From Oscillospiraceae bacterium (GTDB lineage: Bacteria; Bacillota; Clostridia; Oscillospirales; Ruminococcaceae), in the NCBI GenBank assembly GCA_015067025.1, contig SVNC01000001.1, positions 248,001 to 312,000 of the forward strand: a stretch of DNA of 64,000 bases, given 5' to 3'. This document shows positions 1-64,000 of this stretch, one piece after another. Every line of letters begins with the position of its first letter. Within the stretch, counting starts at the first letter, position 1. The notes beneath the pieces are model-generated. The model saw nothing but the letters and a program-made list of their open reading frames with translations, had not been told where the DNA came from and searched no databases. A program made the translations under genes and the position numbers.

Positions 1-1085
1 ATGCCCTTCTGCTTAAGACGTGTAAGCATAGCCTTAGGATCGGGGAACATTCTCTTGTCCCATGTGAAGTCACACCAGTTGAATTCCTTCATCCAGAAGC
101 AGTCAAAGTGGAATACTTCGAGGGGGATATCACGCTCAGCCATGCCATCAATAAAGGATGAGCAGGTTTCTTCATCATAGTTTGTAGTAAAGGATGTTGT
201 AAGCCAAAGACCGAATGTGTATGCGGGAGGAAGTGCAGGCTTACCTGTAAGGTTTGTATATACGCCGATAACGTCAGCAACGTTGGAACCACCCATAACG
301 AAGTATTCCATACGCTCGCCCTGAACGGTGAATGCAACCTTGGAAACTGTTTCGCTTGCCACTTCAAAAGTAACGTTTTCGGGATGGTTTACAAATACAC
401 CGTAGTTTCTTGAAGATACGTAGAAGGGGATCGACTTATATGTCTGTTCTGAACATGTACCGCCGTCATTGTTCCATACTTCTACAGTCTGACCGTTCTT
501 TACAAAGGTAGAGAACTTTTCGCCGAAGCCGTAGATGTTTTCACCAACGGAGATGTTGAGCATTTCTCTTATTCTTGCAGGACAGTCTGTCTGCTGATGA
601 GCGTAGAAACGTTCTGCAGGAGCACCCTGCATACGGTAGTTTGTAAGCCACTGCTGTTCTTCTATGTAGGAGGTCGTTCTCCAGCCTTCCTTAGTAAGAA
701 GCTTGTCTTCATAGAAATACTTTACATCCCATGCAGAACCAGCCTTGCCGATGCGAACAGATGTCTTATCGGATAAAAGCTCCCAGTAGCCTTCCTTTTC
801 TGTAATAACGGGCTTGAAGCTCTTGTCTTCATAAAGATTGAAGTAAGGACCCTTTTTTACAGCACCCTTGTAGTGTTCAATAGTAACCTTGATAGAGTTA
901 GCAAGAGTAGATGTAAATGTGATTTCGAGTACAGGACCGCCAAGAGTCATACCTCTGTTGCCGATCCACTGGTTTGTAGCGAAAACTGTGATAGAGTTTT
1001 CTGTTGTTTTGATCTCATAGATCTGTGTAGCATAGTTTACGTCGTAACCCTGCTTGTTCATCCAGAAGCCGTCTGAAAACTTCAT
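1..1085 (-). CDS. yicI: alpha-xylosidase, GH31 (YicI type), C-terminus outside window
   Basis: This is a glycoside hydrolase family 31 enzyme that would release alpha-xylose from the non-reducing end of xyloglucan-type oligosaccharides in the cytoplasm. About 361 N-terminal residues are visible, and the remaining half, including the catalytic aspartates, lies before base 1. The N-terminus (MKFSDGFW, then GYDVNYATQIYEI) and the later stretch FHFDCFWMKEFNWCDF followed by FPDP closely follow E. coli YicI, which separates it from generic alpha-glucosidases. There is no signal peptide. The start ATG at 1085 follows an AAAGGTTGG-type ribosome binding site. Its promoter and LacI-type operators lie at 1155-1231. 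A xylulokinase gene is elsewhere in the window (18462), consistent with xylose use, but the two genes are not linked. The family call is strong; substrate specificity is inferred from the YicI-like motifs. Confidence 0.9.
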   Translation of the reverse strand, partial: MKFSDGFWMNKQGYDVNYATQIYEIKTTENSITVFATNQWIGNRGMTLGGPVLEITFTSTLANSIKVTIEHYKGAVKKGPYFNLYEDKSFKPVITEKEGYWELLSDKTSVRIGKAGSAWDVKYFYEDKLLTKEGWRTTSYIEEQQWLTNYRMQGAPAERFYAHQQTDCPARIREMLNISVGENIYGFGEKFSTFVKNGQTVEVWNNDGGTCSEQTYKSIPFYVSSRNYGVFVNHPENVTFEVASETVSKVAFTVQGERMEYFVMGGSNVADVIGVYTNLTGKPALPPAYTFGLWLTTSFTTNYDEETCSSFIDGMAERDIPLEVFHFDCFWMKEFNWCDFTWDKRMFPDPKAMLTRLKQKG

Positions 1086-1154
1086 AGCAAATTACCAACC
1101 TTTCATTTTCTGAAAATATAGTTTAAATTTAGGTTTTCTCCATAGCTGAAAACC

Positions 1155-1191
1155 AACGATTACATTCTGTGTTTTGAAAATTGTAATCGTT
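1155..1191. promoter_or_regulatory. paired LacI-type operator elements
   Basis: AACGATTACA (1155-1164) is repeated as its exact inverse TGTAATCGTT (1182-1191), with 17 bases between. The right-hand copy sits in GTAATCGTTTAC, a near-palindrome with a central CG, which is the usual form of LacI/GalR-family operators. The elements lie just downstream of the -10 box, where a repressor would block transcription. No LacI-family gene is in the window, so the regulator is inferred. Confidence 0.5.
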
Positions 1192-1202
1192 TACTATAAC
1201 AC

Positions 1203-1231
1203 ATATTAACACATAACGAATTAAAAATCAA
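1203..1231 (-). promoter_or_regulatory. sigma-A promoter of the GH31 gene
   Basis: Read on the reverse strand, TTGATT (1226-1231) and TAATAT (1203-1208) are separated by 17 bases. The start point would fall at or just before the operator half-site at 1182-1191. Confidence 0.7.
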
Positions 1232-1325
1232 GGGGGTTTTGAGAAAAATTTTTCTAAAGTAAAATTATTTCCTGATATAGTATTTTATTTACTGTAAAAT
1301 AGCGGGATAAAGACAAATTTCATAC

Positions 1326-1354
1326 TTGACAAGAAGGCTTTTTTATGATAGAAT
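1326..1354 (+). promoter_or_regulatory. sigma-A promoter of the T-box/proS unit
   Basis: A perfect TTGACA (1326-1331) and TAGAAT (1349-1354) are 17 bases apart, and transcription would begin near 1361. Confidence 0.8.
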
Positions 1355-1361
1355 TAACACG

Positions 1362-1613
1362 ATATAAAAAAGGCTGTGAAAAGAAACAAGGATAACGGTT
1401 TTCTACAGAGAGAGGGCGGCAGGTGAAAGCCCTTGAAAATAAGTTGTTCTGTCCCGTCTTTGAGCCACCCGTGATATAAGCGGTGTCGGGTTCTCCCGTT
1501 ACAGAGAAGAAGTATATTTGTACTTTGTGAGTGCGGTTTTTACCGAATTTAGGTGGTACCACGGACTTTAGTATTAGTTCGCCCTGAGATAATCTCAGGG
1601 CTTATTTTATTTT
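1362..1613 (+). promoter_or_regulatory. T-box riboswitch leader of proS
   Basis: The leader has the T-box hallmark AGGTGGTACCACGGA at 1551-1565, which pairs with the acceptor end of uncharged tRNA. The 5' part carries AGAGAGAGGGCGG followed by GGTGAAAG (about 1408-1430), typical of stem I. It ends in an intrinsic terminator: GCCCTGAGA (1581-1589), loop TAA, TCTCAGGGC (1593-1601), then a T-rich run. By position it should sense uncharged tRNA-Pro and allow read-through when proline charging is low. The specifier triplet could not be placed by eye, so proline specificity rests on the downstream gene. Confidence 0.9.
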
Positions 1614-1628
1614 ACGGAGGAAAAAACA

Positions 1629-3353
1629 ATGAAGCTTGAAAAATTGGTTGGCGACAGATTTAAAGACAGACCCTCAGACTGCCAGATTGACAGCCACGCA
1701 ATAATGGTAAGAGGCGGCTATATCAAGTATATGGCAAACGGTATCTTTTCATCCTATATGCCTACAAAGAGAATTACAAGAAAGATCGAACAGATCATAA
1801 GAGAAGAAATGGACGCTATTGACGGTCAGGAAGTACAGTTCCCTGTAGTTATGCCTGCAACTCTTTGGGAAGAGTCGGGAAGATATGCAAGTATCGGTAG
1901 TGAGCTTTTAAGGTTTTCTGACAGAAACAGAAACCAGATGGTGCTTGGTATGACTCACGAAGAAGCGGCAGTTCATCTTGTACGCGAATACGGTCAGAGC
2001 TATACAAAGTACCCTTTTATGATCTATCAGATTCAGACAAAGTTCCGTGATGAAGCACGTCCCAGAGGCGGTCTTATCCGTGTACGTGAATTTACGATGA
2101 AGGATGCTTATTCCTTCCATACCTCTCAGGAGGATTTGGAGGAATACTACGACAAGTGCCACAAGGCTTATGAGCGTATCTTCAAGCGTGCGGGCGTACC
2201 TGACGTTGTATCTGTAAAGTCTGACTCAGGTATGATGGGTGGTAGCGTATCTCACGAATTTATGCTTCTTACACCTATCGGCGAAGACTCTATTGCTATT
2301 TGTAGTGAATGTGGTATGTCAGCAAATATGGAAGCGGCAGAAAGCATTATCGAAAATACACGTGATGACGTTTCAGCGGCAATGGAGCTTGTACACACTC
2401 CTGATGTACACACTATTGAGGATGTATGCAATTTCTTTAATGTTGTTCCTCAGAAGACCTGCAAAGCAGTTATCTATCAGAGAAATGAAGATGATTCCTA
2501 CATCGTTGTATTTGTAAGAGGTGACGTGGACGTAAACGAAACTAAGCTCAGAAATTTCGTAGGTTGCGAAATTCACCCTGCAGTAGTTACAGAAGATTGC
2601 GGACTTTTTGCCGGTTTTACAGGCCCTGTAGGTATTACAGATAACTGCACAGTATTATATGATACGTCACTCCAGAATACAAACAACCTTATCTGTGGTG
2701 GTAATAAGGAAGAATACCACTACAGCGGTCTTGATATCGAACGTGACTGCGGTAATGTAGAATATCACGATTTTGCAAAGATTCTTGAAGGTGGTATCTG
2801 TCCCAACTGTAAGAAGCACAGCATTTCCATTTCAAGAGGTATTGAAGTAGGTAACATATTCCAGCTTGGTACAAAATACACAAAGACAATGAATATGACT
2901 TATCTTGATAATAACGGTGAGGCTCACAATCCTATTATGGGTTGCTACGGTATCGGTGTCGGCAGACTTGCCGCATCCGTGTGTGAAGCACATCACGATG
3001 ATTACGGTCCTATCTGGCCTATGCCTATTGCTCCCTGGCAGGTACACGTATGTGCGGTTCGTTCAGATGATGCAGAAGTAAAGGCTTGTGCTGATAAGCT
3101 TTATGAGGATCTTCAGAATGCCGGTGCAGAAGTTATCTATGATGACAGACAGGTAAGTGCAGGCGTTATGTTCTCTGATGCTGACCTTCTCGGCGTTCCT
3201 GTAAGAGTGGTAGTAAGCCCCAGAAACTTAAAGGAAAACTGCTGTGAAATAACAGCCCGTGACAAGAGCTTCTCATATAAAGTACCCGTAGAGGAAACAA
3301 AGGCTAAGGTTCTTGAAATAATCAAAGAGCTTATGGATAAGGCTAATTCATAA
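1629..3353 (+). CDS. proS: prolyl-tRNA synthetase
   Basis: This class II aminoacyl-tRNA synthetase charges tRNA-Pro. At 574 residues it matches the bacterial type that carries an internal YbaK-like editing domain, which spans about residues 230-390 here. Class II motif 2 is visible as QTKFRDEARPRGGLIRVREF (about residues 137-156), with TXE-like motif TMKDAYSFH after it. Motif 3 is GCYGIGVGRL near residue 440, and an anticodon-binding domain follows. The ATG at 1629 lies 8 bases after ACGGAGG. The gene is controlled by the upstream T-box. A small membrane-protein gene starts 6 bases after its stop and shares its terminator. Confidence 0.97.
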   Translation: MKLEKLVGDRFKDRPSDCQIDSHAIMVRGGYIKYMANGIFSSYMPTKRITRKIEQIIREEMDAIDGQEVQFPVVMPATLWEESGRYASIGSELLRFSDRNRNQMVLGMTHEEAAVHLVREYGQSYTKYPFMIYQIQTKFRDEARPRGGLIRVREFTMKDAYSFHTSQEDLEEYYDKCHKAYERIFKRAGVPDVVSVKSDSGMMGGSVSHEFMLLTPIGEDSIAICSECGMSANMEAAESIIENTRDDVSAAMELVHTPDVHTIEDVCNFFNVVPQKTCKAVIYQRNEDDSYIVVFVRGDVDVNETKLRNFVGCEIHPAVVTEDCGLFAGFTGPVGITDNCTVLYDTSLQNTNNLICGGNKEEYHYSGLDIERDCGNVEYHDFAKILEGGICPNCKKHSISISRGIEVGNIFQLGTKYTKTMNMTYLDNNGEAHNPIMGCYGIGVGRLAASVCEAHHDDYGPIWPMPIAPWQVHVCAVRSDDAEVKACADKLYEDLQNAGAEVIYDDRQVSAGVMFSDADLLGVPVRVVVSPRNLKENCCEITARDKSFSYKVPVEETKAKVLEIIKELMDKANS

Positions 3354-3359
3354 CTGCTT

Positions 3360-3605
3360 ATGAGCAAAGTGAAAGTTGTTATATGCTTGGTTATTGCCGT
3401 TGTCCTGATATATTTTTCCGTATGTATTACAGATTTTCTGCTTGTTACAAATGGAAATGAACCGCTTTTCTGCATAAATGATGGCGATAATAATTATAAT
3501 GGACTTGGATATAGTTACGTTATTTATGACCACCCGATAACAGGGAAGAGCGAATATGCCTTTTATATTTTAGGCAACCTTGTTCAAAGTACTTTTACAA
3601 ACTAA
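3360..3605 (+). CDS. small single-pass membrane or secreted protein, function unknown
   Basis: This 81-residue protein starts with a hydrophobic segment (about residues 5-28) followed by a soluble tail of about 50 residues with the pattern NGNEPLFCI...GLGYSYVIY. That tail pattern resembles a family of short clostridial membrane-anchored proteins of unknown function. The gene starts 6 bases after proS and ends before a strong terminator, so it is probably co-transcribed with proS. No strong ribosome binding site is seen (only AAGG about 17 bases upstream), so translational coupling is likely. The N-terminal segment may be an anchor or an uncleaved signal, with the tail outside the cell. The gene is supported by the ORF, its placement and the recognisable pattern; function is not known. 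Confidence 0.6.
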   Translation: MSKVKVVICLVIAVVLIYFSVCITDFLLVTNGNEPLFCINDGDNNYNGLGYSYVIYDHPITGKSEYAFYILGNLVQSTFTN

Positions 3606-3613
3606 ATATAAAT

Positions 3614-3641
3614 AACCCCACGATTTTAAAATCGTGGGGTT
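3614..3641. terminator. bidirectional terminator between proS and trkH units
   Basis: AACCCCACGATTTT and its exact complement form a 14-base inverted repeat with A/T-rich flanks on both sides. It can serve both the proS unit and the convergent trkAH unit. Confidence 0.8.
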
Positions 3642-3648
3642 AAATTTA

Positions 3649-5082
3649 TCATTTCTTCCACACTGAAGGCTTGAACAGTAAAAGCATAGGGAACAGCTCA
3701 AGTCTGCCTATCAGCATATCAAATATAAATACAATTTTTGAAAAATCAGAGAAAAAGGCAAAGTTCTGAGTAGGACCGACCATTTCAAGACCGGGACCTA
3801 TGTTATTGAAGGTTGCCGCAACGGATGTGAAGTTTGTTATCATATCGTGGTTTTCAAAGGAAATAAGCACGATAGAAACAACGAAAATGACCACATAGGT
3901 AATGAGATAAACGTTTACGCTTCTTATCGTTTCTGAGTCTACAGTATGAGAATCCATTTTTATCTTCTTTACCTGTCTTGGGTGGATAAGGGTGTTAAGC
4001 TCTTTTTTTATGCCTTTAAAGAGTATAACAAGTCTTGATACCTTAAAGCCACCGCCTGTAGAACCTGCACAAGCACCTATAAAGCTTATCAGTACGAGTA
4101 ATGTCCTTGAAAGCTCAGGCCATTGATTAAAGTCAGCTACACCAAAGCCGGTTGTAGAAATAAGGGATGCGACTGTAAAAGACGAGTCAAGCAGGGCATC
4201 TCCTGCATTTGCGTACATAGAGCTTATATTTATCGTTATAATGGTAATTGCCGCAACTACGATAAATAAGAAGGCTTTTACTTCTACTGTTATAGCTTCC
4301 TTTAGTTTTCCTATAAGAATAAGATAGTACGAACCGAAATTTATTGAGAATAGTATCATAAACACTGTAATAACTATCTTTATATAGGGAGAAAAGCTCG
4401 CCATACTTGAATTTAAGAAGCCGAAACCGCCTGTACCTGCTGTAGCAAAGGCTGTGTTTACAGCATCAAATACGCTCATTCCGCCGAATAAAAGAAAGAT
4501 AAATTCCAATACGGTCAGTGCAAAATAAATTGCATAAAGGATAAATGCTGTGGTTTTGATCTTTGGTACAAGCTTGCCGACAACAGGACCCGGGCTTTCT
4601 GCCTTCATAATATGCAGATTATTACCGCCCGACAGGGGGAGAAATGCCATTATGAAAACCAGTACACCCATACCGCCTATCCAGTGGGTAAAGCTTCGCC
4701 ACATAAGTATGCATTTAGGCATTGCTTCAACGTCATTAAGAATACTTGCACCTGTGGTAGTAAAGCCTGAAACGGTTTCAAAGAGAGCATCCACAAAGGA
4801 GGGAATAGCTCCTGAAAGCCACATAGGCATTGTACCGCAAAGAGAGAGGACTATCCAGCTAAGGGCTACAATTATAAATCCTTCTCTGGCGTAAAGATTG
4901 GTGTTTTTCCTTTTTTTGAAGGTCAGCAATCTGCCGATTATCAGACAAACGATAGCAGTACCTAAAAAATGGAAAAATGTAGCTTCTCCGTAGATTATTG
5001 CCGTTATCATAGGTACTGTCATAAAGGCAGCGGCAAACACGAGAATCCAGCCAAGAATATAAGATATCATTTTATAGTTCAC
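3649..5082 (-). CDS. trkH: TrkH/KtrB-family potassium transporter subunit
   Basis: This is the membrane pore of a Trk/Ktr potassium uptake system. The 477 residues contain the four pore-loop repeats of the superfamily. Their filter glycines are visible in SGFTTTGASI, ATAGTGGFGFL, LISTTGFGVADF and TFNNIGPGLEM. The long hydrophobic segments fit eight membrane helices plus four re-entrant loops. Its stop-proximal end lies 8 bases from the bidirectional terminator. The start codon is 11 bases downstream of the trkA stop, so the two are co-transcribed and should assemble together. Length and motifs are normal for the family. Whether the ion coupling is H+ or Na+ cannot be read from the sequence. 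Confidence 0.95.
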   Translation of the reverse strand: MNYKMISYILGWILVFAAAFMTVPMITAIIYGEATFFHFLGTAIVCLIIGRLLTFKKRKNTNLYAREGFIIVALSWIVLSLCGTMPMWLSGAIPSFVDALFETVSGFTTTGASILNDVEAMPKCILMWRSFTHWIGGMGVLVFIMAFLPLSGGNNLHIMKAESPGPVVGKLVPKIKTTAFILYAIYFALTVLEFIFLLFGGMSVFDAVNTAFATAGTGGFGFLNSSMASFSPYIKIVITVFMILFSINFGSYYLILIGKLKEAITVEVKAFLFIVVAAITIITINISSMYANAGDALLDSSFTVASLISTTGFGVADFNQWPELSRTLLVLISFIGACAGSTGGGFKVSRLVILFKGIKKELNTLIHPRQVKKIKMDSHTVDSETIRSVNVYLITYVVIFVVSIVLISFENHDMITNFTSVAATFNNIGPGLEMVGPTQNFAFFSDFSKIVFIFDMLIGRLELFPMLLLFKPSVWKK

Positions 5083-5093
5083 TGTGCCGCTCC

Positions 5094-6452
5094 TTATTTC
5101 AGTATATCCGTGATATCCTTCATTCCGAGAATATCGGATACGATTATTACAGAATCTCCGGGCTGCAGCATATCGCTGCCTCGGGGGACAATGACCTGCC
5201 CGTTTCTGAGTATTGCCGCAATAAGCACGTTGGGCTTGAATTTAAGCTCACAAAGCTGAACACCTGTTATCGGAGAGCCTTCTTTTACGATGAATTCAGC
5301 GGCCTCAATCTTGTCCTTAACAACGTTATAGAGCGTTTCAACATTGCTGCCGATGGCGTTTTGTGCGGCTCTTACGTATCTTACGATGGTTTCGGTTGTG
5401 ATGTTTTTGGGGTAGATCGTAGTATCTAAGTCAAGACGAGCTATCACCTCGTCAAAATCTATTCGATTTACTTTTGTTATAGACTTTGCGTTGCTAACCT
5501 GCTTTGCAAAAAGTGAAAGGAAAATGTTTTCCTCATCAAGATTTGTAAGTGCAACAAAGCCGTCTGCTTTTTCAAGCCCCTCTTCAAGCAGAAGTGCCTT
5601 GTCTGAGGCGTCTCCATGAATGATAGTTGCTGTTTCAAGCTCAGCACTTAATTCTTTACAGCGTTCAAGCTTTCTTTCGATGACCTTTACGGATATATTT
5701 GAAGAACGGCTGAGTGTTTTGCAAAGATAGTGGGAGATATCACCGCCACCCGCAATAATGACGTTTTTCGCAGATAGCGTCTTATAGTTTATTTTCTTGA
5801 AGAATTCGTTTGCGGATTTATGGGGAGCTATTATAGATATAATATCCTTGCCCTCAAACACAAAGTCACCATTAGCGATATATGCTTCTTCACCACGCTC
5901 TATCGTACATACAAGTACGTTGCAATGCAGCTTTGAAACAATATCCTTTACCGCAAGACCTACAAGAGGGCTGTCTTCGGGAAGTCTGAACTTGAGAAGT
6001 TCTATTCGTCCTCTTGCAAACGTATCGATTTTGATCGCAGAGGGGAAACGCAGTATTCTTGCAATTTCCGCTGCTGCCGCATATTCAGGGTTTATTACCA
6101 TAGCAAGACCAAGCTCATCCTTGATAAATGGAGCTTCCTTGCTGTATCTGGGACTTCTTACTCTTGCGATAGTCTGACAGTTACCCGTCTTTTTCGCCAT
6201 AAGACAGCACAGAAGATTTTGTTCGTCTGAGCCCGTCATAGCTATAAATAAGTCAGCGTGCTCTACACCCGCCTCTTTTAAGGTCAGATGGTCAAGACCG
6301 TCGCCCACTATTCCCATAGCGTCATATTTGTTTGCAATGTCGTTTACACGGTCAGCGTTGGTGTCTATTACGGATATACTGTTTCCGTCCTTGCTTAATT
6401 CACCTGCTAAGGCAGTGCCTACTTTACCGCATCCTACAATTATAATTTTCAT
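5094..6452 (-). CDS. trkA: TrkA potassium uptake regulator (two RCK/TrkA-N domains)
   Basis: This cytosolic nucleotide-binding protein gates the TrkH pore. It has two tandem units, each an NAD(H)-binding RCK_N domain followed by an RCK_C domain. The first Rossmann motif is IIIVGCGKVGTALAGEL at the very N-terminus. The second is VIIAGGGDISHYLCKTL near residue 230. The chosen start is the ATG at 6452, which is preceded by AAGGAAAC at the right distance. An ATG 36 bases further upstream has no binding site and would add a non-homologous tail. The 452 residues equal the usual tandem-RCK TrkA size. It heads the trkA-trkH operon and is transcribed from the promoter at 6493-6521. Confidence 0.95.
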   Translation of the reverse strand: MKIIIVGCGKVGTALAGELSKDGNSISVIDTNADRVNDIANKYDAMGIVGDGLDHLTLKEAGVEHADLFIAMTGSDEQNLLCCLMAKKTGNCQTIARVRSPRYSKEAPFIKDELGLAMVINPEYAAAAEIARILRFPSAIKIDTFARGRIELLKFRLPEDSPLVGLAVKDIVSKLHCNVLVCTIERGEEAYIANGDFVFEGKDIISIIAPHKSANEFFKKINYKTLSAKNVIIAGGGDISHYLCKTLSRSSNISVKVIERKLERCKELSAELETATIIHGDASDKALLLEEGLEKADGFVALTNLDEENIFLSLFAKQVSNAKSITKVNRIDFDEVIARLDLDTTIYPKNITTETIVRYVRAAQNAIGSNVETLYNVVKDKIEAAEFIVKEGSPITGVQLCELKFKPNVLIAAILRNGQVIVPRGSDMLQPGDSVIIVSDILGMKDITDILK

Positions 6453-6492
6453 GTTGTTTCCTTTTTTGCTGATATTTTTTTGATACACATAT

Positions 6493-6521
6493 ATAATATA
6501 TCATCAAATTAGTTTTGTCAA
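6493..6521 (-). promoter_or_regulatory. sigma-A promoter of trkAH
   Basis: On the reverse strand TTGACA (6516-6521) and TATTAT (6493-6498) have a 17-base spacer. The start point would be about 30 bases upstream of the trkA ATG. Confidence 0.8.
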
Positions 6522-6639
6522 CTAAAAGCGGCGATATGTACTGAAATATGCTTAAAGTTTGTTGAAAGTGACTAAAGCTGAGAAAAAAAGGTTGGAATTG
6601 TTTAACTAGTCGAAAACGGGGTAGTGTTCTGTATATACA

Positions 6640-6666
6640 AACCCCATCGGCATAACCGATGGGGTT
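6640..6666. terminator. hairpin terminator after rpsI
   Basis: AACCCCATCGG, loop CATAA and CCGATGGGGTT form an 11-base stem between the rpsI stop (6736) and the trkA promoter. The T-tract on the rpsI side is weak. The hairpin most likely ends the rplM-rpsI transcript. Confidence 0.6.
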
Positions 6667-6735
6667 AAATTCTGTATTTTCGTTACCCGAAAAGCAATCT
6701 GTGTCGCCCCGATATGAATATCGTAAGGGCTTTGA

Positions 6736-7134
6736 TTATCTCTTTGAGAACTGAGGAGCGCGACGTGCAGCCTTTAAGCCGTACTTCTTTCTTTCCTTCA
6801 TTCTGGGGTCACGAGTTAAGAAGCCTGCCTTCTTGAGTACGGGACGGAGTTCGTCGCTGTACTGAAGTAATGCTCTTGAAAGACCGTGACGGATAGCACC
6901 GGCCTGACCTGTAACACCGCCGCCTGCAACTGTGCAGATGATGTCAAACTTCTCTGTTGTGCCTGTGAGGGCGAGAGGCTGACGAGCGATGAGCTTTAAT
7001 GTGTCAAGACCGAAGTAATCTTCGATGTCACGACCGTTGATTGTGATTGTACCGCTACCAGGATAAACACGTACTCTTGCAACAGAGTGCTTTCTTCTAC
7101 CTGTGCCGTAGTAATAAGGCTTTGATTCGTACAT
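6736..7134 (-). CDS. rpsI: 30S ribosomal protein S9
   Basis: This small-subunit protein's C-terminal tail reaches the P-site tRNA. The 132 residues have the S9 signatures [14 protein letters not shown] at the N-terminus, [19 protein letters not shown] in the centre, and the basic end [19 protein letters not shown] with its terminal K-R. The length is typical. It lies 12 bases downstream of rplM with an AGGAGG-type binding site, the universal rplM-rpsI operon order. Confidence 0.98.
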
Positions 7135-7146
7135 TGTTATCCCTCC

Positions 7147-7575
7147 TTAATATTTGTATTCTTCGGGCTTCTGTGCTGCATTCTTGTGTTCTGCACCTCT
7201 GTAAAGACGCATTCTTGTTGCAGCCTTACGGCCGATTGTGTTGTGGGGAAGCATTCCCTCGATAGCGAGCTGCATAGCCTTTTCGGGCTTTTCAGCCATT
7301 AACTTGCTGTACTGAACTTCCTTGAGTCCGCCGATCCAGCCTGTGTGCCATCTGTAGTACTTGTCTTCGAGCTTGTTACCTGTGAGAACTGCCTTTTCGC
7401 AGTTGATTACGATTACGTGATCGCCGCAGTCGCAGTGGGGTGCGAATGTGGGCTTGTGCTTGCCTCTGAGAATGTGAGCAGCCTTTGCAGCAACACGGCC
7501 TAAGGGCTTGCCTGCTGCGTCTAAAATATACCACTTACGTTCAACAGTTTCAGCTTTGGGCATATAAGTTGACAT
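7147..7575 (-). CDS. rplM: 50S ribosomal protein L13
   Basis: This early-assembly large-subunit protein is 142 residues long. Diagnostic stretches are ERKWYILDAAGKPLGRVAA near the N-terminus, the central HVIVINCEKAVLTG and KYYRWHTGWIGGLK, and MLPHNTIGRKAATRMRLYRG near the C-terminus. The ATG at 7575 follows AGGAGGAAAAAAGA. An in-frame start 39 bases upstream would place this binding site inside the gene and is rejected. It is the first gene of the rplM-rpsI operon and has a consensus promoter and a leader of only about 38 bases. Confidence 0.98.
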   Translation of the reverse strand: MSTYMPKAETVERKWYILDAAGKPLGRVAAKAAHILRGKHKPTFAPHCDCGDHVIVINCEKAVLTGNKLEDKYYRWHTGWIGGLKEVQYSKLMAEKPEKAMQLAIEGMLPHNTIGRKAATRMRLYRGAEHKNAAQKPEEYKY

Positions 7576-7619
7576 TCTTTTTTCCTCCTGAATTTTATGT
7601 TTTTTAAACAACATTTAGT

Positions 7620-7648
7620 ATTATACACAAGCAAAGGGCACTTGTCAA
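7620..7648 (-). promoter_or_regulatory. consensus sigma-A promoter of rplM-rpsI
   Basis: On the reverse strand a perfect TTGACA (7643-7648), a 17-base spacer and a perfect TATAAT (7620-7625) are present, as expected for ribosomal protein expression. Confidence 0.9.
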
Positions 7649-7844
7649 TAGTTTTTTTTAACATTTTTTAAATATAGCAAGATTTCTCTTTAAATCTCTG
7701 TCTTTTTCTATGTTTCTCTCGTTTTCTCATTTGGTGTTTCAAAAAAATTTATTTACTTTAAATATATTCGATATTCTCTTTAAATCTCTTGTTTTTTCTT
7801 TGATTTGCTTGTTTTTCTGACTTGTTGTTTTACTTTTGCTTTTC
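7649..7844. other. pyrimidine-rich spacer with a 16-base direct repeat
   Basis: This gene-free stretch between the divergent rplM and glycosylase promoters is dominated by T and C on the + strand. The sequence TTCTCTTTAAATCTCT occurs twice, at 7684-7699 and 7774-7789, exactly 90 bases apart, each time near other CTTTTT/GTTTTT runs. No ORF or hairpin was recognised. It may just be low-complexity spacer. Confidence 0.5.
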
Positions 7845-7873
7845 TTGATTTTGCACCTGTTTTGTGATAGAAT
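7845..7873 (+). promoter_or_regulatory. promoter of the deoxyinosine glycosylase gene
   Basis: TTGATT (7845-7850) and TAGAAT (7868-7873) are separated by 17 bases, ending 23 bases before the start codon. Confidence 0.7.
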
Positions 7874-7896
7874 TATAGCAGAAATGAGGTGCTGAA

Positions 7897-8379
7897 ATGA
7901 CATATCACAATATACCGCCCGTTTTTGATAAAAACAGTAAAATTCTTGTTTTGGGTTCGTTTCCGTCTGTCAAGTCAAGAGAGGTGCAGTTTTTTTACGG
8001 TCATCCTCAGAATCGCTTCTGGAAAGTAATATCATTGGTTTTTAACTGCGAATGTCCGCAGACTGTAGAGGAAAAGAAACGATTTTTGCTTTTAAATAAT
8101 ATCGCTTTGTGGGATGTGATACACTCCTGCGATATTACAGGCTCGTCCGACAGCTCTGTCAAAAATGCCGTACCGAATGATCTGTCACAGATACTGAAAA
8201 ACAGTGATGTCACAAGGATCTTTACAAACGGAACCCTTTCATACAATTTATATAATAAGCTGTGTCTTGATGATACAGGCATAGAGGCGACTAAGCTTCC
8301 TTCCACCAGTCCCGCCAACGCCGCCTGGTCGCAGGAAAGACTTGTGGCTGAGTGGAAAAGGCTTATATCACAGGTCTGA
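7897..8379 (+). CDS. DNA-deoxyinosine glycosylase (UDG superfamily, HDG type)
   Basis: This base-excision repair enzyme is expected to remove hypoxanthine from DNA. The 160 residues match the hypoxanthine-DNA glycosylase branch of the uracil-DNA glycosylase fold. Seen are LVLGSFPSVKSR (residues 17-28), FFYGHPQNRFWK (33-44), the helix LWDVIHSCDITGSSD and the late loop LPSTSPANA. The GSFPS and PSTSPAN motifs are the family's active-site loops. The ATG follows a GAGGTG binding site. The gene has its own promoter, and its 3' end overlaps the convergent gene at 8368 by 12 bases. The family call is firm; substrate preference (hypoxanthine versus uracil) is inferred. Confidence 0.88.
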   Translation: MTYHNIPPVFDKNSKILVLGSFPSVKSREVQFFYGHPQNRFWKVISLVFNCECPQTVEEKKRFLLLNNIALWDVIHSCDITGSSDSSVKNAVPNDLSQILKNSDVTRIFTNGTLSYNLYNKLCLDDTGIEATKLPSTSPANAAWSQERLVAEWKRLISQV

Positions 8380-8637
8380 CATACTACCTTTATTATAGGA
8401 AAGAATATCCACGGATATTCCATCCTCCTTCGCTGACTTTATAAGATGGTCAAGCCTTATCATAAGTGCTTTTTCTTCGTATATATACGCCTCAATTCTT
8501 TCAGGGTCTGATTCGTTATTGAATAACTGTCTGACCTTTTCAAGACGGCTTTGTATATACTCCATACGGGTGACGTAGTCGTCAAGCTTTTTATTATAGC
8601 TGTCATTTTTCTTTTGCTTTTTCAAAAATTCAAACAT
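8368..8637 (-). CDS. DUF2508-like small coiled-coil protein
   Basis: This 89-residue soluble protein is basic at the start (MFEFLKKQKK) and largely helical and charged afterwards. It resembles the short DUF2508 (YaaL) family of Firmicutes, whose function is unknown. The ATG at 8637 is chosen because AAGG lies 7 bases ahead. An in-frame GTG at 8661 would put that site inside the gene. The binding site is buried in a predicted 10-base stem (see 8642-8692), so translation may be controlled by RNA structure or coupled to read-through from nadA. Its 3' end overlaps the convergent glycosylase gene by 12 bases. Family assignment is tentative. Confidence 0.6.
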   Translation of the reverse strand: MFEFLKKQKKNDSYNKKLDDYVTRMEYIQSRLEKVRQLFNNESDPERIEAYIYEEKALMIRLDHLIKSAKEDGISVDILSYNKGSMSDL

Positions 8638-8641
8638 AAAT

Positions 8642-8692
8642 AAACCTTCCCTTAAAATCACATTTCTTTAAATGTATGACGGGGGAAGGTTT
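8642..8692 (-). promoter_or_regulatory. nested hairpin covering the ribosome binding site of the DUF2508-like gene
   Basis: AAACCTTCCC (8642-8651) pairs perfectly with GGGAAGGTTT (8683-8692). Inside the loop, ACATTT (8660-8665) pairs with AAATGT (8670-8675). In the reverse-strand RNA the 3' arm GGGAAGGTTT carries the AAGG binding site for the start at 8637. It follows the nadA stop by 12 bases, so it could also act as a weak terminator (the downstream run is only TTTATTT). Confidence 0.55.
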
Positions 8693-8703
8693 TATATTAC
8701 TTT

Positions 8704-9618
8704 TTATTTATTAAGCTCTAACATTCTGTTTATACATCCGGAAGCCTTTTTAATATATTCATCACTCATTTCTATTTCAAGACCACCCGTACCGAGTAAC
8801 GCCTTGTAAACGTCCATAAGGGTGGTTTCCTTCATATCAGGACAGATAAGCCCTTTATGCATGGGATAGAATTTCTTGTCGGGATATTTATAGGAAAGCA
8901 GTTCTGCGATGCTTATTTCTGTACCTATTATATACTCATCGTGATTATGCTCGTCAACATACTTCATAATACCGCCTGTAGAGCCTATGTAATCAGCTTT
9001 TTCGCAGACCTCCGGGGGACATTCGGGGTGAACGAGCAAAAGTGCGTCAGGGTGGAGCGACTTTGCTTTTTCAGCGTCTGCCGATGTCATTCTGCCGTGA
9101 ACGGGACATCCGCCGTTCCATAAAACGATATTTTTTTGAGGGAAGTTTTCCTTTACATAGCTGCCAAGATTTATATCAGGGATGAAAAGAATGTTTTCTT
9201 CCTCCATATTGCCGACTACGTTAAGTGCTGAAGCGGACGTTACACAGACGTCGGTGACACATTTTAAAGCGGCAGTCGTATTTATATAGGAAACCACCGC
9301 ATAGTCAGGATGTTCGTTTTTAAACTTTACTACTTCATCGGGAGTGAATTGTTCTGCCATGGGACAACCTGCGTGGGGTGCGGCTAACACTACCTTTTTA
9401 TCAGGAGAAAGTATCTTTGCGGTTTCTGCCATAAAATGTACACCACAGAATAGTATCATTTCCTTATCGACGTTTTTAGCGGCAGCGGATAACTGAAAGC
9501 TGTCTCCAACAAAATCTGCAACCTCTGTTATTTCCTTTGCAACATAGCTGTGAGCAAGTATGCAACAATTTTTCTCTTTTTTAAGCTTCAGTATCTTTTC
9601 CTGAATATCGTTTATCAT
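8704..9618 (-). CDS. nadA: quinolinate synthase A
   Basis: This enzyme condenses iminoaspartate and dihydroxyacetone phosphate to quinolinate in de novo NAD synthesis and needs a [4Fe-4S] cluster. The three cluster cysteines of the family are present in FCGVHFMAETAKIL, WNGGCPVHGRM and KGLICPDMKETTL. Other signatures are ILAHSYVAKEI (about residues 20-30) and VGDSFQLS. The 304-residue length is normal for the short NadA form. NadB and NadC, its usual operon partners, are not next to it. The ATG follows AAGGAAGGAAAG. Transcription comes from the promoter at 9673-9701. Confidence 0.95.
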   Translation of the reverse strand: MINDIQEKILKLKKEKNCCILAHSYVAKEITEVADFVGDSFQLSAAAKNVDKEMILFCGVHFMAETAKILSPDKKVVLAAPHAGCPMAEQFTPDEVVKFKNEHPDYAVVSYINTTAALKCVTDVCVTSASALNVVGNMEEENILFIPDINLGSYVKENFPQKNIVLWNGGCPVHGRMTSADAEKAKSLHPDALLLVHPECPPEVCEKADYIGSTGGIMKYVDEHNHDEYIIGTEISIAELLSYKYPDKKFYPMHKGLICPDMKETTLMDVYKALLGTGGLEIEMSDEYIKKASGCINRMLELNK

Positions 9619-9672
9619 AGCTTTTCTTTCCTTCCTTAAAAGCAGGGTATCTGTTATATTTCGTTAAATACA

Positions 9673-9701
9673 AGTATAGCATTATTTTGTCGATTTTTCA
9701 A
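9673..9701 (-). promoter_or_regulatory. sigma-A promoter of nadA
   Basis: On the reverse strand TTGAAA (9696-9701) and TATACT (9673-9678) are 17 bases apart. No clear operator for an NAD-responsive repressor was recognised. Confidence 0.65.
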
Positions 9702-9749
9702 GAGGTGCTTTAAGCACTGAGGTTTGTTTTACAATGTCAGTTAAATACA

Positions 9750-9778
9750 TTGACTTTTTTTGTTAAATCTGCTATAAT
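9750..9778 (+). promoter_or_regulatory. strong promoter of the toroid / CapA-like operon
   Basis: TTGACT (9750-9755), 17 bases and a perfect TATAAT (9773-9778). The start point would be near 9785, about 50 bases before the first gene. Confidence 0.8.
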
Positions 9779-9795
9779 TAATGTAAATAAAATCA

Positions 9796-9823
9796 TTTTT
9801 TGTTAAAGGATTTTAACAAAAAA
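9796..9823 (+). promoter_or_regulatory. leader hairpin abutting the ribosome binding site
   Basis: TTTTTTGTTAAA (9796-9807), loop GGAT and TTTAACAAAAAA (9812-9823) make a perfect 12-base A/T stem. It ends exactly where the GGAGAGG binding site (9824-9830) begins. It may stabilise the mRNA 5' end or modulate translation. No terminator-type T-run follows. Confidence 0.5.
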
Positions 9824-9833
9824 GGAGAGGTGG

Positions 9834-11624
9834 ATGACTTTGGCTAAAACTACAACAAAGAAAAACCATTATTCTGACATTTTTAAAGCAAAGAAAAACG
9901 CTCTTGGTAAATTTATAAAAGGCGACCCCTATTTAATATCGACCGTACAGGATGGCGTAGCAGGAACACTGTTTGCTAAAGCTGTATGTTTTATTTCGGT
10001 GACAGACGGAACATTCCGTGCGAGAGTTTTTTCGGCGGCAGAATATGATGTTTCTGATGCTTTTGAAAAGGCGTGTGAAAAGGCGGAAAATTTCGTTGCA
10101 GAAAATAACGTAGAAGTTCTCTGGCTTAAAGCTGATTTTGTAAATTACTGCAAAATTGTCTCCTACAAGAGCTATATAGCAGAGGTTAAGGAAGCAAGAG
10201 AATTTTTTTATAAAAAAGGCGTCAGCTTTGATGTGGATTTTGATATGGCACTTCTTGAAGCACAGCTTAACTGTGGTGGCCTTATTGATTATAAATCCTG
10301 CCAGCTTAACGTGGCTAAAATAAGAGAATATTTTGCAAGTATTGGAAACGATCGTTTTAAATCAATTCCAAGCAATGTTATAGAGTTTACTACGGTAGGA
10401 TATATCTGTGATGAAGATATGAATACCTATAAGCTCTATCCTGATGAAGAAAATTACGGTAGAAGGGTTGTAAAGGAACTTACAAAGGAAGATATCGGCA
10501 GAGTTATCAGACGCTCTTCTGTATATCTTGCAAATGCTATAGACGAAAACGGTAAATTCGATTACGGTGTAAATCCGGTTACAGATTTCCATTTTATAAC
10601 CTACAATATTTTAAGACACGCAGGTACTATCTGGAGTGTTATCATGCAGTACGATACTACAAAAGATGAAGCACTTATTCCAAAGATAGAAAGTGCTATA
10701 GGATATATGCTTAACAGTATAGAAAGCCCTGACGATGACCATGCTTACCTTATTGAAAGAAAAGCAGATGAAATAAAGCTTGGCGGTAATGCGGTAGCTA
10801 TTATCACTTTATCAACTTATATGCAGGTGTTCAAGAGCGATAAATATAAGGAGCTTATAAGAAAGATAGCAAATTCAATACTTGACAGTCAGGAAGCTGA
10901 CGGCAGCTATTATCACGTATTGAGCTACCCCGATTATAAGCGTAAGGAACGCGACCGAATTGTCTACTATGACGGAGAAGCAACCTTTGCACTTGCCCGT
11001 GCATACAGCGTTACAGGTGATGAAAGATTTCTGAATGCGGCTAAAAAGGCACTTGATTACTTTATAGAAAATGATTATACACGTTTTTGTGATCACTGGA
11101 TCGCATATTCGGTTAATGAAGTTACAATGTACGACCCGGAGGAAAAGTATCTCAATTTCGGATTACGCAATGCAAATGAAAATCTGACAAGAATTTTCAA
11201 TCAGGATACCACCTTCCACACCTTCTTAGAGCTTCTTATGGCGGCTTATGAGCTTTACGAGCGTGTGGTTTCGAAGAAGCTGAATGCATCATATATGCAG
11301 AAATTCAATAGAGAAGCTTTTATTAGAACTATTTACAGAAGAGCACATTATATGCTCAATGGTTATCTGTATCCCGAATTTGCGATGTATATGAAAAATC
11401 CTCTTGGAGTAGCGGAAACCTTCTGTGTACGCCATGACAGTTATCGTGTAAGAATAGACGACGTACAGCATTATATAGGCGGTTATTATAATTTTTACAA
11501 GCATTTTGACAAGCTTCAGCAGTACTATGACAAAATAGTGAACAAGCCTGTGGAAAAACCGTCGGTTGTGTCTGCAGATGCGGAAAGAGCATCCTTTGTA
11601 AACTGGATACTCAACAACATTTAA
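9834..11624 (+). CDS. predicted (alpha/alpha)-toroid protein with a novel N-terminal domain
   Basis: This 596-residue cytoplasmic protein has no signal peptide or membrane segment. Residues about 1-190 form an alpha/beta region I do not recognise. From about 230 to 500 there are repeated helical hairpins. These include SAIGYMLNSIE, YKELIRKIANSILDSQEADGSYYH and YYDGEATFALARAYSVTGDERFLNAAKKALDYF (written here in parts: YYDGEATFALARAYSVTG, then DERFLNAAKKALDYF). Such hairpins are typical of the six-hairpin toroids of glycoside hydrolases, lyases and AGE/epimerase-type enzymes. The DGSYYH and YDGEA motifs sit where those enzymes bind sugars. It is the first gene of an operon with the giant CapA-like gene starting 27 bases later. 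A role in making or trimming a surface glycopolymer is inferred; substrate and reaction are unknown. Confidence 0.6.
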   Translation: MTLAKTTTKKNHYSDIFKAKKNALGKFIKGDPYLISTVQDGVAGTLFAKAVCFISVTDGTFRARVFSAAEYDVSDAFEKACEKAENFVAENNVEVLWLKADFVNYCKIVSYKSYIAEVKEAREFFYKKGVSFDVDFDMALLEAQLNCGGLIDYKSCQLNVAKIREYFASIGNDRFKSIPSNVIEFTTVGYICDEDMNTYKLYPDEENYGRRVVKELTKEDIGRVIRRSSVYLANAIDENGKFDYGVNPVTDFHFITYNILRHAGTIWSVIMQYDTTKDEALIPKIESAIGYMLNSIESPDDDHAYLIERKADEIKLGGNAVAIITLSTYMQVFKSDKYKELIRKIANSILDSQEADGSYYHVLSYPDYKRKERDRIVYYDGEATFALARAYSVTGDERFLNAAKKALDYFIENDYTRFCDHWIAYSVNEVTMYDPEEKYLNFGLRNANENLTRIFNQDTTFHTFLELLMAAYELYERVVSKKLNASYMQKFNREAFIRTIYRRAHYMLNGYLYPEFAMYMKNPLGVAETFCVRHDSYRVRIDDVQHYIGGYYNFYKHFDKLQQYYDKIVNKPVEKPSVVSADAERASFVNWILNNI

Positions 11625-11651
11625 TTGTGCGAGCAAGGGAGAAATTTTGAT

Positions 11652-14600
11652 ATGAATTATAAACAGCTTTGCGAAGGCCAGCCTAAATTTCCTGTTGAAA
11701 CAGGGACGGCAGAAAACACTGTATCGCTGACCTGGGATAACGTTCCTTATGCGGATGGGTATCGTGTATTTGCATCTCCTCACGGGAAAAACCGATTTGT
11801 CGGCCAATTGAACACCAACAAAACAAGAGCGGTTTTCAGAAATTGTCAGAATGGTGTTGTAGTAGATTATAAGATCAAGGCTTTCAGAATAGCGGATGGT
11901 CCTGATAACTATTTCGCAGAATCAAGAATAGTATCACTTTGTCCTATGAAGACACCGCGTAATCTTGTTGCGAGTAATGGTGGTGAAAGCTCTGTTATTC
12001 TTTGCTGGATGGATGACTCCGACTCTGACGGATATAAAGTCTACATAGACAGAGAATGTAATGATAAGTATGCGTTTTTACAGTATAGCGGTACTACCGA
12101 TTGTAAGGTCGATGTTTCGGGAATATCCGGGACAGTTCGCTTTAAAGTAAGAAGCTTTAAAATTGTAAATCATACAGAAAAAATAAGCAACAGCAGTGAG
12201 TATGTAGAACTTCAGCTTTCGTCTGTAAAGCATACGAAGCAGACAAGCTCCGACAGAAAGCTTGAGCGTTTTGACAAGAATATAAATAAAGAATATGTCA
12301 GAAGATACACCCTTAAAGGCGGTGAGCTTCAGAATGATAATCACAAGTGTCTTATTATGCTTGGCGGTGATATTTCTACCTGTGCTGCAACACAGCATGA
12401 TGCACTCGTAAGGGGCTTTGGCTTTGATTATACCTTGTCATCTTTAGGAGAAGTGTTTGGCTCTTCCGATTTTTCCGTTGCGGCGCTTGATACTGACGTC
12501 AATGATGAAAAAGACTACACTTATGAGAATGAAAATGTGAATAACAGTCCGTCAACTCTGATCGAGACCTTATGTGCGGGAGGAATAGATTCTGTTGCAC
12601 TCTGCGGAAAGCTTGCGAGGAAAGTGCCTAAGGCTATATCGGATTATCCTATTTCTGCTTTTTCCTCAGGAACAGGGGAAATTAACGGAGAACGCTTCAG
12701 AATTGTTGATATAAAGAATATCAAGGTAGGTTTTTTAAGTACAACCATAGATCTTGATATTTCGTCTGCTATCGGAACGGTAAAGAGCCAGGGTGCGGAA
12801 TTTGTTGTAGTATACTGCAACTGGAAGGAAAAGCACACTCCCGTAGTGAAGGAAAGCTGGCGTAGATATGCTGTAAAGCTTGCTGAATATGGTGCAGACT
12901 TCATCGTAGGCTGCGGTCTTGGTACTCTTTGCGAATATGATATAATAGCTGCAAAAGATGGCAGAAATGTAAGTGTTGCTTATTCTATAGGCTCGGTAAT
13001 TCCCGGAAAGGCGGTTACAAGATTTGAAAATATCGGTGCACTCCTTTGTCTCAGACTTGCAAGAGACGGAAAAACAGGTAAGGTAAGAAATGATTTTACC
13101 GGTTATATTCCTTATGCAATGACAAGAGGTACGTCGATGCGTCACGCAGTGGTATTGACAGAATCCAATCGCAGTGTTTTTGGTAATTCTGATTATACAA
13201 AGTATCTCAGTCAGGTGAAATCTGCCCTTGGCGACAAGATCACTTATGCGAGATATCAGCGTCCCGGCAGGGATGTCACCTTTGCACTCAACGGCTCTGC
13301 TCTTATATCTGAGCTTTTCAAAAATAATGAGGATGCTCTTACAGACCGTTCGCACCTGTTTATATCACAACTTACCTTATGCGGCGATAAGATGGAGGTT
13401 GAAGAGGGTCAATATCGCGATGGTGTTACTCCTCTTTACTGGAATTTAACAAAGAATTTTAATGAATACCTTGCTGAAAACAAGAGGGATTGTCTTGTGC
13501 TCGATTTCTATTACACGGCTACAGTTCTTCATTATGAGCTTGACGGAGTTCTGTATTCCGGAGGTAAGGCGTTCAGACACTCACGCTTCTTTGCCGAAAA
13601 CAAAAATAAGCTGAAGCTTGTTGATATTTCGGAAAACGAGATGTGGAAACCGCTTCTTGACAGATATATCGACGCGGTAAGATCCGTTTATGATAGGAAA
13701 AAGATAATCCTTGTAAAGGTAACTGACCCTAAGCTTTATTACAGAAACGGAAGATTTATAAAAACAGAAGATACAGCACTTGACAGTAAGCTCTTATTTG
13801 ATATGGAAAGCTACTTTATAAGAAGGGTCAATCCTGTTGTTATAGACGTTTCAGGCTATTATCCGGGATATATCAATAAGGCAGGTTCAAGCTATGCTGT
13901 TTGCCGAGATAAAAGGTTTGCACAGAATATCTCCGATGCGGCAATAAGCATAGCAAAGGATGACCTTTATGCACAGAGCTATTCGTTACAGCGTGACAGC
14001 AAGCTGTGGCTTTCGATGGTAGGAGATTATTTTGATGCAATAAAAAGATCCGATTGCGATAGCTTTTTCTTCGGTAATAACGTTGCGGCTGACATAATAA
14101 TATCAAATCTCAGTACTGATTTTATAAGTGCAAATTTTGATGATCTTCAGAATATGAAGAAAAATGCCCCTCTTAGTTTTTCTGAGCTTATGAGCAGTTA
14201 TGATTTCGGCGAGAACAAAACTCTTCAGAGAGTCTGCAGTGCAATTTACAGCCTTACTAAAAATAGTCTTGAAAATGAATACATTTCAGAAATTATAAGA
14301 CTTGACCTTTATGCAAAGAAGCTTCTTGCAAAGGTGCTTTCGGACTATTTTGATAAAAACGGGATTATCCCTGAATGCAGATTAGATATTCGAAATCTTG
14401 ATTTTTATCTGAAATGTGCTCAGCTGATAATTGGCGGACAGAATGTAACTGCGGTTACGATGCTGGTTTCTGAGTATTACAAAAAGAACAAGCCTGTTGC
14501 TGTAGATATGCTCGGCGGAACAAATCTGAAGGAGATAATATCCGAGTGCCGTGTTGCTACAAGCGGAACAACAGTGAACGATTGTTCTGTGCTTACAGCC

Positions 14601-15341
14601 TTTTCTAAACCTGTAGAGGTTGACTATAGCTACGTGGATTCGCATACTCTTTTTTATAAGGAACTTTCAAAGAAGAGATTTGAAAAGCTGAGCGATCCTT
14701 CTCAGTGGATTATCGTTGACTTCAATGAGATAATCAGACCGATCTATATTCATAAGGATACGTATTTTGCTTATACCGCAAGGTGCGAGTCGACGAGGAT
14801 ATTCAAGGCGTTCTTATCAGAGGATAAGCAGATACTTCCTTACGAAGACAAGCAGATGAGTGCATCTTATGTAAAGGAATGCGTAAAGAAACTGGCGGAT
14901 CTTCTGACAGAGAAATACGGGAAGAATATTATTCTGTCGACTATTACACTTAACGATAATTATCTCGATAATTCTGACGTTATCTGTCCTTTTGATGATG
15001 ACAGGATAGAGGAAAAGAATAAACTCATAAAGCTTGCTGAAAAGGAATTTATAAAACTTACAAAATGCTATGTGATAAATTATAGCGATAAGTTTATTGC
15101 ACAGCAGGCAGGAATAAAGAATCGTGCCTTTACAGCCGCTTATGAGGAGGATTTCTATACCCACTGTGCAAAGGCTCTTGACATCATTGTAGAAGGAAAA
15201 TCTGATAAGAAGATATATGATAATGTGGATATTCTTTCATATATTGAAAGAGCACACCGCATTTTAAGTGCAAATCCTGATATGTCCTATGACCTTCAGA
15301 AACAACTCTTCGGAGATATGACTCCGCTGGTGGCAAAGTAA
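11652..15341 (+). CDS. giant FN3 - degenerate CapA - DUF6270-like multidomain protein
   Basis: This 1229-residue protein has no signal peptide. Residues about 10-100 and 103-195 look like two fibronectin type III domains (SLTWDNVPYADGYRVF and ILCWMDDSDSDGYKVY). Residues about 230-480 follow the CapA/PGA_cap metallophosphatase pattern (LGGDIS, NSPSTLIETLCAGGIDSVAL, YGADFIVGCGLGTL, VAYSIGSVI). The usual metal ligands are replaced: the NNH, HWG..E and GHHPH positions read CGK, CNW..K and GCGLGT. Residues about 495-770 and 950-1180 are two regions resembling the DUF6270 protein encoded next (CLVLDF...KKIILVKV and WIIVDF...KNIILSTI). The ATG at 11652 follows AAGGGAG, while the earlier in-frame TTG at 11625 precedes it. 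Its role may be structural in capsule or glycopolymer synthesis, which is inference. Confidence 0.6.
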   Translation: MNYKQLCEGQPKFPVETGTAENTVSLTWDNVPYADGYRVFASPHGKNRFVGQLNTNKTRAVFRNCQNGVVVDYKIKAFRIADGPDNYFAESRIVSLCPMKTPRNLVASNGGESSVILCWMDDSDSDGYKVYIDRECNDKYAFLQYSGTTDCKVDVSGISGTVRFKVRSFKIVNHTEKISNSSEYVELQLSSVKHTKQTSSDRKLERFDKNINKEYVRRYTLKGGELQNDNHKCLIMLGGDISTCAATQHDALVRGFGFDYTLSSLGEVFGSSDFSVAALDTDVNDEKDYTYENENVNNSPSTLIETLCAGGIDSVALCGKLARKVPKAISDYPISAFSSGTGEINGERFRIVDIKNIKVGFLSTTIDLDISSAIGTVKSQGAEFVVVYCNWKEKHTPVVKESWRRYAVKLAEYGADFIVGCGLGTLCEYDIIAAKDGRNVSVAYSIGSVIPGKAVTRFENIGALLCLRLARDGKTGKVRNDFTGYIPYAMTRGTSMRHAVVLTESNRSVFGNSDYTKYLSQVKSALGDKITYARYQRPGRDVTFALNGSALISELFKNNEDALTDRSHLFISQLTLCGDKMEVEEGQYRDGVTPLYWNLTKNFNEYLAENKRDCLVLDFYYTATVLHYELDGVLYSGGKAFRHSRFFAENKNKLKLVDISENEMWKPLLDRYIDAVRSVYDRKKIILVKVTDPKLYYRNGRFIKTEDTALDSKLLFDMESYFIRRVNPVVIDVSGYYPGYINKAGSSYAVCRDKRFAQNISDAAISIAKDDLYAQSYSLQRDSKLWLSMVGDYFDAIKRSDCDSFFFGNNVAADIIISNLSTDFISANFDDLQNMKKNAPLSFSELMSSYDFGENKTLQRVCSAIYSLTKNSLENEYISEIIRLDLYAKKLLAKVLSDYFDKNGIIPECRLDIRNLDFYLKCAQLIIGGQNVTAVTMLVSEYYKKNKPVAVDMLGGTNLKEIISECRVATSGTTVNDCSVLTAFSKPVEVDYSYVDSHTLFYKELSKKRFEKLSDPSQWIIVDFNEIIRPIYIHKDTYFAYTARCESTRIFKAFLSEDKQILPYEDKQMSASYVKECVKKLADLLTEKYGKNIILSTITLNDNYLDNSDVICPFDDDRIEEKNKLIKLAEKEFIKLTKCYVINYSDKFIAQQAGIKNRAFTAAYEEDFYTHCAKALDIIVEGKSDKKIYDNVDILSYIERAHRILSANPDMSYDLQKQLFGDMTPLVAK

Positions 15342-15347
15342 CAAACA

Positions 15348-15377
15348 AGCCGTATTCCTTATGGAATGCGGCTTTTG
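15348..15377 (+). terminator. terminator after the giant gene
   Basis: AGCCGTATTCC, loop TTAT and GGAATGCGGCT (one G-U pair) followed by TTTTG separate this operon from the next promoter. Confidence 0.8.
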
Positions 15378-15423
15378 CTATAAAATATATAAAATTATCT
15401 AAATAGCGATTTTTTGGAATGAG

Positions 15424-15453
15424 TTGACAATATTGTAATGTGTGTGATATTAT
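15424..15453 (+). promoter_or_regulatory. promoter of the DUF6270 gene
   Basis: A perfect TTGACA (15424-15429) and TATTAT (15448-15453) have an 18-base spacer. The resulting leader would be about 165 bases, very AT-rich and without a recognised structure. Confidence 0.6.
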
Positions 15454-15626
15454 AATATATGTTGTATGTTTTGTTACAAAAAGTTCATGTTACATTTTTG
15501 ATTATGTTCATTTTATATTTGTGAAAGTTTAAGTGATGCTAAAACTTTAAAGCAAAATAACTTGATCGTAATGCGAAAAATTTTGTTGTGTTAGAATTGA
15601 CAGATTAAGAGTCGGAGGAGTCGGAT

Positions 15627-17012
15627 ATGAATTTAGAATTAAATCATCCAGATGAAAGTGTTTTTGATGAAAATAAGATTTCTCATATTAGTATTATTGG
15701 ATCATGTATTCCCAGAGATGTTTTTGAAATTTGTAAGGATGCTGATGGATATATTAAAGATTCGGAAAATCTTTATGTCGTAGATAGATTTGTGCAAAGT
15801 ATAGGACTAATATCAGCTGTGTCTCCTTGCTTAGATAAGACTATAGCACAAACGTTGATAAAAGAATCTCATGAATCAGATGCTAGCGGCTTTTATAAGA
15901 GAAACTTTATGCTGGATGTTACCAAAACATGGAGTGATTATTTAAATGAAGTTAAATCAGAATGGTTAATTATTGATGTTTCAACAGCCAGATTTAGAAT
16001 TATAGAATTTGAGAATAGTTACATAACCGAGTCTTTGGAAGTGTGCATAACAAGTAAACTCGATAAGATTTCAGACGATTCGCTTTTGTATAAATTAAAA
16101 CAAAGCGAAAAAGTTGATGCTTTAGATTTTGATTGTGAGTTTTTAAAAACACAGTATTTTAAGTATTTTGACAAACTCTTATCTATGTACCCTCAGGAAA
16201 AGATAATTGTTTTAGGTGTGCGTCACGGTTTTTCTTTTATAGATGATGAGCTTTTGAAAGTATCGTTGTTAGATTATAATGTTGAATGTCGACAGAAACG
16301 TGAGAATAAAATTATAGATTTTGCTTACAGTTGTGCAAAAGAATATATGCCGAACGCACATTTCATTGACGCTTTACCTATAGAAGTCTGTGACGTGCGT
16401 CATAAGTGGGGAATGTTAGGACTACACTTTATAGCTGATACTTATTTGTACTATTTTCGCTGTATTGATTTTATCGTGCATTGTTCTTTGGATAAATTTC
16501 AAGAAAAAGATTATATATCGAAAATGCAATTTGATTTTACGAAAAAAATTTTCAGTAAATTCTCTCTGTTTGTGAATAAGATAGTAGAAAAAGATCGTAA
16601 TAAATTACGTATGGATAAAGGAGTTTTACCTGGCAGTTATGAGAAAAATGGGGTGAAGCTTGTAATAATGGATGATTATTCTTATTCGGTATCCGGAACC
16701 TCTACCGATGACACAGTTTTCTATTTGTTTTCTTCTCAAAAAAATCCAATGGGAGAATGGACATCAGTGAAAGAAAAAACAGAATCAGGAGTCTATAAAT
16801 TTTTAACAGGCACTAAAAATATAGGAGAGGATTTTTTCGTCCAATTGGTACTTGCAAATAATCCGAATGATAGGAAATGGGTAAAAAGCTATGGGTGGGC
16901 TGCTAAATTTATTCTTGATAAGTCTTATGAATATCAACTTGTCAGAATGGTTATAAAAAAAGATACACAAGTTGATGCAAGCGGAAAGCTTTTCCTGGAA
17001 AAATTAGAATAA
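15627..17012 (+). CDS. DUF6270 (SGNH-like) protein with C-terminal beta-rich domain
   Basis: This 461-residue protein starts with HISIIGSCIPRDVFEI (about residues 20-35). The GSCxxRD motif marks DUF6270, a family often found in capsule and exopolysaccharide loci and probably related to SGNH esterases. Later conserved points are WLIIDVSTARFRII (about 112-125), KIIVLGVRHGFSF (about 192-204) and the histidine-bearing MLGLHFIADTYLYYF (about 272-286). The last 130 residues form a separate beta-rich unit (YSVSGTSTDDTVFYLF...WVKSYGWAAKFI). The ATG follows GGAGGAG. Its bases are visibly more AT-rich than those of its neighbours, suggesting transfer. It has its own promoter and terminator and follows the giant protein that carries two related modules. 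Enzymatic function is unproven. Confidence 0.65.
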   Translation: MNLELNHPDESVFDENKISHISIIGSCIPRDVFEICKDADGYIKDSENLYVVDRFVQSIGLISAVSPCLDKTIAQTLIKESHESDASGFYKRNFMLDVTKTWSDYLNEVKSEWLIIDVSTARFRIIEFENSYITESLEVCITSKLDKISDDSLLYKLKQSEKVDALDFDCEFLKTQYFKYFDKLLSMYPQEKIIVLGVRHGFSFIDDELLKVSLLDYNVECRQKRENKIIDFAYSCAKEYMPNAHFIDALPIEVCDVRHKWGMLGLHFIADTYLYYFRCIDFIVHCSLDKFQEKDYISKMQFDFTKKIFSKFSLFVNKIVEKDRNKLRMDKGVLPGSYEKNGVKLVIMDDYSYSVSGTSTDDTVFYLFSSQKNPMGEWTSVKEKTESGVYKFLTGTKNIGEDFFVQLVLANNPNDRKWVKSYGWAAKFILDKSYEYQLVRMVIKKDTQVDASGKLFLEKLE

Positions 17013-17038
17013 TTAATACTGCCGTTTGATGCAAAAAC

Positions 17039-17060
17039 AGCCCTCCCGTTTGGGAGGGCT
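17039..17060. terminator. bidirectional terminator between the DUF6270 gene and pfk
   Basis: AGCCCTCCC, loop GTTT and GGGAGGGCT form a 9-base GC-rich stem between two convergent genes. A CTGTTTTTG run follows it on the reverse strand. Confidence 0.8.
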
Positions 17061-17076
17061 TATGTCAGTTATAAAA

Positions 17077-18162
17077 TCAATCACCAAAGGAAATGCCGAT
17101 ATTTCTGCCCGTAATAACAAGCTTATCATTTTCGGGAACAAATTTGGTTTTCATTGTAACGTCGGATAGTTTGTTTTCACAGATATCGCTGCCGATCTTT
17201 GCAACAGTGTAGCCGTATTTTTCATTCTTTATAAGCATAGCTGCTCTTGCACCAAACTTTGTGGCAAGTACTCTGTCGTAGGCTGATGGACTACCGCCGC
17301 GAAGGATGTGACCTGGAACGACCGTTCTTGATTCAACGCCTGTAGCTGCCTCTATCTGCTTTGCTATACGGCTTGTAACTGTGGTTTCACCTGCTTCTGC
17401 ACGCTTTTTGGCACGCTCTTTTTTCTTCATCTTAGCTTCATCCTTGTCCATAGCACCCTCTGCTACAGCAATGATAGAGAACATTTTGCCCGCTTCCATT
17501 CTTCTTTCGCAAGCGTCAATGACCTTGTTGATGTTGTAGGGGATTTCAGGGATAAGCACGATATCAGCTCCGCCTGCAACGCCTGAATATAAGGTGAGCC
17601 AGCCGGCTTTGTTGCCCATAATTTCGATAACCATAATTCTGCGGTGAGAGGTAGCAGTGGTGTGGATTCTGTCAATTACCTCTGTGCCAATATCTACTGC
17701 TGTGTGGAAACCGAAGGTAACGTCTGTACCCCAGATATCGTTATCGATGGTCTTAGGCAGGCCGATTATGTTAAGTCCTTCTTCGGAAAGAAGATTTGCT
17801 GTTTTGTGTGTGCCATTGCCGCCTAAAGTCAGTATGCAATCCAGCTTCTGTTTTTTGTAGGTAGCTTTCATTTCGGCAACCTTATCTATGTTATCATCCT
17901 CGATGACCTGCATCATTTTGTAGGGGGTACGTTTTGTACCTAAAATTGTTCCGCCCTGAGTTAAAATACCTGAAAATTCTTCAGGCTTCATAATACGGCA
18001 GTTGTTTCTGATAAGACCGTCAAATCCGTTTGAAATGCCGATAATTTCAACGTCATCCTCGCCAAATAGGGTGTAGCAAGCTTTTGCAGCACCTCTTATT
18101 GTAGCGTTGAGTCCTGGGCAGTCGCCACCACTTGTTAAAATTCCTATTCTGCGTTTTGCCAT
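17077..18162 (-). CDS. pfkA: 6-phosphofructokinase with mixed ATP/PPi-type signature
   Basis: This enzyme phosphorylates fructose 6-phosphate in glycolysis. The 361 residues begin with RIGILTSGGDCPGLNA. The phosphoryl-donor site reads GGNGTHK at residues 114-120, with Gly at the position that is Gly in ATP enzymes and Asp in PPi enzymes. The catalytic loop reads PKTIDND at 136-142, with Lys as in PPi and group III enzymes rather than the Gly of classical bacterial PfkA. The sugar-binding stretch MVIEIMGNKAGWL and the late HILRGGSPSAYDR are normal. A charged insert (KMKKKERAKKRAEAGE) lies near residues 245-260. Donor specificity therefore cannot be assigned from family alone. It is transcribed singly from the promoter at 18219-18247. 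Confidence 0.92.
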   Translation of the reverse strand: MAKRRIGILTSGGDCPGLNATIRGAAKACYTLFGEDDVEIIGISNGFDGLIRNNCRIMKPEEFSGILTQGGTILGTKRTPYKMMQVIEDDNIDKVAEMKATYKKQKLDCILTLGGNGTHKTANLLSEEGLNIIGLPKTIDNDIWGTDVTFGFHTAVDIGTEVIDRIHTTATSHRRIMVIEIMGNKAGWLTLYSGVAGGADIVLIPEIPYNINKVIDACERRMEAGKMFSIIAVAEGAMDKDEAKMKKKERAKKRAEAGETTVTSRIAKQIEAATGVESRTVVPGHILRGGSPSAYDRVLATKFGARAAMLIKNEKYGYTVAKIGSDICENKLSDVTMKTKFVPENDKLVITGRNIGISFGD

Positions 18163-18218
18163 TTTTATCCGACCTTTCTTTATCTGAAATCCGAGGGGTA
18201 TTTCTTCTTCTTAATAAT

Positions 18219-18247
18219 ATTATATGTATTAATTACTAAAAAGTCAA
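18219..18247 (-). promoter_or_regulatory. sigma-A promoter of pfkA
   Basis: On the reverse strand TTGACT (18242-18247), 17 bases and a perfect TATAAT (18219-18224). Confidence 0.8.
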
Positions 18248-18361
18248 GAAAAAATAAAGACAAATTGTAAAATATGCCTATTTTTATTTTGGGTGGGCAA
18301 AATCACCAAAATTCGTGTGATAATTGAGTTATTTTCTTAAATCATAAAGCGTCTTTTTCTA

Positions 18362-18391
18362 TTGACAAAGGAGCGTGATTTATATTATAAT
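18362..18391 (+). promoter_or_regulatory. promoter of xylB
   Basis: TTGACA (18362-18367) and TATAAT (18386-18391) have an 18-base spacer. Downstream, ACGCTT (18407-18412) and AAGCGT (18425-18430) form a short inverted repeat over the likely start point, a possible operator. Confidence 0.7.
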
Positions 18392-18461
18392 TAATGTGTA
18401 TTTGTAACGCTTTACTATAGCTTTAAGCGTAATGACAGAAATTACAAAAGGAGAAATAATC

Positions 18462-19991
18462 ATGGCGTACATTTTAGGCGTTGATATAGGTACATCCGGT
18501 ACTAAAACCGTACTTTTCAGCGAAGATGGTACTCCCGTTGCTTCTGCACTTTATGAATATCCGCTTTACACTCCGCGTAACGGCTATGCAGAGCAGGATC
18601 CTCTTGACTGGTGGAATGCATGCGTAAACAGCATCCGTGATGTTGTTGCAAAGAGCGGCGTTCCTGCCGAGGATATCAAGGGTGTAGGTCTTTCAGGACA
18701 GATGCACGGTCTTGTAATGCTCGATGGTGATAATAAGGTGCTGAGAAACAGCATCATCTGGTGCGATCAGCGTACAGGTAAGGAAGTTATTGAGATTACT
18801 GAAAAGGTAGGTCACGACAGACTTATCGCAATTACAGCAAATCCTGCCATCACAGGCTTTACAGCAGCAAAGATTATGTGGGTAAAGAACAACGAGCCTG
18901 ACGTTTATGAAAAATGCCGTCATATTCTTCTCCCTAAGGATTATATAAGATTTATGCTCACAGGCGAATATGCTACAGAAGTTTCTGATGCATCAGGTAT
19001 GCAGCTTTTAGATATTCCGGGACGTTGTTGGTCTGATGAGGTGCTTACAAAGCTTGGTATTGACAAGAGCCTTTTAGCTAAGGTTTATGAAAGCCCTGAT
19101 ATCACAGGTACTATCACAAAGGAAGTTGCAAAGGCAACAGGCCTTAAGGAAGGCACTCCTGTAGTAGGCGGTGCAGGTGATAACGCTGCGGCTGCAGTTG
19201 GTACAGGTGTCGTAGAGGATGGTAAGGCATTCACAACCATTGGTACAAGCGGTGTTGTTTTTGCTCATACATCTGATATTTCGATTGACCGGAAGGGCAG
19301 AGTACATACCTTCTGCTGTGCAGTTCCCGGTTGCTGGCACGTTATGGGTGTTACCCAGTCTGCCGGACTTTCTCTCAAGTGGTTCAGAGATAATTTTGCA
19401 TGGGCTGAAATGGAAACAGCTCTTTCAATGGGTGTTGATCCCTATTACCTTATGGATAAAGAGGCTGACAGCGTGCCTATCGGTGCTAACAGACTCCTTT
19501 ATATGCCTTATCTCAACGGTGAAAGAACACCTCACCTTGACCCCAATGTAAGAGGTGCTTTCGTTGGTCTTTCTTCAATGCACAAGAAAAAGGATATGCT
19601 CCGTGCGGTTATGGAGGGTGTTTCCTATTCACTGCGTGACTGCGTTGAAGTTATGCGTGAAATGAACATCAGCATTGACGATATGATGGCTTGCGGTGGC
19701 GGCGGTACATCACCCTTATGGCGTCAGATGCTTGCCGACTTATACGGCTGTCAGGTAAAGACAACCGCCAATAAGGAAGGTCCTGCACTCGGTGTTGCGC
19801 TTCTTGCGGCAGTTGGTACAGGTATCTATAGCACAGTTCCCGAAGCTTGTAAGGCGGTTATCAAGCCTGAAAGAATTCAGGAACCCATCTCAGAAAATTC
19901 TGCAAAGTACGAAAAGGTTTATGAGCTTTATAAAAAGCTTTATCCTGCAATGAAGGAAAATTTCGATCTTCTTGCCAACCTTGATGTATAA
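18462..19991 (+). CDS. xylB: xylulokinase
   Basis: This FGGY-family kinase phosphorylates D-xylulose to xylulose 5-phosphate for the pentose phosphate pathway. The phosphate loop GVDIGTSGTKTVLF is at residues 5-18. LSGQMHGLVML and IIWCDQRT follow, which are xylulokinase signatures. The second nucleotide site shows FTTIGTSGVVF and ACGGGGTSPLWRQMLAD, and the FGGY-type end is present. The 509 residues are typical. The chosen ATG at 18462 follows AAAAGGAG; the in-frame ATG 30 bases earlier has no binding site. No xylose isomerase or transporter gene is adjacent. glyA follows 70 bases later without an obvious promoter, so read-through is possible. Confidence 0.94.
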   Translation: MAYILGVDIGTSGTKTVLFSEDGTPVASALYEYPLYTPRNGYAEQDPLDWWNACVNSIRDVVAKSGVPAEDIKGVGLSGQMHGLVMLDGDNKVLRNSIIWCDQRTGKEVIEITEKVGHDRLIAITANPAITGFTAAKIMWVKNNEPDVYEKCRHILLPKDYIRFMLTGEYATEVSDASGMQLLDIPGRCWSDEVLTKLGIDKSLLAKVYESPDITGTITKEVAKATGLKEGTPVVGGAGDNAAAAVGTGVVEDGKAFTTIGTSGVVFAHTSDISIDRKGRVHTFCCAVPGCWHVMGVTQSAGLSLKWFRDNFAWAEMETALSMGVDPYYLMDKEADSVPIGANRLLYMPYLNGERTPHLDPNVRGAFVGLSSMHKKKDMLRAVMEGVSYSLRDCVEVMREMNISIDDMMACGGGGTSPLWRQMLADLYGCQVKTTANKEGPALGVALLAAVGTGIYSTVPEACKAVIKPERIQEPISENSAKYEKVYELYKKLYPAMKENFDLLANLDV

Positions 19992-20061
19992 TCAGTCAAG
20001 TATCATTTAGACGGCTGTGAAACAGTCGGACTTCAAATATACCGGAAAGGACAAAATAAAA

Positions 20062-21318
20062 ATGTACAAAGATTTAGTAGACACAATCGGCTACCTTAAG
20101 GGATTTGATCCCGATGTAGCAGACGCAATGAACCTGGAGCTTGGTCGTCAGAGAAGAAACATCGAGCTTATCGCAAGTGAGAATATCGTATCTCCCGCAG
20201 TTATGGCTGCTATGGGTAGCGTTCTCACAAACAAGTATGCAGAGGGTTATCCCGGCAAGCGTTACTACGGCGGATGTGAAGACGTTGATATTGTTGAAAA
20301 TATCGCTATCAACCGTGCTTGCGAGCTTTTCGGAGCAAAGTTTGCAAACGTTCAGGCACACTCAGGCGCACAGGCTAACACAGCAGTATATTTCGCACTT
20401 TTAAATCCCGGTGACACAGTTCTCGGTATGAGCCTTGCTCATGGTGGTCACCTTACACACGGTTCACCCGTAAACATCTCAGGTAAGTACTTTAACTTCG
20501 TACCCTATGGTCTTGATGACGAAACAGGTATGATTAACTACGATACAGTCTTAGCATTAGCTAAGGAACATCAGCCTAAGCTCATCGTAGCAGGTGCAAG
20601 TGCATATCCCAGAGCTATTGATTTTGAAAAGCTCGCTGCAATCGCTAAGGAAGTAGGAGCTTACCTTATGGTAGATATGGCTCACATTGCAGGTCTTGTT
20701 GCAGGCGGAATGCATATGTCACCCGTTCCTTATGCTGATATCGTTACAACGACTACTCACAAGACTTTAAGAGGTCCCAGAGGCGGTCTTATCCTTACAA
20801 ACAATGAAGAGCTTGCTCTTAAGATAAACAAGGCTATATTCCCCGGCACACAGGGCGGTCCTTTAATGCACGTTATTGCTGCAAAGGCGGTTTGCTTCGG
20901 AGAAGCGTTAAAGCCCGAGTTTAAGGCTTACGCAAAGCAGATCGTAAGCAATGCGTCCGTTTTAGCTTCTTCACTTTTAGAAAAGGGCTTCAACCTTGTA
21001 TCAGGCGGTACAGATAACCACCTTATGTTAGTTGACCTTCAGCCCTTCAACATCACAGGTAAGGAACTTGAAAAGAAGCTTGATGAGGTTTATATCACAG
21101 TTAATAAGAACGCTATCCCTAACGATCCTCAGAGCCCCTTCGTAACAAGTGGTGTTCGTATCGGTACACCTGCTGTTACAACAAGAGGACTTGTAGAAGA
21201 AGATATGAAGACTATTGCAGAATGCATCTATCTTACTGCAACTGACTTTGATGCAAGTGCTGAAAAGGTAAGAGGTATGGTAACAGACATCTGCAACAAG
21301 TATCCTCTTTACGAATAA
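20062..21318 (+). CDS. glyA: serine hydroxymethyltransferase
   Basis: This PLP enzyme interconverts serine and glycine with transfer of a one-carbon unit to tetrahydrofolate. Diagnostic parts are [19 protein letters not shown] near the N-terminus, [18 protein letters not shown] and the PLP-lysine motif [17 protein letters not shown]. The C-terminal [13 protein letters not shown] is also present. The ATG at 20062 is taken because AAAGGA precedes it and the protein then has the usual 418 residues. An ATG at 20017 would lie in a small hairpin (CGGCTGT/ACAGTCG) without a binding site. A 10-base hairpin at 21337-21366 follows the gene. Confidence 0.96.
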
Positions 21319-21336
21319 TATCTAATTATAAGCAGT

Positions 21337-21366
21337 CATAAACGAGAGATTTTATCCCTCGTTTAT
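21337..21366 (+). terminator. hairpin after glyA
   Basis: CATAAACGAG (21337-21346) and CTCGTTTATG (21357-21366 region) form a perfect 10-base stem with an 11-base loop. The following run is not strongly T-rich, so termination may be partial. Confidence 0.45.
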
Positions 21367-21429
21367 GATGTTTATGCAGAAAATATAAAGGATATAATGG
21401 CGTGAGCCAAAGTGAAAGGAAATATAAAT

Positions 21430-22578
21430 ATGACAGCAAAAGCAAGTGAGATCCTGTTTTCGACATCAGAAAGAGTTGCTCCCTTAAGCATTATAGCTCT
21501 ACCCGGTGCTGAGGAGCTCGGAGCAAAGATCGACCAGTATTTAGTAAAGTGGTCATCTGCGGCAGGACTTAATTTTGACACATTCTTAATTGAAAATGAA
21601 TGTCCCAGATTTTCATCCGGTGATGGTAAGGGTCTTATCAAGAGCACAGTCAGAGGCGATGATATCTTCATTATCGTTGATGTAGGAAATTATAGTTGCT
21701 CTTATGAATTATTCGGCAGACAAAACGCAATGTCTCCCGATGATCACTTCCAGAACTTAAAGCGTATTATTCAGGCTATCGGTGGTAAGGCACACAGAAT
21801 CAACGTAATTATGCCTATCCTTTACGGTGGCAGACAGCACAGAAGAAACTACAGAGAATCTCTCGACTGTGCTGTAGCATTACAGGAACTTGAAAATTTG
21901 GGCGTATCAAATATTATTACGTTTGACGCACACGACCCCAGAGTATGCAATGCAATTCCTTTAATGGGCTTTGATAATGTAATTCCTACATATCAGGTTC
22001 TTAAATCGATGCTCAACAACGTCAAGGACTTAAAGCTTGATAAGGAACACTTTATGGCGGTAAGCCCTGATGAAGGTGCTATGAACAGAAATATGTACTA
22101 TACTTCTGTACTTGGTGTTGACCTTGGTATGTTCTACAAGAGAAGAGACTATTCTCAGGTCGTAAACGGCCGTAACCCCATTGTAGCTCACGAATATTTA
22201 GGTAACTCCGTAGAAGGTAAGGATGTATTCATTGCTGATGATATTATTTCATCAGGTGAATCTATGCTTGATATCGCTTATGAGCTTAAGAAACGTAAGG
22301 CAAAGAGAATTCTTGCTTATGCAACATATCCTATTTTTACAAACGGACTTGAAAAGTTCGATATGGCTTACGAACAGGGTATAATCGATTATGTGTTCGG
22401 TACAAACCTTACTTACAGAACACCTGAACTTCTTGCAAGAGACTGGTTCTGTGAGGTTGACGTTTCCAAGTATATTGCATATCTTATTGCGGCACTTAAC
22501 CACGATATGTCGACAAGCAAGGTTATCGATCCTCATCTGAAGATAAGCCAGCTTTTAGAAAAGCATAAAAACGGCTGA
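21430..22578 (+). CDS. prs: ribose-phosphate pyrophosphokinase
   Basis: This enzyme makes PRPP from ribose 5-phosphate and ATP for nucleotide, His, Trp and NAD synthesis. At 382 residues it belongs to the longer clostridial branch rather than the 315-residue classical form. It keeps the PRPP-binding loop VFIADDIISSGESMLDI (about residues 267-283) and the ATP-site motif DPRVCNAIPLMGFDNVIPT. INVIMPILYGGRQHRR corresponds to the flexible catalytic loop. The ATG at 21430 follows AAAGGA, whereas the in-frame GTG at 21412 lies before that site. A TATAAT at 21393-21398 may be its promoter, with a weak -35. Confidence 0.9.
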   Translation: MTAKASEILFSTSERVAPLSIIALPGAEELGAKIDQYLVKWSSAAGLNFDTFLIENECPRFSSGDGKGLIKSTVRGDDIFIIVDVGNYSCSYELFGRQNAMSPDDHFQNLKRIIQAIGGKAHRINVIMPILYGGRQHRRNYRESLDCAVALQELENLGVSNIITFDAHDPRVCNAIPLMGFDNVIPTYQVLKSMLNNVKDLKLDKEHFMAVSPDEGAMNRNMYYTSVLGVDLGMFYKRRDYSQVVNGRNPIVAHEYLGNSVEGKDVFIADDIISSGESMLDIAYELKKRKAKRILAYATYPIFTNGLEKFDMAYEQGIIDYVFGTNLTYRTPELLARDWFCEVDVSKYIAYLIAALNHDMSTSKVIDPHLKISQLLEKHKNG

Positions 22579-22588
22579 TAATTAGTTT

Positions 22589-22614
22589 ACCTCCGAAGAA
22601 AACGCTTCGGAGGT
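22589..22614 (+). terminator. hairpin between prs and rarA
   Basis: ACCTCCGAAG (22589-22598) and CTTCGGAGGT (22605-22614) form a perfect 10-base stem. Only a short AATTTG run follows, so it may attenuate rather than fully stop transcription into rarA. Confidence 0.55.
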
Positions 22615-22639
22615 AATTTGTAATAAAAGGAGTGAAAAT

Positions 22640-23890
22640 ATGCCACTCGCAGACAGAATAAGACCCACAACACTTGATGAAGTAGTTGGACAGCGACATA
22701 TTCTTGCTAAAGGTCGCCCTTTGTACAATATCATAAATAAGGGGAAAATCCCTAATATGATATTTTACGGAAGCTCGGGAGTAGGCAAGACGACGGTTGC
22801 TAACATAATAGCAAAGCAGACGAGTATGACGCTTTATAAGCTGAACGGAACGCAGGCATCTACTGCTGATATTAAGGAAATAGTGTCAAGTCTCGGTACT
22901 TTTGCAGCCGCCAACGGAATACTGCTCTTCCTTGACGAGATACAGTATCTTAACAAAAAGCAGCAGCAGACTTTGCTCGAATATCTCGAAACAGGCGAAA
23001 TAACTCTTATTGCTTCTACTACGGAAAATCCATACTTCTACGTATATAATGCGATTTTATCTCGTTCTACCGTTTTTGAATTCAAACCGATAACAGCCGA
23101 GGACGTTATCCCTGCGGTAGAAAGAGCTTTTAGCCTTATGGGAGACGAGCTGGGTTGCAGATACGAAATTGAAGATGGTGTAATTGAGCATATTGCCTAT
23201 GGTTGTGGCGGTGATGTCAGAAAAGCCGTAAATACAGTTGAGCTTTGTGCACTATCTTCGGATGATGATAAAATAACAATGGATATTGCTCAGGTGCTGA
23301 CACAGAAAAGTAATATGAATTATGACCGTGATGGTGATAAGCACTACGATATTTTATCAGGATTACAAAAATCTATAAGAGGTTCTGACGAAAATGCCGC
23401 TCTTCACTATATGGCGAGGCTAATTGCGGCAGGGGATATAACCAGCCTTTGCAGACGCCTTCTTGTAATAGCAAGCGAGGATATTGGTCTTGCTTATCCT
23501 ATGGCAGTGCCTATTGTAAAAGCTTGTGTTGACAGTGCGTTACAGCTTGGACTTCCTGAAGCGAGAATACCACTTGCAGAAGCGACCGTTCTTCTTGCAA
23601 CCTCTCCTAAATCCAATAGTGCGTATATGGCGATTGCAGCGGCGATGGAGGATATAGAAGCGGGCAGAGTAGGGGATATACCGAGACATCTTCAGAATAC
23701 ACATTATGACGGTGAGGGTGCGGCGGTAAAGGGGCAACATTATCTTTATCCCCACGATTACCCCAATCACTATGTGGAGCAACAATATTTGCCTGATATT
23801 TTAAAGGACAGAGTTTATTATCAATTTGGTGATAATAAAATGGAACAGCAGGCTAAAGCTTATCGCGACATGATAAAGGGTAAGAAATAA
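22640..23890 (+). CDS. rarA: replication-associated recombination protein A (RarA/MgsA)
   Basis: This AAA+ clamp-loader-like ATPase acts at stalled replication forks. The N-terminus PLADRIRPTTLDEVVGQ is characteristic. Walker A is FYGSSGVGKTT (about residues 43-53), Walker B ILLFLDEIQYL, sensor 1 IASTTENPYF and sensor 2 GGDVRKAVNTVEL. The C-terminal tetramerisation region has RLIAAGDITSLCRRL and IASEDIGLAYP. The 416 residues are typical. The ATG follows AAAGGAG. In Bacillus subtilis the 6S-1 RNA gene neighbours rarA, and a 6S-like RNA lies less than 1 kb away here. Confidence 0.95.
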   Translation: MPLADRIRPTTLDEVVGQRHILAKGRPLYNIINKGKIPNMIFYGSSGVGKTTVANIIAKQTSMTLYKLNGTQASTADIKEIVSSLGTFAAANGILLFLDEIQYLNKKQQQTLLEYLETGEITLIASTTENPYFYVYNAILSRSTVFEFKPITAEDVIPAVERAFSLMGDELGCRYEIEDGVIEHIAYGCGGDVRKAVNTVELCALSSDDDKITMDIAQVLTQKSNMNYDRDGDKHYDILSGLQKSIRGSDENAALHYMARLIAAGDITSLCRRLLVIASEDIGLAYPMAVPIVKACVDSALQLGLPEARIPLAEATVLLATSPKSNSAYMAIAAAMEDIEAGRVGDIPRHLQNTHYDGEGAAVKGQHYLYPHDYPNHYVEQQYLPDILKDRVYYQFGDNKMEQQAKAYRDMIKGKK

Positions 23891-23896
23891 ATATAT

Positions 23897-23933
23897 GCCA
23901 CAGGAATTTTATTTTTCCTGTGGCTGTTTTTTT
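23897..23933 (+). terminator. intrinsic terminator of rarA
   Basis: GCCACAGGAA, an 8-base loop and TTCCTGTGGC are followed by TGTTTTTTT. The stem overlaps the 3' end of the convergent permease gene. Confidence 0.85.
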
Positions 23934-24286
23934 GTGTTGCTTGCTTTTTTTGTAAATAGCTCACGAAGTCCTATTAGTATAAGAAATACTGCGAATAATT
24001 TTCTCAGTATTTCTGTATCAAGGTATACGGATAAAAGGCTTCCTGCCGCTGCACCGATAAGTCCTGTGATGCTGTATTTTATTACTGTTTTTACATCTAT
24101 AAGTTTGTTTTTAAGGTGTATGCATACCGATAACAATGCTATAGGCAGAAAAAACAGTATATTTACGCCTTGAGCAATTGCCTGATTTGTGTTAGTAAAT
24201 AGCGAAAGATATATCAGCAGTACGAACCCGCCGCCAAGCCCCATTGAAGCAGCGACTCCTGAAAGCAATCCGACGATTATATTCAT
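23909..24286 (-). CDS. TauE/SafE-family half-permease (second of a pair)
   Basis: This membrane protein of 125 residues has about four hydrophobic helices and the family motif LSGVAASMGLGGGFVLL at its start. TauE/SafE proteins are usually about 250 residues with two such halves. This one is half size and is encoded with a second half-size paralogue whose stop overlaps its start (ATGA). The two probably form one functional heterodimeric transporter for a small anion or sulfur compound. The C-terminus is short and charged (TKKASNTKKQPQEK). Its last codons lie in the rarA terminator stem. The family call is firm; the substrate is unknown. Confidence 0.85.
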   Translation of the reverse strand: MNIIVGLLSGVAASMGLGGGFVLLIYLSLFTNTNQAIAQGVNILFFLPIALLSVCIHLKNKLIDVKTVIKYSITGLIGAAAGSLLSVYLDTEILRKLFAVFLILIGLRELFTKKASNTKKQPQEK

Positions 24287-24630
24287 AGCAGTATCCTCAC
24301 TCCGCTTACGATTATTATAATTCCAAAAATCTTTTTTAGCAGGTCAGAGGAAATTTTCTTGAGTGTAATAGAACCAACTACCGCACCTGCAATTCCGTAG
24401 GGGATAAACTGCATAGAAAGGGAAAAATCAAGCTTGCCGTTTATAAAATAAATGACTGCAGTGAAAAGGCTGAGTACAAAAATCAGTAGAACTGATGAAG
24501 CATGAGCTTTTTTTGTTTCAAGTCCGTTTTTTTCAAGGCAGGGAACAGCAACAGTACCCCCGCCTGACCCGAAAAGACCGTTTAAAAATCCGCATAATAA
24601 TCCGAAAAGATAGGAAATTTTATTTTTCAA
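24283..24630 (-). CDS. TauE/SafE-family half-permease (first of a pair)
   Basis: This 115-residue membrane protein has about four hydrophobic helices and the motif GLLCGFLNGLFGSGGGTVAVP, shortened here to the SGGG core that repeats in the partner as LGGG. It starts at TTG 24630, with AGGGTGA 6 bases ahead. A TATACT -10-like box lies between it and the terminator of the upstream RNA gene, so it likely has its own promoter. Its stop overlaps the next gene by 4 bases, so the two are translationally coupled. Together they add up to one full-length TauE/SafE permease. Confidence 0.82.
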   Translation of the reverse strand: MKNKISYLFGLLCGFLNGLFGSGGGTVAVPCLEKNGLETKKAHASSVLLIFVLSLFTAVIYFINGKLDFSLSMQFIPYGIAGAVVGSITLKKISSDLLKKIFGIIIIVSGVRILL

Positions 24631-24674
24631 TTATATTCACCCTTTTTAGTATAAGCGAAAAATATCTGAAGATA

Positions 24675-24707
24675 CAAAAAGCCTTACTGCCAAAAAGCAG
24701 TAAGGCT
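24675..24707 (-). terminator. terminator of the 6S-like RNA
   Basis: AGCCTTACTGC (24680-24690) and GCAGTAAGGCT (24697-24707) form a perfect 11-base stem with a T-run on the reverse strand. Confidence 0.85.
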
Positions 24708-24860
24708 GAATTTTTATGTACCACCTTGCCGTGGTATGACGATAAAACCCGTACATAAGCACGGTGGGTAAGATCACCCGAATGGTTCACGCTCCCTTCG
24801 TCCGCTAAAAGCGGGAGGTCTGCAATCCGCACCCGGAGTAGAAATCCCTATTATTTAAGT
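24675..24860 (-). ncRNA. ssrS: structured RNA, probable 6S RNA
   Basis: This reverse-strand transcript of about 185 nt has its own promoter (TATGAT at 24866-24871, weak TTGTGC at 24888-24893). It ends in a strong terminator: AGCCTTACTGC, loop, GCAGTAAGGCT, then TTTTTG. No ORF fits. The 5' GGATTTCTA can pair with the TAAAAATTC just before the terminator as a closing stem. Inside are hairpins TACCAC/GTGGTA, CCGTGC/GTACGG, GGGT/ACCC and CCGC/GCGG. Length, rod-like closure and proximity to rarA (as for B. subtilis 6S-1) favour 6S RNA, which binds sigma-A RNA polymerase. The identification is by architecture and position, not by a covariance search. Confidence 0.5.
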
Positions 24861-24913
24861 GTTGGATCATAACAATCATACTTAAACGCACAAGGCAGTT
24901 AGAAAGCTAAAAT

Positions 24914-25243
24914 TTATTCAGCGTCTTCGCCGAAGATCTCTTCTGAAAATCTTTCAAGGAAAGCTGCTCCGATACGATTGTATTCGTCATCGTTGTCTAT
25001 TGTAGCGAGGTATGTTTCGCCATCCTTTTCAGTTTCCTTTAAGATTACAAATTCATCATCATCGATATCTTCATCTTCGTTTTCGCTGTAGGGAACAAGT
25101 GCATAATATCTGCTACCATCATCTAACTCTAAGCCGTCAATAATTTCAAAGGTAACTGTGTTGCCTTCTTCATCTTCAAGGTCGATGAGTTCGGGAGTAA
25201 ATTCTTCTTCCTCTTCGATTATGTTCTTTTCTGCTTCTGACAT
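24914..25243 (-). CDS. DUF1292 (YrzB-like) acidic protein
   Basis: This 109-residue, highly acidic soluble protein has the DUF1292 pattern: LIDLEDEEGNTVTFEIIDGLELDDGSRYYALVP in outline (key parts EDEEGNTVTFE and YYALVPY), then DDEFVILKETEKDGE. The family is common in Firmicutes next to the RuvX nuclease gene and has no known function. Here it is alone, with a promoter at 25291-25319 and an AAAGGAAAA binding site. The probable 6S RNA follows about 50 bases downstream on the same strand. Confidence 0.85.
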   Translation of the reverse strand: MSEAEKNIIEEEEEFTPELIDLEDEEGNTVTFEIIDGLELDDGSRYYALVPYSENEDEDIDDDEFVILKETEKDGETYLATIDNDDEYNRIGAAFLERFSEEIFGEDAE

Positions 25244-25290
25244 AATGTTTTCCTTTCTGTCGGTGAGATTATCTCTCTTTTATGATTATA

Positions 25291-25319
25291 ATTTTACACG
25301 AAAATATACCTGATGTCAA
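25291..25319 (-). promoter_or_regulatory. promoter of the DUF1292 gene
   Basis: On the reverse strand TTGACA (25314-25319), 17 bases and TAAAAT (25291-25296). Confidence 0.75.
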
Positions 25320-25467
25320 GTGGAAAATGTTATCTTGCGGCTAAGAAATGTATAGTAAAAGGCAGAATTTATCAAAATATTTGCTTTTTGTGAAAACGTT
25401 ATGTAACATTATGCATATTAAACAAATGGTGTTTGTGCAAATTGTACATCTTTTTTCAACTTTTGTG

Positions 25468-25496
25468 TTGACAATTTACTCATTATGTGATATTAT
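25468..25496 (+). promoter_or_regulatory. promoter of the large non-coding RNA
   Basis: A perfect TTGACA (25468-25473), 17 bases and TATTAT (25491-25496), with a start point near 25503. Confidence 0.8.
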
Positions 25497-25629
25497 TTAA
25501 TCAAGGAAAAGAAAACCCCAGACCGAATAAACAGCTTGGTGCTTACATCTTAACTTAGTAAAGTGAGTTTATTCATAATGTACACAAGATGGCAAGGTGT
25601 ACAAATCTGTCGAGAAGGAGGCGAGTCCG

Positions 25630-25686
25630 ATGGGTAAAGAGCCAGTTATTGAATCACAGTCTGTTGAGACTCGTGGCAAATATTAA
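25630..25686 (+). CDS. possible 18-residue peptide inside the large RNA
   Basis: The ORF reads MGKEPVIESQSVETRGKY. It is preceded by a perfect AAGGAGG (25615-25621) with 8 bases of spacing, the optimal arrangement. It lies about 130 nt into the orphan transcript. The peptide is hydrophilic with no membrane segment. The ORF could be translated, making the RNA dual-function, or the purine-rich motif could be structural. I recognise no homologue. Confidence 0.3.
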   Translation: MGKEPVIESQSVETRGKY

Positions 25687-26046
25687 ATAGGGGTATTTAT
25701 CCTGATACTCAAACGGTATCAGTGACAACCTGAAACCTTAAGATTTACTTAAAATGCTATGAGTTATGTGCTGACTATACGAAAACCTTAATTGCATTGT
25801 AATGATGCAGATTTACCGCTCAGGCGTTTACATAAACCTATAAAGGCATGGTGATTGATATGATTAGTTTTCTTTCAGTCAGAGGTAGTTTTAAATAGGC
25901 AGTTGTAAAATTTAAGGATGTGTTTAAGGTGATAAATTATCAATAAACTGCAAAATAAGAATCAAATATTATTAAGCGGGGTATATACCAATGTACTGAT
26001 TGATACTATGAGTTCGGTTTAGCCGATCTTAAAACTGAATAGACTT

Positions 26047-26080
26047 AAACCTTACGGTATGTTTTGCCGTAAGGTTTTTT
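26047..26080 (+). terminator. intrinsic terminator of the large RNA
   Basis: AAACCTTACGG (26047-26057), a 9-base loop and CCGTAAGGTTT (26067-26077) are followed by TTT. Confidence 0.9.
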
Positions 26081-26133
26081 ATGTTTTGCAAAAAAAATTT
26101 GCTAAAAGTAGTGCAAAAGAATATAAATTGTGG

Positions 26134-26139
26134 TATACT
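26134..26139 (+). promoter_or_regulatory. extended -10 promoter of dnaD
   Basis: TATACT preceded by TGG (an extended -10) lies 17 bases after GTGCAA, a poor -35. It sits beyond the large-RNA terminator and before the TTG start at 26183. Confidence 0.55.
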
Positions 26140-26182
26140 ATATAGTGGATATGAATCGAATTTTATAGAAGTGGTGATCAGT

Positions 26183-27178
26183 TTGAATTATAAAATAGAC
26201 CTTGGCGGATGGAATGGTATTTTCGCTGTTCCAAACGATGTTGTTGACAGATACATAAAAATTGCAAGCGGCGGTGCAGTAAAGGTGCTACTTTATTTCC
26301 TTCGCCATAGCGGAAATACAGAGGATACCATGCGGGTGTCTGAGGCTTTATCTATAAGTAATGAGGACGTGTGCGATGCACTTACCTTCTGGGAACAGGT
26401 AGGACTTATTGTAAAGAATAACGATACGTATACACCTTCCCCCGAAAGAAAAGCAATGCCCGTTTCCGTTAAGACTGAACAAGCTTCTGCAGCAGAAATT
26501 ACAGAGGAGCAGGCACGCTTTACAGCGGCAAAAACAGCGGCTCTTCGTTCTCCGCATTTTTCTCCCCTGGAGATTTCTGAGACGGTCAAGGGCAACGATG
26601 AAATAAGCTTTTTATTCAAGACCTGTGAGGGACTCTATGGAAGACCTCTTAAGCATACCGAACAAAACGCTCTTGTTACCATAATCGATGATATCGGGCT
26701 GCCTGCAGAGGTTGCTCTGATGCTTGTAGATTATTGTTTTTCAGTGGACAAGGCAACTCCTGCATATATGAGAAATATGGCAGTTGAGTGGGTTGAGAAT
26801 GGTGTTACCACACTTTCGTCCGCTGAAGAATATATTTCACGATTACAGTCAAAATACGGTGCAGAAAATACAGTAAAAACAGTTTTCGGGCTGGATAGGG
26901 CACTTTCTCAGAAAGAAAAGGAATTTGCACTTGTCTGGATTAATGAATGGCAGTTTAATTCGGAGATAATCCGACTTGCTTATGATATAAACGTTAATGC
27001 CAAAGGAAAGTTTACATTCCCTTATATAAATAAAATTCTTGAAAACTGGCATTCAAAGGGTCTTACCACAAAGGACCGGATTTTGGAAGATCAGCAGAAC
27101 AGAGCTAATAATAATGAGATAAAATCGTCCTTTGACATTAACGAAATTGAAAATATGATTCTTGATGATTATATGTAA
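26183..27178 (+). CDS. dnaD: DnaD-domain replication initiation protein
   Basis: This primosome protein works with the helicase loader at replication start or restart. An N-terminal winged-helix region (GIFAVPNDVVDRYIKIASGG to ALTFWEQVGLI) is followed by two DnaD/DnaB_2 domains, about residues 140-215 and 235-305. The second domain ends in FPYINKILENWHSKGL, the YxxxIxxxW DnaD signature. I take TTG 26183 as start because GGTGA lies 5 bases ahead. The in-frame ATG at 26081 sits at the end of the preceding terminator and upstream of the dnaD promoter. This gives 331 residues. The helicase-loader gene follows 11 bases later. Confidence 0.88.
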   Translation: MNYKIDLGGWNGIFAVPNDVVDRYIKIASGGAVKVLLYFLRHSGNTEDTMRVSEALSISNEDVCDALTFWEQVGLIVKNNDTYTPSPERKAMPVSVKTEQASAAEITEEQARFTAAKTAALRSPHFSPLEISETVKGNDEISFLFKTCEGLYGRPLKHTEQNALVTIIDDIGLPAEVALMLVDYCFSVDKATPAYMRNMAVEWVENGVTTLSSAEEYISRLQSKYGAENTVKTVFGLDRALSQKEKEFALVWINEWQFNSEIIRLAYDINVNAKGKFTFPYINKILENWHSKGLTTKDRILEDQQNRANNNEIKSSFDINEIENMILDDYM

Positions 27179-27189
27179 AGGAGCAAATT

Positions 27190-28179
27190 ATGAATTATCC
27201 TAAATCCTACATATCCAGGGCACAGCAGATAATAGATGAAAGAAAAAACGAAAACAGTTATAAATCAGATATGCGTTATGAGGAGATAAAATCAAAGCTC
27301 CCTGTTGCAAAAGCTTATATCGAGGAACTTGCAGAAACAATCAGCAAAGTTGCAGATCTCATTTTAACACGAGATGAGCATATAAAAGAAAAGATAAATC
27401 AGCTTGAGAAGGAAAATCTTGCAATGCAGGAAGCATTAAAGCAGGAACTCATAAAAAACGGATACCCTGAAGATTATCTTGATCCTATCTACACTTGTCC
27501 TGAGTGTGAAGATACCGGCAGAGTTGGCAGTGTCAGATGTAAATGTTTTAACGAGCTTATAAGAAAGATTGCAGGGGAGAAGCTCAGCGAAAATATGTCG
27601 ATTGGTCTTATCTCCTTTGATACCTTTGATATGAGGTATTATAGTGATAAACCGCTCACAGAATTAAAAGGCAAGTCGGCAAAGTTTATAATGCAAGAGA
27701 ATTTTGATTATTGCAAACGATACGCCGAGGATTTCCATCTTCCTTGTGATGGTATTTTTATGATGGGCGGAACGGGACTTGGTAAGACTCACCTCTCTTT
27801 GTCTATTGCGAAAGTGGTGATAGAAAAAGGATATTCAGCCGTATATGGTTCAGTGCCTGACCTTATTCGCAAAATAAAGGACTCTAACTTCGGGCAGAAT
27901 GAAGATGATGGCGATGTAATGCAGACGCTGATAGAATGTGATCTTTTAGTTTTAGATGATCTTGGAGCAGAACACGAGTCAAAATATAATATTTCTTGTC
28001 TTTACGATATTATTAATTCAAGGATAAATAACAGAAAGCCTACTATAGTCAGCACTAATTTTTCAATTTCAGAGATAAAGGAACGTTATAGCGACAGAAT
28101 AACGTCCAGACTTCTTTCAATGAAGTGTATGGTGTTCAGCGGTGATGATATAAGATTGCTTTCAAAACAGAATAAATAA
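27190..28179 (+). CDS. DnaI/DnaC-like helicase loader ATPase
   Basis: This AAA+ ATPase probably loads the replicative helicase. The N-terminal 90 residues are helical and coiled. A cysteine cluster CPECEDTGR...CKC (about residues 101-120) looks like a zinc site, seen in DnaI-type loaders. Walker A is MMGGTGLGKTHLSL (about residues 193-206), Walker B LLVLDDLGAE, sensor 1 PTIVSTNFSI and an arginine-finger region DRITSRLL. The 329 residues are normal. The ATG follows AAAGGAG. It forms an operon with dnaD and probably extends into the next two genes, with no terminator between. Confidence 0.88.
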   Translation: MNYPKSYISRAQQIIDERKNENSYKSDMRYEEIKSKLPVAKAYIEELAETISKVADLILTRDEHIKEKINQLEKENLAMQEALKQELIKNGYPEDYLDPIYTCPECEDTGRVGSVRCKCFNELIRKIAGEKLSENMSIGLISFDTFDMRYYSDKPLTELKGKSAKFIMQENFDYCKRYAEDFHLPCDGIFMMGGTGLGKTHLSLSIAKVVIEKGYSAVYGSVPDLIRKIKDSNFGQNEDDGDVMQTLIECDLLVLDDLGAEHESKYNISCLYDIINSRINNRKPTIVSTNFSISEIKERYSDRITSRLLSMKCMVFSGDDIRLLSKQNK

Positions 28180-28204
28180 ACTGAATTAAAGGGGAAAATA
28201 TAAC

Positions 28205-29503
28205 ATGAACAAAAGTACGGCAGCGTTTAGTATGATACTTATACTTGGAATTATTGTCAGTCTTTTTACGTCTGCAGAAACGTTAGGTAAGCGTTTTACT
28301 GCAATTACAAGTGTTCTTTTTTCTCAGAATCTAACTCAGGATTACGAGGAACTTAGAAGAAGTGTTGACGCACCGGGACACCTGCCTTTTTTAGCACAAT
28401 TCGGCGAAGAATATGACAAGAGAGATTTTCCTGCAGAAATTTATGCATCGCTTGATTCCGGGTATTACAGTAAGGCTCAGAAATTGTTTTTCGAAAGCGA
28501 TTATTCCGAGATACGTTATACACTTGATGGAACTATACCTGATAAAAACTCATTGCTTTATGATAATACAAAGGGCATTGAAATAAACGAGAGCACATTT
28601 TTATGTGTGTGTGCGGTAGATGATGATAAGCTTAGTGATATAAGCTTCTTTTCATACGTTATTTTCAAGGATGCAACCGATTATCATTATGCTTATGGTT
28701 ATAATTCTCTTGATAACGATGAAAAATTTATTTACCAAAAGATCTATGAAGGTGCCAAAAATTTTAAGTCTACAATTAACTTCGGATCACAACATCTTAC
28801 AAACTCAAAGGTTCAGAAGATCTTATTCTGTGTAAATTACGATAATCCTCTGATGTTCCAGTTGCCGCTTGTCAGCCTTAATTGCGAAGGACCGAAGGAT
28901 AATATAACAGCTCTTACACTTGTTTTTGATTTCAATAAAAACGAGGTTGAGTATTATGAAAAGCAAACCAAGAAAAGAGTAGATGAAATTCTCGCAAAGG
29001 CTGATGGTAGTTATACTCTTATGGATTATCTCGTAACTGTTCATGATCAGATACTGTATAACTGCGAATATTCCGACACGATGGATAAAACAGGAGATTA
29101 TGAAGCTTTCGGTGTGCTTACTGATAAAGTAGGTGTGTGTGAATCCTATTCAAGAGCATTTCAGTATATTTGTCAAAGAATAGGTGTTGAGAATCTTCTG
29201 ATAGTAGGTGAGTCTCAGAAAATAGGCCATATGTGGAATATGATAAGCATAGATGATCAGTGGTATCACGTTGATTTGACCTGGGATGACGGTGAAAGTA
29301 AAAATGAGATCTATTATGATTACTTCAATTTTAACGACGCTATGATGAAGAAAGAAAATACGAGAAGCGTGTATCCTATGATAGATGATACCGATACATC
29401 TCGCAAGCTTTACACAAATTTTAATTATTATCCTATTCCTGAAGCCTGTCATGATTATTACGTGTTTAATAATTATTACTACTATGAGAATACAGATTAT
29501 TAA
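28205..29503 (+). CDS. secreted transglutaminase-like protein
   Basis: The 432 residues begin with a hydrophobic anchor or signal (about residues 7-26). Residues about 85-155 resemble a chitobiase/hexosaminidase C-terminal-type beta module (YYSKAQKLFFESDYSEIRYT). Residues about 265-375 are a transglutaminase-like domain with an intact Cys-His-Asp set: GVCESYSRAF (Cys near 312), GHMWNM (His near 342) and YHVDLTWDD (Asp near 357). Such proteins cleave or cross-link peptides outside the cell. The C-terminus is tyrosine-rich (YYVFNNYYYYENTDY). It follows the helicase loader by 25 bases and precedes a large lipoprotein by 29 bases. Target unknown. Confidence 0.75.
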   Translation: MNKSTAAFSMILILGIIVSLFTSAETLGKRFTAITSVLFSQNLTQDYEELRRSVDAPGHLPFLAQFGEEYDKRDFPAEIYASLDSGYYSKAQKLFFESDYSEIRYTLDGTIPDKNSLLYDNTKGIEINESTFLCVCAVDDDKLSDISFFSYVIFKDATDYHYAYGYNSLDNDEKFIYQKIYEGAKNFKSTINFGSQHLTNSKVQKILFCVNYDNPLMFQLPLVSLNCEGPKDNITALTLVFDFNKNEVEYYEKQTKKRVDEILAKADGSYTLMDYLVTVHDQILYNCEYSDTMDKTGDYEAFGVLTDKVGVCESYSRAFQYICQRIGVENLLIVGESQKIGHMWNMISIDDQWYHVDLTWDDGESKNEIYYDYFNFNDAMMKKENTRSVYPMIDDTDTSRKLYTNFNYYPIPEACHDYYVFNNYYYYENTDY

Positions 29504-29532
29504 TTAGTTTTTCAGATTAAAAGGAGGACAGC

Positions 29533-32148
29533 ATGAGAAAACTGAATATTATAAAAAAAGTAGCTGTGCTTCTTGTTTTTTCCATAGCTACAACGATTGT
29601 GGCTGGTTGCAGTAACGTAGAGCAAAAGCCTGTAGAAGTGAAAGATATCTATCTTGAACTCAAATGTGATAACGAGCTTAGTTATAACAAAGATGGTAAC
29701 TTCAGCGTAAATATAAGCGGTGCAACGGAATTTATGGATGATATCACTTCAGATGACGTAAAAATATGTTACGTGACTGCTGATAACGAAAAATTACCGC
29801 AGATTGATAGCGAAGAGGGGATACTGCTTAATGAAGATGAATACAGAACTGCTGATATAACGCCTTTACAGGTGATAGTAAATTCATCAAGTTCACTTAC
29901 TGTAAACTTTAAGGATATGTATTTCAGCAGGTACAGACCCTGTGGTTATATATTTATTCTTGATAAGGATAGCAGTAGGGATAATAAGTTACTTTATTGT
30001 TATGCTCCTGTCAGATATTCATCTTATTCTATGGTATCTGATACTGCTCATGTTGTAAGAGAGGAATCTGAAGTTACGTTAAAGCTGACTCTTGATAAGA
30101 CCAGCTTTTCAGATAAAATATCCGAAAAGGATATCACCTTATCAGGAGGTTTTTCCTCTTGCACAATAAAAACACTTGAACGAACAGGCGAAAATACACT
30201 GACTATTGATATGCAGTGCGTGTATAATGATAATTCTCAGGTAGGATACGTAATTGTTGATAAGTCTATGATTGCAGATAGCTCAGAAGATGTTACAGCG
30301 GAAATACGCATAGATTCTCCTGAAGTTATAACCGATATGGATGGATTTGAAGCAACCTTCAATTTTTCCTGCATACCTGTAAGCTTGAAAGATGCAACCT
30401 TTACAGATACTGTATCTTCTGATATGGTAACCTGCGATAATCCGCTTATCAGAATAAATCGTGTTGATAGGATTTCTGTTGATGAGGCGATGATTTATCT
30501 GACTTTTGATATGGAAACTGCTCTGGAAGCGGTAAAGTCTATATCCGAGAGCAATTTTACCATCAGCAAAAATGCACTTAATATCAATAAATCACTTGAT
30601 TTTACGATAAAGCCGAGTGAACCTGATGTTTCTGCCGGAATTATTTCCGTTGAAGAAGTTGGTTCGGATTTCAAGGTAACTGCACAGTTTTCTGTTATAA
30701 ACGGTAGCTTTAATGTAGTAAGCAAAACAAGTTTTGTTTTTGGCGGAGATTATTCAAAGGCTGTAGTGGAATCTATTCAACTTCAGGATGACACGGCTAT
30801 AGTTGAATTTACTATACCCAAAACCGCCTCTGCAGATACCGCAGAGCTTTATGGAACGGTAGCACTTAAATCAAGCAGTCTTCTCAATAAATGGGGAGAA
30901 AATAATTCCGTTCCTGCTTTTCCTTTACGTTACAGTGCAAAGGAAAGGGCGTCAGCTTTGAGTAATAGTAATTTTTCATTAAATGATGTAAAACACCTTT
31001 TGGCAATGCTTTCAAAATGCCCGGAAAGCTTTTATCCTGCGGAGCTCTCAAAGCTCAGTAATATTCGTTCTCTAAGATATCAGGATGGTAAAATGCTTTC
31101 CTACTATCTTGATGAAGTTACAAGTGATTTTATTTATTTTGATAATCTGCATATCAAAATAAAAAATTCTGTTCGTTCAGACAGGATAACTGATAAAAAT
31201 GCACGTATTATTGATTCAAGAAACAGACTTGATGTGTTTTTAAGTAATGTAGATATGCTGAGATCCGTTGTTATGTCCGTTGAAAATCATCTTGATACCA
31301 TACTTCAGTATGAGAGTGCAGATCTTGACAGCAAAACACCGGAAGAAGCAGATAAGCTTACAGAAGAATATAAAAAGGCGATAAGTGCTGTACAGACGGT
31401 GTTTAACGGAAAGACAAAGGGAAGATCATTCACAGAGCTTTTACTTTCAGTTGCAGAAGGTTATACTGAAGAAAATAATGCACTTCAGTGTTATGATTAT
31501 CTCATCGACTGTTCTTATAACTGGCAGCCGCAGACAATTACCGAAAAGGACGAATTCAGATACTATGTGAATAGTGTGCTTGCTAAGGCGTATGTGCTTG
31601 CATTTTTATCTTTTGGTATGAACTCTGAGATAACAGAAGACAATGAAGAATATATGACGATTTGCAGTAGCTTAATAAAAGTGACAGAGCATTTTAGCGA
31701 AAGCAGAGTTGTTGAAAATAGCAGTGACAAAATATTCTGCAACACTTTAGGCAGGAGTTTCAGCCTGCACTCCTTGAAGGATGGCACATTCCTTGATGGA
31801 ATAACTTCTGTTCAGATATCTCAGCTTGTAAATAAGCTTCCTAAGGATACAACGCTCAGAGATGAGCTTTTATCCGTAGGCTTTGATATTTCTGATGTGA
31901 GATATCTGATTTGTTCGGACGTGAACATAAGCAGATCGCATGCTTCTGCATCAAAAAGTGAAGGGGATAACGCTATAAAGCTTTATACACACACTTCAAG
32001 AGCAACGGTTTATGATTTGATAAGCTCAAATCTTATTGAGGATTTTGCGTATGAAAGCTATAGCACGCTTTTATCATCTGAAAACAGAGAGATGCCAAAG
32101 GTGTCTATGCTTGCAGTAAAAAATATTGAGCTTTATTCACTTAGATAA
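29533..32148 (+). CDS. large surface lipoprotein, function unknown
   Basis: This 871-residue protein has a clear lipoprotein signal with lipobox IVAGC, so Cys26 would be lipidated and the protein anchored outside the membrane. Residues about 35-470 contain four or so repeating beta-strand units with alternating patterns such as SFSDKISEKDITLSG, TFTDTVSSDMVTC and ASADTAELYGTVALKSS, suggesting tandem Ig-like modules. The last 400 residues are helical and charged, with no recognised domain. The ATG follows AAAGGAGGA. It probably shares an operon with the transglutaminase and ends at a strong terminator. A role as partner or substrate of the transglutaminase is inferred from position only. Confidence 0.65.
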   Translation: MRKLNIIKKVAVLLVFSIATTIVAGCSNVEQKPVEVKDIYLELKCDNELSYNKDGNFSVNISGATEFMDDITSDDVKICYVTADNEKLPQIDSEEGILLNEDEYRTADITPLQVIVNSSSSLTVNFKDMYFSRYRPCGYIFILDKDSSRDNKLLYCYAPVRYSSYSMVSDTAHVVREESEVTLKLTLDKTSFSDKISEKDITLSGGFSSCTIKTLERTGENTLTIDMQCVYNDNSQVGYVIVDKSMIADSSEDVTAEIRIDSPEVITDMDGFEATFNFSCIPVSLKDATFTDTVSSDMVTCDNPLIRINRVDRISVDEAMIYLTFDMETALEAVKSISESNFTISKNALNINKSLDFTIKPSEPDVSAGIISVEEVGSDFKVTAQFSVINGSFNVVSKTSFVFGGDYSKAVVESIQLQDDTAIVEFTIPKTASADTAELYGTVALKSSSLLNKWGENNSVPAFPLRYSAKERASALSNSNFSLNDVKHLLAMLSKCPESFYPAELSKLSNIRSLRYQDGKMLSYYLDEVTSDFIYFDNLHIKIKNSVRSDRITDKNARIIDSRNRLDVFLSNVDMLRSVVMSVENHLDTILQYESADLDSKTPEEADKLTEEYKKAISAVQTVFNGKTKGRSFTELLLSVAEGYTEENNALQCYDYLIDCSYNWQPQTITEKDEFRYYVNSVLAKAYVLAFLSFGMNSEITEDNEEYMTICSSLIKVTEHFSESRVVENSSDKIFCNTLGRSFSLHSLKDGTFLDGITSVQISQLVNKLPKDTTLRDELLSVGFDISDVRYLICSDVNISRSHASASKSEGDNAIKLYTHTSRATVYDLISSNLIEDFAYESYSTLLSSENREMPKVSMLAVKNIELYSLR

Positions 32149-32149
32149 A

Positions 32150-32186
32150 AAAGCTGCCCGTTCTTATGGAGCGGGCAGCTTTTTGT
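32150..32186 (+). terminator. terminator of the lipoprotein operon
   Basis: GCTGCCCG, a loop and CGGGCAGC followed by TTTTTG. Confidence 0.85.
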
Positions 32187-32220
32187 ATAAAAATAAACCA
32201 CCGACGTATTGTCGGTGGTT
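32186..32220 (-). terminator. terminator of the small membrane-protein gene
   Basis: AACCACCGAC (32196-32205) and GTCGGTGGTT (32211-32220) pair perfectly, with a TTTATTTTTAT run on the reverse strand. Confidence 0.8.
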
Positions 32221-32236
32221 TGATAGCTTTGCAAAA

Positions 32237-32500
32237 TTATTCAGCGATTTCTTCAGCTACTTCTGCGATAGCGTCTGCTACGCTGTCCTTAGCGTCTTCG
32301 ATAACTTCTTCAGCTTCATCAATGATTTCGTCTTCTTCATCGAAGAAAGCGTCGAAATCTTCGTCACTGTCCATGATTTCATCGAACTTTTCGTATTCGA
32401 GCTGTTCCTTTTCTGTTTTCTTCTTTAAATAAATACCTACAGCTGCGATAGCTCCGACAACTGCAAGAATACCAATGGCAAAACCTGTAAATGCTTTCAT
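32237..32500 (-). CDS. small single-pass membrane protein with acidic tail
   Basis: The 87 residues comprise one N-terminal membrane helix (AFTGFAIGILAVVGAIAAVG), a short basic stretch and a very acidic helical tail rich in Asp and Glu (DEDFDAFFDEEDEIIDEAEE). It resembles YtxH-type small proteins in layout but not clearly in sequence. The ATG at 32500 follows GAAAGAGGTC. It has its own promoter and terminator, supporting a real gene. Function unknown. Confidence 0.65.
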   Translation of the reverse strand: MKAFTGFAIGILAVVGAIAAVGIYLKKKTEKEQLEYEKFDEIMDSDEDFDAFFDEEDEIIDEAEEVIEDAKDSVADAIAEVAEEIAE

Positions 32501-32543
32501 ATTTGACCTCTTTCTTTGGTAAATAACCAATAATGTTTTCTTT

Positions 32544-32572
32544 ATTATACTATAAAGTTGTCCTGATTTCAA
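32544..32572 (-). promoter_or_regulatory. promoter of the acidic-tail membrane protein gene
   Basis: On the reverse strand TTGAAA (32567-32572), 17 bases and a perfect TATAAT (32544-32549). Confidence 0.8.
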
Positions 32573-32609
32573 GTGAAATTTATAAATATTGACATTTTAA
32601 ACAAAACAT

Positions 32610-33362
32610 TTATAAATTTTCTGTTACATTCATCAAAACTGCAAGTGCAGCAATGGGTGCAGTTTCGCATCTTAAGATGCGTTCACCAAGATATGCTGAC
32701 GTAAACCCTTTTGATAGAGCAAAATCTACCTCGTCTTTTTCAAATCCGCCCTCGCTACCTACGAATATTGCAATTTTTTTCTTAGAAAGATCAATATTCT
32801 TTATTTTTTCTCCGCCACATTCATAGAATATCAGAGCGGTTGTATCTTCACTGATATTGTTTACTGCTGATTTAAAATCGGTAAATGGCATAACTTCAGG
32901 AATAATACCTCTGCCACACTGCTTTGACGCTTCGTAGCAGATACGCTGAAGTCGTTGAACCTTCTTTTCTGCACTTTTACAATCCGGCTTTGAAACACAA
33001 CGCTTTGAAATAAATGGTACAATCCTTACTGCACCAAGCTCAGTAGCTTTCTGTGCGATAAAATCCATCTTGTCATTTTTGGGGACTGCCTGATAAAGAG
33101 TAATTTCCACATCAGGTTCTGCAGCATTTTTCCTGCTTTTAATTATTTTGAATTCAGCGTAGCTTTTATCACCGGTTTCCAGTTCACATAGATAATCTAT
33201 GCAGTTTTTATCACATATAATTGCTTTATCGCCTTTTTTCATTCGTAAAACAGAGGTAATATGCTTTGCATCCTCTTCGTTTGTAAGTATAGTATTGTTG
33301 TCTGTGTTTATATTATCCGAAAAAAATCTCGGATAACGCCAGCGCTCAAATTCTTCTGACAT
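32610..33362 (-). CDS. rsmE: 16S rRNA m3U1498 methyltransferase
   Basis: This SPOUT-class methyltransferase modifies U1498 of 16S rRNA. The 250 residues have the family signatures HITSVLRMKKGD near the N-terminus (PUA-like part), QKATELGAVRIVPF, IFVGSEGGFEKDEVD and the knot segment LGERILRCETAPIAAL. The start ATG 33362 follows AAAGGAATTTCAG. The in-frame ATG 51 bases earlier would overlap recG and lacks a binding site. It is the last gene of the yloU-like - fakA - recG group, 13 bases behind recG. Confidence 0.93.
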   Translation of the reverse strand: MSEEFERWRYPRFFSDNINTDNNTILTNEEDAKHITSVLRMKKGDKAIICDKNCIDYLCELETGDKSYAEFKIIKSRKNAAEPDVEITLYQAVPKNDKMDFIAQKATELGAVRIVPFISKRCVSKPDCKSAEKKVQRLQRICYEASKQCGRGIIPEVMPFTDFKSAVNNISEDTTALIFYECGGEKIKNIDLSKKKIAIFVGSEGGFEKDEVDFALSKGFTSAYLGERILRCETAPIAALAVLMNVTENL

Positions 33363-33375
33363 CTGAAATTCCTTT

Positions 33376-35409
33376 CTATGCATCGGGAGCATTGTCGAAA
33401 AGTCTTTGTACAAGCAGCTTTATGCTACTGTTTTCAGTTTTTTCGAGCTGAGGGTCGCTCTTTAATATTTTGTCAGCCGCTTTTTCTGTAATTTTAAGAA
33501 TATCGAGATCGGCATATAAATCGGCAATACGTAAGGGAGGAAGGCCGTGTTGACGGCTGCCAAAAAAGTCGCCCGGACCTCTGAGTTTCAGATCCTCGTT
33601 AGCTATTTCAAAGCCGTCTGAGGTTCTTACCATAGTGTCCATTCGCTGTTTTGTATATTTACTGTTATTATCGGTGATAAGTACACAGTGTGCCTGCTCT
33701 TTGCCTCTGCCGACTCTTCCTCTTAATTGATGGAGCTGAGATAATCCGAATTGTTCAGCATTTTCTATCAGCATAACAACTGCATTAGGGACATCTACGC
33801 CAACTTCAATTACCGTTGTTGAAACAAGAACCTTTATTTCGTTTGACTTAAACGCCTGCATAGTTTTATCCTTTTCAGCCTGCTTCATTTTTCCGTGAAG
33901 AAGCCCGATAGGAACATCCTTAAGGCATGTATCGGAAAGCCCTTCAATGTACTTTATAGCACTGGCTTTCTCGCTTAAGCCTTCGTCGATAAGAGGGCAA
34001 ACTATATATGCTTGAAAGCCATTTTGTACATATTTTAATATAAACCTGTACAACCTTTCGTGATAACTTGTGTCAACTGCGTAGGTCTTTACAGGTAAGC
34101 GACCTTTAGGCATTTCGTCAAGGATGGATATATCTAAGTCGCCGTAAATTATCATACCGAGAGTTCGGGGGATAGGTGTAGCTGACATAATAAGCGTATG
34201 AGGATTATCGCCCTTTTCGTTAAGTGCCGCTCTTTGCTCTACACCGAATCTGTGTTGCTCATCGGTTATAACAAGACCAAGATTTAAAAACTGTGTATTC
34301 TTCTGAATAAGCGCCTGAGTTCCTACAATAACATCTGCGTATCCATCGGCAATCTGTAAGCGGATTTTCTTCTTTTCAGCAGCAGTAGCAGATCCTGTTA
34401 AAAGCTGTACGTTGATTCCGAGCGGTGATAGAAAACTGCAAAGAGTATCGTAATGTTGCTTTGCGAGAATTTCCGTTGGTGCCATAAGAGTTGACTGATA
34501 TCCGTTTATTGCCGCAAAATAGCAAGCTGCTGCGGCAACAGCTGTTTTACCTGAGCCAACGTCACCCTGAAGGAGTCTGTTCATAGGGACGTTTCTCTGC
34601 ATATCTTTTACACAGTCATCTATAGCTCTTTTCTGTGCGTTTGTAGGTGTGAAGGGAAGAGAATCATAGTAAGGCTGTAGACTCTTTTCTTTCATATCAG
34701 AGCTTGTCAGCTTCAGCTTTTTGTTTTTTAAAGATTTAAGACCTATCTGAAGAGTGAAAAGCTCTTCAAAGGTAAGTCTGTGCTTTGCAAGATTGTATTC
34801 TGCCTTTGTTTTAGGGAAATGTATCATCCTTAATGCATCGCTGTAGCCAATAAGACCGTATTCCTTCAGAAAGCCGTTATCAAAACAATCCTCATAGCTG
34901 AAGCTCTGCAATGCGTTTTTTACGCAGGAGGATATAACGTTATGGGATAAACCTTCTGTAAGACGATATCTTGGTAAAAGCTTTACAGGTTCATCTGCAT
35001 CAATAAAAATCGGCGAGTTCATTTCCTTACGAAGAAAATCTCCCGCCGCCTTTCCGTAAAAGCAGTATTCTTGGTCGAGCATAAGTCTTTTAAAGGAATA
35101 TTCGCTGTTGAAGAAGGTGATAAGCATATCATCCTTGCTATCAGTAACGATAACCTTAAAGATAGAAATCCTGCCACCTCTGTAGGGTGACAGTTTTCTT
35201 GAAACTTTTGCCCTTATTACACAGCTTTCGTCGTATGGAGCGTCGCATATCGGGACTGTATCGTTGAAATCGATATAGCCTCTCGGATAATGCATAACTA
35301 AATCCATTGCTGTGTTTATACCAAGCTTTTGTAAAAGTTTAGCCCTTTTTTCTCCGACTCCCTTGACAAAGCAAGCAGGGAAGTCGGCAGGGTTATTATT
35401 ATTGTTCAT
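33376..35409 (-). CDS. recG: ATP-dependent DNA helicase RecG
   Basis: This fork-reversal helicase of recombination and repair has an OB-fold wedge at about residues 50-150. Walker A is LLQGDVGSGKTAVA, the DExH-like motif is ITDEQHRFGVEQR, motif III is MSATPIPRTLGM and motif VI is QLRGRVGRGKEQAH. The 677 residues match the family. The ATG at 35409 is one base past the fakA stop, so translation is likely coupled; the in-frame TTG at 35418 is less likely. The fakA-recG neighbourhood is as in Bacillus, where serine dehydratase genes lie between them. Confidence 0.95.
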   Translation of the reverse strand: MNNNNNPADFPACFVKGVGEKRAKLLQKLGINTAMDLVMHYPRGYIDFNDTVPICDAPYDESCVIRAKVSRKLSPYRGGRISIFKVIVTDSKDDMLITFFNSEYSFKRLMLDQEYCFYGKAAGDFLRKEMNSPIFIDADEPVKLLPRYRLTEGLSHNVISSCVKNALQSFSYEDCFDNGFLKEYGLIGYSDALRMIHFPKTKAEYNLAKHRLTFEELFTLQIGLKSLKNKKLKLTSSDMKEKSLQPYYDSLPFTPTNAQKRAIDDCVKDMQRNVPMNRLLQGDVGSGKTAVAAAACYFAAINGYQSTLMAPTEILAKQHYDTLCSFLSPLGINVQLLTGSATAAEKKKIRLQIADGYADVIVGTQALIQKNTQFLNLGLVITDEQHRFGVEQRAALNEKGDNPHTLIMSATPIPRTLGMIIYGDLDISILDEMPKGRLPVKTYAVDTSYHERLYRFILKYVQNGFQAYIVCPLIDEGLSEKASAIKYIEGLSDTCLKDVPIGLLHGKMKQAEKDKTMQAFKSNEIKVLVSTTVIEVGVDVPNAVVMLIENAEQFGLSQLHQLRGRVGRGKEQAHCVLITDNNSKYTKQRMDTMVRTSDGFEIANEDLKLRGPGDFFGSRQHGLPPLRIADLYADLDILKITEKAADKILKSDPQLEKTENSSIKLLVQRLFDNAPDA

Positions 35410-35410
35410 A

Positions 35411-37051
35411 TTATTCAACTGAAATTATATAGTAGTAAACAGGCTGTCCGCCATTTACAAGAACTATTTCTATATCGTCGCTGATCTTTGATCTAAGTGT
35501 TTCGTAAGCAATCTGTGCTGTTTCGTCTGCTACGTCATTACCGTAAATGAGGGTAATGTAAGAGGAGTCAGACTTGATAAGTTTCTTTGTAAGCTTTACG
35601 AGAGCCTTGTTTATATCGTGTTCTACAAGGGTGAGCTTGCCGTTTTCCATAGCAAGAATTTCACCCTTCTTGATCTGTTTGCCTTCAAAGTCGCTGTCTC
35701 TTACTGCATAAGTGATAGAGCCTGAGCCTACTCTGTCAAGAGCCTTTGTCATTTCTACACTGTTTGCTCTGAAATCAGCAGATTCATCAAATGCGAGCAT
35801 TGCTGTGATACCCTGAGGAATAGTTCTCGACTGAAGAACGCATACCTTTCTGTCGTTTGTGAGATTTACAGCCTGTTCAGCCGCCATAATGATGTTCTTG
35901 TTGTTGGGGAGAACGAATACGTTGTGTGCAGGAGTTGCATTGATAGCTTCAAGGATATCCTCTGTGGAGGGGTTCATCGTCTGACCGCCTCTTACAATCG
36001 TATCAGCACCAAGATCCTTGAATAATTCTTCAAGACCTGCACCTGAGGTTACTGCTACAAAACCGAATTCCTTTTCAGGCTTTACGGGAGCAAGCTTTTT
36101 CTTGCTCTGCATTTCCTTCTTTGCAGTAACGCCCTTGTTCTGTTCCTTCATATTTTCGATCTTCATATTTGTGAGGGGACCGAAGGTGATACCCTTTTCA
36201 ATAGCCTTACCTGGATGCTCTGTATGAACGTGAACCTTTATAATTCCGTCGTCATCAACTACAACAACGCTGTCACCGATCGATTCAAGATAAGCTCTGA
36301 GCTTTGTAGAGTCAGATGTTGTATCGCTCTTCATAACAATGAATTCTGTGCAGTATGTGAATTCAATATCTGCTTCATAAGAATCAGCACCTGTTGTTTT
36401 TACAGTGTTTTCTTTCGCTTCGGCGCCTGCAGGTGTTATCATTGTGTTATTCTGGATAACTGATGCCATGCCCTGAAGTATTACAAGATACCCCATACCG
36501 CCTGCGTCAACAACGCCTGCCTTTTTAAGTACAGGTAATAATTCAGGTGTGCGGTCAAGTGAAGCTTTTGCTTCTGTTAAAAGAACTGTAAACAGCTCGT
36601 TAAAAGTGTTGCAGTTTGCTTCCGCTGCTTTTTCGGCTGCTTCACGGGCTACTGTGAGGATCGTACCTTCCGTAGGTTTCATAACAGACTTGTATGCCGC
36701 GTCTACACCCTTTTTAAGTGCTGCACAGTAGTCTTCTACTGTAGCCTCTGTCTTTCCTTGAAGACCCTTTGAAAGTCCTCTGAATAAAAGGGAAAGGATA
36801 ACGCCTGAGTTACCTCTTGCACCTCTTAACATTGCACCTGCTGCCGCCTTTGCAACTTCTTCGGCAGAAACATTGTCGTTCATCATAGAAAGCTCTGCAA
36901 TGGCATTTTTGATGGTCATAGACATATTTGTGCCTGTGTCACCATCGGGAACAGGGAATACGTTAAGCTCATCGACAGCCTCTTTATTATTGCAGATATT
37001 GTTTGCACCGGAAATTATTGCGTCTCTGAGAATTTTTCCGTTAATCTTCAA
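35411..37051 (-). CDS. fakA: fatty acid kinase FakA (DAK2-domain, YloV)
   Basis: This kinase phosphorylates FakB-bound fatty acids for membrane lipid synthesis. The 546 residues show the DAK2/DhaL nucleotide domain at the N-terminus, with ELNVFPVPDGDTGTNMSMT (the three metal-binding aspartates region) and GARGNSGVILSLLFRG. A linker and the C-terminal DegV-like/DAK1-like domain follow (FGFVAVTSGAGLEELFKDLG, GGQTMNPSTEDIL, VFVLPNNKNIIMAA). GGQTMNPST and LPNNKNI are typical YloV/FakA motifs. No fakB gene is in the window. It lies 28 bases downstream of the Asp23-like gene and is coupled to recG. Confidence 0.92.
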   Translation of the reverse strand: MKINGKILRDAIISGANNICNNKEAVDELNVFPVPDGDTGTNMSMTIKNAIAELSMMNDNVSAEEVAKAAAGAMLRGARGNSGVILSLLFRGLSKGLQGKTEATVEDYCAALKKGVDAAYKSVMKPTEGTILTVAREAAEKAAEANCNTFNELFTVLLTEAKASLDRTPELLPVLKKAGVVDAGGMGYLVILQGMASVIQNNTMITPAGAEAKENTVKTTGADSYEADIEFTYCTEFIVMKSDTTSDSTKLRAYLESIGDSVVVVDDDGIIKVHVHTEHPGKAIEKGITFGPLTNMKIENMKEQNKGVTAKKEMQSKKKLAPVKPEKEFGFVAVTSGAGLEELFKDLGADTIVRGGQTMNPSTEDILEAINATPAHNVFVLPNNKNIIMAAEQAVNLTNDRKVCVLQSRTIPQGITAMLAFDESADFRANSVEMTKALDRVGSGSITYAVRDSDFEGKQIKKGEILAMENGKLTLVEHDINKALVKLTKKLIKSDSSYITLIYGNDVADETAQIAYETLRSKISDDIEIVLVNGGQPVYYYIISVE

Positions 37052-37079
37052 AATTAATTACTCTCCTTAATTTTTTCTT

Positions 37080-37457
37080 TTATATCTTTACTGAATCCAC
37101 AAATACATTTACCTTATCAACAGAGAATTCTGTTTCTTCTTCAACGGCAAAACGTACCTTGTGAATAATGCTCTTTACGATTGTAGACACATTGACACCG
37201 TACATAACAGTGATGTGAAGGTCGATATAAAGCTTACCATTCTTGAATTTAACGGTAACACCCTTTTCCGAGAGAACGGTCTTTTCAGCGAATTTCTTTA
37301 TAAAGGGGATCGGAACCTTCTCGATAAATGTCTGCTTAACATCTCCGGCATTCATATCAACAACGCCGAAACAGTTGGTAACTGTACCACCGATAAGGGT
37401 ATAGAAAAACTGCTTTGTGTAATTTATTGTGCCTAAATGATTATTAATACTTACCAT
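37080..37457 (-). CDS. Asp23/Gls24-family protein (YloU-like)
   Basis: This 125-residue cytoplasmic protein belongs to the alkaline-shock/envelope-stress family and carries the pattern GTINYTKQFFYTLIGGTVTN (part), GVTVKFKNGKLYIDLHI and VNVSTIVKSIIHKVRFAVEE. It precedes fakA as in Bacillus (yloU-yloV). The second ATG at 37457 has GGGAGG at ideal distance; the first ATG at 37463 is only two bases from it. Biochemical role unknown. Confidence 0.88.
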   Translation of the reverse strand: MVSINNHLGTINYTKQFFYTLIGGTVTNCFGVVDMNAGDVKQTFIEKVPIPFIKKFAEKTVLSEKGVTVKFKNGKLYIDLHITVMYGVNVSTIVKSIIHKVRFAVEEETEFSVDKVNVFVDSVKI

Positions 37458-37490
37458 TTGCATTTCCTCCCGAAAACATATTATTCTTTA

Positions 37491-37519
37491 TTATACATTA
37501 TTTCTGCAATTTTTTCAAG
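37491..37519 (-). promoter_or_regulatory. promoter of the yloU-like - fakA - recG - rsmE operon
   Basis: On the reverse strand TTGAAA (37514-37519), 17 bases and a perfect TATAAT (37491-37496). Confidence 0.8.
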
Positions 37520-37551
37520 GCTTTTTCCTTATAAATTACAGAAATATAAAT

Positions 37552-38430
37552 TTATAGTGTGACTACTCCAATTTTCGTGGGTTTGCAAGTGAAAATAGTC
37601 TTGTATTTAAAACTTAATTCACTTTTTGCTTTTTCGGCTTCTTCCATACTGTCAAAAACTCCGAAAACAACGCTTCCGCTACCTGTCATTTCTGACGCTT
37701 TTGCTCCGTGTTTTTTAAGCTCGGCTTTGATATCATCGATTCTTTTGTCGTTGTAAAGCACGTTAAAGATATTATACATATCCTTTGAAGCGTATACAGT
37801 ACCTTTTTCCTGTATTTCGCCCACAAACTGTTTCGTTTTTTTATAGGGGACGATATGATTTTCGTCATACATTTTGTATGCAGTACCGGTACTGCAACTG
37901 AAATCAGGCTGTATGCAAAGAAAAACAGCGTCTGTTACAGCAGTGATCCTTTCAATACGGCTTGATTTTTCGTTACTGTATGAATATAGCGTGCCACCGA
38001 TATAACACAGCGGAATATCAGCACCTATTTCTTCGCCGATGGCGAGTATTTCCTTTTCGGATAATATATTATCAAAGATGCTGTTCAAAGCGTAAAGAGT
38101 CCCTGCACCATCTACTGATGAACCGCCCATACCGCCCATTAAAGGAACGTGCTTTTCGATATCAATATCACAGCTAATATAAAAGCCTGCCTTGTCAGAG
38201 AATTTTTTTGCCGCTTTATAGACGATATTACTTTCGTCTATGGGGATATCTGGATTATCACAGGTTGTTTTACAGCAGAAGCTGTCGCTTTTTTGAGCTT
38301 TAACGGTAAGGATATCTGCAACATCCACGCTTTGCGTCACATTGCTGAGATAATGATATCCGTTCGGCATTATACCTGTAATATCAAGAAGCAGGTTTAG
38401 TTTTGCAAAGGCCTTAAGCTTTATTGTCAT
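37552..38430 (-). CDS. ispE: 4-diphosphocytidyl-2-C-methyl-D-erythritol kinase
   Basis: This GHMP-family kinase works in the non-mevalonate isoprenoid pathway. The N-terminus KAFAKLNLLLDITG...GYHYLSNVTQSV is the usual IspE opening. The glycine-rich ATP motif is PLMGGMGGSSVDGAGTLYAL (about residues 91-110); its MGGMGGSS replaces the more common GAGLGGGSS. The C-terminal motif SEMTGSGSVVFGVF is present. The 292 residues are normal. Its start overlaps the end of the upstream aminotransferase gene by 17 bases, so expression depends on that operon. Confidence 0.92.
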   Translation of the reverse strand: MTIKLKAFAKLNLLLDITGIMPNGYHYLSNVTQSVDVADILTVKAQKSDSFCCKTTCDNPDIPIDESNIVYKAAKKFSDKAGFYISCDIDIEKHVPLMGGMGGSSVDGAGTLYALNSIFDNILSEKEILAIGEEIGADIPLCYIGGTLYSYSNEKSSRIERITAVTDAVFLCIQPDFSCSTGTAYKMYDENHIVPYKKTKQFVGEIQEKGTVYASKDMYNIFNVLYNDKRIDDIKAELKKHGAKASEMTGSGSVVFGVFDSMEEAEKAKSELSFKYKTIFTCKPTKIGVVTL

Positions 38431-39601
38431 TTCTGATATCCTTTACAAATTCGCCTATACGCTGCAAAGCTGTCTTTATGTGGTTTAAAGAATAGGCATA
38501 AGAAACTCTTATAAAGCCTTCTCCGCATTTGCCGAAGGCATCACCGGGAACAACAGCTACTCTGTGGGATTCTATCAGTTTTTCGCAAAACTCCTGAGAG
38601 GTAAGACCAGTACTTTTTATGGAAGGGAATATATAGAATGCACCCTCAGGCTCGAAGCATTCAAGACCAAGATCATTAAAGCCCTTTACTATGAGCCTTC
38701 TGCGAAGATCGTATTCATCACGCATACGCTCCACATCCTCCATACATTCCGTAAGAGCTGTAATAGCCGCATACTGACTGACGGATGGCGAACTCATAAT
38801 GCCGTACTGATGAATTTTCAGCATCTGTTTTGTGACAGCTTCAGGAGCTGCAGAGAAACCAAGACGCCAACCCGTCATAGAAAAGGCTTTTGAAAAACCG
38901 TTTATCAGTATGGTTCTTTCTCTCATTCCTTCAATCTGAACGATAGAAATATGCTTTGTACCGCCATAAGTCAGTTCGCTGTATATTTCATCGGACAGTA
39001 TCATTATATCTGTGCCTCTTAACACTTCCGCGATAGCTTCTAAATCCTCTTTTCTCATAACCGCACCCGTGGGGTTATTGGGATAAGGGAGTATAAGCAG
39101 CTTTGTTTTAGGGGTGATATGAGCCTTTAACTGTTCGGGAGTGAGCTTGAAATTGTTTTCAACAGTAGTTTCAATAGATACGGGGACGCCGTTGGCAAGA
39201 GATACTATAGGGGAATAGCATACAAAGCTCGGTTCAGGTATAAGCACCTCATCTCCCATGTCTATTACCGCTCTTACAGCAAGATCAATAGCTTCAGAAC
39301 CGCCGACTGTTACAATAAGCTCCTTTTTGGAGTCATATCTTGTATCCAGTCTGTTGTAAAGGTAATCGGATATAGCACCTCTAAGCTGCTCAAGACCGGC
39401 GTTTGCGGTGTAGGTAGTCTTACCCTTTTCTAAAGTTTTTATAGCTTCCTTTCTTATTGCCCAGGGAGTCTTGAAATCAGGCTCGCCGACGGACAAGGAT
39501 ATAACGTCCTTGTAGGAAGCGGCAATGTCAAAAAATTTTCTGATGCCTGAAAAAGGGATATCTTTCACTTTTTTTGACAGTATTTTATCGTAATCTATCA
39601 C
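38414..39601 (-). CDS. class I/II PLP aminotransferase (aspartate/aromatic type)
   Basis: This fold-type I aminotransferase has 395 residues. Visible are LSVGEPDFKTP at the start, YTANAGLEQLRGAI, PYPNNPTGAVM, LSDEIYSELTYGG and the PLP-lysine motif INGFSKAFSMTGWRLG. The late FIRVSYAYS carries the carboxylate-binding Arg. It is encoded directly after an Lrp-type regulator with a 4-base overlap, a pairing common for amino acid aminotransferases under Lrp control. Substrate cannot be fixed by sequence; aspartate, aromatic or branched amino acids are possible. Confidence 0.9.
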   Translation of the reverse strand: MIDYDKILSKKVKDIPFSGIRKFFDIAASYKDVISLSVGEPDFKTPWAIRKEAIKTLEKGKTTYTANAGLEQLRGAISDYLYNRLDTRYDSKKELIVTVGGSEAIDLAVRAVIDMGDEVLIPEPSFVCYSPIVSLANGVPVSIETTVENNFKLTPEQLKAHITPKTKLLILPYPNNPTGAVMRKEDLEAIAEVLRGTDIMILSDEIYSELTYGGTKHISIVQIEGMRERTILINGFSKAFSMTGWRLGFSAAPEAVTKQMLKIHQYGIMSSPSVSQYAAITALTECMEDVERMRDEYDLRRRLIVKGFNDLGLECFEPEGAFYIFPSIKSTGLTSQEFCEKLIESHRVAVVPGDAFGKCGEGFIRVSYAYSLNHIKTALQRIGEFVKDIRNDNKA

Positions 39602-40083
39602 GGAGATACTAAGCTCCTTTCGTCAGTTTCGGACACAAACATCTTGTCCTTTTCTTTATATCTGTGTAAAATAAAATGAGTTGTTGCACTGAGTACGCCG
39701 TCAAGGGGAGCAAGTCTGTCAGAAACAAAGGTTGCGACCTCTCTTAAATTTGAGCCCTTTACAGTAACTGCAAGGTCATAACCGCCGCTCATAAGATATA
39801 CGGAGGAAACCTCCTTGTACTGTGCGATTTCTGCTGCAATATCATCATAACCGCAGTTTACCGCAGGAGAAACACGCACCTCAATGAAGGCGCTTACAGC
39901 GTTTTTGTCAAATTCTTCTTCGTTTATAATGGCGGCGTAGCCGATGATGATGCCACTTGCTTCAAGCTCTTTCATCATATTGCTTACTTCCGCTTCTGAA
40001 ACACCGAGCATTGCCGCTATCTGGTCAACGGGCATACGGGCATCCTGTCTTAAGATGTTGACGAGTTTTTCTTTCATTGTCAT
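39598..40083 (-). CDS. Lrp/AsnC-family transcriptional regulator
   Basis: The 161 residues comprise an N-terminal helix-turn-helix (MPVDQIAAMLGVSEAEVSNM) and a C-terminal RAM ligand-binding domain (VSSVYLMSGGYDLAVTVKG). It probably senses an amino acid and controls the downstream aminotransferase gene, with which it overlaps by 4 bases. The ATG at 40083 follows AAGGAG at 8 bases. The C-terminal tail after the RAM domain is longer than in short Lrp proteins (HRYKEKDKMFVSETDERSLVSP in outline). Confidence 0.93.
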   Translation of the reverse strand: MTMKEKLVNILRQDARMPVDQIAAMLGVSEAEVSNMMKELEASGIIIGYAAIINEEEFDKNAVSAFIEVRVSPAVNCGYDDIAAEIAQYKEVSSVYLMSGGYDLAVTVKGSNLREVATFVSDRLAPLDGVLSATTHFILHRYKEKDKMFVSETDERSLVSP

Positions 40084-40101
40084 AGCTTTTTCTCCTTAAA
40101 A

Positions 40102-40920
40102 TTATATTTTTATAAAAACAGGGTTTCTTTTATTAAAGAAGGTGAGTTCGGTAAAGCCTATATCCTTTGCAAGCTTTACACACTGAGCTACACCCTTTCC
40201 TAAATCCTGTGTGCAATGAGCATCAGAGCCTATTGTAAGTATTTTTCCGCCAAGCTCTTTGTAGAGGTTTACGTAATAAGCGTCAGGCATTGAAACGCCT
40301 AACTGCTGTCTTAAACCGCTTGTGTTTATTTCTATACCCATATCATTTTTAATAAGGGTAGAGAAGATCTCTTTTATTACAGGGAGGTATTTATCTAAAT
40401 TTACGTCTATGCCTGATTCTCCCTTTATATAGCGTAAGGGGTATGTCAGATGACCGAGTACGTCAAATTTACCCCATTTAGCCATTTCTAAGACCTCATC
40501 GAAGTAAAGTCCGAGCAGATAATCTGCACTTACCTTGCTGTAATCAAGCTCGTAAAAATCTTCCCAACCATCGCACATATGAAGAGAGCCGATTATAAAG
40601 TCGTAGTTATAGCTGTCAAGCATACGATTGGTGAGAACCATATCCTGTAACGGCTGTCCCAGTTCAACGCCATAGCTCATTGTGAGCTTGTCTGAATGCT
40701 TTTTGCAAAGTTCGGGAACTATTTCAGAGGCTTTTCTTACCGGTTCTTCATAAAGATATTCTTCGTCAAAAAATTTGTTTATTTCAAGATGGTCTGTAAG
40801 GGCGTAATATTTTATACCAAGCTCACAGGCTCGCTTTACCATTTCTTCAGGACTGTTACTGCCATCGGGAGATAAATTCGAGTGGTTGTGACAGTCCATT
40901 ATTATATTATTATCTGTCAT
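40102..40920 (-). CDS. PHP-domain histidinol-phosphatase-like protein
   Basis: The 272 residues match the HisK/HisJ-type PHP phosphatases. Metal-binding motifs are MDCHNHSNLSPDG, ALTDHLE, YGVELGQ, IIGSLHM, DVLGHLTYPLRY and GSDAH. It probably dephosphorylates histidinol phosphate in His synthesis, though other sugar or amino-alcohol phosphates are possible. It heads the reverse operon with the Lrp regulator, aminotransferase and ispE. The promoter at 41005-41033 contains a perfect palindrome. Confidence 0.85.
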   Translation of the reverse strand: MTDNNIIMDCHNHSNLSPDGSNSPEEMVKRACELGIKYYALTDHLEINKFFDEEYLYEEPVRKASEIVPELCKKHSDKLTMSYGVELGQPLQDMVLTNRMLDSYNYDFIIGSLHMCDGWEDFYELDYSKVSADYLLGLYFDEVLEMAKWGKFDVLGHLTYPLRYIKGESGIDVNLDKYLPVIKEIFSTLIKNDMGIEINTSGLRQQLGVSMPDAYYVNLYKELGGKILTIGSDAHCTQDLGKGVAQCVKLAKDIGFTELTFFNKRNPVFIKI

Positions 40921-41004
40921 AATCTTTAATTTTTCCTTTGTTTTGTTCTTTTTATTATGCCGTTTTTTGTATTTATCGGCAAAACTGATTGCATTCTTCT
41001 TTAT

Positions 41005-41033
41005 ATTTTATCACAAATTTGAAAATTTGTCTA
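41005..41033 (-). promoter_or_regulatory. promoter with palindromic operator upstream of the PHP gene
   Basis: On the reverse strand TAGACA (41028-41033) and TAAAAT (41005-41010) are 17 bases apart. The spacer is filled by ACAAATTT GA AAATTTGT (41013-41030), an 8-base perfect inverted repeat that could bind a dimeric regulator such as the nearby Lrp protein. Confidence 0.55.
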
Positions 41034-41040
41034 TCACTTC

Positions 41041-41069
41041 TTTACATTTTATAAAAAATTGTGTATAAT
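41041..41069 (+). promoter_or_regulatory. promoter of the ACT / UPF0210 pair
   Basis: TTTACA (41041-41046), 17 bases and TATAAT (41064-41069), divergent to the PHP operon promoter. Confidence 0.75.
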
Positions 41070-41122
41070 AAGAAGCATAGTGAAAATTTGTGAATTTTTA
41101 AACAAAGAAAGGAAATATAAAA

Positions 41123-41392
41123 ATGAGAGCAGTAGTAGCAGTTATCGGTAAGGATACAGTAGGTATTTTAGCAAAGGTCAGCACAATATGTGCAGAGTGC
41201 AACGCCAACGTTATGGATGTTACCCAGACGATTATGCAGGATCTTTTCGCTATGACAATGCTTATCGATATTACGAAGTGCAAGGATGAGTACAATGTGC
41301 TTGCTGACAGATTAAAGGATTGTGGCGAACAGATGGGACTTCAGATCCACGTAATGCACGAGGATATATTCAATTCAATGCACACAATATAA
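41123..41392 (+). CDS. UPF0237 ACT-domain protein
   Basis: The 89 residues are a single ACT domain (RAVVAVIGKDTVGILAKVS, DVTQTIMQDLFAMTMLID), a fold that binds amino acids or related ligands. This family is nearly always encoded beside UPF0210, as here with 31 bases between. Likely it regulates or forms a complex with that partner. The ATG follows AAAGGAAA. Confidence 0.92.
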   Translation: MRAVVAVIGKDTVGILAKVSTICAECNANVMDVTQTIMQDLFAMTMLIDITKCKDEYNVLADRLKDCGEQMGLQIHVMHEDIFNSMHTI

Positions 41393-41423
41393 GCTGAAAG
41401 ATAGCAACAGGAGATAGATAGAA

Positions 41424-42779
41424 ATGTTCAATTCAAAAGATATTCTTGAAACCATCAAGATGATACAGGAAGAAAATCTTGATATCCGTACAATAACAAT
41501 GGGTATCTCGCTTCTTGACTGTATCGACAGTGATATAGACAGGTCCTGCGATAAGATCTATGAAAAGATGATGAGAGTTGCAGAGCATCACGTTGAAACA
41601 GGTGAAATAATCGAAAAGCGTTACGGTATTCCGATAATCAATAAGAGATTGTCAGTAACGCCTATTTCAATGTTAGCGGCAGCGGCAAAGGGTGATCCTG
41701 TAAAGTTTGCCAAAACTCTCCAGAGAGTAGCTGACGGTACAGGCGTAAACTACATAGGCGGTTATTCCGCACTTGTACAGAAGGGTTTCGCGGCAGGTGA
41801 CAGAGAGCTTATCGAATCAATTCCGAGAGCACTTGCAGAAACTTCAAACGTTTGCTCCTCAGTAAACATTGGTTCTACAAGAGCCGGCATAAATATGGAT
41901 GCCGTTGCGCTTATGGGTAGAATTATAAAGGAAGCGGCAGAAGCAACAAAGGATAATTTCTGCTTCGGTGCAGCAAAGATAGTGGTATTCTGCAATGCCG
42001 TTGAAGATAACCCCTTTATGGCAGGTGCATTCCATGGCGTAGGTGAAGCTGACTGCGTTCTTAACGTAGGTGTCAGCGGTCCGGGTGTAGTTCGTTCTAC
42101 TCTTGCTAAAATGCCTGATGCCAATATAAGCGAGGTCGCTGAAGCAATCAAGAAGACTGCTTTCAAGATTACAAGAATGGGTCAGCTTGTTGGTACAGAG
42201 GCAAGCAAAATGCTTGGTATTCCTTTTGGTATCGTCGACCTTTCTCTTGCACCTACACCTGAAGTTGGTGACAGCGTAGCACATATTCTTGAAGAGATAG
42301 GTCTTGAAAGCTGCGGCGCACACGGTACAACAGCGGCACTTGCAATGCTCAATGACGCTGTTAAAAAGGGTGGCGTTATGGCATCATCTCATGTTGGCGG
42401 ACTTTCAGGTGCATTCATTCCTGTATCTGAGGACGCAGGTATGATTGACGCAGTAAACTGTGGTGCTCTTTCTATAGAAAAGCTTGAAGCTATGACAGCG
42501 GTATGTTCTGTAGGTCTTGATATGATAGCTATTCCCGGTGATACACCCGCTGATACTATTTCTGCAATTATTGCGGATGAAGCGGCAATCGGTATGGTAA
42601 ACTCCAAGACAACCGCAGTAAGAGTTGTTCCTGCAATCGGTATGAAGGAGGGCGACACTATAGAGTTCGGCGGTTTGTTTGGCACAGGACCCGTTATGAA
42701 GCTCAGCAGATTTTCTTCATCAAAATTCATTTCAAGAGGCGGCAGAATTCCCGCTCCTCTCCAGAGCCTTAAAAACTAA
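41424..42779 (+). CDS. UPF0210 (DUF711/PFL-like) protein
   Basis: The 451 residues match the conserved UPF0210 family, which has a PFL/ribonucleotide-reductase-like barrel but no established activity. Seen are [18 protein letters not shown] at the start, [32 protein letters not shown] and the Gly-rich end [13 protein letters not shown]. It has no glycyl-radical motif at its end. The partner ACT protein is encoded upstream. A terminator follows at 42787. Confidence 0.92.
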
Positions 42780-42786
42780 AAATCAA

Positions 42787-42825
42787 AGCCGTGCATTTAA
42801 ACAAAGAATGTACGGCTGATTTTAT
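42787..42825 (+). terminator. terminator of the ACT / UPF0210 pair
   Basis: AGCCGTGCATT and AATGTACGGCT (one G-U pair) flank a 9-base loop, followed by GATTTTAT. Confidence 0.75.
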
Positions 42826-42888
42826 ATCCAAAAATAAAAACTTACTAAAAATTAATTAATGAAAGCTTTGTTTTTGGTGAAAATTCAC

Positions 42889-42917
42889 TTGCATAAAAGA
42901 CTAAAAAGGAGTATAAT
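42889..42917 (+). promoter_or_regulatory. promoter of the V-type ATPase operon
   Basis: TTGCAT (42889-42894), 17 bases and a perfect TATAAT (42912-42917), ending 35 bases before the first gene. Confidence 0.7.
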
Positions 42918-42952
42918 TGTTTTATCTGTGAATGAAAGAAGGTGTGCTATAA

Positions 42953-43267
42953 ATGGTTGATATTATAGGTGAAATCATTTCTTACGAAAAACAGGCTGAG
43001 GAGATAATTCAGAACGCTGAAAAGGAGCGTGAAAGGATACTCGAAGAAGTTGAAAAGACAAAGGAAGAAATCCGTCTTAAATATCTTTCCGAGCGAGACG
43101 ATATGGTAAAGCACTATCATGATGATCTTAAGGCGACAGGTACACAACATATTCATGACACAAACGACGAGCGTGACGAAAGAATAAGACATATCGATGC
43201 TTTCTTCGGTGAAAAGGAAGAAAAGCTCAGCGAGGATATTTTCCTTGCGGTAATCGGTGATCGATAA
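42953..43267 (+). CDS. V-type ATPase peripheral-stalk subunit (G/H-like, NtpF)
   Basis: The 104 residues form an almost continuous coiled coil (EKQAEEIIQNAEKERERILEE in outline) as expected for the G/H stalk partner of subunit E. It opens the operon, the position of ntpF in Enterococcus. Sequence similarity is mainly coiled-coil character, so the assignment leans on context. The ATG follows AAGAAGG. Confidence 0.8.
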   Translation: MVDIIGEIISYEKQAEEIIQNAEKERERILEEVEKTKEEIRLKYLSERDDMVKHYHDDLKATGTQHIHDTNDERDERIRHIDAFFGEKEEKLSEDIFLAVIGDR

Positions 43268-43289
43268 ACAGATTTGAGAGGTGAAGGGT

Positions 43290-44324
43290 ATGTCGGCAGG
43301 TTCATCTGCAGTCGTTGCCAAAGCCAGATGCAAGTACGGAAAAATGCTGACACTATCCGATTATAAATTACTTGCAGGAAAAAACGATATTTCTTACGTG
43401 GTGGCGGCACTCAAAACTCTACCGGGATATAAAAAATATTTTTCCGACGTGTCGGATAACTCGGTGCGGAGAAATTTTGCAGAGCAACTTCTTTATAAGT
43501 GGTTATTCGGTAATTATATAGAACTTTGCAGATTTAAATTTCAGAAAAAAAACGGTTTTTTCCGTTATCTTATAAAAAGAGAAGAGATCGCACAGATAAT
43601 CAAGGCAATAATGTATATAAGTGCAGGAGAGCATGAGAACTTTATTCTATATTTTCCGATGTTTCTTGAAAAGCACAGCGAAGTGAATTTTGTTGAGCTT
43701 TTAAAGGCAAGGACCTTTAAAGAGGTACTTGCTACATTAAACGGCACGCCATACTATAAGGTTTTAAAACCTTTGCTTTCAGATGGTGCATTATTTCCTG
43801 AAATCAGAAAAGTAGAAACTATTATGGGAGCTCATTTCCACGAATGGCTTACAACTATAATAAAAAAGGAATTTAAGGGTAAGGAACGCGAAGAGATAGA
43901 AAAATGTGTGCTGCACAGTGCTGATATCTACAATATGAAGCTGTGCTATCGTCTTAAAGGACTTTTCAAAATGTCTAATGAGGAGGTAATGAAAAATCAT
44001 CTGCCCTATCATTATAGATTTTCTAAGAAGGATATGGAAAAGCTACTCGAAAGGTCGGATACAGAGTCTGTAGACGCCCTTATCAGAAAGCATTCGTATT
44101 TTAAGTCCTGTAAAGGAAGAGAAGATCTGGATTTTGAATCGGCGGTGAGCTATTCAAACCTTAACTTTTTCAGAGAAAGACTTATGCTTTCTCAGTATGA
44201 CAGCGTAGCGTTGTTCTCTCTTGCAGAACTTATGACCATTGAGCTCAACAATGTAACGACGATAATTGAAGGTATAAGATATTCTATACCTTCGTCAGAA
44301 ATAGAAAAAATGCTTATTATATAG
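43290..44324 (+). CDS. ntpC: V-type ATPase subunit C (d-like central stalk cap)
   Basis: The 344 residues match the funnel-shaped subunit that links the rotor ring to the central stalk. It is largely helical with typical points such as MLTLSDYKLLAGKNDISYVV and late ELMTIELNNVTTIIEGIRY, where the clustered N-N-xxT-I-I-x-G-I-R end is diagnostic. The ATG at 43290 is preceded by AGGTGAAGGG; the GTG at 43281 is part of that site. In Enterococcus this gene follows ntpE, but here it precedes subunit I. Confidence 0.87.
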   Translation: MSAGSSAVVAKARCKYGKMLTLSDYKLLAGKNDISYVVAALKTLPGYKKYFSDVSDNSVRRNFAEQLLYKWLFGNYIELCRFKFQKKNGFFRYLIKREEIAQIIKAIMYISAGEHENFILYFPMFLEKHSEVNFVELLKARTFKEVLATLNGTPYYKVLKPLLSDGALFPEIRKVETIMGAHFHEWLTTIIKKEFKGKEREEIEKCVLHSADIYNMKLCYRLKGLFKMSNEEVMKNHLPYHYRFSKKDMEKLLERSDTESVDALIRKHSYFKSCKGREDLDFESAVSYSNLNFFRERLMLSQYDSVALFSLAELMTIELNNVTTIIEGIRYSIPSSEIEKMLII

Positions 44325-44345
44325 CATAGAGAAAGGAATGGTACT

Positions 44346-46667
44346 TTGGCAGTTGAAAAAATGTCACTGGTTTCTGTCAGTGGACCGTTAAAGCAAGTAA
44401 ATAAAGCACTTGTCAGATGTTGCGAAACAAAGTGCTTTCATCTTGAACCCAATTATTATACTCTGACCTATGGCTCGGCCCAGTTCAGGACGCTTAAAGA
44501 TAAAGATATATACAGACATCTTATCAAGAGGGCAGAGGATATCGCACAGGGCCTTGGTATAGAAGATAAAACGGTAGCCTATGACGGCATAACGATGGAA
44601 ACGAAGCATGAGTTTGATGAATACTTCCGTAAGATAGAGGAGGAAGTGGGCGATTTGGTCAGTGTCAAAGGAATGCTTGATGATTCAATAGATCAGTATC
44701 AGCAGGCACTCAGACATATTCAGAATCTATCCAATCTCGATACGGATTTCAAAGATATTATTAGCTGTAAGCACGTTAAGGTGAGATTTGGAAGAATGCC
44801 ATCGGACAGTTATACAAAGCTGGAATTTTATTCAGATAAGGATTTTGTTTTTGTTCCGCTTGACGAAAACGAAGGTTATGTATGGGGCGTATATTTTGCA
44901 CCTATTCATACAAAATCAGAGGCTGATGATATTTTTAACGGCCTTTATTTTGAACGAATTCGCATTCCCGATTATGTAACAGGTGATGGTGAAACCGCTC
45001 TTGCTGACCTTACACATCAGATTTCGCAACTTAAGGAACAACGTGAAGAGGTTCTTAAAGCTCTCCGTCAGGTAAAGGAAAGGGAATATGACTACTTCTT
45101 AAAGGTGAGAAGTAAGCTGAGATTTCTTGACAGTAGTTACGAAATGCGAGATCAGGTAACTGTTATAAATAACAGGTTCCATATGGCAGGTTTTATCCCT
45201 ACAAAGAAACTGAAATTTTTCAAGGAAGCTTTATCAACGGTACCCGATGTTGAGGTTGAGGACAAGCCTTATTTCATTGACGAAAGAATGAAGCCGCCCA
45301 CAAAGCTAAAAAACAACTGGCTTTTCAGACCTTTTGAGATGTTTGTGAAAATGTATGGTCTGCCTGCTTATAACGGTATAGATCCAACACCATACGTAGC
45401 AATCACCTTTATGCTTTTGTATGGTATAATGTTCGGAGATTTAGGTCAGGGCATTGTGATCTCTCTGCTTGGGTTTATCCTTGACAGATGGAAGAAGGTA
45501 AAACTTGCTCCCATTATGATGAGAATAGGAATAAGCTCTGCGGTATTCGGAACGCTTTACGGCTCGGTATTCGGAAATGAAGAGCTGATAACGCCGTTTT
45601 TCCATATGGAACCATTCAGCACACTGATGGGACAACCGCATAACATATTCCAGGCGTCTACCTATCTGCTTATTGCTGCTTTAGTTATAGGTGTTCTATT
45701 AATTGTTATTTCGATGATTCTCAATATCACTCTTTCAATAAAGCGACAGGATTACGAATCGGCGTTATTCGGTGCAAACGGAATAACGGGTATGGTGTTC
45801 TACGTGGCTGTGCTTGTAGCGGCGGCTTTGCAGTTGGCACTCGGAATACCGATGTTCACACCGCTTTACGTCGTATTTCTGATACTATTGCCTCTGGGCA
45901 TAATGTTCTTTAAAGAGTCTCTTGCTCATATTGTGGCAAGCTCGGTAAGAGGAAACGTACTTCAGATAAAAAAGGTTGCTCTTGCAAATACCGCACTCAG
46001 AGCATCCGACAGACTTGATGAAGCAGATGCAAAGAAGCTCAGAAAACAGCTTGATTATATTCAGAGTATGAAGAATGTCCGTGCAGTCTACGGCAGAATG
46101 CCCACAGAAGCACAGATGAAGCTTGAATATCACAAAAACGATGATTATGCCTTTGTTCCCGTGTCCGAAAAGGATGAAATGATATACGGTGTATACTTTA
46201 CACCGAAAAGTTCAAAGGCAAAGGTTGATGAGATTTTTTCAGGTCTTTCCTTTGAAAGACTTAAGATGCCATCGGAACTTGCTAATCCTAAGCGTGCCAG
46301 AGCTGCATCAAAGCAGGATAAGGCGAAGGGTGTCAAGGAAAAGAAATCTGTCGGCAATATGATAGTGGAGGGCTTTATAGAGCTTTTTGAAACCTGCCTT
46401 TCCTATCTTACAAATACAATGTCATTCCTTCGTGTAGGCGGATTTATATTAAGCCACGCAGGTATGATGCTTGTAGTAAACGTACTTGCAGGAAGTGAGC
46501 TTACAGCAGGGTCGATAATCGTTCAGATACTTGGTAATCTGTTCGTTATCGGTATGGAAGGCTTCATCGTAGGTATTCAGGTATTAAGACTTGAATTCTA
46601 TGAATTATTTGGTCGTTTTTATGTCAGCGATGGTAAAGAATTTACACCGCTTCAGGTTAATGTTTAA
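44346..46667 (+). CDS. ntpI: V-type ATPase subunit I (a-like) with duplicated soluble domain
   Basis: This membrane stator holds the ion half-channels. It starts at TTG 44346, 8 bases after AAAGGA. The N-terminal 320 residues are the cytoplasmic arm, and the membrane part begins near residue 340 (YVAITFMLLYGIMFGDLGQG). At 773 residues it exceeds the usual 650 or so. The excess is a second copy of an N-terminal lobe: VKVRFGRMPSDSYTKLEFY...VFVPLDE...GVYFAPI (about 142-210) reappears as VRAVYGRMPTEAQMKLEYH...AFVPVSE...GVYFTPK (about 576-645) between membrane helices. The essential C-terminal helices (SYLTNTMSFLRVGGFILSHAG, ...FYELFGRFY) are intact. Confidence 0.92.
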   Translation: MAVEKMSLVSVSGPLKQVNKALVRCCETKCFHLEPNYYTLTYGSAQFRTLKDKDIYRHLIKRAEDIAQGLGIEDKTVAYDGITMETKHEFDEYFRKIEEEVGDLVSVKGMLDDSIDQYQQALRHIQNLSNLDTDFKDIISCKHVKVRFGRMPSDSYTKLEFYSDKDFVFVPLDENEGYVWGVYFAPIHTKSEADDIFNGLYFERIRIPDYVTGDGETALADLTHQISQLKEQREEVLKALRQVKEREYDYFLKVRSKLRFLDSSYEMRDQVTVINNRFHMAGFIPTKKLKFFKEALSTVPDVEVEDKPYFIDERMKPPTKLKNNWLFRPFEMFVKMYGLPAYNGIDPTPYVAITFMLLYGIMFGDLGQGIVISLLGFILDRWKKVKLAPIMMRIGISSAVFGTLYGSVFGNEELITPFFHMEPFSTLMGQPHNIFQASTYLLIAALVIGVLLIVISMILNITLSIKRQDYESALFGANGITGMVFYVAVLVAAALQLALGIPMFTPLYVVFLILLPLGIMFFKESLAHIVASSVRGNVLQIKKVALANTALRASDRLDEADAKKLRKQLDYIQSMKNVRAVYGRMPTEAQMKLEYHKNDDYAFVPVSEKDEMIYGVYFTPKSSKAKVDEIFSGLSFERLKMPSELANPKRARAASKQDKAKGVKEKKSVGNMIVEGFIELFETCLSYLTNTMSFLRVGGFILSHAGMMLVVNVLAGSELTAGSIIVQILGNLFVIGMEGFIVGIQVLRLEFYELFGRFYVSDGKEFTPLQVNV

Positions 46668-46685
46668 TATACGGAGGAATTTGAA

Positions 46686-47129
46686 ATGGATAAAGCAATT
46701 TTATTTTTATTACCCTTATTTGCACTTGCACTTATTATGATACCCCTTATTCTTATGATCAAAAGAAGACACGATGGAAAGCCCGTAAAGGCAAAGAAGG
46801 CTATTCTTCTTAACGCTGGCAGTTTCATCGGTGTTATGATACTTATGAGTATATTTGTTCCTGTTTTTGCTTTTGCGGCTGAAGAAGGTGCTCAGGCAGT
46901 ACAGACTACACTTGGTATAGGTGAAGGTCTTAAGTATCTCAGCGCGGCTATATCAACAGGCCTTGCAACAATAGGTACAGGTATTGCGGTAGGTTGTGCC
47001 GCTCCTGCTGCTATCGGTGCTACATCCGAAGACGATAAGAACTTTACAAAGTCTCTTATCTTCGTAGCACTTGGTGAAGGTGTTGCTATCTACGGTCTGC
47101 TCATTTCTATTCTTATCCTCTTCTCTTAA
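46686..47129 (+). CDS. ntpK: V-type ATPase proteolipid subunit K
   Basis: This rotor-ring subunit has 147 residues. The last 70 residues form one classic c-type hairpin: ISTGLATIGTGIAVGCAAPAA, a polar loop (SEDDKNF) and LIFVALGEGVAIYGLLISI, with the ion-binding Glu in ALGEG. The first 65 residues are two extra hydrophobic helices ending in PVFAFAAEEG, without a second ion site. Compared with the double-hairpin Enterococcus NtpK, only one hairpin is recognisable. No clear Na+-site glutamine is seen in the third helix. The ATG follows ACGGAGG. Confidence 0.9.
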   Translation: MDKAILFLLPLFALALIMIPLILMIKRRHDGKPVKAKKAILLNAGSFIGVMILMSIFVPVFAFAAEEGAQAVQTTLGIGEGLKYLSAAISTGLATIGTGIAVGCAAPAAIGATSEDDKNFTKSLIFVALGEGVAIYGLLISILILFS

Positions 47130-47150
47130 AAAGCAGAGAAAGGCTTTGTT

Positions 47151-47459
47151 ATGAAATTTTTTCTTATCAGTGATAACAATGATACCCGTATGGGTATGCG
47201 ACTTGCAGGAATTGAGGGAGTTGTAGCCCATACACCCGAGCAAGTAAAAAAGTCATTGGAAACGGCAAAGGCTGATAGTAATATAGGCGTCGTTCTTATG
47301 ACGGAGAAGCTTATAAGTATGTGCAGAGAAGCAGTATACGAAATGAAGCTTAACAGTACAAGACCGCTTATTGTTGAAATACCCGACAGACACGGCTCTT
47401 CGGGTATCAGCCAATCGATAGACCAGTACGTAAGTGAGGCAATCGGATTAAAGCTTTAA
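47151..47459 (+). CDS. ntpG: V-type ATPase subunit F
   Basis: This 102-residue Rossmann-like subunit sits on the central stalk. Typical points are FLISDNNDTRMGMRLAGIEG, VGVVLMTEKL-like GVVLMTEKLISMC, and PLIVEIPDRHG. It has the same size as NtpG/AtpF homologues and lies between K and E in the operon. Confidence 0.92.
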   Translation: MKFFLISDNNDTRMGMRLAGIEGVVAHTPEQVKKSLETAKADSNIGVVLMTEKLISMCREAVYEMKLNSTRPLIVEIPDRHGSSGISQSIDQYVSEAIGLKL

Positions 47460-47514
47460 ATTTTAATATTACCTTATATGGCGGATCACACCACCATAAG
47501 AGAGGAAGAATAGT

Positions 47515-48108
47515 ATGCTGGAAGAACAGAAGCGTGCCCAGAGACTTGGCACTATTATAGTTGAGGATGCTAAGCATATAGCATCTGAGATTATAGAAAA
47601 TGCTAAAAAAGAATACGAAGAGATAATACAAAGGGCACAGGAAAAATATAAGCACGATGAGGAAGAGGATATTCTTCAGGATAAGCACGATACAAGTATA
47701 ATCTATGCTAAAGAGATTTCTCACAGAGATTACGAAGCAAGAAAGCAGGTGCTTTCTTATCGTAATCAGAAGGTGAATGAGCTTTTTACAAAGATAAGTG
47801 TGCGTATAGGAGAATATACTGATTCTGAAAAATATACAGAAAAACTTAAAGCTCTTTTAGAAAAGGCAAATACACAGATGCCTTTTTATGAAGGCTGCGT
47901 AATTAGCCACAGTGCTAAGGATGAAGCAAAGATTAAGAAAGCGGTTGATGGTTATACTGCTGCTACTACTGCGGTGGATAAGACTATCCTACTCGGTGGC
48001 ATATCGGTGTATTATCCAAAGGAAAACATTTATCTTGATCTCACCTTTGATTCTGCACTCGATGCTGAGCGTAAGAGCTTTGCAAAACACAGTGAGCTTT
48101 CACTTTAA
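47515..48108 (+). CDS. ntpE: V-type ATPase subunit E (peripheral stalk)
   Basis: The 197 residues have a long N-terminal coiled coil (about residues 1-95, rich in Lys/Glu) and a C-terminal globular part. The globular part includes AKDEAKIKKAV, TILLGGISVYYPKENIYLDLTFDSAL, where the GGI..Y...D.TFD pattern is typical of subunit E. It pairs with the G/H-like protein encoded first in the operon. Confidence 0.88.
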   Translation: MLEEQKRAQRLGTIIVEDAKHIASEIIENAKKEYEEIIQRAQEKYKHDEEEDILQDKHDTSIIYAKEISHRDYEARKQVLSYRNQKVNELFTKISVRIGEYTDSEKYTEKLKALLEKANTQMPFYEGCVISHSAKDEAKIKKAVDGYTAATTAVDKTILLGGISVYYPKENIYLDLTFDSALDAERKSFAKHSELSL

Positions 48109-48122
48109 ACGGAGGTAAAGCC

Positions 48123-49859
48123 TTGAATAAAATTTATGCTATAAACGGACCCGTTGTTAAGGTGAAGGACACCAAGGATTTTTCAATGCGAGAAATGGTT
48201 CTTGTGGGCGATAAAAAGCTTATCGGCGAAGTCATCGGCGTAACATCGAAGATCACTACCATTCAGGTATACGAAGGAACAGCAGGACTTATGCCGGGCG
48301 ACCCTGTAGAAGCAACGGGAACGCCTATGTGTGCAACCTTAGGACCCGGAATTATATCAAATATATACGATGGCATTCAGCGTCCGCTTAAGGCTATGAC
48401 TGATATCAGCGGTGCTTACGTTACAGAAGGAAGTGCTATTCCTGCTCTTGATGAGAAAAGAGAATTTGACGTGACTCTTACTGTAAAAATGGGAGATGAA
48501 GTATCGGGCGGTACTATATATGCCGAATGCCCTGAAACTGAAATTATAACCCACAAATGTATGATTCCTCCCGCTTTAAGCGGTACAGTAACCTATGTTG
48601 CTGAAAACGGAAAGTACAAAGTAAATGACGTTGTTTGTAAAATCAAAGTGGATGATGATACCGAAACTGAGCTTACGTTAGTTCAGAAATGGCCTATAAG
48701 AACACCAAGACCTATAGGAAGAAGAATGCCTATATCAAAGCCGCTTATTACAGGTCAGAGAGTTATTGATACTATTGCACCACTTGCAAAGGGCGGTACA
48801 GCGGCAGTTCCGGGTGGATTTGGCACAGGTAAAACTATGACCCAGCACCAGATCGCAAAGTGGTGTGACGCCGATATAATCGTATATATCGGATGCGGTG
48901 AGCGTGGCAACGAGATGACTCAGGTTCTTGAAGAATTTTCAGAACTTATCGATCCCAAGAGCGGCAGACCGCTGACTGACAGAACTGTGCTTATTGCCAA
49001 TACATCCAATATGCCTGTTGCGGCAAGAGAGGCGTCTATCTACACGGGTATTACTCTTGCTGAGTATTATCGTGATATGGGTTATCACATTGCAATAATG
49101 GCTGACTCCACGTCACGCTGGGCAGAGGCTCTCCGTGAAATTTCAGGCAGACTTGAAGAAATGCCTGCAGAAGAAGGTTTCCCTGCATATCTGCCGTCAC
49201 GACTTTCAGAATTCTACGAACGTGCAGGTTATGTAGAAACTATGAACAAAAACGAGGGAAGCGTTACTATAATTGGTGCGGTATCCCCTCAGGGTTCAGA
49301 CTTTTCAGAGCCTGTAACACAGAATACAAAGCGATTTGTCCGTTGCTTCTTAGCACTTGATAAGAGCCTTGCATATGCAAGACATTATCCTGCTATCAAC
49401 TGGACACAGAGCTATTCAGAATACAGTGATGATTTAGCGGATTATTACAAAAAGAATGTGGGTGAAGATTTCTGCAAATACAGACAGGAGATATCTTCAC
49501 TTCTCATAGAAGAAAATAACCTTATGGAAATTGTAAAGCTTATCGGTGCAGACGTTCTGCCTGATGACCAAAAGCTTGTAATTGAAATAGCAAGAGTTAT
49601 CCGTGTAGGCTTTTTACAGCAGAATGCTTTCCACAAGGATGATACTTTCGTTCCTCTCGAAAAGCAGAAGCTGATGATGAAGGCAATACTAACGTTATAT
49701 CATAAGTCGCTTGAAGCAGTACAAAAGGGAAAACCCGTATCAGAGATAATGAGCTACGGCCTTTTTGATAGGCTCATCAAGATGAAGTATGATATTCCGA
49801 ATAATGAGCTTTCAAAGTTTGACGAATATTTTTCTCAGATAAATCAGTGCTTTGCATAA
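48123..49859 (+). CDS. ntpA: V-type ATPase catalytic subunit A
   Basis: This catalytic nucleotide-binding subunit is 578 residues long, starting at TTG 48123, 7 bases after GGAGGT. Walker A reads [15 protein letters not shown] (about residues 228-242), with Gly where many homologues have Pro. The catalytic Glu lies in [11 protein letters not shown] and the Walker B/Arg region in [23 protein letters not shown]. The extra non-homologous domain that marks A over B subunits is present (about residues 115-190). It couples ATP hydrolysis or synthesis to ion transport. Confidence 0.96.
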
Positions 49860-49889
49860 AGCAGTTTATTTACAAAAAGGAAAAAAGAT

Positions 49890-51281
49890 ATGATACAATA
49901 TGCAGGTTTAAGCGAAATAAACGGACCACTTGTATGCCTTCAGGGTGTAAAGGGAGTTGCCTATGATGAAATTGGCGAAATAACCCTTTCCGATGGTTCA
50001 AAGCGTCTTGGCAGAGTAGTTGAGATGCAGGGCGACAAGGTGGTACTTCAGGTTTTTGAGGGAACTAACGGAATTTCGCTCAGTAATACAAAGATAGCTT
50101 TTTCGGGAAAACCACTTGAGATACCTCTGTCAACAGAAATGCTCGGCAGAACCTTCAGTGGTGCAGGTAAGCCCATCGACGGATTAGGTGACGTTTTTGC
50201 CGAAAAGTACGGAGATATAAACGGCAGGGCGTTAAACCCGGTTGCCCGTTCCTATCCGAGAAACTACATCCATACAGGTATATCCTCTATAGATTCACTT
50301 ATGACTCTGATAAGAGGGCAGAAGTTACCTATTTTCTCAGGTTCAGGTCTTTCTCATAATAAGCTTGCGGTACAGATTGTAAGACAGGCAAAGATTGCAG
50401 ATTCCGAGGGTAAGGATTTTGCGGTAGTTTTTGCCGCTATGGGTGTACAGAACGACGTTGCGGAATATTTCCGCCGCAGCTTTGAGGAAACAGGTGCAAT
50501 TCAGCGTGTATGTATGTTCCTCAATCTTTCAAACGACCCTATCATAGAACGTATATTAACACCAAGATGTGCTCTTACAGTTGCTGAATATTTAGCATAC
50601 GAAAAAAATATGCATATCCTTGTTATTATGACGGATATGACTTCATATTGTGAGGCACTTCGTGAGTTTTCCTCTTCAAAGGGTGAAATCCCAGGTAGAA
50701 AGGGATATCCGGGTTATCTTTATTCCGACCTTGCTTCTATGTATGAAAGAGCAGGCGTAGTAGAGGGTAGCTCAGGCTCTGTAACACAGATACCGATACT
50801 CACAATGCCCAATGATGATATTACACATCCTATCCCCGACCTTACTGCATATATAACAGAGGGTCAGATAGTATTTGACAGAAATCTCGACCAGACGGGA
50901 ATATATCCGGGTCTTTCAGTTCTTCTTTCTCTGTCCCGACTTATGAAGGATGGTATAGGCGAAGAATATACAAGAGCCGATCATGCCGACGTTACAAACC
51001 AGCTTTTCGCTTGCTATGCAAGAGTGCAGGATGCAAGGGCGTTAGCCTCTGTAATCGGTGAGGATGAGCTTTCAGCCTCTGATAAGGCGATAATGAGATT
51101 CGGTCAGATGTTTGAAAAGCATTTCTTGAATCAGGGCTTTGATGAAAACAGAACTATGAACGAAACTCTTGATCTTGCCTGGGAGCTTTTATCGCTACTC
51201 CCCGTAAGTGAGCTTGACAGAGTAAACGAACAGCTTATTGCAGAGCATTACGACCCTACAAAGGCTGAAAAATTCGTATAA
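49890..51281 (+). CDS. ntpB: V-type ATPase subunit B
   Basis: This non-catalytic nucleotide-binding partner of subunit A has 463 residues. Signatures are [22 protein letters not shown] at the start (shortened: [12 protein letters not shown]), [17 protein letters not shown] in place of a P-loop, [15 protein letters not shown] and [22 protein letters not shown] in outline. Spacing and order A-B-D are universal. The ATG follows AAAAAGGAAA. Confidence 0.96.
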
Positions 51282-51312
51282 GTATTTTAGTATAAAAAAG
51301 GCAGGTGATAGT

Positions 51313-51963
51313 GTGGCTGAACAGGTTTTTCCAACCAAGGGTAACCTTATAAAGACAAAGCGTTCCTTACAGCAGGCAAAGCAGGGCTATGAGCTTATGG
51401 ACAGAAAGCGTAACGTTCTTATCCGTGAAATGGTCACACTTATCGACAAGTCAAAGCTTGTAAGAGATAATATAGAGCAGACTTATGAAAAAGCGTATCT
51501 TGCACTGCAAAGAGCAAACATTACCTTAGGCTCTGTCGGAACGATCACACAGTTTGTACCTGAAGAAGATGAGCTTAAATTATCCTTCCGCAGTGTAATG
51601 GGCGTGGAGCTTCCGACTGTCACGTTACCTGAAAAGAAGCTTGTGCCGCAGTATGACGTGGCTATGACAAATTCCTACCTCGACCATGCGGTTATCTGCT
51701 TTAATGAAACCAAGTATATGACGGTAGCTCTTGCAGAAATTGAAAACAGTATCTACAGACTGGCAGTTGCGATAAAGAAAACACAGAAGCGTGCCAATGC
51801 ATTGAAAAATATCATTATTCCCAAGTACGAGGCACAGCTCAGCTTTATAACAAACTCTCTTGAAGAAAAGGAAAGAGAAGAGTTCTCCCGTCAGAAGGTA
51901 ATAAAGAATACCAAGATAAAAAAAGAACAGCTTGCAAGAGTAAGAGCAAGGTTCAATATGTAA
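51313..51963 (+). CDS. ntpD: V-type ATPase subunit D (central rotor shaft)
   Basis: The 216 residues form the long antiparallel coiled coil of the rotor shaft: FPTKGNLIKTKRSLQQAKQG at the start and KRANALKNIIIPKYEAQLSFI near the end, both diagnostic. The GTG at 51313 follows AGGTGA. An in-frame ATG at 51238 would overlap ntpB and add a non-homologous tail. It ends the operon before a strong terminator. Confidence 0.94.
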   Translation: MAEQVFPTKGNLIKTKRSLQQAKQGYELMDRKRNVLIREMVTLIDKSKLVRDNIEQTYEKAYLALQRANITLGSVGTITQFVPEEDELKLSFRSVMGVELPTVTLPEKKLVPQYDVAMTNSYLDHAVICFNETKYMTVALAEIENSIYRLAVAIKKTQKRANALKNIIIPKYEAQLSFITNSLEEKEREEFSRQKVIKNTKIKKEQLARVRARFNM

Positions 51964-51969
51964 TAAATA

Positions 51970-52001
51970 AAAGACAGTATCCGGGTGATACTGTCTTTTT
52001 T
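51970..52001 (+). terminator. terminator of the V-type ATPase operon
   Basis: AAAGACAGTATC, loop CGGGT and GATACTGTCTTT followed by TTT. Confidence 0.9.
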
Positions 52002-52008
52002 GTTACGT

Positions 52009-53070
52009 TTAGTTCCTATGAATATATCCCGGTTTATAAAACCAGTGTAAAACTCGGTCGCTGAATTTGTGAGGGTTTCGTCCGATGTATATCATCGTAA
52101 ATATAAATATACCGATAACAAGATCAAATATGCCGAATATAATGAGTACTGTGGTTATATTTTTATATGAATTTTTGAGCCATGCTTCGTGATTTATGTA
52201 TTGATTCCCGTTGTAGTAGACATCTGAAACAGAGTAATAGGGTTCTTTTGTATCAAAAAAATAAACTTGTAGTGTAAGTTCTTTTTTACTGCTTATGTGA
52301 CTGAATAATTCGTCAGTATTTTCGGTTACGGCATTGTAATTATCAATGCAGAACCGTTCGTTGTCTGTATTGTAAAACAGAAGGTCGTCTTCCGATATTT
52401 CGTAGCACTGTGCTATAACAACTTTTTCGGTATATTCTCTGTTAATTTCATTGATAGCTGCTATTATCATTGCTATTGTGCCGATCAAACAGATTGAACC
52501 AAGCAAACCGAATACAAAAATGAATTCGGCAGGTGACTCAACGTGATTATTGAATAAATCTTTTTTAGCACTTTTGGGTATAGATAATCCACCGTGATGA
52601 AGTTTGTACTGCTTTTTTGCATGTAACAGGAATTTTTTATTGTTGATTGCCATTTCGTCTACGTCTATAGTATATTTTCCTGCATAAAGCTTTACGTCTT
52701 TTTTACCTTTTATTCCGGTGAGATCTTTGTAAGCAATCGTTCTTTTTTTACCAAATATGTTTTTATAAACAAAAGTATCGAAGTCAAAAAATATCCTGCA
52801 ATTTACATATCCGATAATCAGATAATCTCCTAACAGTGTAAAAAGGGCAAATATTAATGCTGCAAAACGTTCGGTTTTATCTCCTGAAAATATAAGCAAC
52901 ACCGTTGGAATAAGAAAGGTAAAACAACAGATTGTTCCGATGATGACGGTAAACCTCGGAAGATAAACTGTATTTGTTTCATTGTCAGAAGTTTTTCGGA
53001 AAATAGCAATGACGCCGCTTATAAGAAAGCAAAGAGAAATTATTGCTATTATACCGGTTACATATGTCAT
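52009..53070 (-). CDS. multi-pass membrane protein with embedded PH-like segment
   Basis: The 353 residues contain about five hydrophobic helices: near 3-24, 40-60, 68-90, about 180-205 and about 305-330. Between the third and fourth helices lies a soluble beta-rich stretch (FDFDTFVYKNIFGKKRTIAY...AINNKKFLLHA) that resembles bacterial PH-like domains. A second soluble part (about residues 210-300) faces the same or opposite side. I do not recognise a named family with certainty. The gene is downstream of none of its neighbours' promoters and has an AAAGGTGG binding site. Function unknown. Confidence 0.6.
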   Translation of the reverse strand: MTYVTGIIAIISLCFLISGVIAIFRKTSDNETNTVYLPRFTVIIGTICCFTFLIPTVLLIFSGDKTERFAALIFALFTLLGDYLIIGYVNCRIFFDFDTFVYKNIFGKKRTIAYKDLTGIKGKKDVKLYAGKYTIDVDEMAINNKKFLLHAKKQYKLHHGGLSIPKSAKKDLFNNHVESPAEFIFVFGLLGSICLIGTIAMIIAAINEINREYTEKVVIAQCYEISEDDLLFYNTDNERFCIDNYNAVTENTDELFSHISSKKELTLQVYFFDTKEPYYSVSDVYYNGNQYINHEAWLKNSYKNITTVLIIFGIFDLVIGIFIFTMIYIGRNPHKFSDRVLHWFYKPGYIHRN

Positions 53071-53112
53071 TGTATTACCACCTTTCTACTATTCCTTTTA
53101 TTGTGACTTGAA

Positions 53113-53508
53113 TTAATTATGCTTATCTCCACATCCGTGACTGCCACAGCTATGACTCTCGTTATGTTCGTGACCATGATGATTGCACATTACGTCAGGG
53201 TTAAATAACAACGTGCCGTTTAAATAGCTCTGTACTGCAAGGTCAGCAAGTCCGTTTACACCACCGAAAAGTTCTATTCCTGCCTCTTTCAGTGCGTTTT
53301 TTGCACCTGCACCGATACCGCCGCAGATAAGCACTTTTACCTGTAAAGCCGACAGAAAACCTGCTAACGCACCGTGACCGCTTCCGTTTGTGCTGACAAC
53401 TTCAGATGAAACTATCTTGTTATCTTCAATATCGTAAATTTTGAACTGTTCTGTGTGACCAAAGTGCTGGAATACCATTCCATTATCATAAGTTACTGCA
53501 ATTTTCAT
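53113..53508 (-). CDS. NifX/NifB-C-terminal family protein with His/Cys-rich tail
   Basis: The 131 residues begin with a dinitrogenase FeMo-cofactor-type domain (KIAVTYDNGMVFQHFGHTEQFKIYDI, core HFGHTEQF; then VLICGGIGAGAKNAL). In other organisms this fold binds iron-sulfur or metal clusters. The last 25 residues are an unusual tail of histidines and cysteines (CNHHGHEHNESHSCGSHGCG), a likely metal-binding sequence. No nitrogenase genes are in the window. It lies 12 bases downstream of an MBL-fold gene, the same pairing seen in other anaerobes. Function is inferred as metal or Fe-S handling. Confidence 0.85.
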   Translation of the reverse strand: MKIAVTYDNGMVFQHFGHTEQFKIYDIEDNKIVSSEVVSTNGSGHGALAGFLSALQVKVLICGGIGAGAKNALKEAGIELFGGVNGLADLAVQSYLNGTLLFNPDVMCNHHGHEHNESHSCGSHGCGDKHN

Positions 53509-53520
53509 ATTAAAACTCCT

Positions 53521-54297
53521 TTATATTTCTATTTCCTGACCTGCCGAAAGGTAGGATAAACGATTCATATAATTTTTCATAAAGCTGTACTGCTCAGTTC
53601 CTGTGCAATGACAGGTGTAAAAGTCTGTGCTGAAGCTATCAAGATATTCTGCATAGCCCTTAAGAGTATCATCAAGCGAAAGCTTGGAAAAGTGAAATCC
53701 ACCTATAAGCACGTCTGGCTTAAACCAACTTGCTATATTAAGTACCCCTTTATGAGAACATCCGCTGATAAGAATTTTCCTGCCGTTTTCCTCTATAAGC
53801 AGATAATGCTCGTGGCTGAAATCATCAGGCAAAAATTCATCACCCTTTTTCATATTAAGACCAAAGCTACCAAGCTCAAAGCTTTTTTCTTTATCGTTGC
53901 AGGTGTATAGCGTAAGGCAATCATTAATTTTATGTTTATCGCCTGTAAATACTATACGACTGCTATTTTTTAAGCTTTTATCAAGACCTATATATTTTTC
54001 TGTACCGTTATAATGGTCGCCGAAGGCATTTTCATTTATATATAACGGTGCTTTTTTGTTAAGCCTTAAAAACTCTGATATTCCGCCGCCGTGATCATAA
54101 TGACCGTGTGATAATATTGCTATATCCACAGAGGATAGATCTATACCAAGCTTTTCTGCGTTTAAAGAGAAAAGCTCTGTTTGTCCCATATCAAAAAGTA
54201 TGCGGTGATTTTTCGTTTCTATAAATAAAGACAGACCGTGCTCTGCACCGATATTATTATTTACAGAGGTGTTTTCTGCAAGGCAGGTGATTTTCAT
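53521..54297 (-). CDS. MBL-fold metallohydrolase (COG1237-like)
   Basis: The 258 residues have the metallo-beta-lactamase metal motif SHGHYDHGGG (about residues 63-72). Further ligands are in LISGCSHKGVLN, IGGFHFSK and TCHCTGTEQY, the spacing typical of the branch that includes a methanopterin-pathway synthase-like enzyme. The N-terminus VNNNIGAEHGLSLFIET is also characteristic. It is encoded with the NifX-like gene. The true substrate is unknown. Confidence 0.88.
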   Translation of the reverse strand: MKITCLAENTSVNNNIGAEHGLSLFIETKNHRILFDMGQTELFSLNAEKLGIDLSSVDIAILSHGHYDHGGGISEFLRLNKKAPLYINENAFGDHYNGTEKYIGLDKSLKNSSRIVFTGDKHKINDCLTLYTCNDKEKSFELGSFGLNMKKGDEFLPDDFSHEHYLLIEENGRKILISGCSHKGVLNIASWFKPDVLIGGFHFSKLSLDDTLKGYAEYLDSFSTDFYTCHCTGTEQYSFMKNYMNRLSYLSAGQEIEI

Positions 54298-54353
54298 TAT
54301 AATTCCTCGCTTTACGTGATTTGCTATTTATAGTATAGCACTTAATTGAACAG

Positions 54354-54382
54354 TTGTCAAAAAATTATTTCTGTGTTATTAT
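54354..54382 (+). promoter_or_regulatory. sigma-A-type promoter of the ECF sigma gene
   Basis: TTGTCA (54354-54359), 17 bases and TATTAT (54377-54382), about 60 bases before the start. Confidence 0.55.
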
Positions 54383-54390
54383 GAAAATTC

Positions 54391-54420
54391 GGGAACCTTT
54401 TTTAAAAAATTCACTCTTAT
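54391..54420 (+). promoter_or_regulatory. possible ECF-type autoregulatory promoter
   Basis: GGGAACC (54391-54397) is the usual ECF -35 core. It is followed after about 16 bases by CTCTTATAA near 54414, between the sigma-A promoter and the sigma gene. This would allow the sigma factor to drive its own operon. The -10 is not a perfect match. Confidence 0.35.
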
Positions 54421-54441
54421 AAGACAAAGGGAGGGATGTGT

Positions 54442-54996
54442 ATGGAAATAACAGATGAGCTCATCATAGAAAAATTCTTTCAAAGAGATGAAAAGGCGAT
54501 AGATGATGTAAATAAAAAATACGGAGATCTGTGCAGGTGTATATCCTATAACATCCTGAAAAATACTTCTGATACAGAGGAATGTATAAATTCATCCTAT
54601 CTCAGTCTTTGGAACGCTATACCGCCCACAAGACCCAAGTCGCTTAAAGCATATCTGTGCGAGGTGGTACGTAACACCGCCTTTGCGATATTTAAAAACA
54701 GAAACCGCATAGGTCAGCAACAGATATACTTTATGGAACTGGCTGAGATCTTACCTGCACCTGATAGCCCTGAAACTGAACTTGACTGTAAAACGCTTAT
54801 CGGATACATAAATCAGTTTCTTAAATCAAGAAAAGAGCTTGATCGAAAGATATTCGTTATGAGGTACTACTATAACCTTTCTGTAAAGGATATCGGTACT
54901 CGTCTTGGTATAAAGGAAGCAACTGTCAAAACAAAGCTTCACAGGGCAAGGGAAGAGCTGAGAAGTTTTCTTCGAAGCAAAGATTACAATGTATAA
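54442..54996 (+). CDS. ECF-type sigma factor
   Basis: The 184 residues contain sigma region 2 (CRCISYNILKNTSDTEECINSSYLSLWNAIP) in outline, with the core DTEECINSSYLSLWNAI, and sigma region 4 (KIFVMRYYYNLSVKDIGTRLGIKEATVKTKLHRAREEL, core YNLSVKDIGTRLGIKEATVK). The second ATG at 54442 has GGAGGG 7 bases ahead; the first ATG is adjacent to that site. The downstream gene encodes a single-pass membrane protein, the layout of a sigma/anti-sigma pair. Confidence 0.9.
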   Translation: MEITDELIIEKFFQRDEKAIDDVNKKYGDLCRCISYNILKNTSDTEECINSSYLSLWNAIPPTRPKSLKAYLCEVVRNTAFAIFKNRNRIGQQQIYFMELAEILPAPDSPETELDCKTLIGYINQFLKSRKELDRKIFVMRYYYNLSVKDIGTRLGIKEATVKTKLHRAREELRSFLRSKDYNV

Positions 54997-55009
54997 GGAG
55001 GAAAAAGAA

Positions 55010-56416
55010 ATGTCACAGCAGTTTGATTATTTAAAAAAGGTTATCGACGGCATTGATAAGGATTTTATCGCTGAAAGTGCCGAAAGTATGCAAAATGAAA
55101 AATTAAACATAAATGAAAAACATAGCTTTGAGTCAGAAGATTTTATAGAGATAAAAGAAACCCAAAAGAAGAAATCGGGCAATATGTTTATCGGGTTATC
55201 TGCCGTTGCAGCAGCAATAGTTTGCGTTGTGTCTGTTACAGCTTTTGCGGTAACTAAGGGTAATGAGGTTTCTATAGCAAATTCTTCAGCACAGGAAGTT
55301 AGCTCAACAATAGATAAAGAGCTTCTTAACTCGTCAAATACGACTGTTATTACAGATGCGGAATTTTTAAGTTTATCGGAAATATATTCTACAGCAGATG
55401 ACGCTCTTTTGAAAAAATACGATAAGCTCAGCCTGCCTCAGAATATTACTCTTGATAAAGTACAGTCGCTTTATACCTTTATTGCCGATTGGAATATTAA
55501 AGGTGACGCAGAGAAGATAAAAAACGATATTGCGGAATTTGGTAACGTAATCGTAGGAGAAAAAATAAGCCAGTCGGATATAAGATTTGACACGGAAAAA
55601 TCAGAATATCTGTGGGAAAGCGGAGCAAAGCATATTTCCTGCTCGTCAGATCTTAACGGAGGATATAATCTTGTCTTTAGAGATGAGGAAATTACTCTTT
55701 TAAATGCTGATTATATCTATGAAAAATTAGTACGATTTGACAGAGGAGAAACAGCCGAAGGTGAATATACGCTTAACGGAAAAGCATATTCGTTAAAGGA
55801 TGCAACTGAGTTTTGCAATCAGACTCTTGAGAAGCTTGAACAGTTTATTCATCCTGCTGAAGAGCTCAGATTAAAGACGTTATTTATAAAAAAGCTTGAT
55901 AATGGTGAATATACCTACAGATTTATCGCTGAAAAGCTGATAAATGGAATACCGCTGGATGAGGGATGCGATTATTCCAATATAAAAACAGGTATCTCAA
56001 AGCCAAGCTATATTGTGCTTGAAATGGATGCACCTGCTCATTTTAAAGAAATATCTACTTTCTATTCGAATAGCTACGTTTCAGACAGAAATAGCGGCAA
56101 TATAAAGATGCAGGAATGTAATGACAGCTTTATTTCGCTTTCCTCTGCCTGTGATATTTTATCAAATAAAGTCGGCACGCGTTTCAGTATCAAGGATATA
56201 GATATAAAGTACATTGCGATTATCGGCAATTACGGCGAAGGGCTTCCTCCTGCAACAGAGTATCGCCCGATGTGGACCTTTGTTCTTGATGAAGAGCTTA
56301 TGCATAATGCATCATCAAATGACGATATGAGAATATGTGCTTACGTTGATATGCAAAATGGCTCGGTTTATATTGTAGATTGTATTTCACACGTTGTTTA
56401 TTTTGAGCTTCCGTAA
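55010..56416 (+). CDS. probable membrane anti-sigma factor with large extracellular domain
   Basis: The 468 residues split into an N-terminal cytoplasmic segment of about 55 residues, one membrane helix (MFIGLSAVAAAIVCVVSVTAFAV, about 58-80) and about 385 extracellular residues rich in beta structure. The cytosolic part would hold the sigma factor and the outer part would sense a signal. No zinc-type HxxxCxxC motif is present, so it is not a classical ZAS anti-sigma. The ATG at 55010 follows AAGGAGG at 9 bases; an in-frame ATG at 54989 precedes it. Function is inferred from gene order and topology. Confidence 0.65.
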   Translation: MSQQFDYLKKVIDGIDKDFIAESAESMQNEKLNINEKHSFESEDFIEIKETQKKKSGNMFIGLSAVAAAIVCVVSVTAFAVTKGNEVSIANSSAQEVSSTIDKELLNSSNTTVITDAEFLSLSEIYSTADDALLKKYDKLSLPQNITLDKVQSLYTFIADWNIKGDAEKIKNDIAEFGNVIVGEKISQSDIRFDTEKSEYLWESGAKHISCSSDLNGGYNLVFRDEEITLLNADYIYEKLVRFDRGETAEGEYTLNGKAYSLKDATEFCNQTLEKLEQFIHPAEELRLKTLFIKKLDNGEYTYRFIAEKLINGIPLDEGCDYSNIKTGISKPSYIVLEMDAPAHFKEISTFYSNSYVSDRNSGNIKMQECNDSFISLSSACDILSNKVGTRFSIKDIDIKYIAIIGNYGEGLPPATEYRPMWTFVLDEELMHNASSNDDMRICAYVDMQNGSVYIVDCISHVVYFELP

Positions 56417-56438
56417 AACTTATGATTAATAGTAAAGC

Positions 56439-56462
56439 CGCCCCTGCCAATCGGCAGGGGCG
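56439..56462. terminator. bidirectional terminator between sigma operon and reverse genes
   Basis: CGCCCCTGCC, loop AATC and GGCAGGGGCG form a 10-base GC-rich stem, with TTTTTATTTT beyond on the + strand. Confidence 0.8.
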
Positions 56463-56471
56463 ATGATGTTT

Positions 56472-57023
56472 TTATTTTGTAATTTTATGAATTCTTTTTC
56501 TGAGCCATTTGTCATAGCCGTATTCGAGCTGACCGAGGCATATATCATAGCAGATATACGCTACTGCACCGAAAGCCCAGAAAACAAGTGTTGCAAATTG
56601 TCCGAAGTCTGCAAAGTCCTCTAATAGTTTGCCCATACCAAGTAAATTGATAAGAACAGCATAAATTATGATTACGGGAACGTTGAAAACTGCAAACCTT
56701 GTGATGACAGATAAAAATTTAGGCTTTATCTTTACCAGAAAGCTTCTGATAATGGGGTAGTAGCCAAAAAAGCCTGCGAATAACAGTTTTGACTCCATAT
56801 CGGGAGTGAGCAGCATTGTAAGAAGTGCTACACATCCGAAGCTGAGTAAAGCCCATTTTCTGTTTATCTCCCTGTAGATAAGCCATATAACAAGACCTGC
56901 TACAGCAGGAAGAATATAAATTCCTATCGGGATAAAGCCTGTACAGAACATAAGTATTACACATATTGCGCTTAGTATTCCGCATAGTGCAATACAAAAG
57001 CTCTTGCTTTTATTTGAGTACAT
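56472..57023 (-). CDS. integral membrane protein, function unknown
   Basis: The 183 residues contain about six hydrophobic helices with short loops and a basic C-terminus (DKWLRKRIHKITK). No family is certain, though the size and layout recall small permease or ECF-transporter S-type components. Its ATG directly follows the tyrA stop, so it is translated from the same transcript. No obvious link to aromatic amino acid synthesis is visible. Confidence 0.6.
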   Translation of the reverse strand: MYSNKSKSFCIALCGILSAICVILMFCTGFIPIGIYILPAVAGLVIWLIYREINRKWALLSFGCVALLTMLLTPDMESKLLFAGFFGYYPIIRSFLVKIKPKFLSVITRFAVFNVPVIIIYAVLINLLGMGKLLEDFADFGQFATLVFWAFGAVAYICYDICLGQLEYGYDKWLRKRIHKITK

Positions 57024-57893
57024 TTAAACCTGCTTTCCTTTGTTATGTTCGGCGTAAAGCTCTATGCTTTTTTCTTTTCTTTCTCTGCCATCCTTTAAGA
57101 TGCTTCTGAGAGTTTCGATGTCGTCACTCTCGATGGCGGATTTGTATTCGCCAAGGCTGTTTATAATAGAATCAAGTTCATAAAGCAATGCTTCCTTATT
57201 GCATAAAAACAAACTGCTCCACATATTTTCGTTGAGCTTTGCTACTCTCGTAAGATCTAAAAAGCTTCCTGCAGAAAATCCGTCTGCGTTGAAAAGAGAG
57301 GTGCTTTTTACGTAAGCATTTGATACAACGTGAGCAAGCTGAGAAGTAAATGCAATATTTATGTCGTGCTGTTTAGGTGTAGCGGTAACTACTTTTGCAA
57401 ATCCCATACAGCAGGCAAGAGTAGACATAAGGTCTATTGCCATTTTGGGAGTGTTTTCTGTGGGGGTTACGATATAGCTTGCACCTACAAATAAATCGTC
57501 TGTTGAATATTCAAAACCTGAAAATTCTCTTCCTGCCATAGGGTGACTGCCTAAGAAGATTACGCCTAAAGGTTCTAAAACTTCTGTACAACGTGAAACT
57601 ACGTATTCCTTAACACCGCAAGAATCTGTAACTATAGATCCTTTTTTAAATTTATCGGCATTGCTTTTAACAAATTCAACAATCGTTTCAGGATAAAGAC
57701 AAATTATAGTCATATCCGCCTCAAGAAGCTTATTGTTGTCATCTATGATTTCATCAATAGCACCAATTTCAAGAGCTTTTTTAGTAACATCGTTATTATT
57801 ATCAAGCCCCATTACATAATGGAACGTATTCTTTTTAAGAGATTTACAGATAGAGCCTCCGATAAGACCGAGACCTACTACAGCTATTTTCAA
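57024..57893 (-). CDS. tyrA: prephenate dehydrogenase
   Basis: This enzyme oxidises prephenate to hydroxyphenylpyruvate in tyrosine synthesis. The Rossmann motif AVVGLGLIGGSICKSL opens the protein. FLGSHPMAGREFSGFEY carries the substrate-binding His and Gly residues, and INIAFTSQLAHVVSNAYV the second conserved His. The TTG at 57893 is the start because AGAAGG lies 7 bases ahead; the longer ORF extends 22 codons of unrelated sequence. The 289 residues are normal for a monofunctional enzyme without ACT domain. It shares a transcript with the membrane protein behind it. Confidence 0.92.
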   Translation of the reverse strand: MKIAVVGLGLIGGSICKSLKKNTFHYVMGLDNNNDVTKKALEIGAIDEIIDDNNKLLEADMTIICLYPETIVEFVKSNADKFKKGSIVTDSCGVKEYVVSRCTEVLEPLGVIFLGSHPMAGREFSGFEYSTDDLFVGASYIVTPTENTPKMAIDLMSTLACCMGFAKVVTATPKQHDINIAFTSQLAHVVSNAYVKSTSLFNADGFSAGSFLDLTRVAKLNENMWSSLFLCNKEALLYELDSIINSLGEYKSAIESDDIETLRSILKDGRERKEKSIELYAEHNKGKQV

Positions 57894-58009
57894 GATAAAG
57901 CCTTCTTTCGCCTTAATATTGTATAGTACAATTATAGTAAAATTTTCTCTTAAATGCAATAGAAAAATGAAAATATTGTGAAATTTTTATTGGCAGTTAG
58001 CTAAAAATA

Positions 58010-58039
58010 TTGACTTTATCCTGATTTTAGTAGTATAAT
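58010..58039 (+). promoter_or_regulatory. promoter of the ABC exporter pair
   Basis: TTGACT (58010-58015), 18 bases and a perfect TATAAT (58034-58039). A perfect AAGGAGG lies at 58070-58076, just ahead of an ATG at 58078. Confidence 0.7.
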
Positions 58040-58125
58040 TATCAGGTTAGAGGAAATTCGGACATATCCAAGGAGGTATGTTTATTATTTTGCCTGAAAA
58101 TAAAAGGGAAGTGAAAGGAAGAAGA

Positions 58126-59874
58126 ATGAAGGTTTTAAAATTCTTAAAGCCCTATTGGATTTTGGCGTTGCTGTGTCCTTTGGCTATGATACTTGAAGTA
58201 TCTATGGACCTGCTACAGCCAAGACTTATGTCGGATATCATTAATAATGGTATTTTGGGTGATGGCGAGGCGGCGAGCAATCTGAGCTATGTTGTTATAA
58301 CGGGACTTAAAATGCTTGGCTTTTCTTTAATCGGATGTTTTGGCGGTATAGCCAGTGCGGCACTGGGTACAACGGCGGCACAGAAGATGGGTAACGATTT
58401 GAGAAAGGCTGTTTTTGATAAGGTTATGCATTTGTCTTTTCAGCAGACGGATAAATTTACAACGGGCTCACTCGTTACAAGACTTACAAACGACGTTACT
58501 GCAGTTCAGGATTTCGTGGCGATGTCACTTCGTATGTTTGTAAGAACAGGAATGCAGTTTATAGGCGGTATAGCGGTAATTCTTACCCTGAATGTAAATT
58601 TTGGCATTGTGCTTGCAATTTCGATGCCGATACAGTTCCTTGTTCTGTTCCTTATTTTGCGTAAAGCTACGCCTTTGTTTTCAGTTGTTCAGGATAAGCT
58701 TGATAAGGTGAACAGCGTAGTACAGGAAAACGTAACAGGAGCAAGAGTGGTAAAAGCATTCACAAGAGAGGAATATGAAAAGGGCAGATTTGATAAAGCA
58801 AATACAGACCTTATGACTACAAATCTTAAAGTACAAAGACTTCTCGCTACTTTAAACCCTATACTTATGGTGGTTATGAATGCATCTGTAATAGCAATCA
58901 TTATGATAGGCGGCTTTCAGGTAGAGGCAAAGGCTATGATGGTCGGTGACGTTATGGCGGCGGTAACCTACATAACACAGATACTTATGTCTGTAATGAT
59001 GGTTGGTATGATGATACAGCAGGTATCCCGTGCGTCTGCTTCAATCAGGAGAGTAAATGCCGTTCTTGACACTGTACCTGCTGTAAATGACCCGGAAAGC
59101 CCTGTAAAAGCTACAGAAAGCGGTACAGTTGAATTTAAGGACGTACAGTTCTATTATCCCGGATTTTCAGGCAGGCCTGTTTTAAAAGATATAGACCTTA
59201 AGGTTGAAAAAGGTCAGATGGTAGCTATACTTGGAGCTACAGGCTGTGGTAAGACCTCACTTGTAAATCTTATATCGAGATTTTATGATGCTACAAGCGG
59301 TGAAGTATATGTAAACGGTGTCAACGTAAAGGATCAGAGTATAGAAGAACTTCGAAGCAGAATAGGTGTCGTTCTTCAGAAAAGCGAGCTTTTTTCGGGT
59401 ACGGTCAGCGAAAATATCCGCTGGGGTAATCCCGACGCTACTGATGAAGAAGTAAAGCAAGCGGCAAAGATAGCTCAGGCGGATGAATTCATTATGGGAT
59501 TCAACGACGACTATGAAACCATGATAAGCGAGAAGGGTTCGTCCTTATCAGGTGGTCAGAAGCAAAGAATGGCAATTGCAAGAGCTATTGTCAAAAAGCC
59601 TGAGATTCTTATATTTGATGATAGTACATCAGCTCTTGATTTAAGCACAGAGGCGGCACTTCATAAAGCCCTCAGAGAGAATCTTGAAGGTGTTACTATT
59701 GTTATGATAGCTCAGAGAATTGCCAGTGTTATGCGTGCAGACAAGATAGCCGTACTTGATGATGGTCAGATATGTGCTTTCGGTACACACAAAGAGCTTA
59801 TGGAAACAAGCAATGTGTACAGAGATATTTATTTCTCGCAGATGAAGAATGAGGAGGGTGAAAACAATGGCTGA
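58126..59874 (+). CDS. ABC exporter half with degenerate ATPase site
   Basis: This fused permease-ATPase has 582 residues. Six membrane helices occupy about 1-310 and the nucleotide domain the rest. Walker A is LGATGCGKTSL and the signature LSGGQKQRMAIARA. Walker B reads ILIFDDSTSALD, with Asp in place of the catalytic Glu, and the switch position reads IAQRIAS, with Gln instead of His. Both changes mark the degenerate half of heterodimeric exporters. The ATG at 58126 follows AAAGGAAG. An upstream ATG at 58078 lies one base from AAGGAGG and would add 16 residues. The second half-transporter overlaps it by 8 bases. Confidence 0.9.
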   Translation: MKVLKFLKPYWILALLCPLAMILEVSMDLLQPRLMSDIINNGILGDGEAASNLSYVVITGLKMLGFSLIGCFGGIASAALGTTAAQKMGNDLRKAVFDKVMHLSFQQTDKFTTGSLVTRLTNDVTAVQDFVAMSLRMFVRTGMQFIGGIAVILTLNVNFGIVLAISMPIQFLVLFLILRKATPLFSVVQDKLDKVNSVVQENVTGARVVKAFTREEYEKGRFDKANTDLMTTNLKVQRLLATLNPILMVVMNASVIAIIMIGGFQVEAKAMMVGDVMAAVTYITQILMSVMMVGMMIQQVSRASASIRRVNAVLDTVPAVNDPESPVKATESGTVEFKDVQFYYPGFSGRPVLKDIDLKVEKGQMVAILGATGCGKTSLVNLISRFYDATSGEVYVNGVNVKDQSIEELRSRIGVVLQKSELFSGTVSENIRWGNPDATDEEVKQAAKIAQADEFIMGFNDDYETMISEKGSSLSGGQKQRMAIARAIVKKPEILIFDDSTSALDLSTEAALHKALRENLEGVTIVMIAQRIASVMRADKIAVLDDGQICAFGTHKELMETSNVYRDIYFSQMKNEEGENNG

Positions 59875-61744
59875 ACAAAGATCTGCTCCTCAGATGGTCA
59901 GAGTGATGGGCAGAGGCGGTCCACCACCTCATCAGAGAATGGCAATGCCCACAGAAAAAGCTAAGGATGTTAAAAAGACGGTTAAAAGACTTCTGAGTTA
60001 CATTGGCAAAAATAAGTATATGATGATAACACTTCTTGTTATCATGCTGTTTATAACGCTTTTTAATCTGATTGCACCATTTATTCAGGGTATGGCTATA
60101 GACAAGATAACACTTTCCGAAGACAGATTACAGGTTGATCTTGAAGGAATGATATATTGTCTTATAGCACTTGGAATAGTGTACCTCTCAAATTCATGTC
60201 TTACATATTTTCAGGGTACGATAGCGGCAAAGCTTTCTCAGACTACAGTAAAGATAATGAGAAAGGATCTTTTTGATAAGATATCCTATCTTCCTATAAA
60301 ATATACAGACACACATCAGCACGGTGATATAATGAGCCGTATGACAAATGACGTTGAGAATATCTCAAATACGGTATCACAATCGCTGGCGTCGCTTTTT
60401 TCAGGCGTACTGACGCTTATAGGATGTCTTTGCTTTATGCTTTACTATTCGCCTATACTGACTTTAGTGAGCCTTACAACTATAGTGCTTACTCTTTTAG
60501 TAACAACAAATCTTACAAAATTTATGCGTAAGTATTTTCCGATGCAACAGACACTGCTTGGTAATCTTAACGGACATATAGAAGAAATGGTGACGGGTTA
60601 TAAGACAGTTGCGGCTTTTTCAAAGGAAGAGGACTCCTGCAAAGAATTCAATAAGATAAGCGATAAGCTGTGCAAGGCTTCTATAAAAGCTCAGATATCA
60701 GGTGGCGTTATGGGACCTTGTATGAATGTAATTTCAAATATAAGCTTTTTGCTTGTAGCGGGCTTTGGTGCATATTTCCTGATTATTGATTTCAACCCGC
60801 TTGCTTTATACGGAGCGATGACTGTGGGTACAATCCAGGCATTCTTACAGTATACAAAGAATTTTTCCCGACCGATAAACGAAATTGCACATCAGTATGC
60901 GGCTATTCAGACTGCTATAGCAGGTGCAGAACGTGTGTTTGAAATAATGGATAACCCACCTGAAGAGGATTTTGGTACAGATACAGAGTTTGATGTTGAA
61001 AAGGTAAAGGGTGATATTAACTTCAAGGATATCGAATTTGCTTACGTAGAAGGAGAAACTGTACTTAAGGAGTTTGATCTGTGGATCAAGAGCGGTCAGA
61101 AATTGGCAATTGTCGGTGCAACAGGTTCCGGTAAAACGACGGTTGTAAATCTTCTCACGAGATTTTACGATATAGATAAGGGAACTATAACACTTGATGG
61201 TCAGGATATATTTGAGATACCCAAGAAAAAGCTCCGTGAATCAATAGGTATAGTTTTACAGGATACTGTTATATTTAATGACACGATTGCACAGAATATA
61301 AGATACGGAAAGCTTGATGCAACAGATGAAGAAGTCATTGCGGCGGCAAAGACTGCAAAGGTTGACGTATTTGCCGAAAAGCTTACTGATGGCTATAACA
61401 CTATGTTGACAGAGGGAGGCGGAAACCTGAGTCAGGGACAAAGACAGCTTATCGCTATTGCAAGAGCGGTACTTGCCGATCCTAAGATTCTGATTCTTGA
61501 TGAAGCAACCTCAAGTATAGATACAAGAACCGAAGTCTATATCCAGGAAGCAATGCTTAATCTCATGAAGGGAAGGACCAGCCTTATTATTGCCCACAGA
61601 CTTTCAACTATCCGTGATGCGGATAAAATTGTGGTGCTGGCAGGCGGTAAGGTGGTAGAAGCCGGAAATCACGAAACTTTACTTTCTGAAAACGGTGCTT
61701 ACGCAAAGCTATACAATACACAGTTTGCAGGTATTGCAACCTGA
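59867..61744 (+). CDS. ABC exporter half with canonical ATPase site
   Basis: This 625-residue permease-ATPase is the partner of the preceding gene. An N-terminal extension of about 45 residues precedes six membrane helices (about 48-330). Its nucleotide domain has Walker A VGATGSGKTT, signature LSQGQRQLIAIARA, Walker B ILILDEATSSID with the catalytic Glu, and switch IAHRLST with the His. With the other half it forms one competent and one degenerate site, as in the TM287/288 type. The start ATG 59867 follows GAGGAGGGTG; the earlier in-frame ATG lies in that site. The substrate (drug, lipid or peptide) is unknown. Confidence 0.91.
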   Translation: MAEQRSAPQMVRVMGRGGPPPHQRMAMPTEKAKDVKKTVKRLLSYIGKNKYMMITLLVIMLFITLFNLIAPFIQGMAIDKITLSEDRLQVDLEGMIYCLIALGIVYLSNSCLTYFQGTIAAKLSQTTVKIMRKDLFDKISYLPIKYTDTHQHGDIMSRMTNDVENISNTVSQSLASLFSGVLTLIGCLCFMLYYSPILTLVSLTTIVLTLLVTTNLTKFMRKYFPMQQTLLGNLNGHIEEMVTGYKTVAAFSKEEDSCKEFNKISDKLCKASIKAQISGGVMGPCMNVISNISFLLVAGFGAYFLIIDFNPLALYGAMTVGTIQAFLQYTKNFSRPINEIAHQYAAIQTAIAGAERVFEIMDNPPEEDFGTDTEFDVEKVKGDINFKDIEFAYVEGETVLKEFDLWIKSGQKLAIVGATGSGKTTVVNLLTRFYDIDKGTITLDGQDIFEIPKKKLRESIGIVLQDTVIFNDTIAQNIRYGKLDATDEEVIAAAKTAKVDVFAEKLTDGYNTMLTEGGGNLSQGQRQLIAIARAVLADPKILILDEATSSIDTRTEVYIQEAMLNLMKGRTSLIIAHRLSTIRDADKIVVLAGGKVVEAGNHETLLSENGAYAKLYNTQFAGIAT

Positions 61745-61994
61745 TAGAGCAAAAGTTGCAGAAAATTTCGTTCAGAAAAGTAGAGATGTGCTTCTATTCC
61801 CTTTGTTTTAGGGCGTTTGCTTAATCAAGCATAAAATGAAATTTGAAAGAAAATTTTGTGTTGCAACAAAAAATGTTTATTTCTTATAAAAAAATTGCAA
61901 AATACTATTGAAAAATAAAAGTAAATGTGTTAAAATAATCATTGCGATTGATTTCGTAAATCTGATTGCATTTAATATTTAAGGAGTGTTCAAT
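61745..61994. other. intergenic region with one promoter
   Basis: This 250-base AT-rich gap after the ABC pair shows no clear terminator hairpin. A promoter, TTGAAA (61908-61913), 17 bases and TAAAAT (61931-61936), lies near its end and would serve the CofE-like gene. Confidence 0.6.
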
Positions 61995-63188
61995 ATGAGC
62001 CGTATGATTGGTACCGTTTCAAGAGGTGTCCGTGCTCCCATTATAAGAAATGGCGATGACATCGTTGAAATTGTTACAAACTCGATTCTCGAAGCAGCTA
62101 AGGATGATGGCTTTGAGATCCGTGACAGAGATATCGTTGCGATGACAGAAGCTATCGTTGCAAGAGCACAGGGCAACTATGCAAGTGTAGACGATATTGC
62201 TACAGATGTAAAGGCAAAATTCGGTGGTGAAACAGTCGGCGTTATTTTCCCGATTTTAAGCCGTAACAGATTTGCTATATGTCTGCGTGGTATAGCTAAG
62301 GGAGCAAAGAAAATCGTTCTTATGCTTTCTTATCCTTCAGACGAAGTAGGTAACCATCTTGTAAGTCTTGATACACTTGATGAAAAAGGCGTTAATCCTT
62401 ATACAGATGTACTCTCACTCGAAAAGTACCGTGAGCTTTTTGGATATGAAAAGCACACATTTACAGGCGTTGACTACGTAGAATATTATGAAAATCTTAT
62501 CCGTGAATGCGGTGCAGATTGTGAGATAATCTTTGCAAACAACGCAAAGGCAATTCTCCCTTACACAAAGAACGTTCTTTGCTGTGATATCCATACAAGA
62601 GCGAGAACAAAGAGAATTTTAAAGGCTGCAGGCGCAGATGTAGTACTCGGTCTTGACGAAATTCTGAATGCTCCTGTAAATGGTAGCGGATACAATGAAA
62701 ATTACGGTCTTTTAGGTTCAAATAAATCTACAGAAGATCAGATAAAGCTTTTCCCCAGAGATTGTCAGCCTGTTGTTGATGCTATAGCTGCAAAGCTCAA
62801 GGCAGCTACAGGTAAGAATGTAGAAGTTATGGTTTACGGTGACGGTGCGTTCAAGGATCCTATGGGAAAGATATGGGAGCTTGCTGATCCCGTTGTATCT
62901 CCTGCATATACAGCAGGTCTTGAAGGTACACCCAACGAGCTTAAGCTGAAGTACCTTGCAGATAACGACTTTTCAGAGCTTTCAGGTGATGCGTTAAAGG
63001 ATGCTATCAAGGAAAAGATTCAGCAGAAGGATGATAACCTTGTAGGTCAGATGGTTTCTGAGGGTACAACACCCAGAAGACTTACAGACCTTATCGGTTC
63101 ACTTTGCGACCTTACATCCGGCTCTGGTGACAAGGGTACACCTATTGTATTTATTCAGGGTTACTTTGATAACTATACAACAGAATAA
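61995..63188 (+). CDS. CofE-like (F420-0 gamma-glutamyl ligase family) protein
   Basis: The 397 residues match the fold of coenzyme F420-0 L-glutamate ligase. The N-terminus IGTVSRGVRAPIIRNGDDIVEIV and DIVAMTEAIVARAQGNYASV follow the CofE core (RNGDDI and TEAIVARAQG). The protein is longer than archaeal CofE (about 250 residues); the added C-terminal part includes the glycine-rich end LTSGSGDKGTPIVFIQGYF. F420 is not expected in this type of organism and no other F420 gene is visible, so it probably ligates glutamate to another acceptor. The ATG at 61995 follows AAGGAG; a GTG nine bases earlier is rejected. A terminator follows. Confidence 0.82.
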   Translation: MSRMIGTVSRGVRAPIIRNGDDIVEIVTNSILEAAKDDGFEIRDRDIVAMTEAIVARAQGNYASVDDIATDVKAKFGGETVGVIFPILSRNRFAICLRGIAKGAKKIVLMLSYPSDEVGNHLVSLDTLDEKGVNPYTDVLSLEKYRELFGYEKHTFTGVDYVEYYENLIRECGADCEIIFANNAKAILPYTKNVLCCDIHTRARTKRILKAAGADVVLGLDEILNAPVNGSGYNENYGLLGSNKSTEDQIKLFPRDCQPVVDAIAAKLKAATGKNVEVMVYGDGAFKDPMGKIWELADPVVSPAYTAGLEGTPNELKLKYLADNDFSELSGDALKDAIKEKIQQKDDNLVGQMVSEGTTPRRLTDLIGSLCDLTSGSGDKGTPIVFIQGYFDNYTTE

Positions 63189-63196
63189 AAACTATT

Positions 63197-63228
63197 CTCC
63201 CGTACAGAAATGTATGGGAGTTGCTTTT
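63197..63228 (+). terminator. terminator of the CofE-like gene
   Basis: CTCCCGTACA, loop GAAA and TGTATGGGAG (one G-U pair), followed by TTGCTTTTT. Confidence 0.8.
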
Positions 63229-63250
63229 TCTCGCTAATTTTTCTTCAGAC

Positions 63251-63279
63251 TTTACAAATTAAAAAAAATATGGTAAAAT
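63251..63279 (+). promoter_or_regulatory. promoter of the GNAT gene
   Basis: TTTACA (63251-63256), 17 bases and TAAAAT (63274-63279). Confidence 0.7.
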
Positions 63280-63318
63280 AGAGAACATATTGATAAGATG
63301 GAAAAAGGAGAAAACAGA

Positions 63319-63801
63319 GTGATTAAAAGAGTAAGCAAAGAAGATTTACCCGAGTGTCTTGAAGTTATACATAAAAGCTACGAAACAGAAGCATCTATGT
63401 TCGGAGTTACAAAAATGAACTGTCCCAATCACACAAGCTTTTTGCCTATAGAAAAACTTGAAAGTTTTTATAGCTGGGGCTTTGAGATGTATGCAGTTAC
63501 AGACGAAAGTAATACTATAGTAGGCTTTTTTTCTCTTTCTATAAAAGAAAAGGACGTTTTTGAAGTGAAGTGTTTCAGCGTTCTGCCCCATCACAGACGC
63601 AAAGGGTATGGTACGCAGATGGTTGAACATGCTAAAAGCAGGGTGAAGGAGCTTGGTGGCAAAAAGCTCATCGCCAGTGTTGCTGACGGTGGACAGATAG
63701 AAAAGAAATGGTATGAAAAGAATGGTTTTAGCTATGCAGGAGCAAGCATTCATCCTCATCTTCCTTTTGCTATCGGTTTTATGGAATGGATAAATAAATA
63801 A
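63319..63801 (+). CDS. GNAT-family N-acetyltransferase
   Basis: The 160 residues have the GNAT fold with the acetyl-CoA motif CFSVLPHHRRKGYGTQMVEHA (core HHRRKGYGTQM), and the late WYEKNGFSYAG. It transfers an acetyl group to an unknown amine; specificity cannot be told. I take GTG 63319 as start because AAAGGAG (about 63303-63309) lies between it and the upstream ATG 63298, which has no site of its own. It is a single-gene unit with its own promoter and terminator. Confidence 0.87.
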   Translation: MIKRVSKEDLPECLEVIHKSYETEASMFGVTKMNCPNHTSFLPIEKLESFYSWGFEMYAVTDESNTIVGFFSLSIKEKDVFEVKCFSVLPHHRRKGYGTQMVEHAKSRVKELGGKKLIASVADGGQIEKKWYEKNGFSYAGASIHPHLPFAIGFMEWINK

Positions 63802-63812
63802 ATAAGACAGAC

Positions 63813-63846
63813 AAGGCTTTTTACATAACGGTAAAAAGCCTTTTTT
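63813..63846 (+). terminator. terminator of the GNAT gene
   Basis: AAGGCTTTTTAC, loop ATAACG and GTAAAAAGCCTT followed by TTTTG. Confidence 0.88.
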
Positions 63847-63917
63847 GTGTTTTAATAAATATATCCAATTTATTCTGTGTTTTAATATGTAGATTTACTG
63901 AAATTGCGTGTTTCTTA

Positions 63918-63946
63918 TTGAATATAAGTTAAAAAAGTTGTATAAT
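63918..63946 (+). promoter_or_regulatory. promoter of the gene entering at the window end
   Basis: TTGAAT (63918-63923), 17 bases and a perfect TATAAT (63941-63946). Confidence 0.75.
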
Positions 63947-63989
63947 TAAATAGAGTGTTTATAAGTGAAGAAACTTAATAGGAGTAACT

Positions 63990-64000
63990 ATGAGAAGTAA
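63990..64000 (+). CDS. first codons of an unidentified gene
   Basis: An ATG at 63990 lies six bases after AGGAG and is preceded by a consensus promoter. Only three codons are visible, so the product cannot be named. Confidence 0.55.

Follow-up and report, generated by a model that had tools for sequence, protein, structure and literature searches.

6S RNA binds RNA polymerase, CsrB-type RNAs are sponges for an RNA-binding protein, and SgrS and RNAIII are dual-function small RNAs that each carry one short reading frame. The bar minigenes of phage lambda consist of an AUG followed by a stop within one or two codons, behind a Shine-Dalgarno (SD) site. Among free-standing structured RNAs, the available portions of the literature describe the raiA motif or ModT RNA (RF03072) as abundant in Bacillota and Actinomycetota and usually, though not universally, located near comFC or raiA genes (PMC11706538), with a length of about 205-210 nt (PMC12286853, PMC11751092), and give a length of 577 nt for OLE in C. 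acetobutylicum (PMC12286853).

The evidence presented below supports the assignment of the locus under study to a free-standing, conserved, structured RNA of a putative, undescribed family. Its features and those of its neighbours are listed here by position in the window, that is, the whole 64 kb stretch of DNA that was analysed.

24714..24904, minus strand: candidate 6S RNA in a conserved context; score 45.6 bits, gathering score 46.4
24914..25243, minus strand: gene for a DUF1292 protein (PF06949), divergent neighbour; conserved context
25468..25496, plus strand: promoter TTGACA-17-TATTAT with TG before the -10 box, 11 of 12 consensus bases
near 25503, plus strand: predicted transcript start, placed from the promoter
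25503..26080, plus strand: whole RNA, about 575 nt, predicted from sequence only
25525..25574, plus strand: helix P1, 25525-25532 GAAUAAAC with 25567-25574 GUUUAUUC
25580..25602, plus strand: hairpin P2, 25580-25585 with 25597-25602, changed on both sides in relatives
25616..25633, plus strand: module A core AGGAGGCGAGUCCGAUGG, comprising Shine-Dalgarno site, conserved spacer and start codon
25622..25673, plus strand: hairpin A, 25622-25627 CGAGUC with 25668-25673 GACUCG
25630..25686, plus strand: ORF A, 18 codons, MGKEPVIESQSVETRGKY
25794..25808, plus strand: hairpin P3, GCAU 25794-25797 with AUGC 25805-25808
25815..25834, plus strand: conserved ACCGC-loop-GCGUUUACAUA element
25860..25898, plus strand: ORF B, 12 codons, MISFLSVRGSFK, after GGUGAUUGAU
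25980..25999, plus strand: last module GGUAUAUACCAAUGUACUGA, with the minigene Met-Tyr-stop at 25991-25999
26047..26077, plus strand: intrinsic terminator of 13 pairs

The sequence-only reading of this DNA had proposed an RNA with its own promoter and terminator, and both were found. Terminator-like sites between 24000 and 28000 were above chance (10 versus 2.7 expected), and promoter-like sites little above it (19 versus 14.1); the promoter is given weight because relatives of the RNA show a similar one, as judged by eye, and not from the site counts in the window. No frame of at least 40 codons lies between promoter and terminator. The earlier statement that the transcript encodes no normal protein thus holds for long frames, but it overlooked small SD-AUG frames whose starts and stops bear signs of selection. 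Furthermore, the RNA strand was more stable than dinucleotide shuffles (z -2.20; 2 of 100 shuffles as stable), and the genome holds a single match to the RNA.

Searching the whole window with Rfam 15 (4227 models) returned no match at gathering score, either to ROOL, GOLLD, OLE and the other large RNAs that the sequence-only reading had wished to see checked or to the raiA motif. Thirteen matches up to E = 10 were obtained over 24600-26200, of which the only strong one was 6S on the opposite strand; ROOL, GOLLD and OLE were absent among them. In Rfam searches of a further 15 and 20 loci the matches were confined to 5S, 6S and tRNA, and the 6S model did not match the RNA itself in the window or at related loci. 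The likeness to ROOL and OLE, drawn from size, is therefore without Rfam support, and we rejected membership in these classes. RF03072 gave 0 matches in 21 genomes, but this negative result is weak, as none of the 14 control genomes gave a match either. Our RNA resembles raiA RNA in being free-standing and structured but differs from it in length (about 575 versus about 205-210 nt) and in its neighbours, which in place of comFC or raiA are DUF1292, 6S RNA and a DnaB_2-domain (DnaD-type) protein. It also carries SD-AUG repeats, none of which is described for raiA RNA in the available portions of PMC11706538, PMC12286853 and PMC11751092. OLE, ROOL and GOLLD are of similar length, and the chain of micro-ORFs sets the RNA apart from them. 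Nothing that we recognised as this RNA was found in open-licence papers, surveyed mostly at the level of title and abstract. A new class, which had been put forward as a possibility, is consistent with the absence of Rfam matches and with conservation of the RNA, but its most distinctive feature, the SD-AUG micro-ORFs, had been missed.

Evidence for structure came from comparison with relatives. Alignment A1 comprises 11 same-genus sequences and omits L006, which is close to L003, as well as the more distant L072, L079 and L080. Within it, three pairs of P2 show changes on both sides, and hairpin A shows none. Taken together, P2 and hairpin A reached a covariation score of 0.300 versus 0.224 for shuffles, none of 500 of which scored as high, with all double changes belonging to P2; three double-change pairs were reached by 23 of the 500 shuffles, and further pair types numbered 9, fewer than in shuffles (10.4). 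When the best helix was taken per locus, a comparison that has no null, the arms differed yet paired in 11/11 loci for P2 and in 9/11 for P1. The P1 arms read GAGCA/UGCUC, GAACAA/UUGUUC or AAACGAAC/GUUCGUUU, and those of P3 read GCAUUG/CAAUGC, GCAGA/UCUGC, GCAGGU/ACCUGC or GCGAU/AUCGC. P1 in L005 and L009 and P3 in L005 were misanchored automatically, their pairs being visible in the sequences; P3 was not detected in L008, and in L075 the pairing lies elsewhere.

Hairpin A joins the start region of ORF A to its own coding part, and its predicted fold extends over the AUG. When the hairpin A region was folded alone in six sequences, the long stem of the best structure contained the AUG in four (the window, L181, L160 and L036) but not in L182 and L165, with z-scores from -0.70 to -2.19. 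Singly the hairpin is weak (p < 0.05 in 15/43, median 0.08), and it was not found in place in several loci, such as L157, L067, L021, L049 and L032. Different arms occupy the same place in L124 (CCAGUG/CACUGG), in L130 (AGGCGUC/GACGCCU) and in L119, L120 and L122 (UGUGCUU/GAGCACA), observations made without a null. The better fold than shuffles and the helices that keep pairing through changes in relatives bear out the claim of a structured RNA. Its description as an ornate noncoding RNA was half right: P1-P3 stay paired through changes, but SD-AUG modules are present as well.

To place the RNA among relatives, a blastn survey covered 99 genomes (its own, 59 of the same genus and 39 of the same order; E <= 0.01) and gave matches in 17, namely the own genome, 10 of the same genus and six with short weak hits (E 0.004-0.0095), which were dropped as short. 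In the ten of 59 same-genus relatives the 5' part of the RNA is kept (E <= 4.2e-9); these matches end at query positions 144-241 of 596, so that likeness at this level is confined to the 5' part. Scanning genome contigs for the core of module A yielded 36 stretches, which were read by eye. The same RNA was seen in Ruminiclostridium-type records. We also take for relatives two termite-gut-type records (Emb289 and Th196, their habitat taken from the isolate names), one goat Oscillospiraceae record and, further, Candidatus Soleaferrea, a Clostridiales MAG and Collinsella/Enorma. Eleven stretches (L019, L020, L023, L025, L031, L039, L044-L046, L050 and L052) were set aside as chance matches in or before genes, and L018, L022, L037 and L043 were neither accepted as the RNA nor set aside.

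In the class of Enorma, 9/149 genomes had the core at no more than one mismatch, only some of these nine Coriobacteriia matches having been inspected. An order-wide pattern search matched 24/394 genomes, plain gene starts among them (for example L060, L066 and L082), and a class-level search matched 12/293; class-level matches outside the order (L178-L180, L188 and L189) looked by eye like genes or single sites. The core also matched four viral contigs, where inspection by eye suggested ordinary ribosome-binding sites, and a viral origin was discarded. The narrow covariance model R1, derived from 11 same-genus sequences, found 5/197 family genomes, including its own, in a draw that held few genomes of the same genus. 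Applied to 35 loci, most of them chosen for the core, it matched L080, L079, L026, L072 and L027 at E <= 2.6e-4; in L036, L040 and L042 of Enorma/Collinsella (E 0.002-0.0035) it matched the core and hairpin only. The Collinsella/Enorma RNA is a shorter version (L036, L040, L042, L049 and L032) with one AUG module and then a GC-rich terminator, before which a second core followed by AAAGUA stands in 4/5 loci. By eye, a frame ending near CPQQIDIP precedes the RNA in L040 and L042, and a similar one does so in L036.

The distinctive part of the RNA is its SD-AUG modules. The core of module A has the motif AGGAGGCGAGUCCRAUGG, and the modules share a conserved spacer, (U)GAGUCCR. A possible likeness of the module to the complement of the 16S tail requires one G to bulge out, and a search of the own draft genome did not turn up this tail. 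The expression GG-N(2-7)-[GT]UCC-R-AUG was run on 79 regions and matched 70 times on the forward strand and 0 times on the reverse, with 1.5 matches expected from shuffles. Because the core itself had served to find 28 of these regions, the fair figure is that of the 51 regions chosen by 6S (including G136, whose core was known before), with 33 matches on the RNA strand and 0 on the opposite one. ORF A is the only module with AUG detected by these expressions in L160, L163, L164 and Collinsella/Enorma, leaving aside a chance-looking match in L032.

Beyond module A, 42 of 58 modules were left after an 80% filter, a count that keeps at least three taken for noise (L021 in a gene, L032, and L157 inside ORF A). 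A stop occurred within three codons in 29 of the 42 in frame 0, compared with 7 and 11 in the other frames, where counting was slightly more lenient; shuffling the sequence downstream gave a mean of 8.6 and a maximum of 17 (2000 draws). Within nine codons, the figures were 38/42 in frame 0 and 23 and 19 in the other frames, against a mean of 21 and a maximum of 32 in shuffles. The modules thus have SD, AUG and an in-frame stop within a few codons, as the lambda bar minigenes do, but here a conserved chromosomal RNA with its own terminator carries several of them consecutively.

Module A differs in opening a longer frame. Forty-three first modules were gathered, of which 36 were kept after an 85% filter. 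Frame 0 was closed before codon 17 in only 1/36, compared with 24/36 and 25/36 for frames +1 and +2, and the stop fell at codons 17-25 in 34/36 and at codons 16-27 in 36/36. Among nine loci without the usual core, six (L119, L120, L122, L124, L130 and L176) show an SD followed by a frame of 17-22 codons, in a search limited to 14-28 codons, so that the length itself is no evidence; the same search found no such frame in L129 and L167, and an extra ORF in L131 at 674 was taken for chance. Judged by sequence, this is a selected short frame on a small RNA, as in SgrS and RNAIII; unlike these, the RNA has one to six SD-AUG modules, often several, the later ones mostly start-stop. Conservation of the RNA, its covarying helices and its selected frames make decay of a coding gene, which would have undone the proposal of an RNA, unlikely.

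Minigenes with only one to three codons could hardly serve by their peptide, which makes initiation and release the likely point; from this we propose that the RNA engages initiating ribosomes, as a sink or a sensor. We put the probability that this free-standing structured RNA works by engaging ribosomes, a function inferred from its modules, at about one half. Ribosomes would initiate on the SD-AUG modules and be released almost at once, and the number of occupied modules would report the supply of initiating ribosomes, or remove ribosomes from use. Translation might open hairpin A and so switch the fold of the RNA, whose action would be in trans or that of a sink, not that of a dnaD leader. 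If the modules do load ribosomes, this would be an RNA class whose signal is translation initiation itself and whose gene is kept next to 6S RNA in these bacteria.

The main rival, which we consider doubtful, is that the RNA is a polycistronic micropeptide mRNA, of which ORF A (17-25 amino acids) and ORF B (12 amino acids) are the working part and in which the minigenes couple or pace translation. We kept it, as the peptides of ORF A and ORF B may be put to use. ORF A is open only in frame 0, and ORF B has exactly 12 codons in 11/12 nearer same-genus sequences, with frames of 10, 11 and 16 codons near its place in the more distant L072, L079 and L080. By eye, ORF A peptides share an acidic start (such as MGTEPIGQ, MCLDEPIGQ, MGKEPVIESQ, MYEEPKHS and MATEPQ), and in one clade ORF B shows several silent differences. 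Against this stand the strong divergence of the peptides between genera and the fact that part of their shared residues (SQSVE.R) is encoded by the conserved RNA strand GUCUGUUGAGACUCG closing hairpin A; moreover, no useful peptide can come from a frame of only one to three codons. Even if peptides were the product, it would be unusual for a polycistronic transcript to consist of frames of 2-25 codons, which are too short to be picked up by gene finders.

Another explanation holds that the RNA is a CsrB-like sponge whose RNA-binding protein would recognise GGUGAGUCC or GGA repeats, the AUG being secondary. The core is indeed repeated and conserved, and GGUGAGUCC is kept without AUG in some modules: in L167 (GGUGAGUCCGAAAGACAG), in L038, in Collinsella/Enorma (followed by AAAGUA) and in several modules of L118, L121 and L123. 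This indicates that something other than initiation also keeps the spacer conserved. However, of the matches in a looser listing, 71 have AUG after the core, far more than have any other triplet, and the in-frame stop is under selection, which makes a sponge improbable. The three AUG-less cores of L038 lie about 140 nt apart. Downstream of module A on the minus strand, this locus has a three-copy tandem repeat with the same period of about 140 nt, which carries GGGGUGAGUCC and, about 20 nt on, a AUGAUGAAAGUCAUU-like hairpin.

A large structured noncoding RNA of the ROOL, GOLLD or OLE kind, on which the small frames are incidental, would agree with the size, the fold z-score and the covarying helices described above. 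It is nevertheless very improbable, as neither the window nor the related loci matched such a class in Rfam and RNA structure alone leaves frame-specific stops unexplained.

The genomic neighbourhood bears on the last rival. We located 6S in the order, where 170 of 198 genomes had a match; the own genome has its sole match at 24714-24904. Sixty regions adjoining 6S were fetched, weighted to the own family and one other, and 57 of them have an ORF related to the DUF1292 gene of the window near 6S (about 1.3 kb off in L159). By module or by eye, the RNA lies divergent from DUF1292 in 12/15 usable regions of the own family, a sixteenth ending at a contig edge, and in 8/13 regions of the second family, f24. 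No clear case was seen in 31 6S regions of other families, 24 of them surveyed over 1.3 kb and seven by the expressions only, some of these regions being truncated. 6S and DUF1292 also adjoin the core in L021, L024 and L038, and in the two termite-type genomes the distance between 6S and the core is about 0.7-0.8 kb, provided that contig C5 is the record ending 000005. In Enorma the RNA is far from 6S, with a sub-threshold 6S match at 1,486,923 and the RNA at 802,178 on the same contig.

A role as leader or attenuator of an adjacent gene, for instance dnaD, is favoured by the presence of dnaD within 1.5 kb downstream in 5/11 loci but is the least probable reading, because a strong terminator separates the two and the RNA is kept where the DnaD-type gene lies elsewhere (142 kb away in G014, 28 kb in G048, on another contig in G019 and G034). 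This supports the sequence-only reading in treating dnaD as separate. dnaD is no constant partner, and the link to DUF1292 and 6S, which that reading had missed, holds more widely.

Returning to the proposal that the RNA engages ribosomes, its place beside 6S RNA suggests a role in growth phase. A role parallel to that of 6S, with ribosomes in place of RNA polymerase, is a tentative extension: tandem start-stop modules would hold or count initiating ribosomes, and refolding of hairpin A would report their supply. If the modules load ribosomes, the RNA would open a direct way to study how such cells gauge their supply of ribosomes.

Other observations concern the surroundings and short frames elsewhere. 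A PADLOC search with two neighbour proteins returned nothing. A stem-loop at 24680-24707, terminator-like on both strands, lies between a TauE-type gene and 6S. Near-identical short frames were seen in family f20, with MAHTTDQ (L064 and L085), MAHTTDP (L063) or MAHTSDQ (L083), at position 1500 on the reverse complement in L063, L064 and L083 and at 1500 on the plus strand in L085. They come from genomes G341 (L063 and L083, twice in the same genome), G353 (L064) and G329 (L085). By eye, each stands behind AGGAGGGGAGTCCRATGGCTCAT and promoter-like sequence and before genes for apparently secreted or membrane proteins, and the f20 short frame looks like a repeated regulatory leader.
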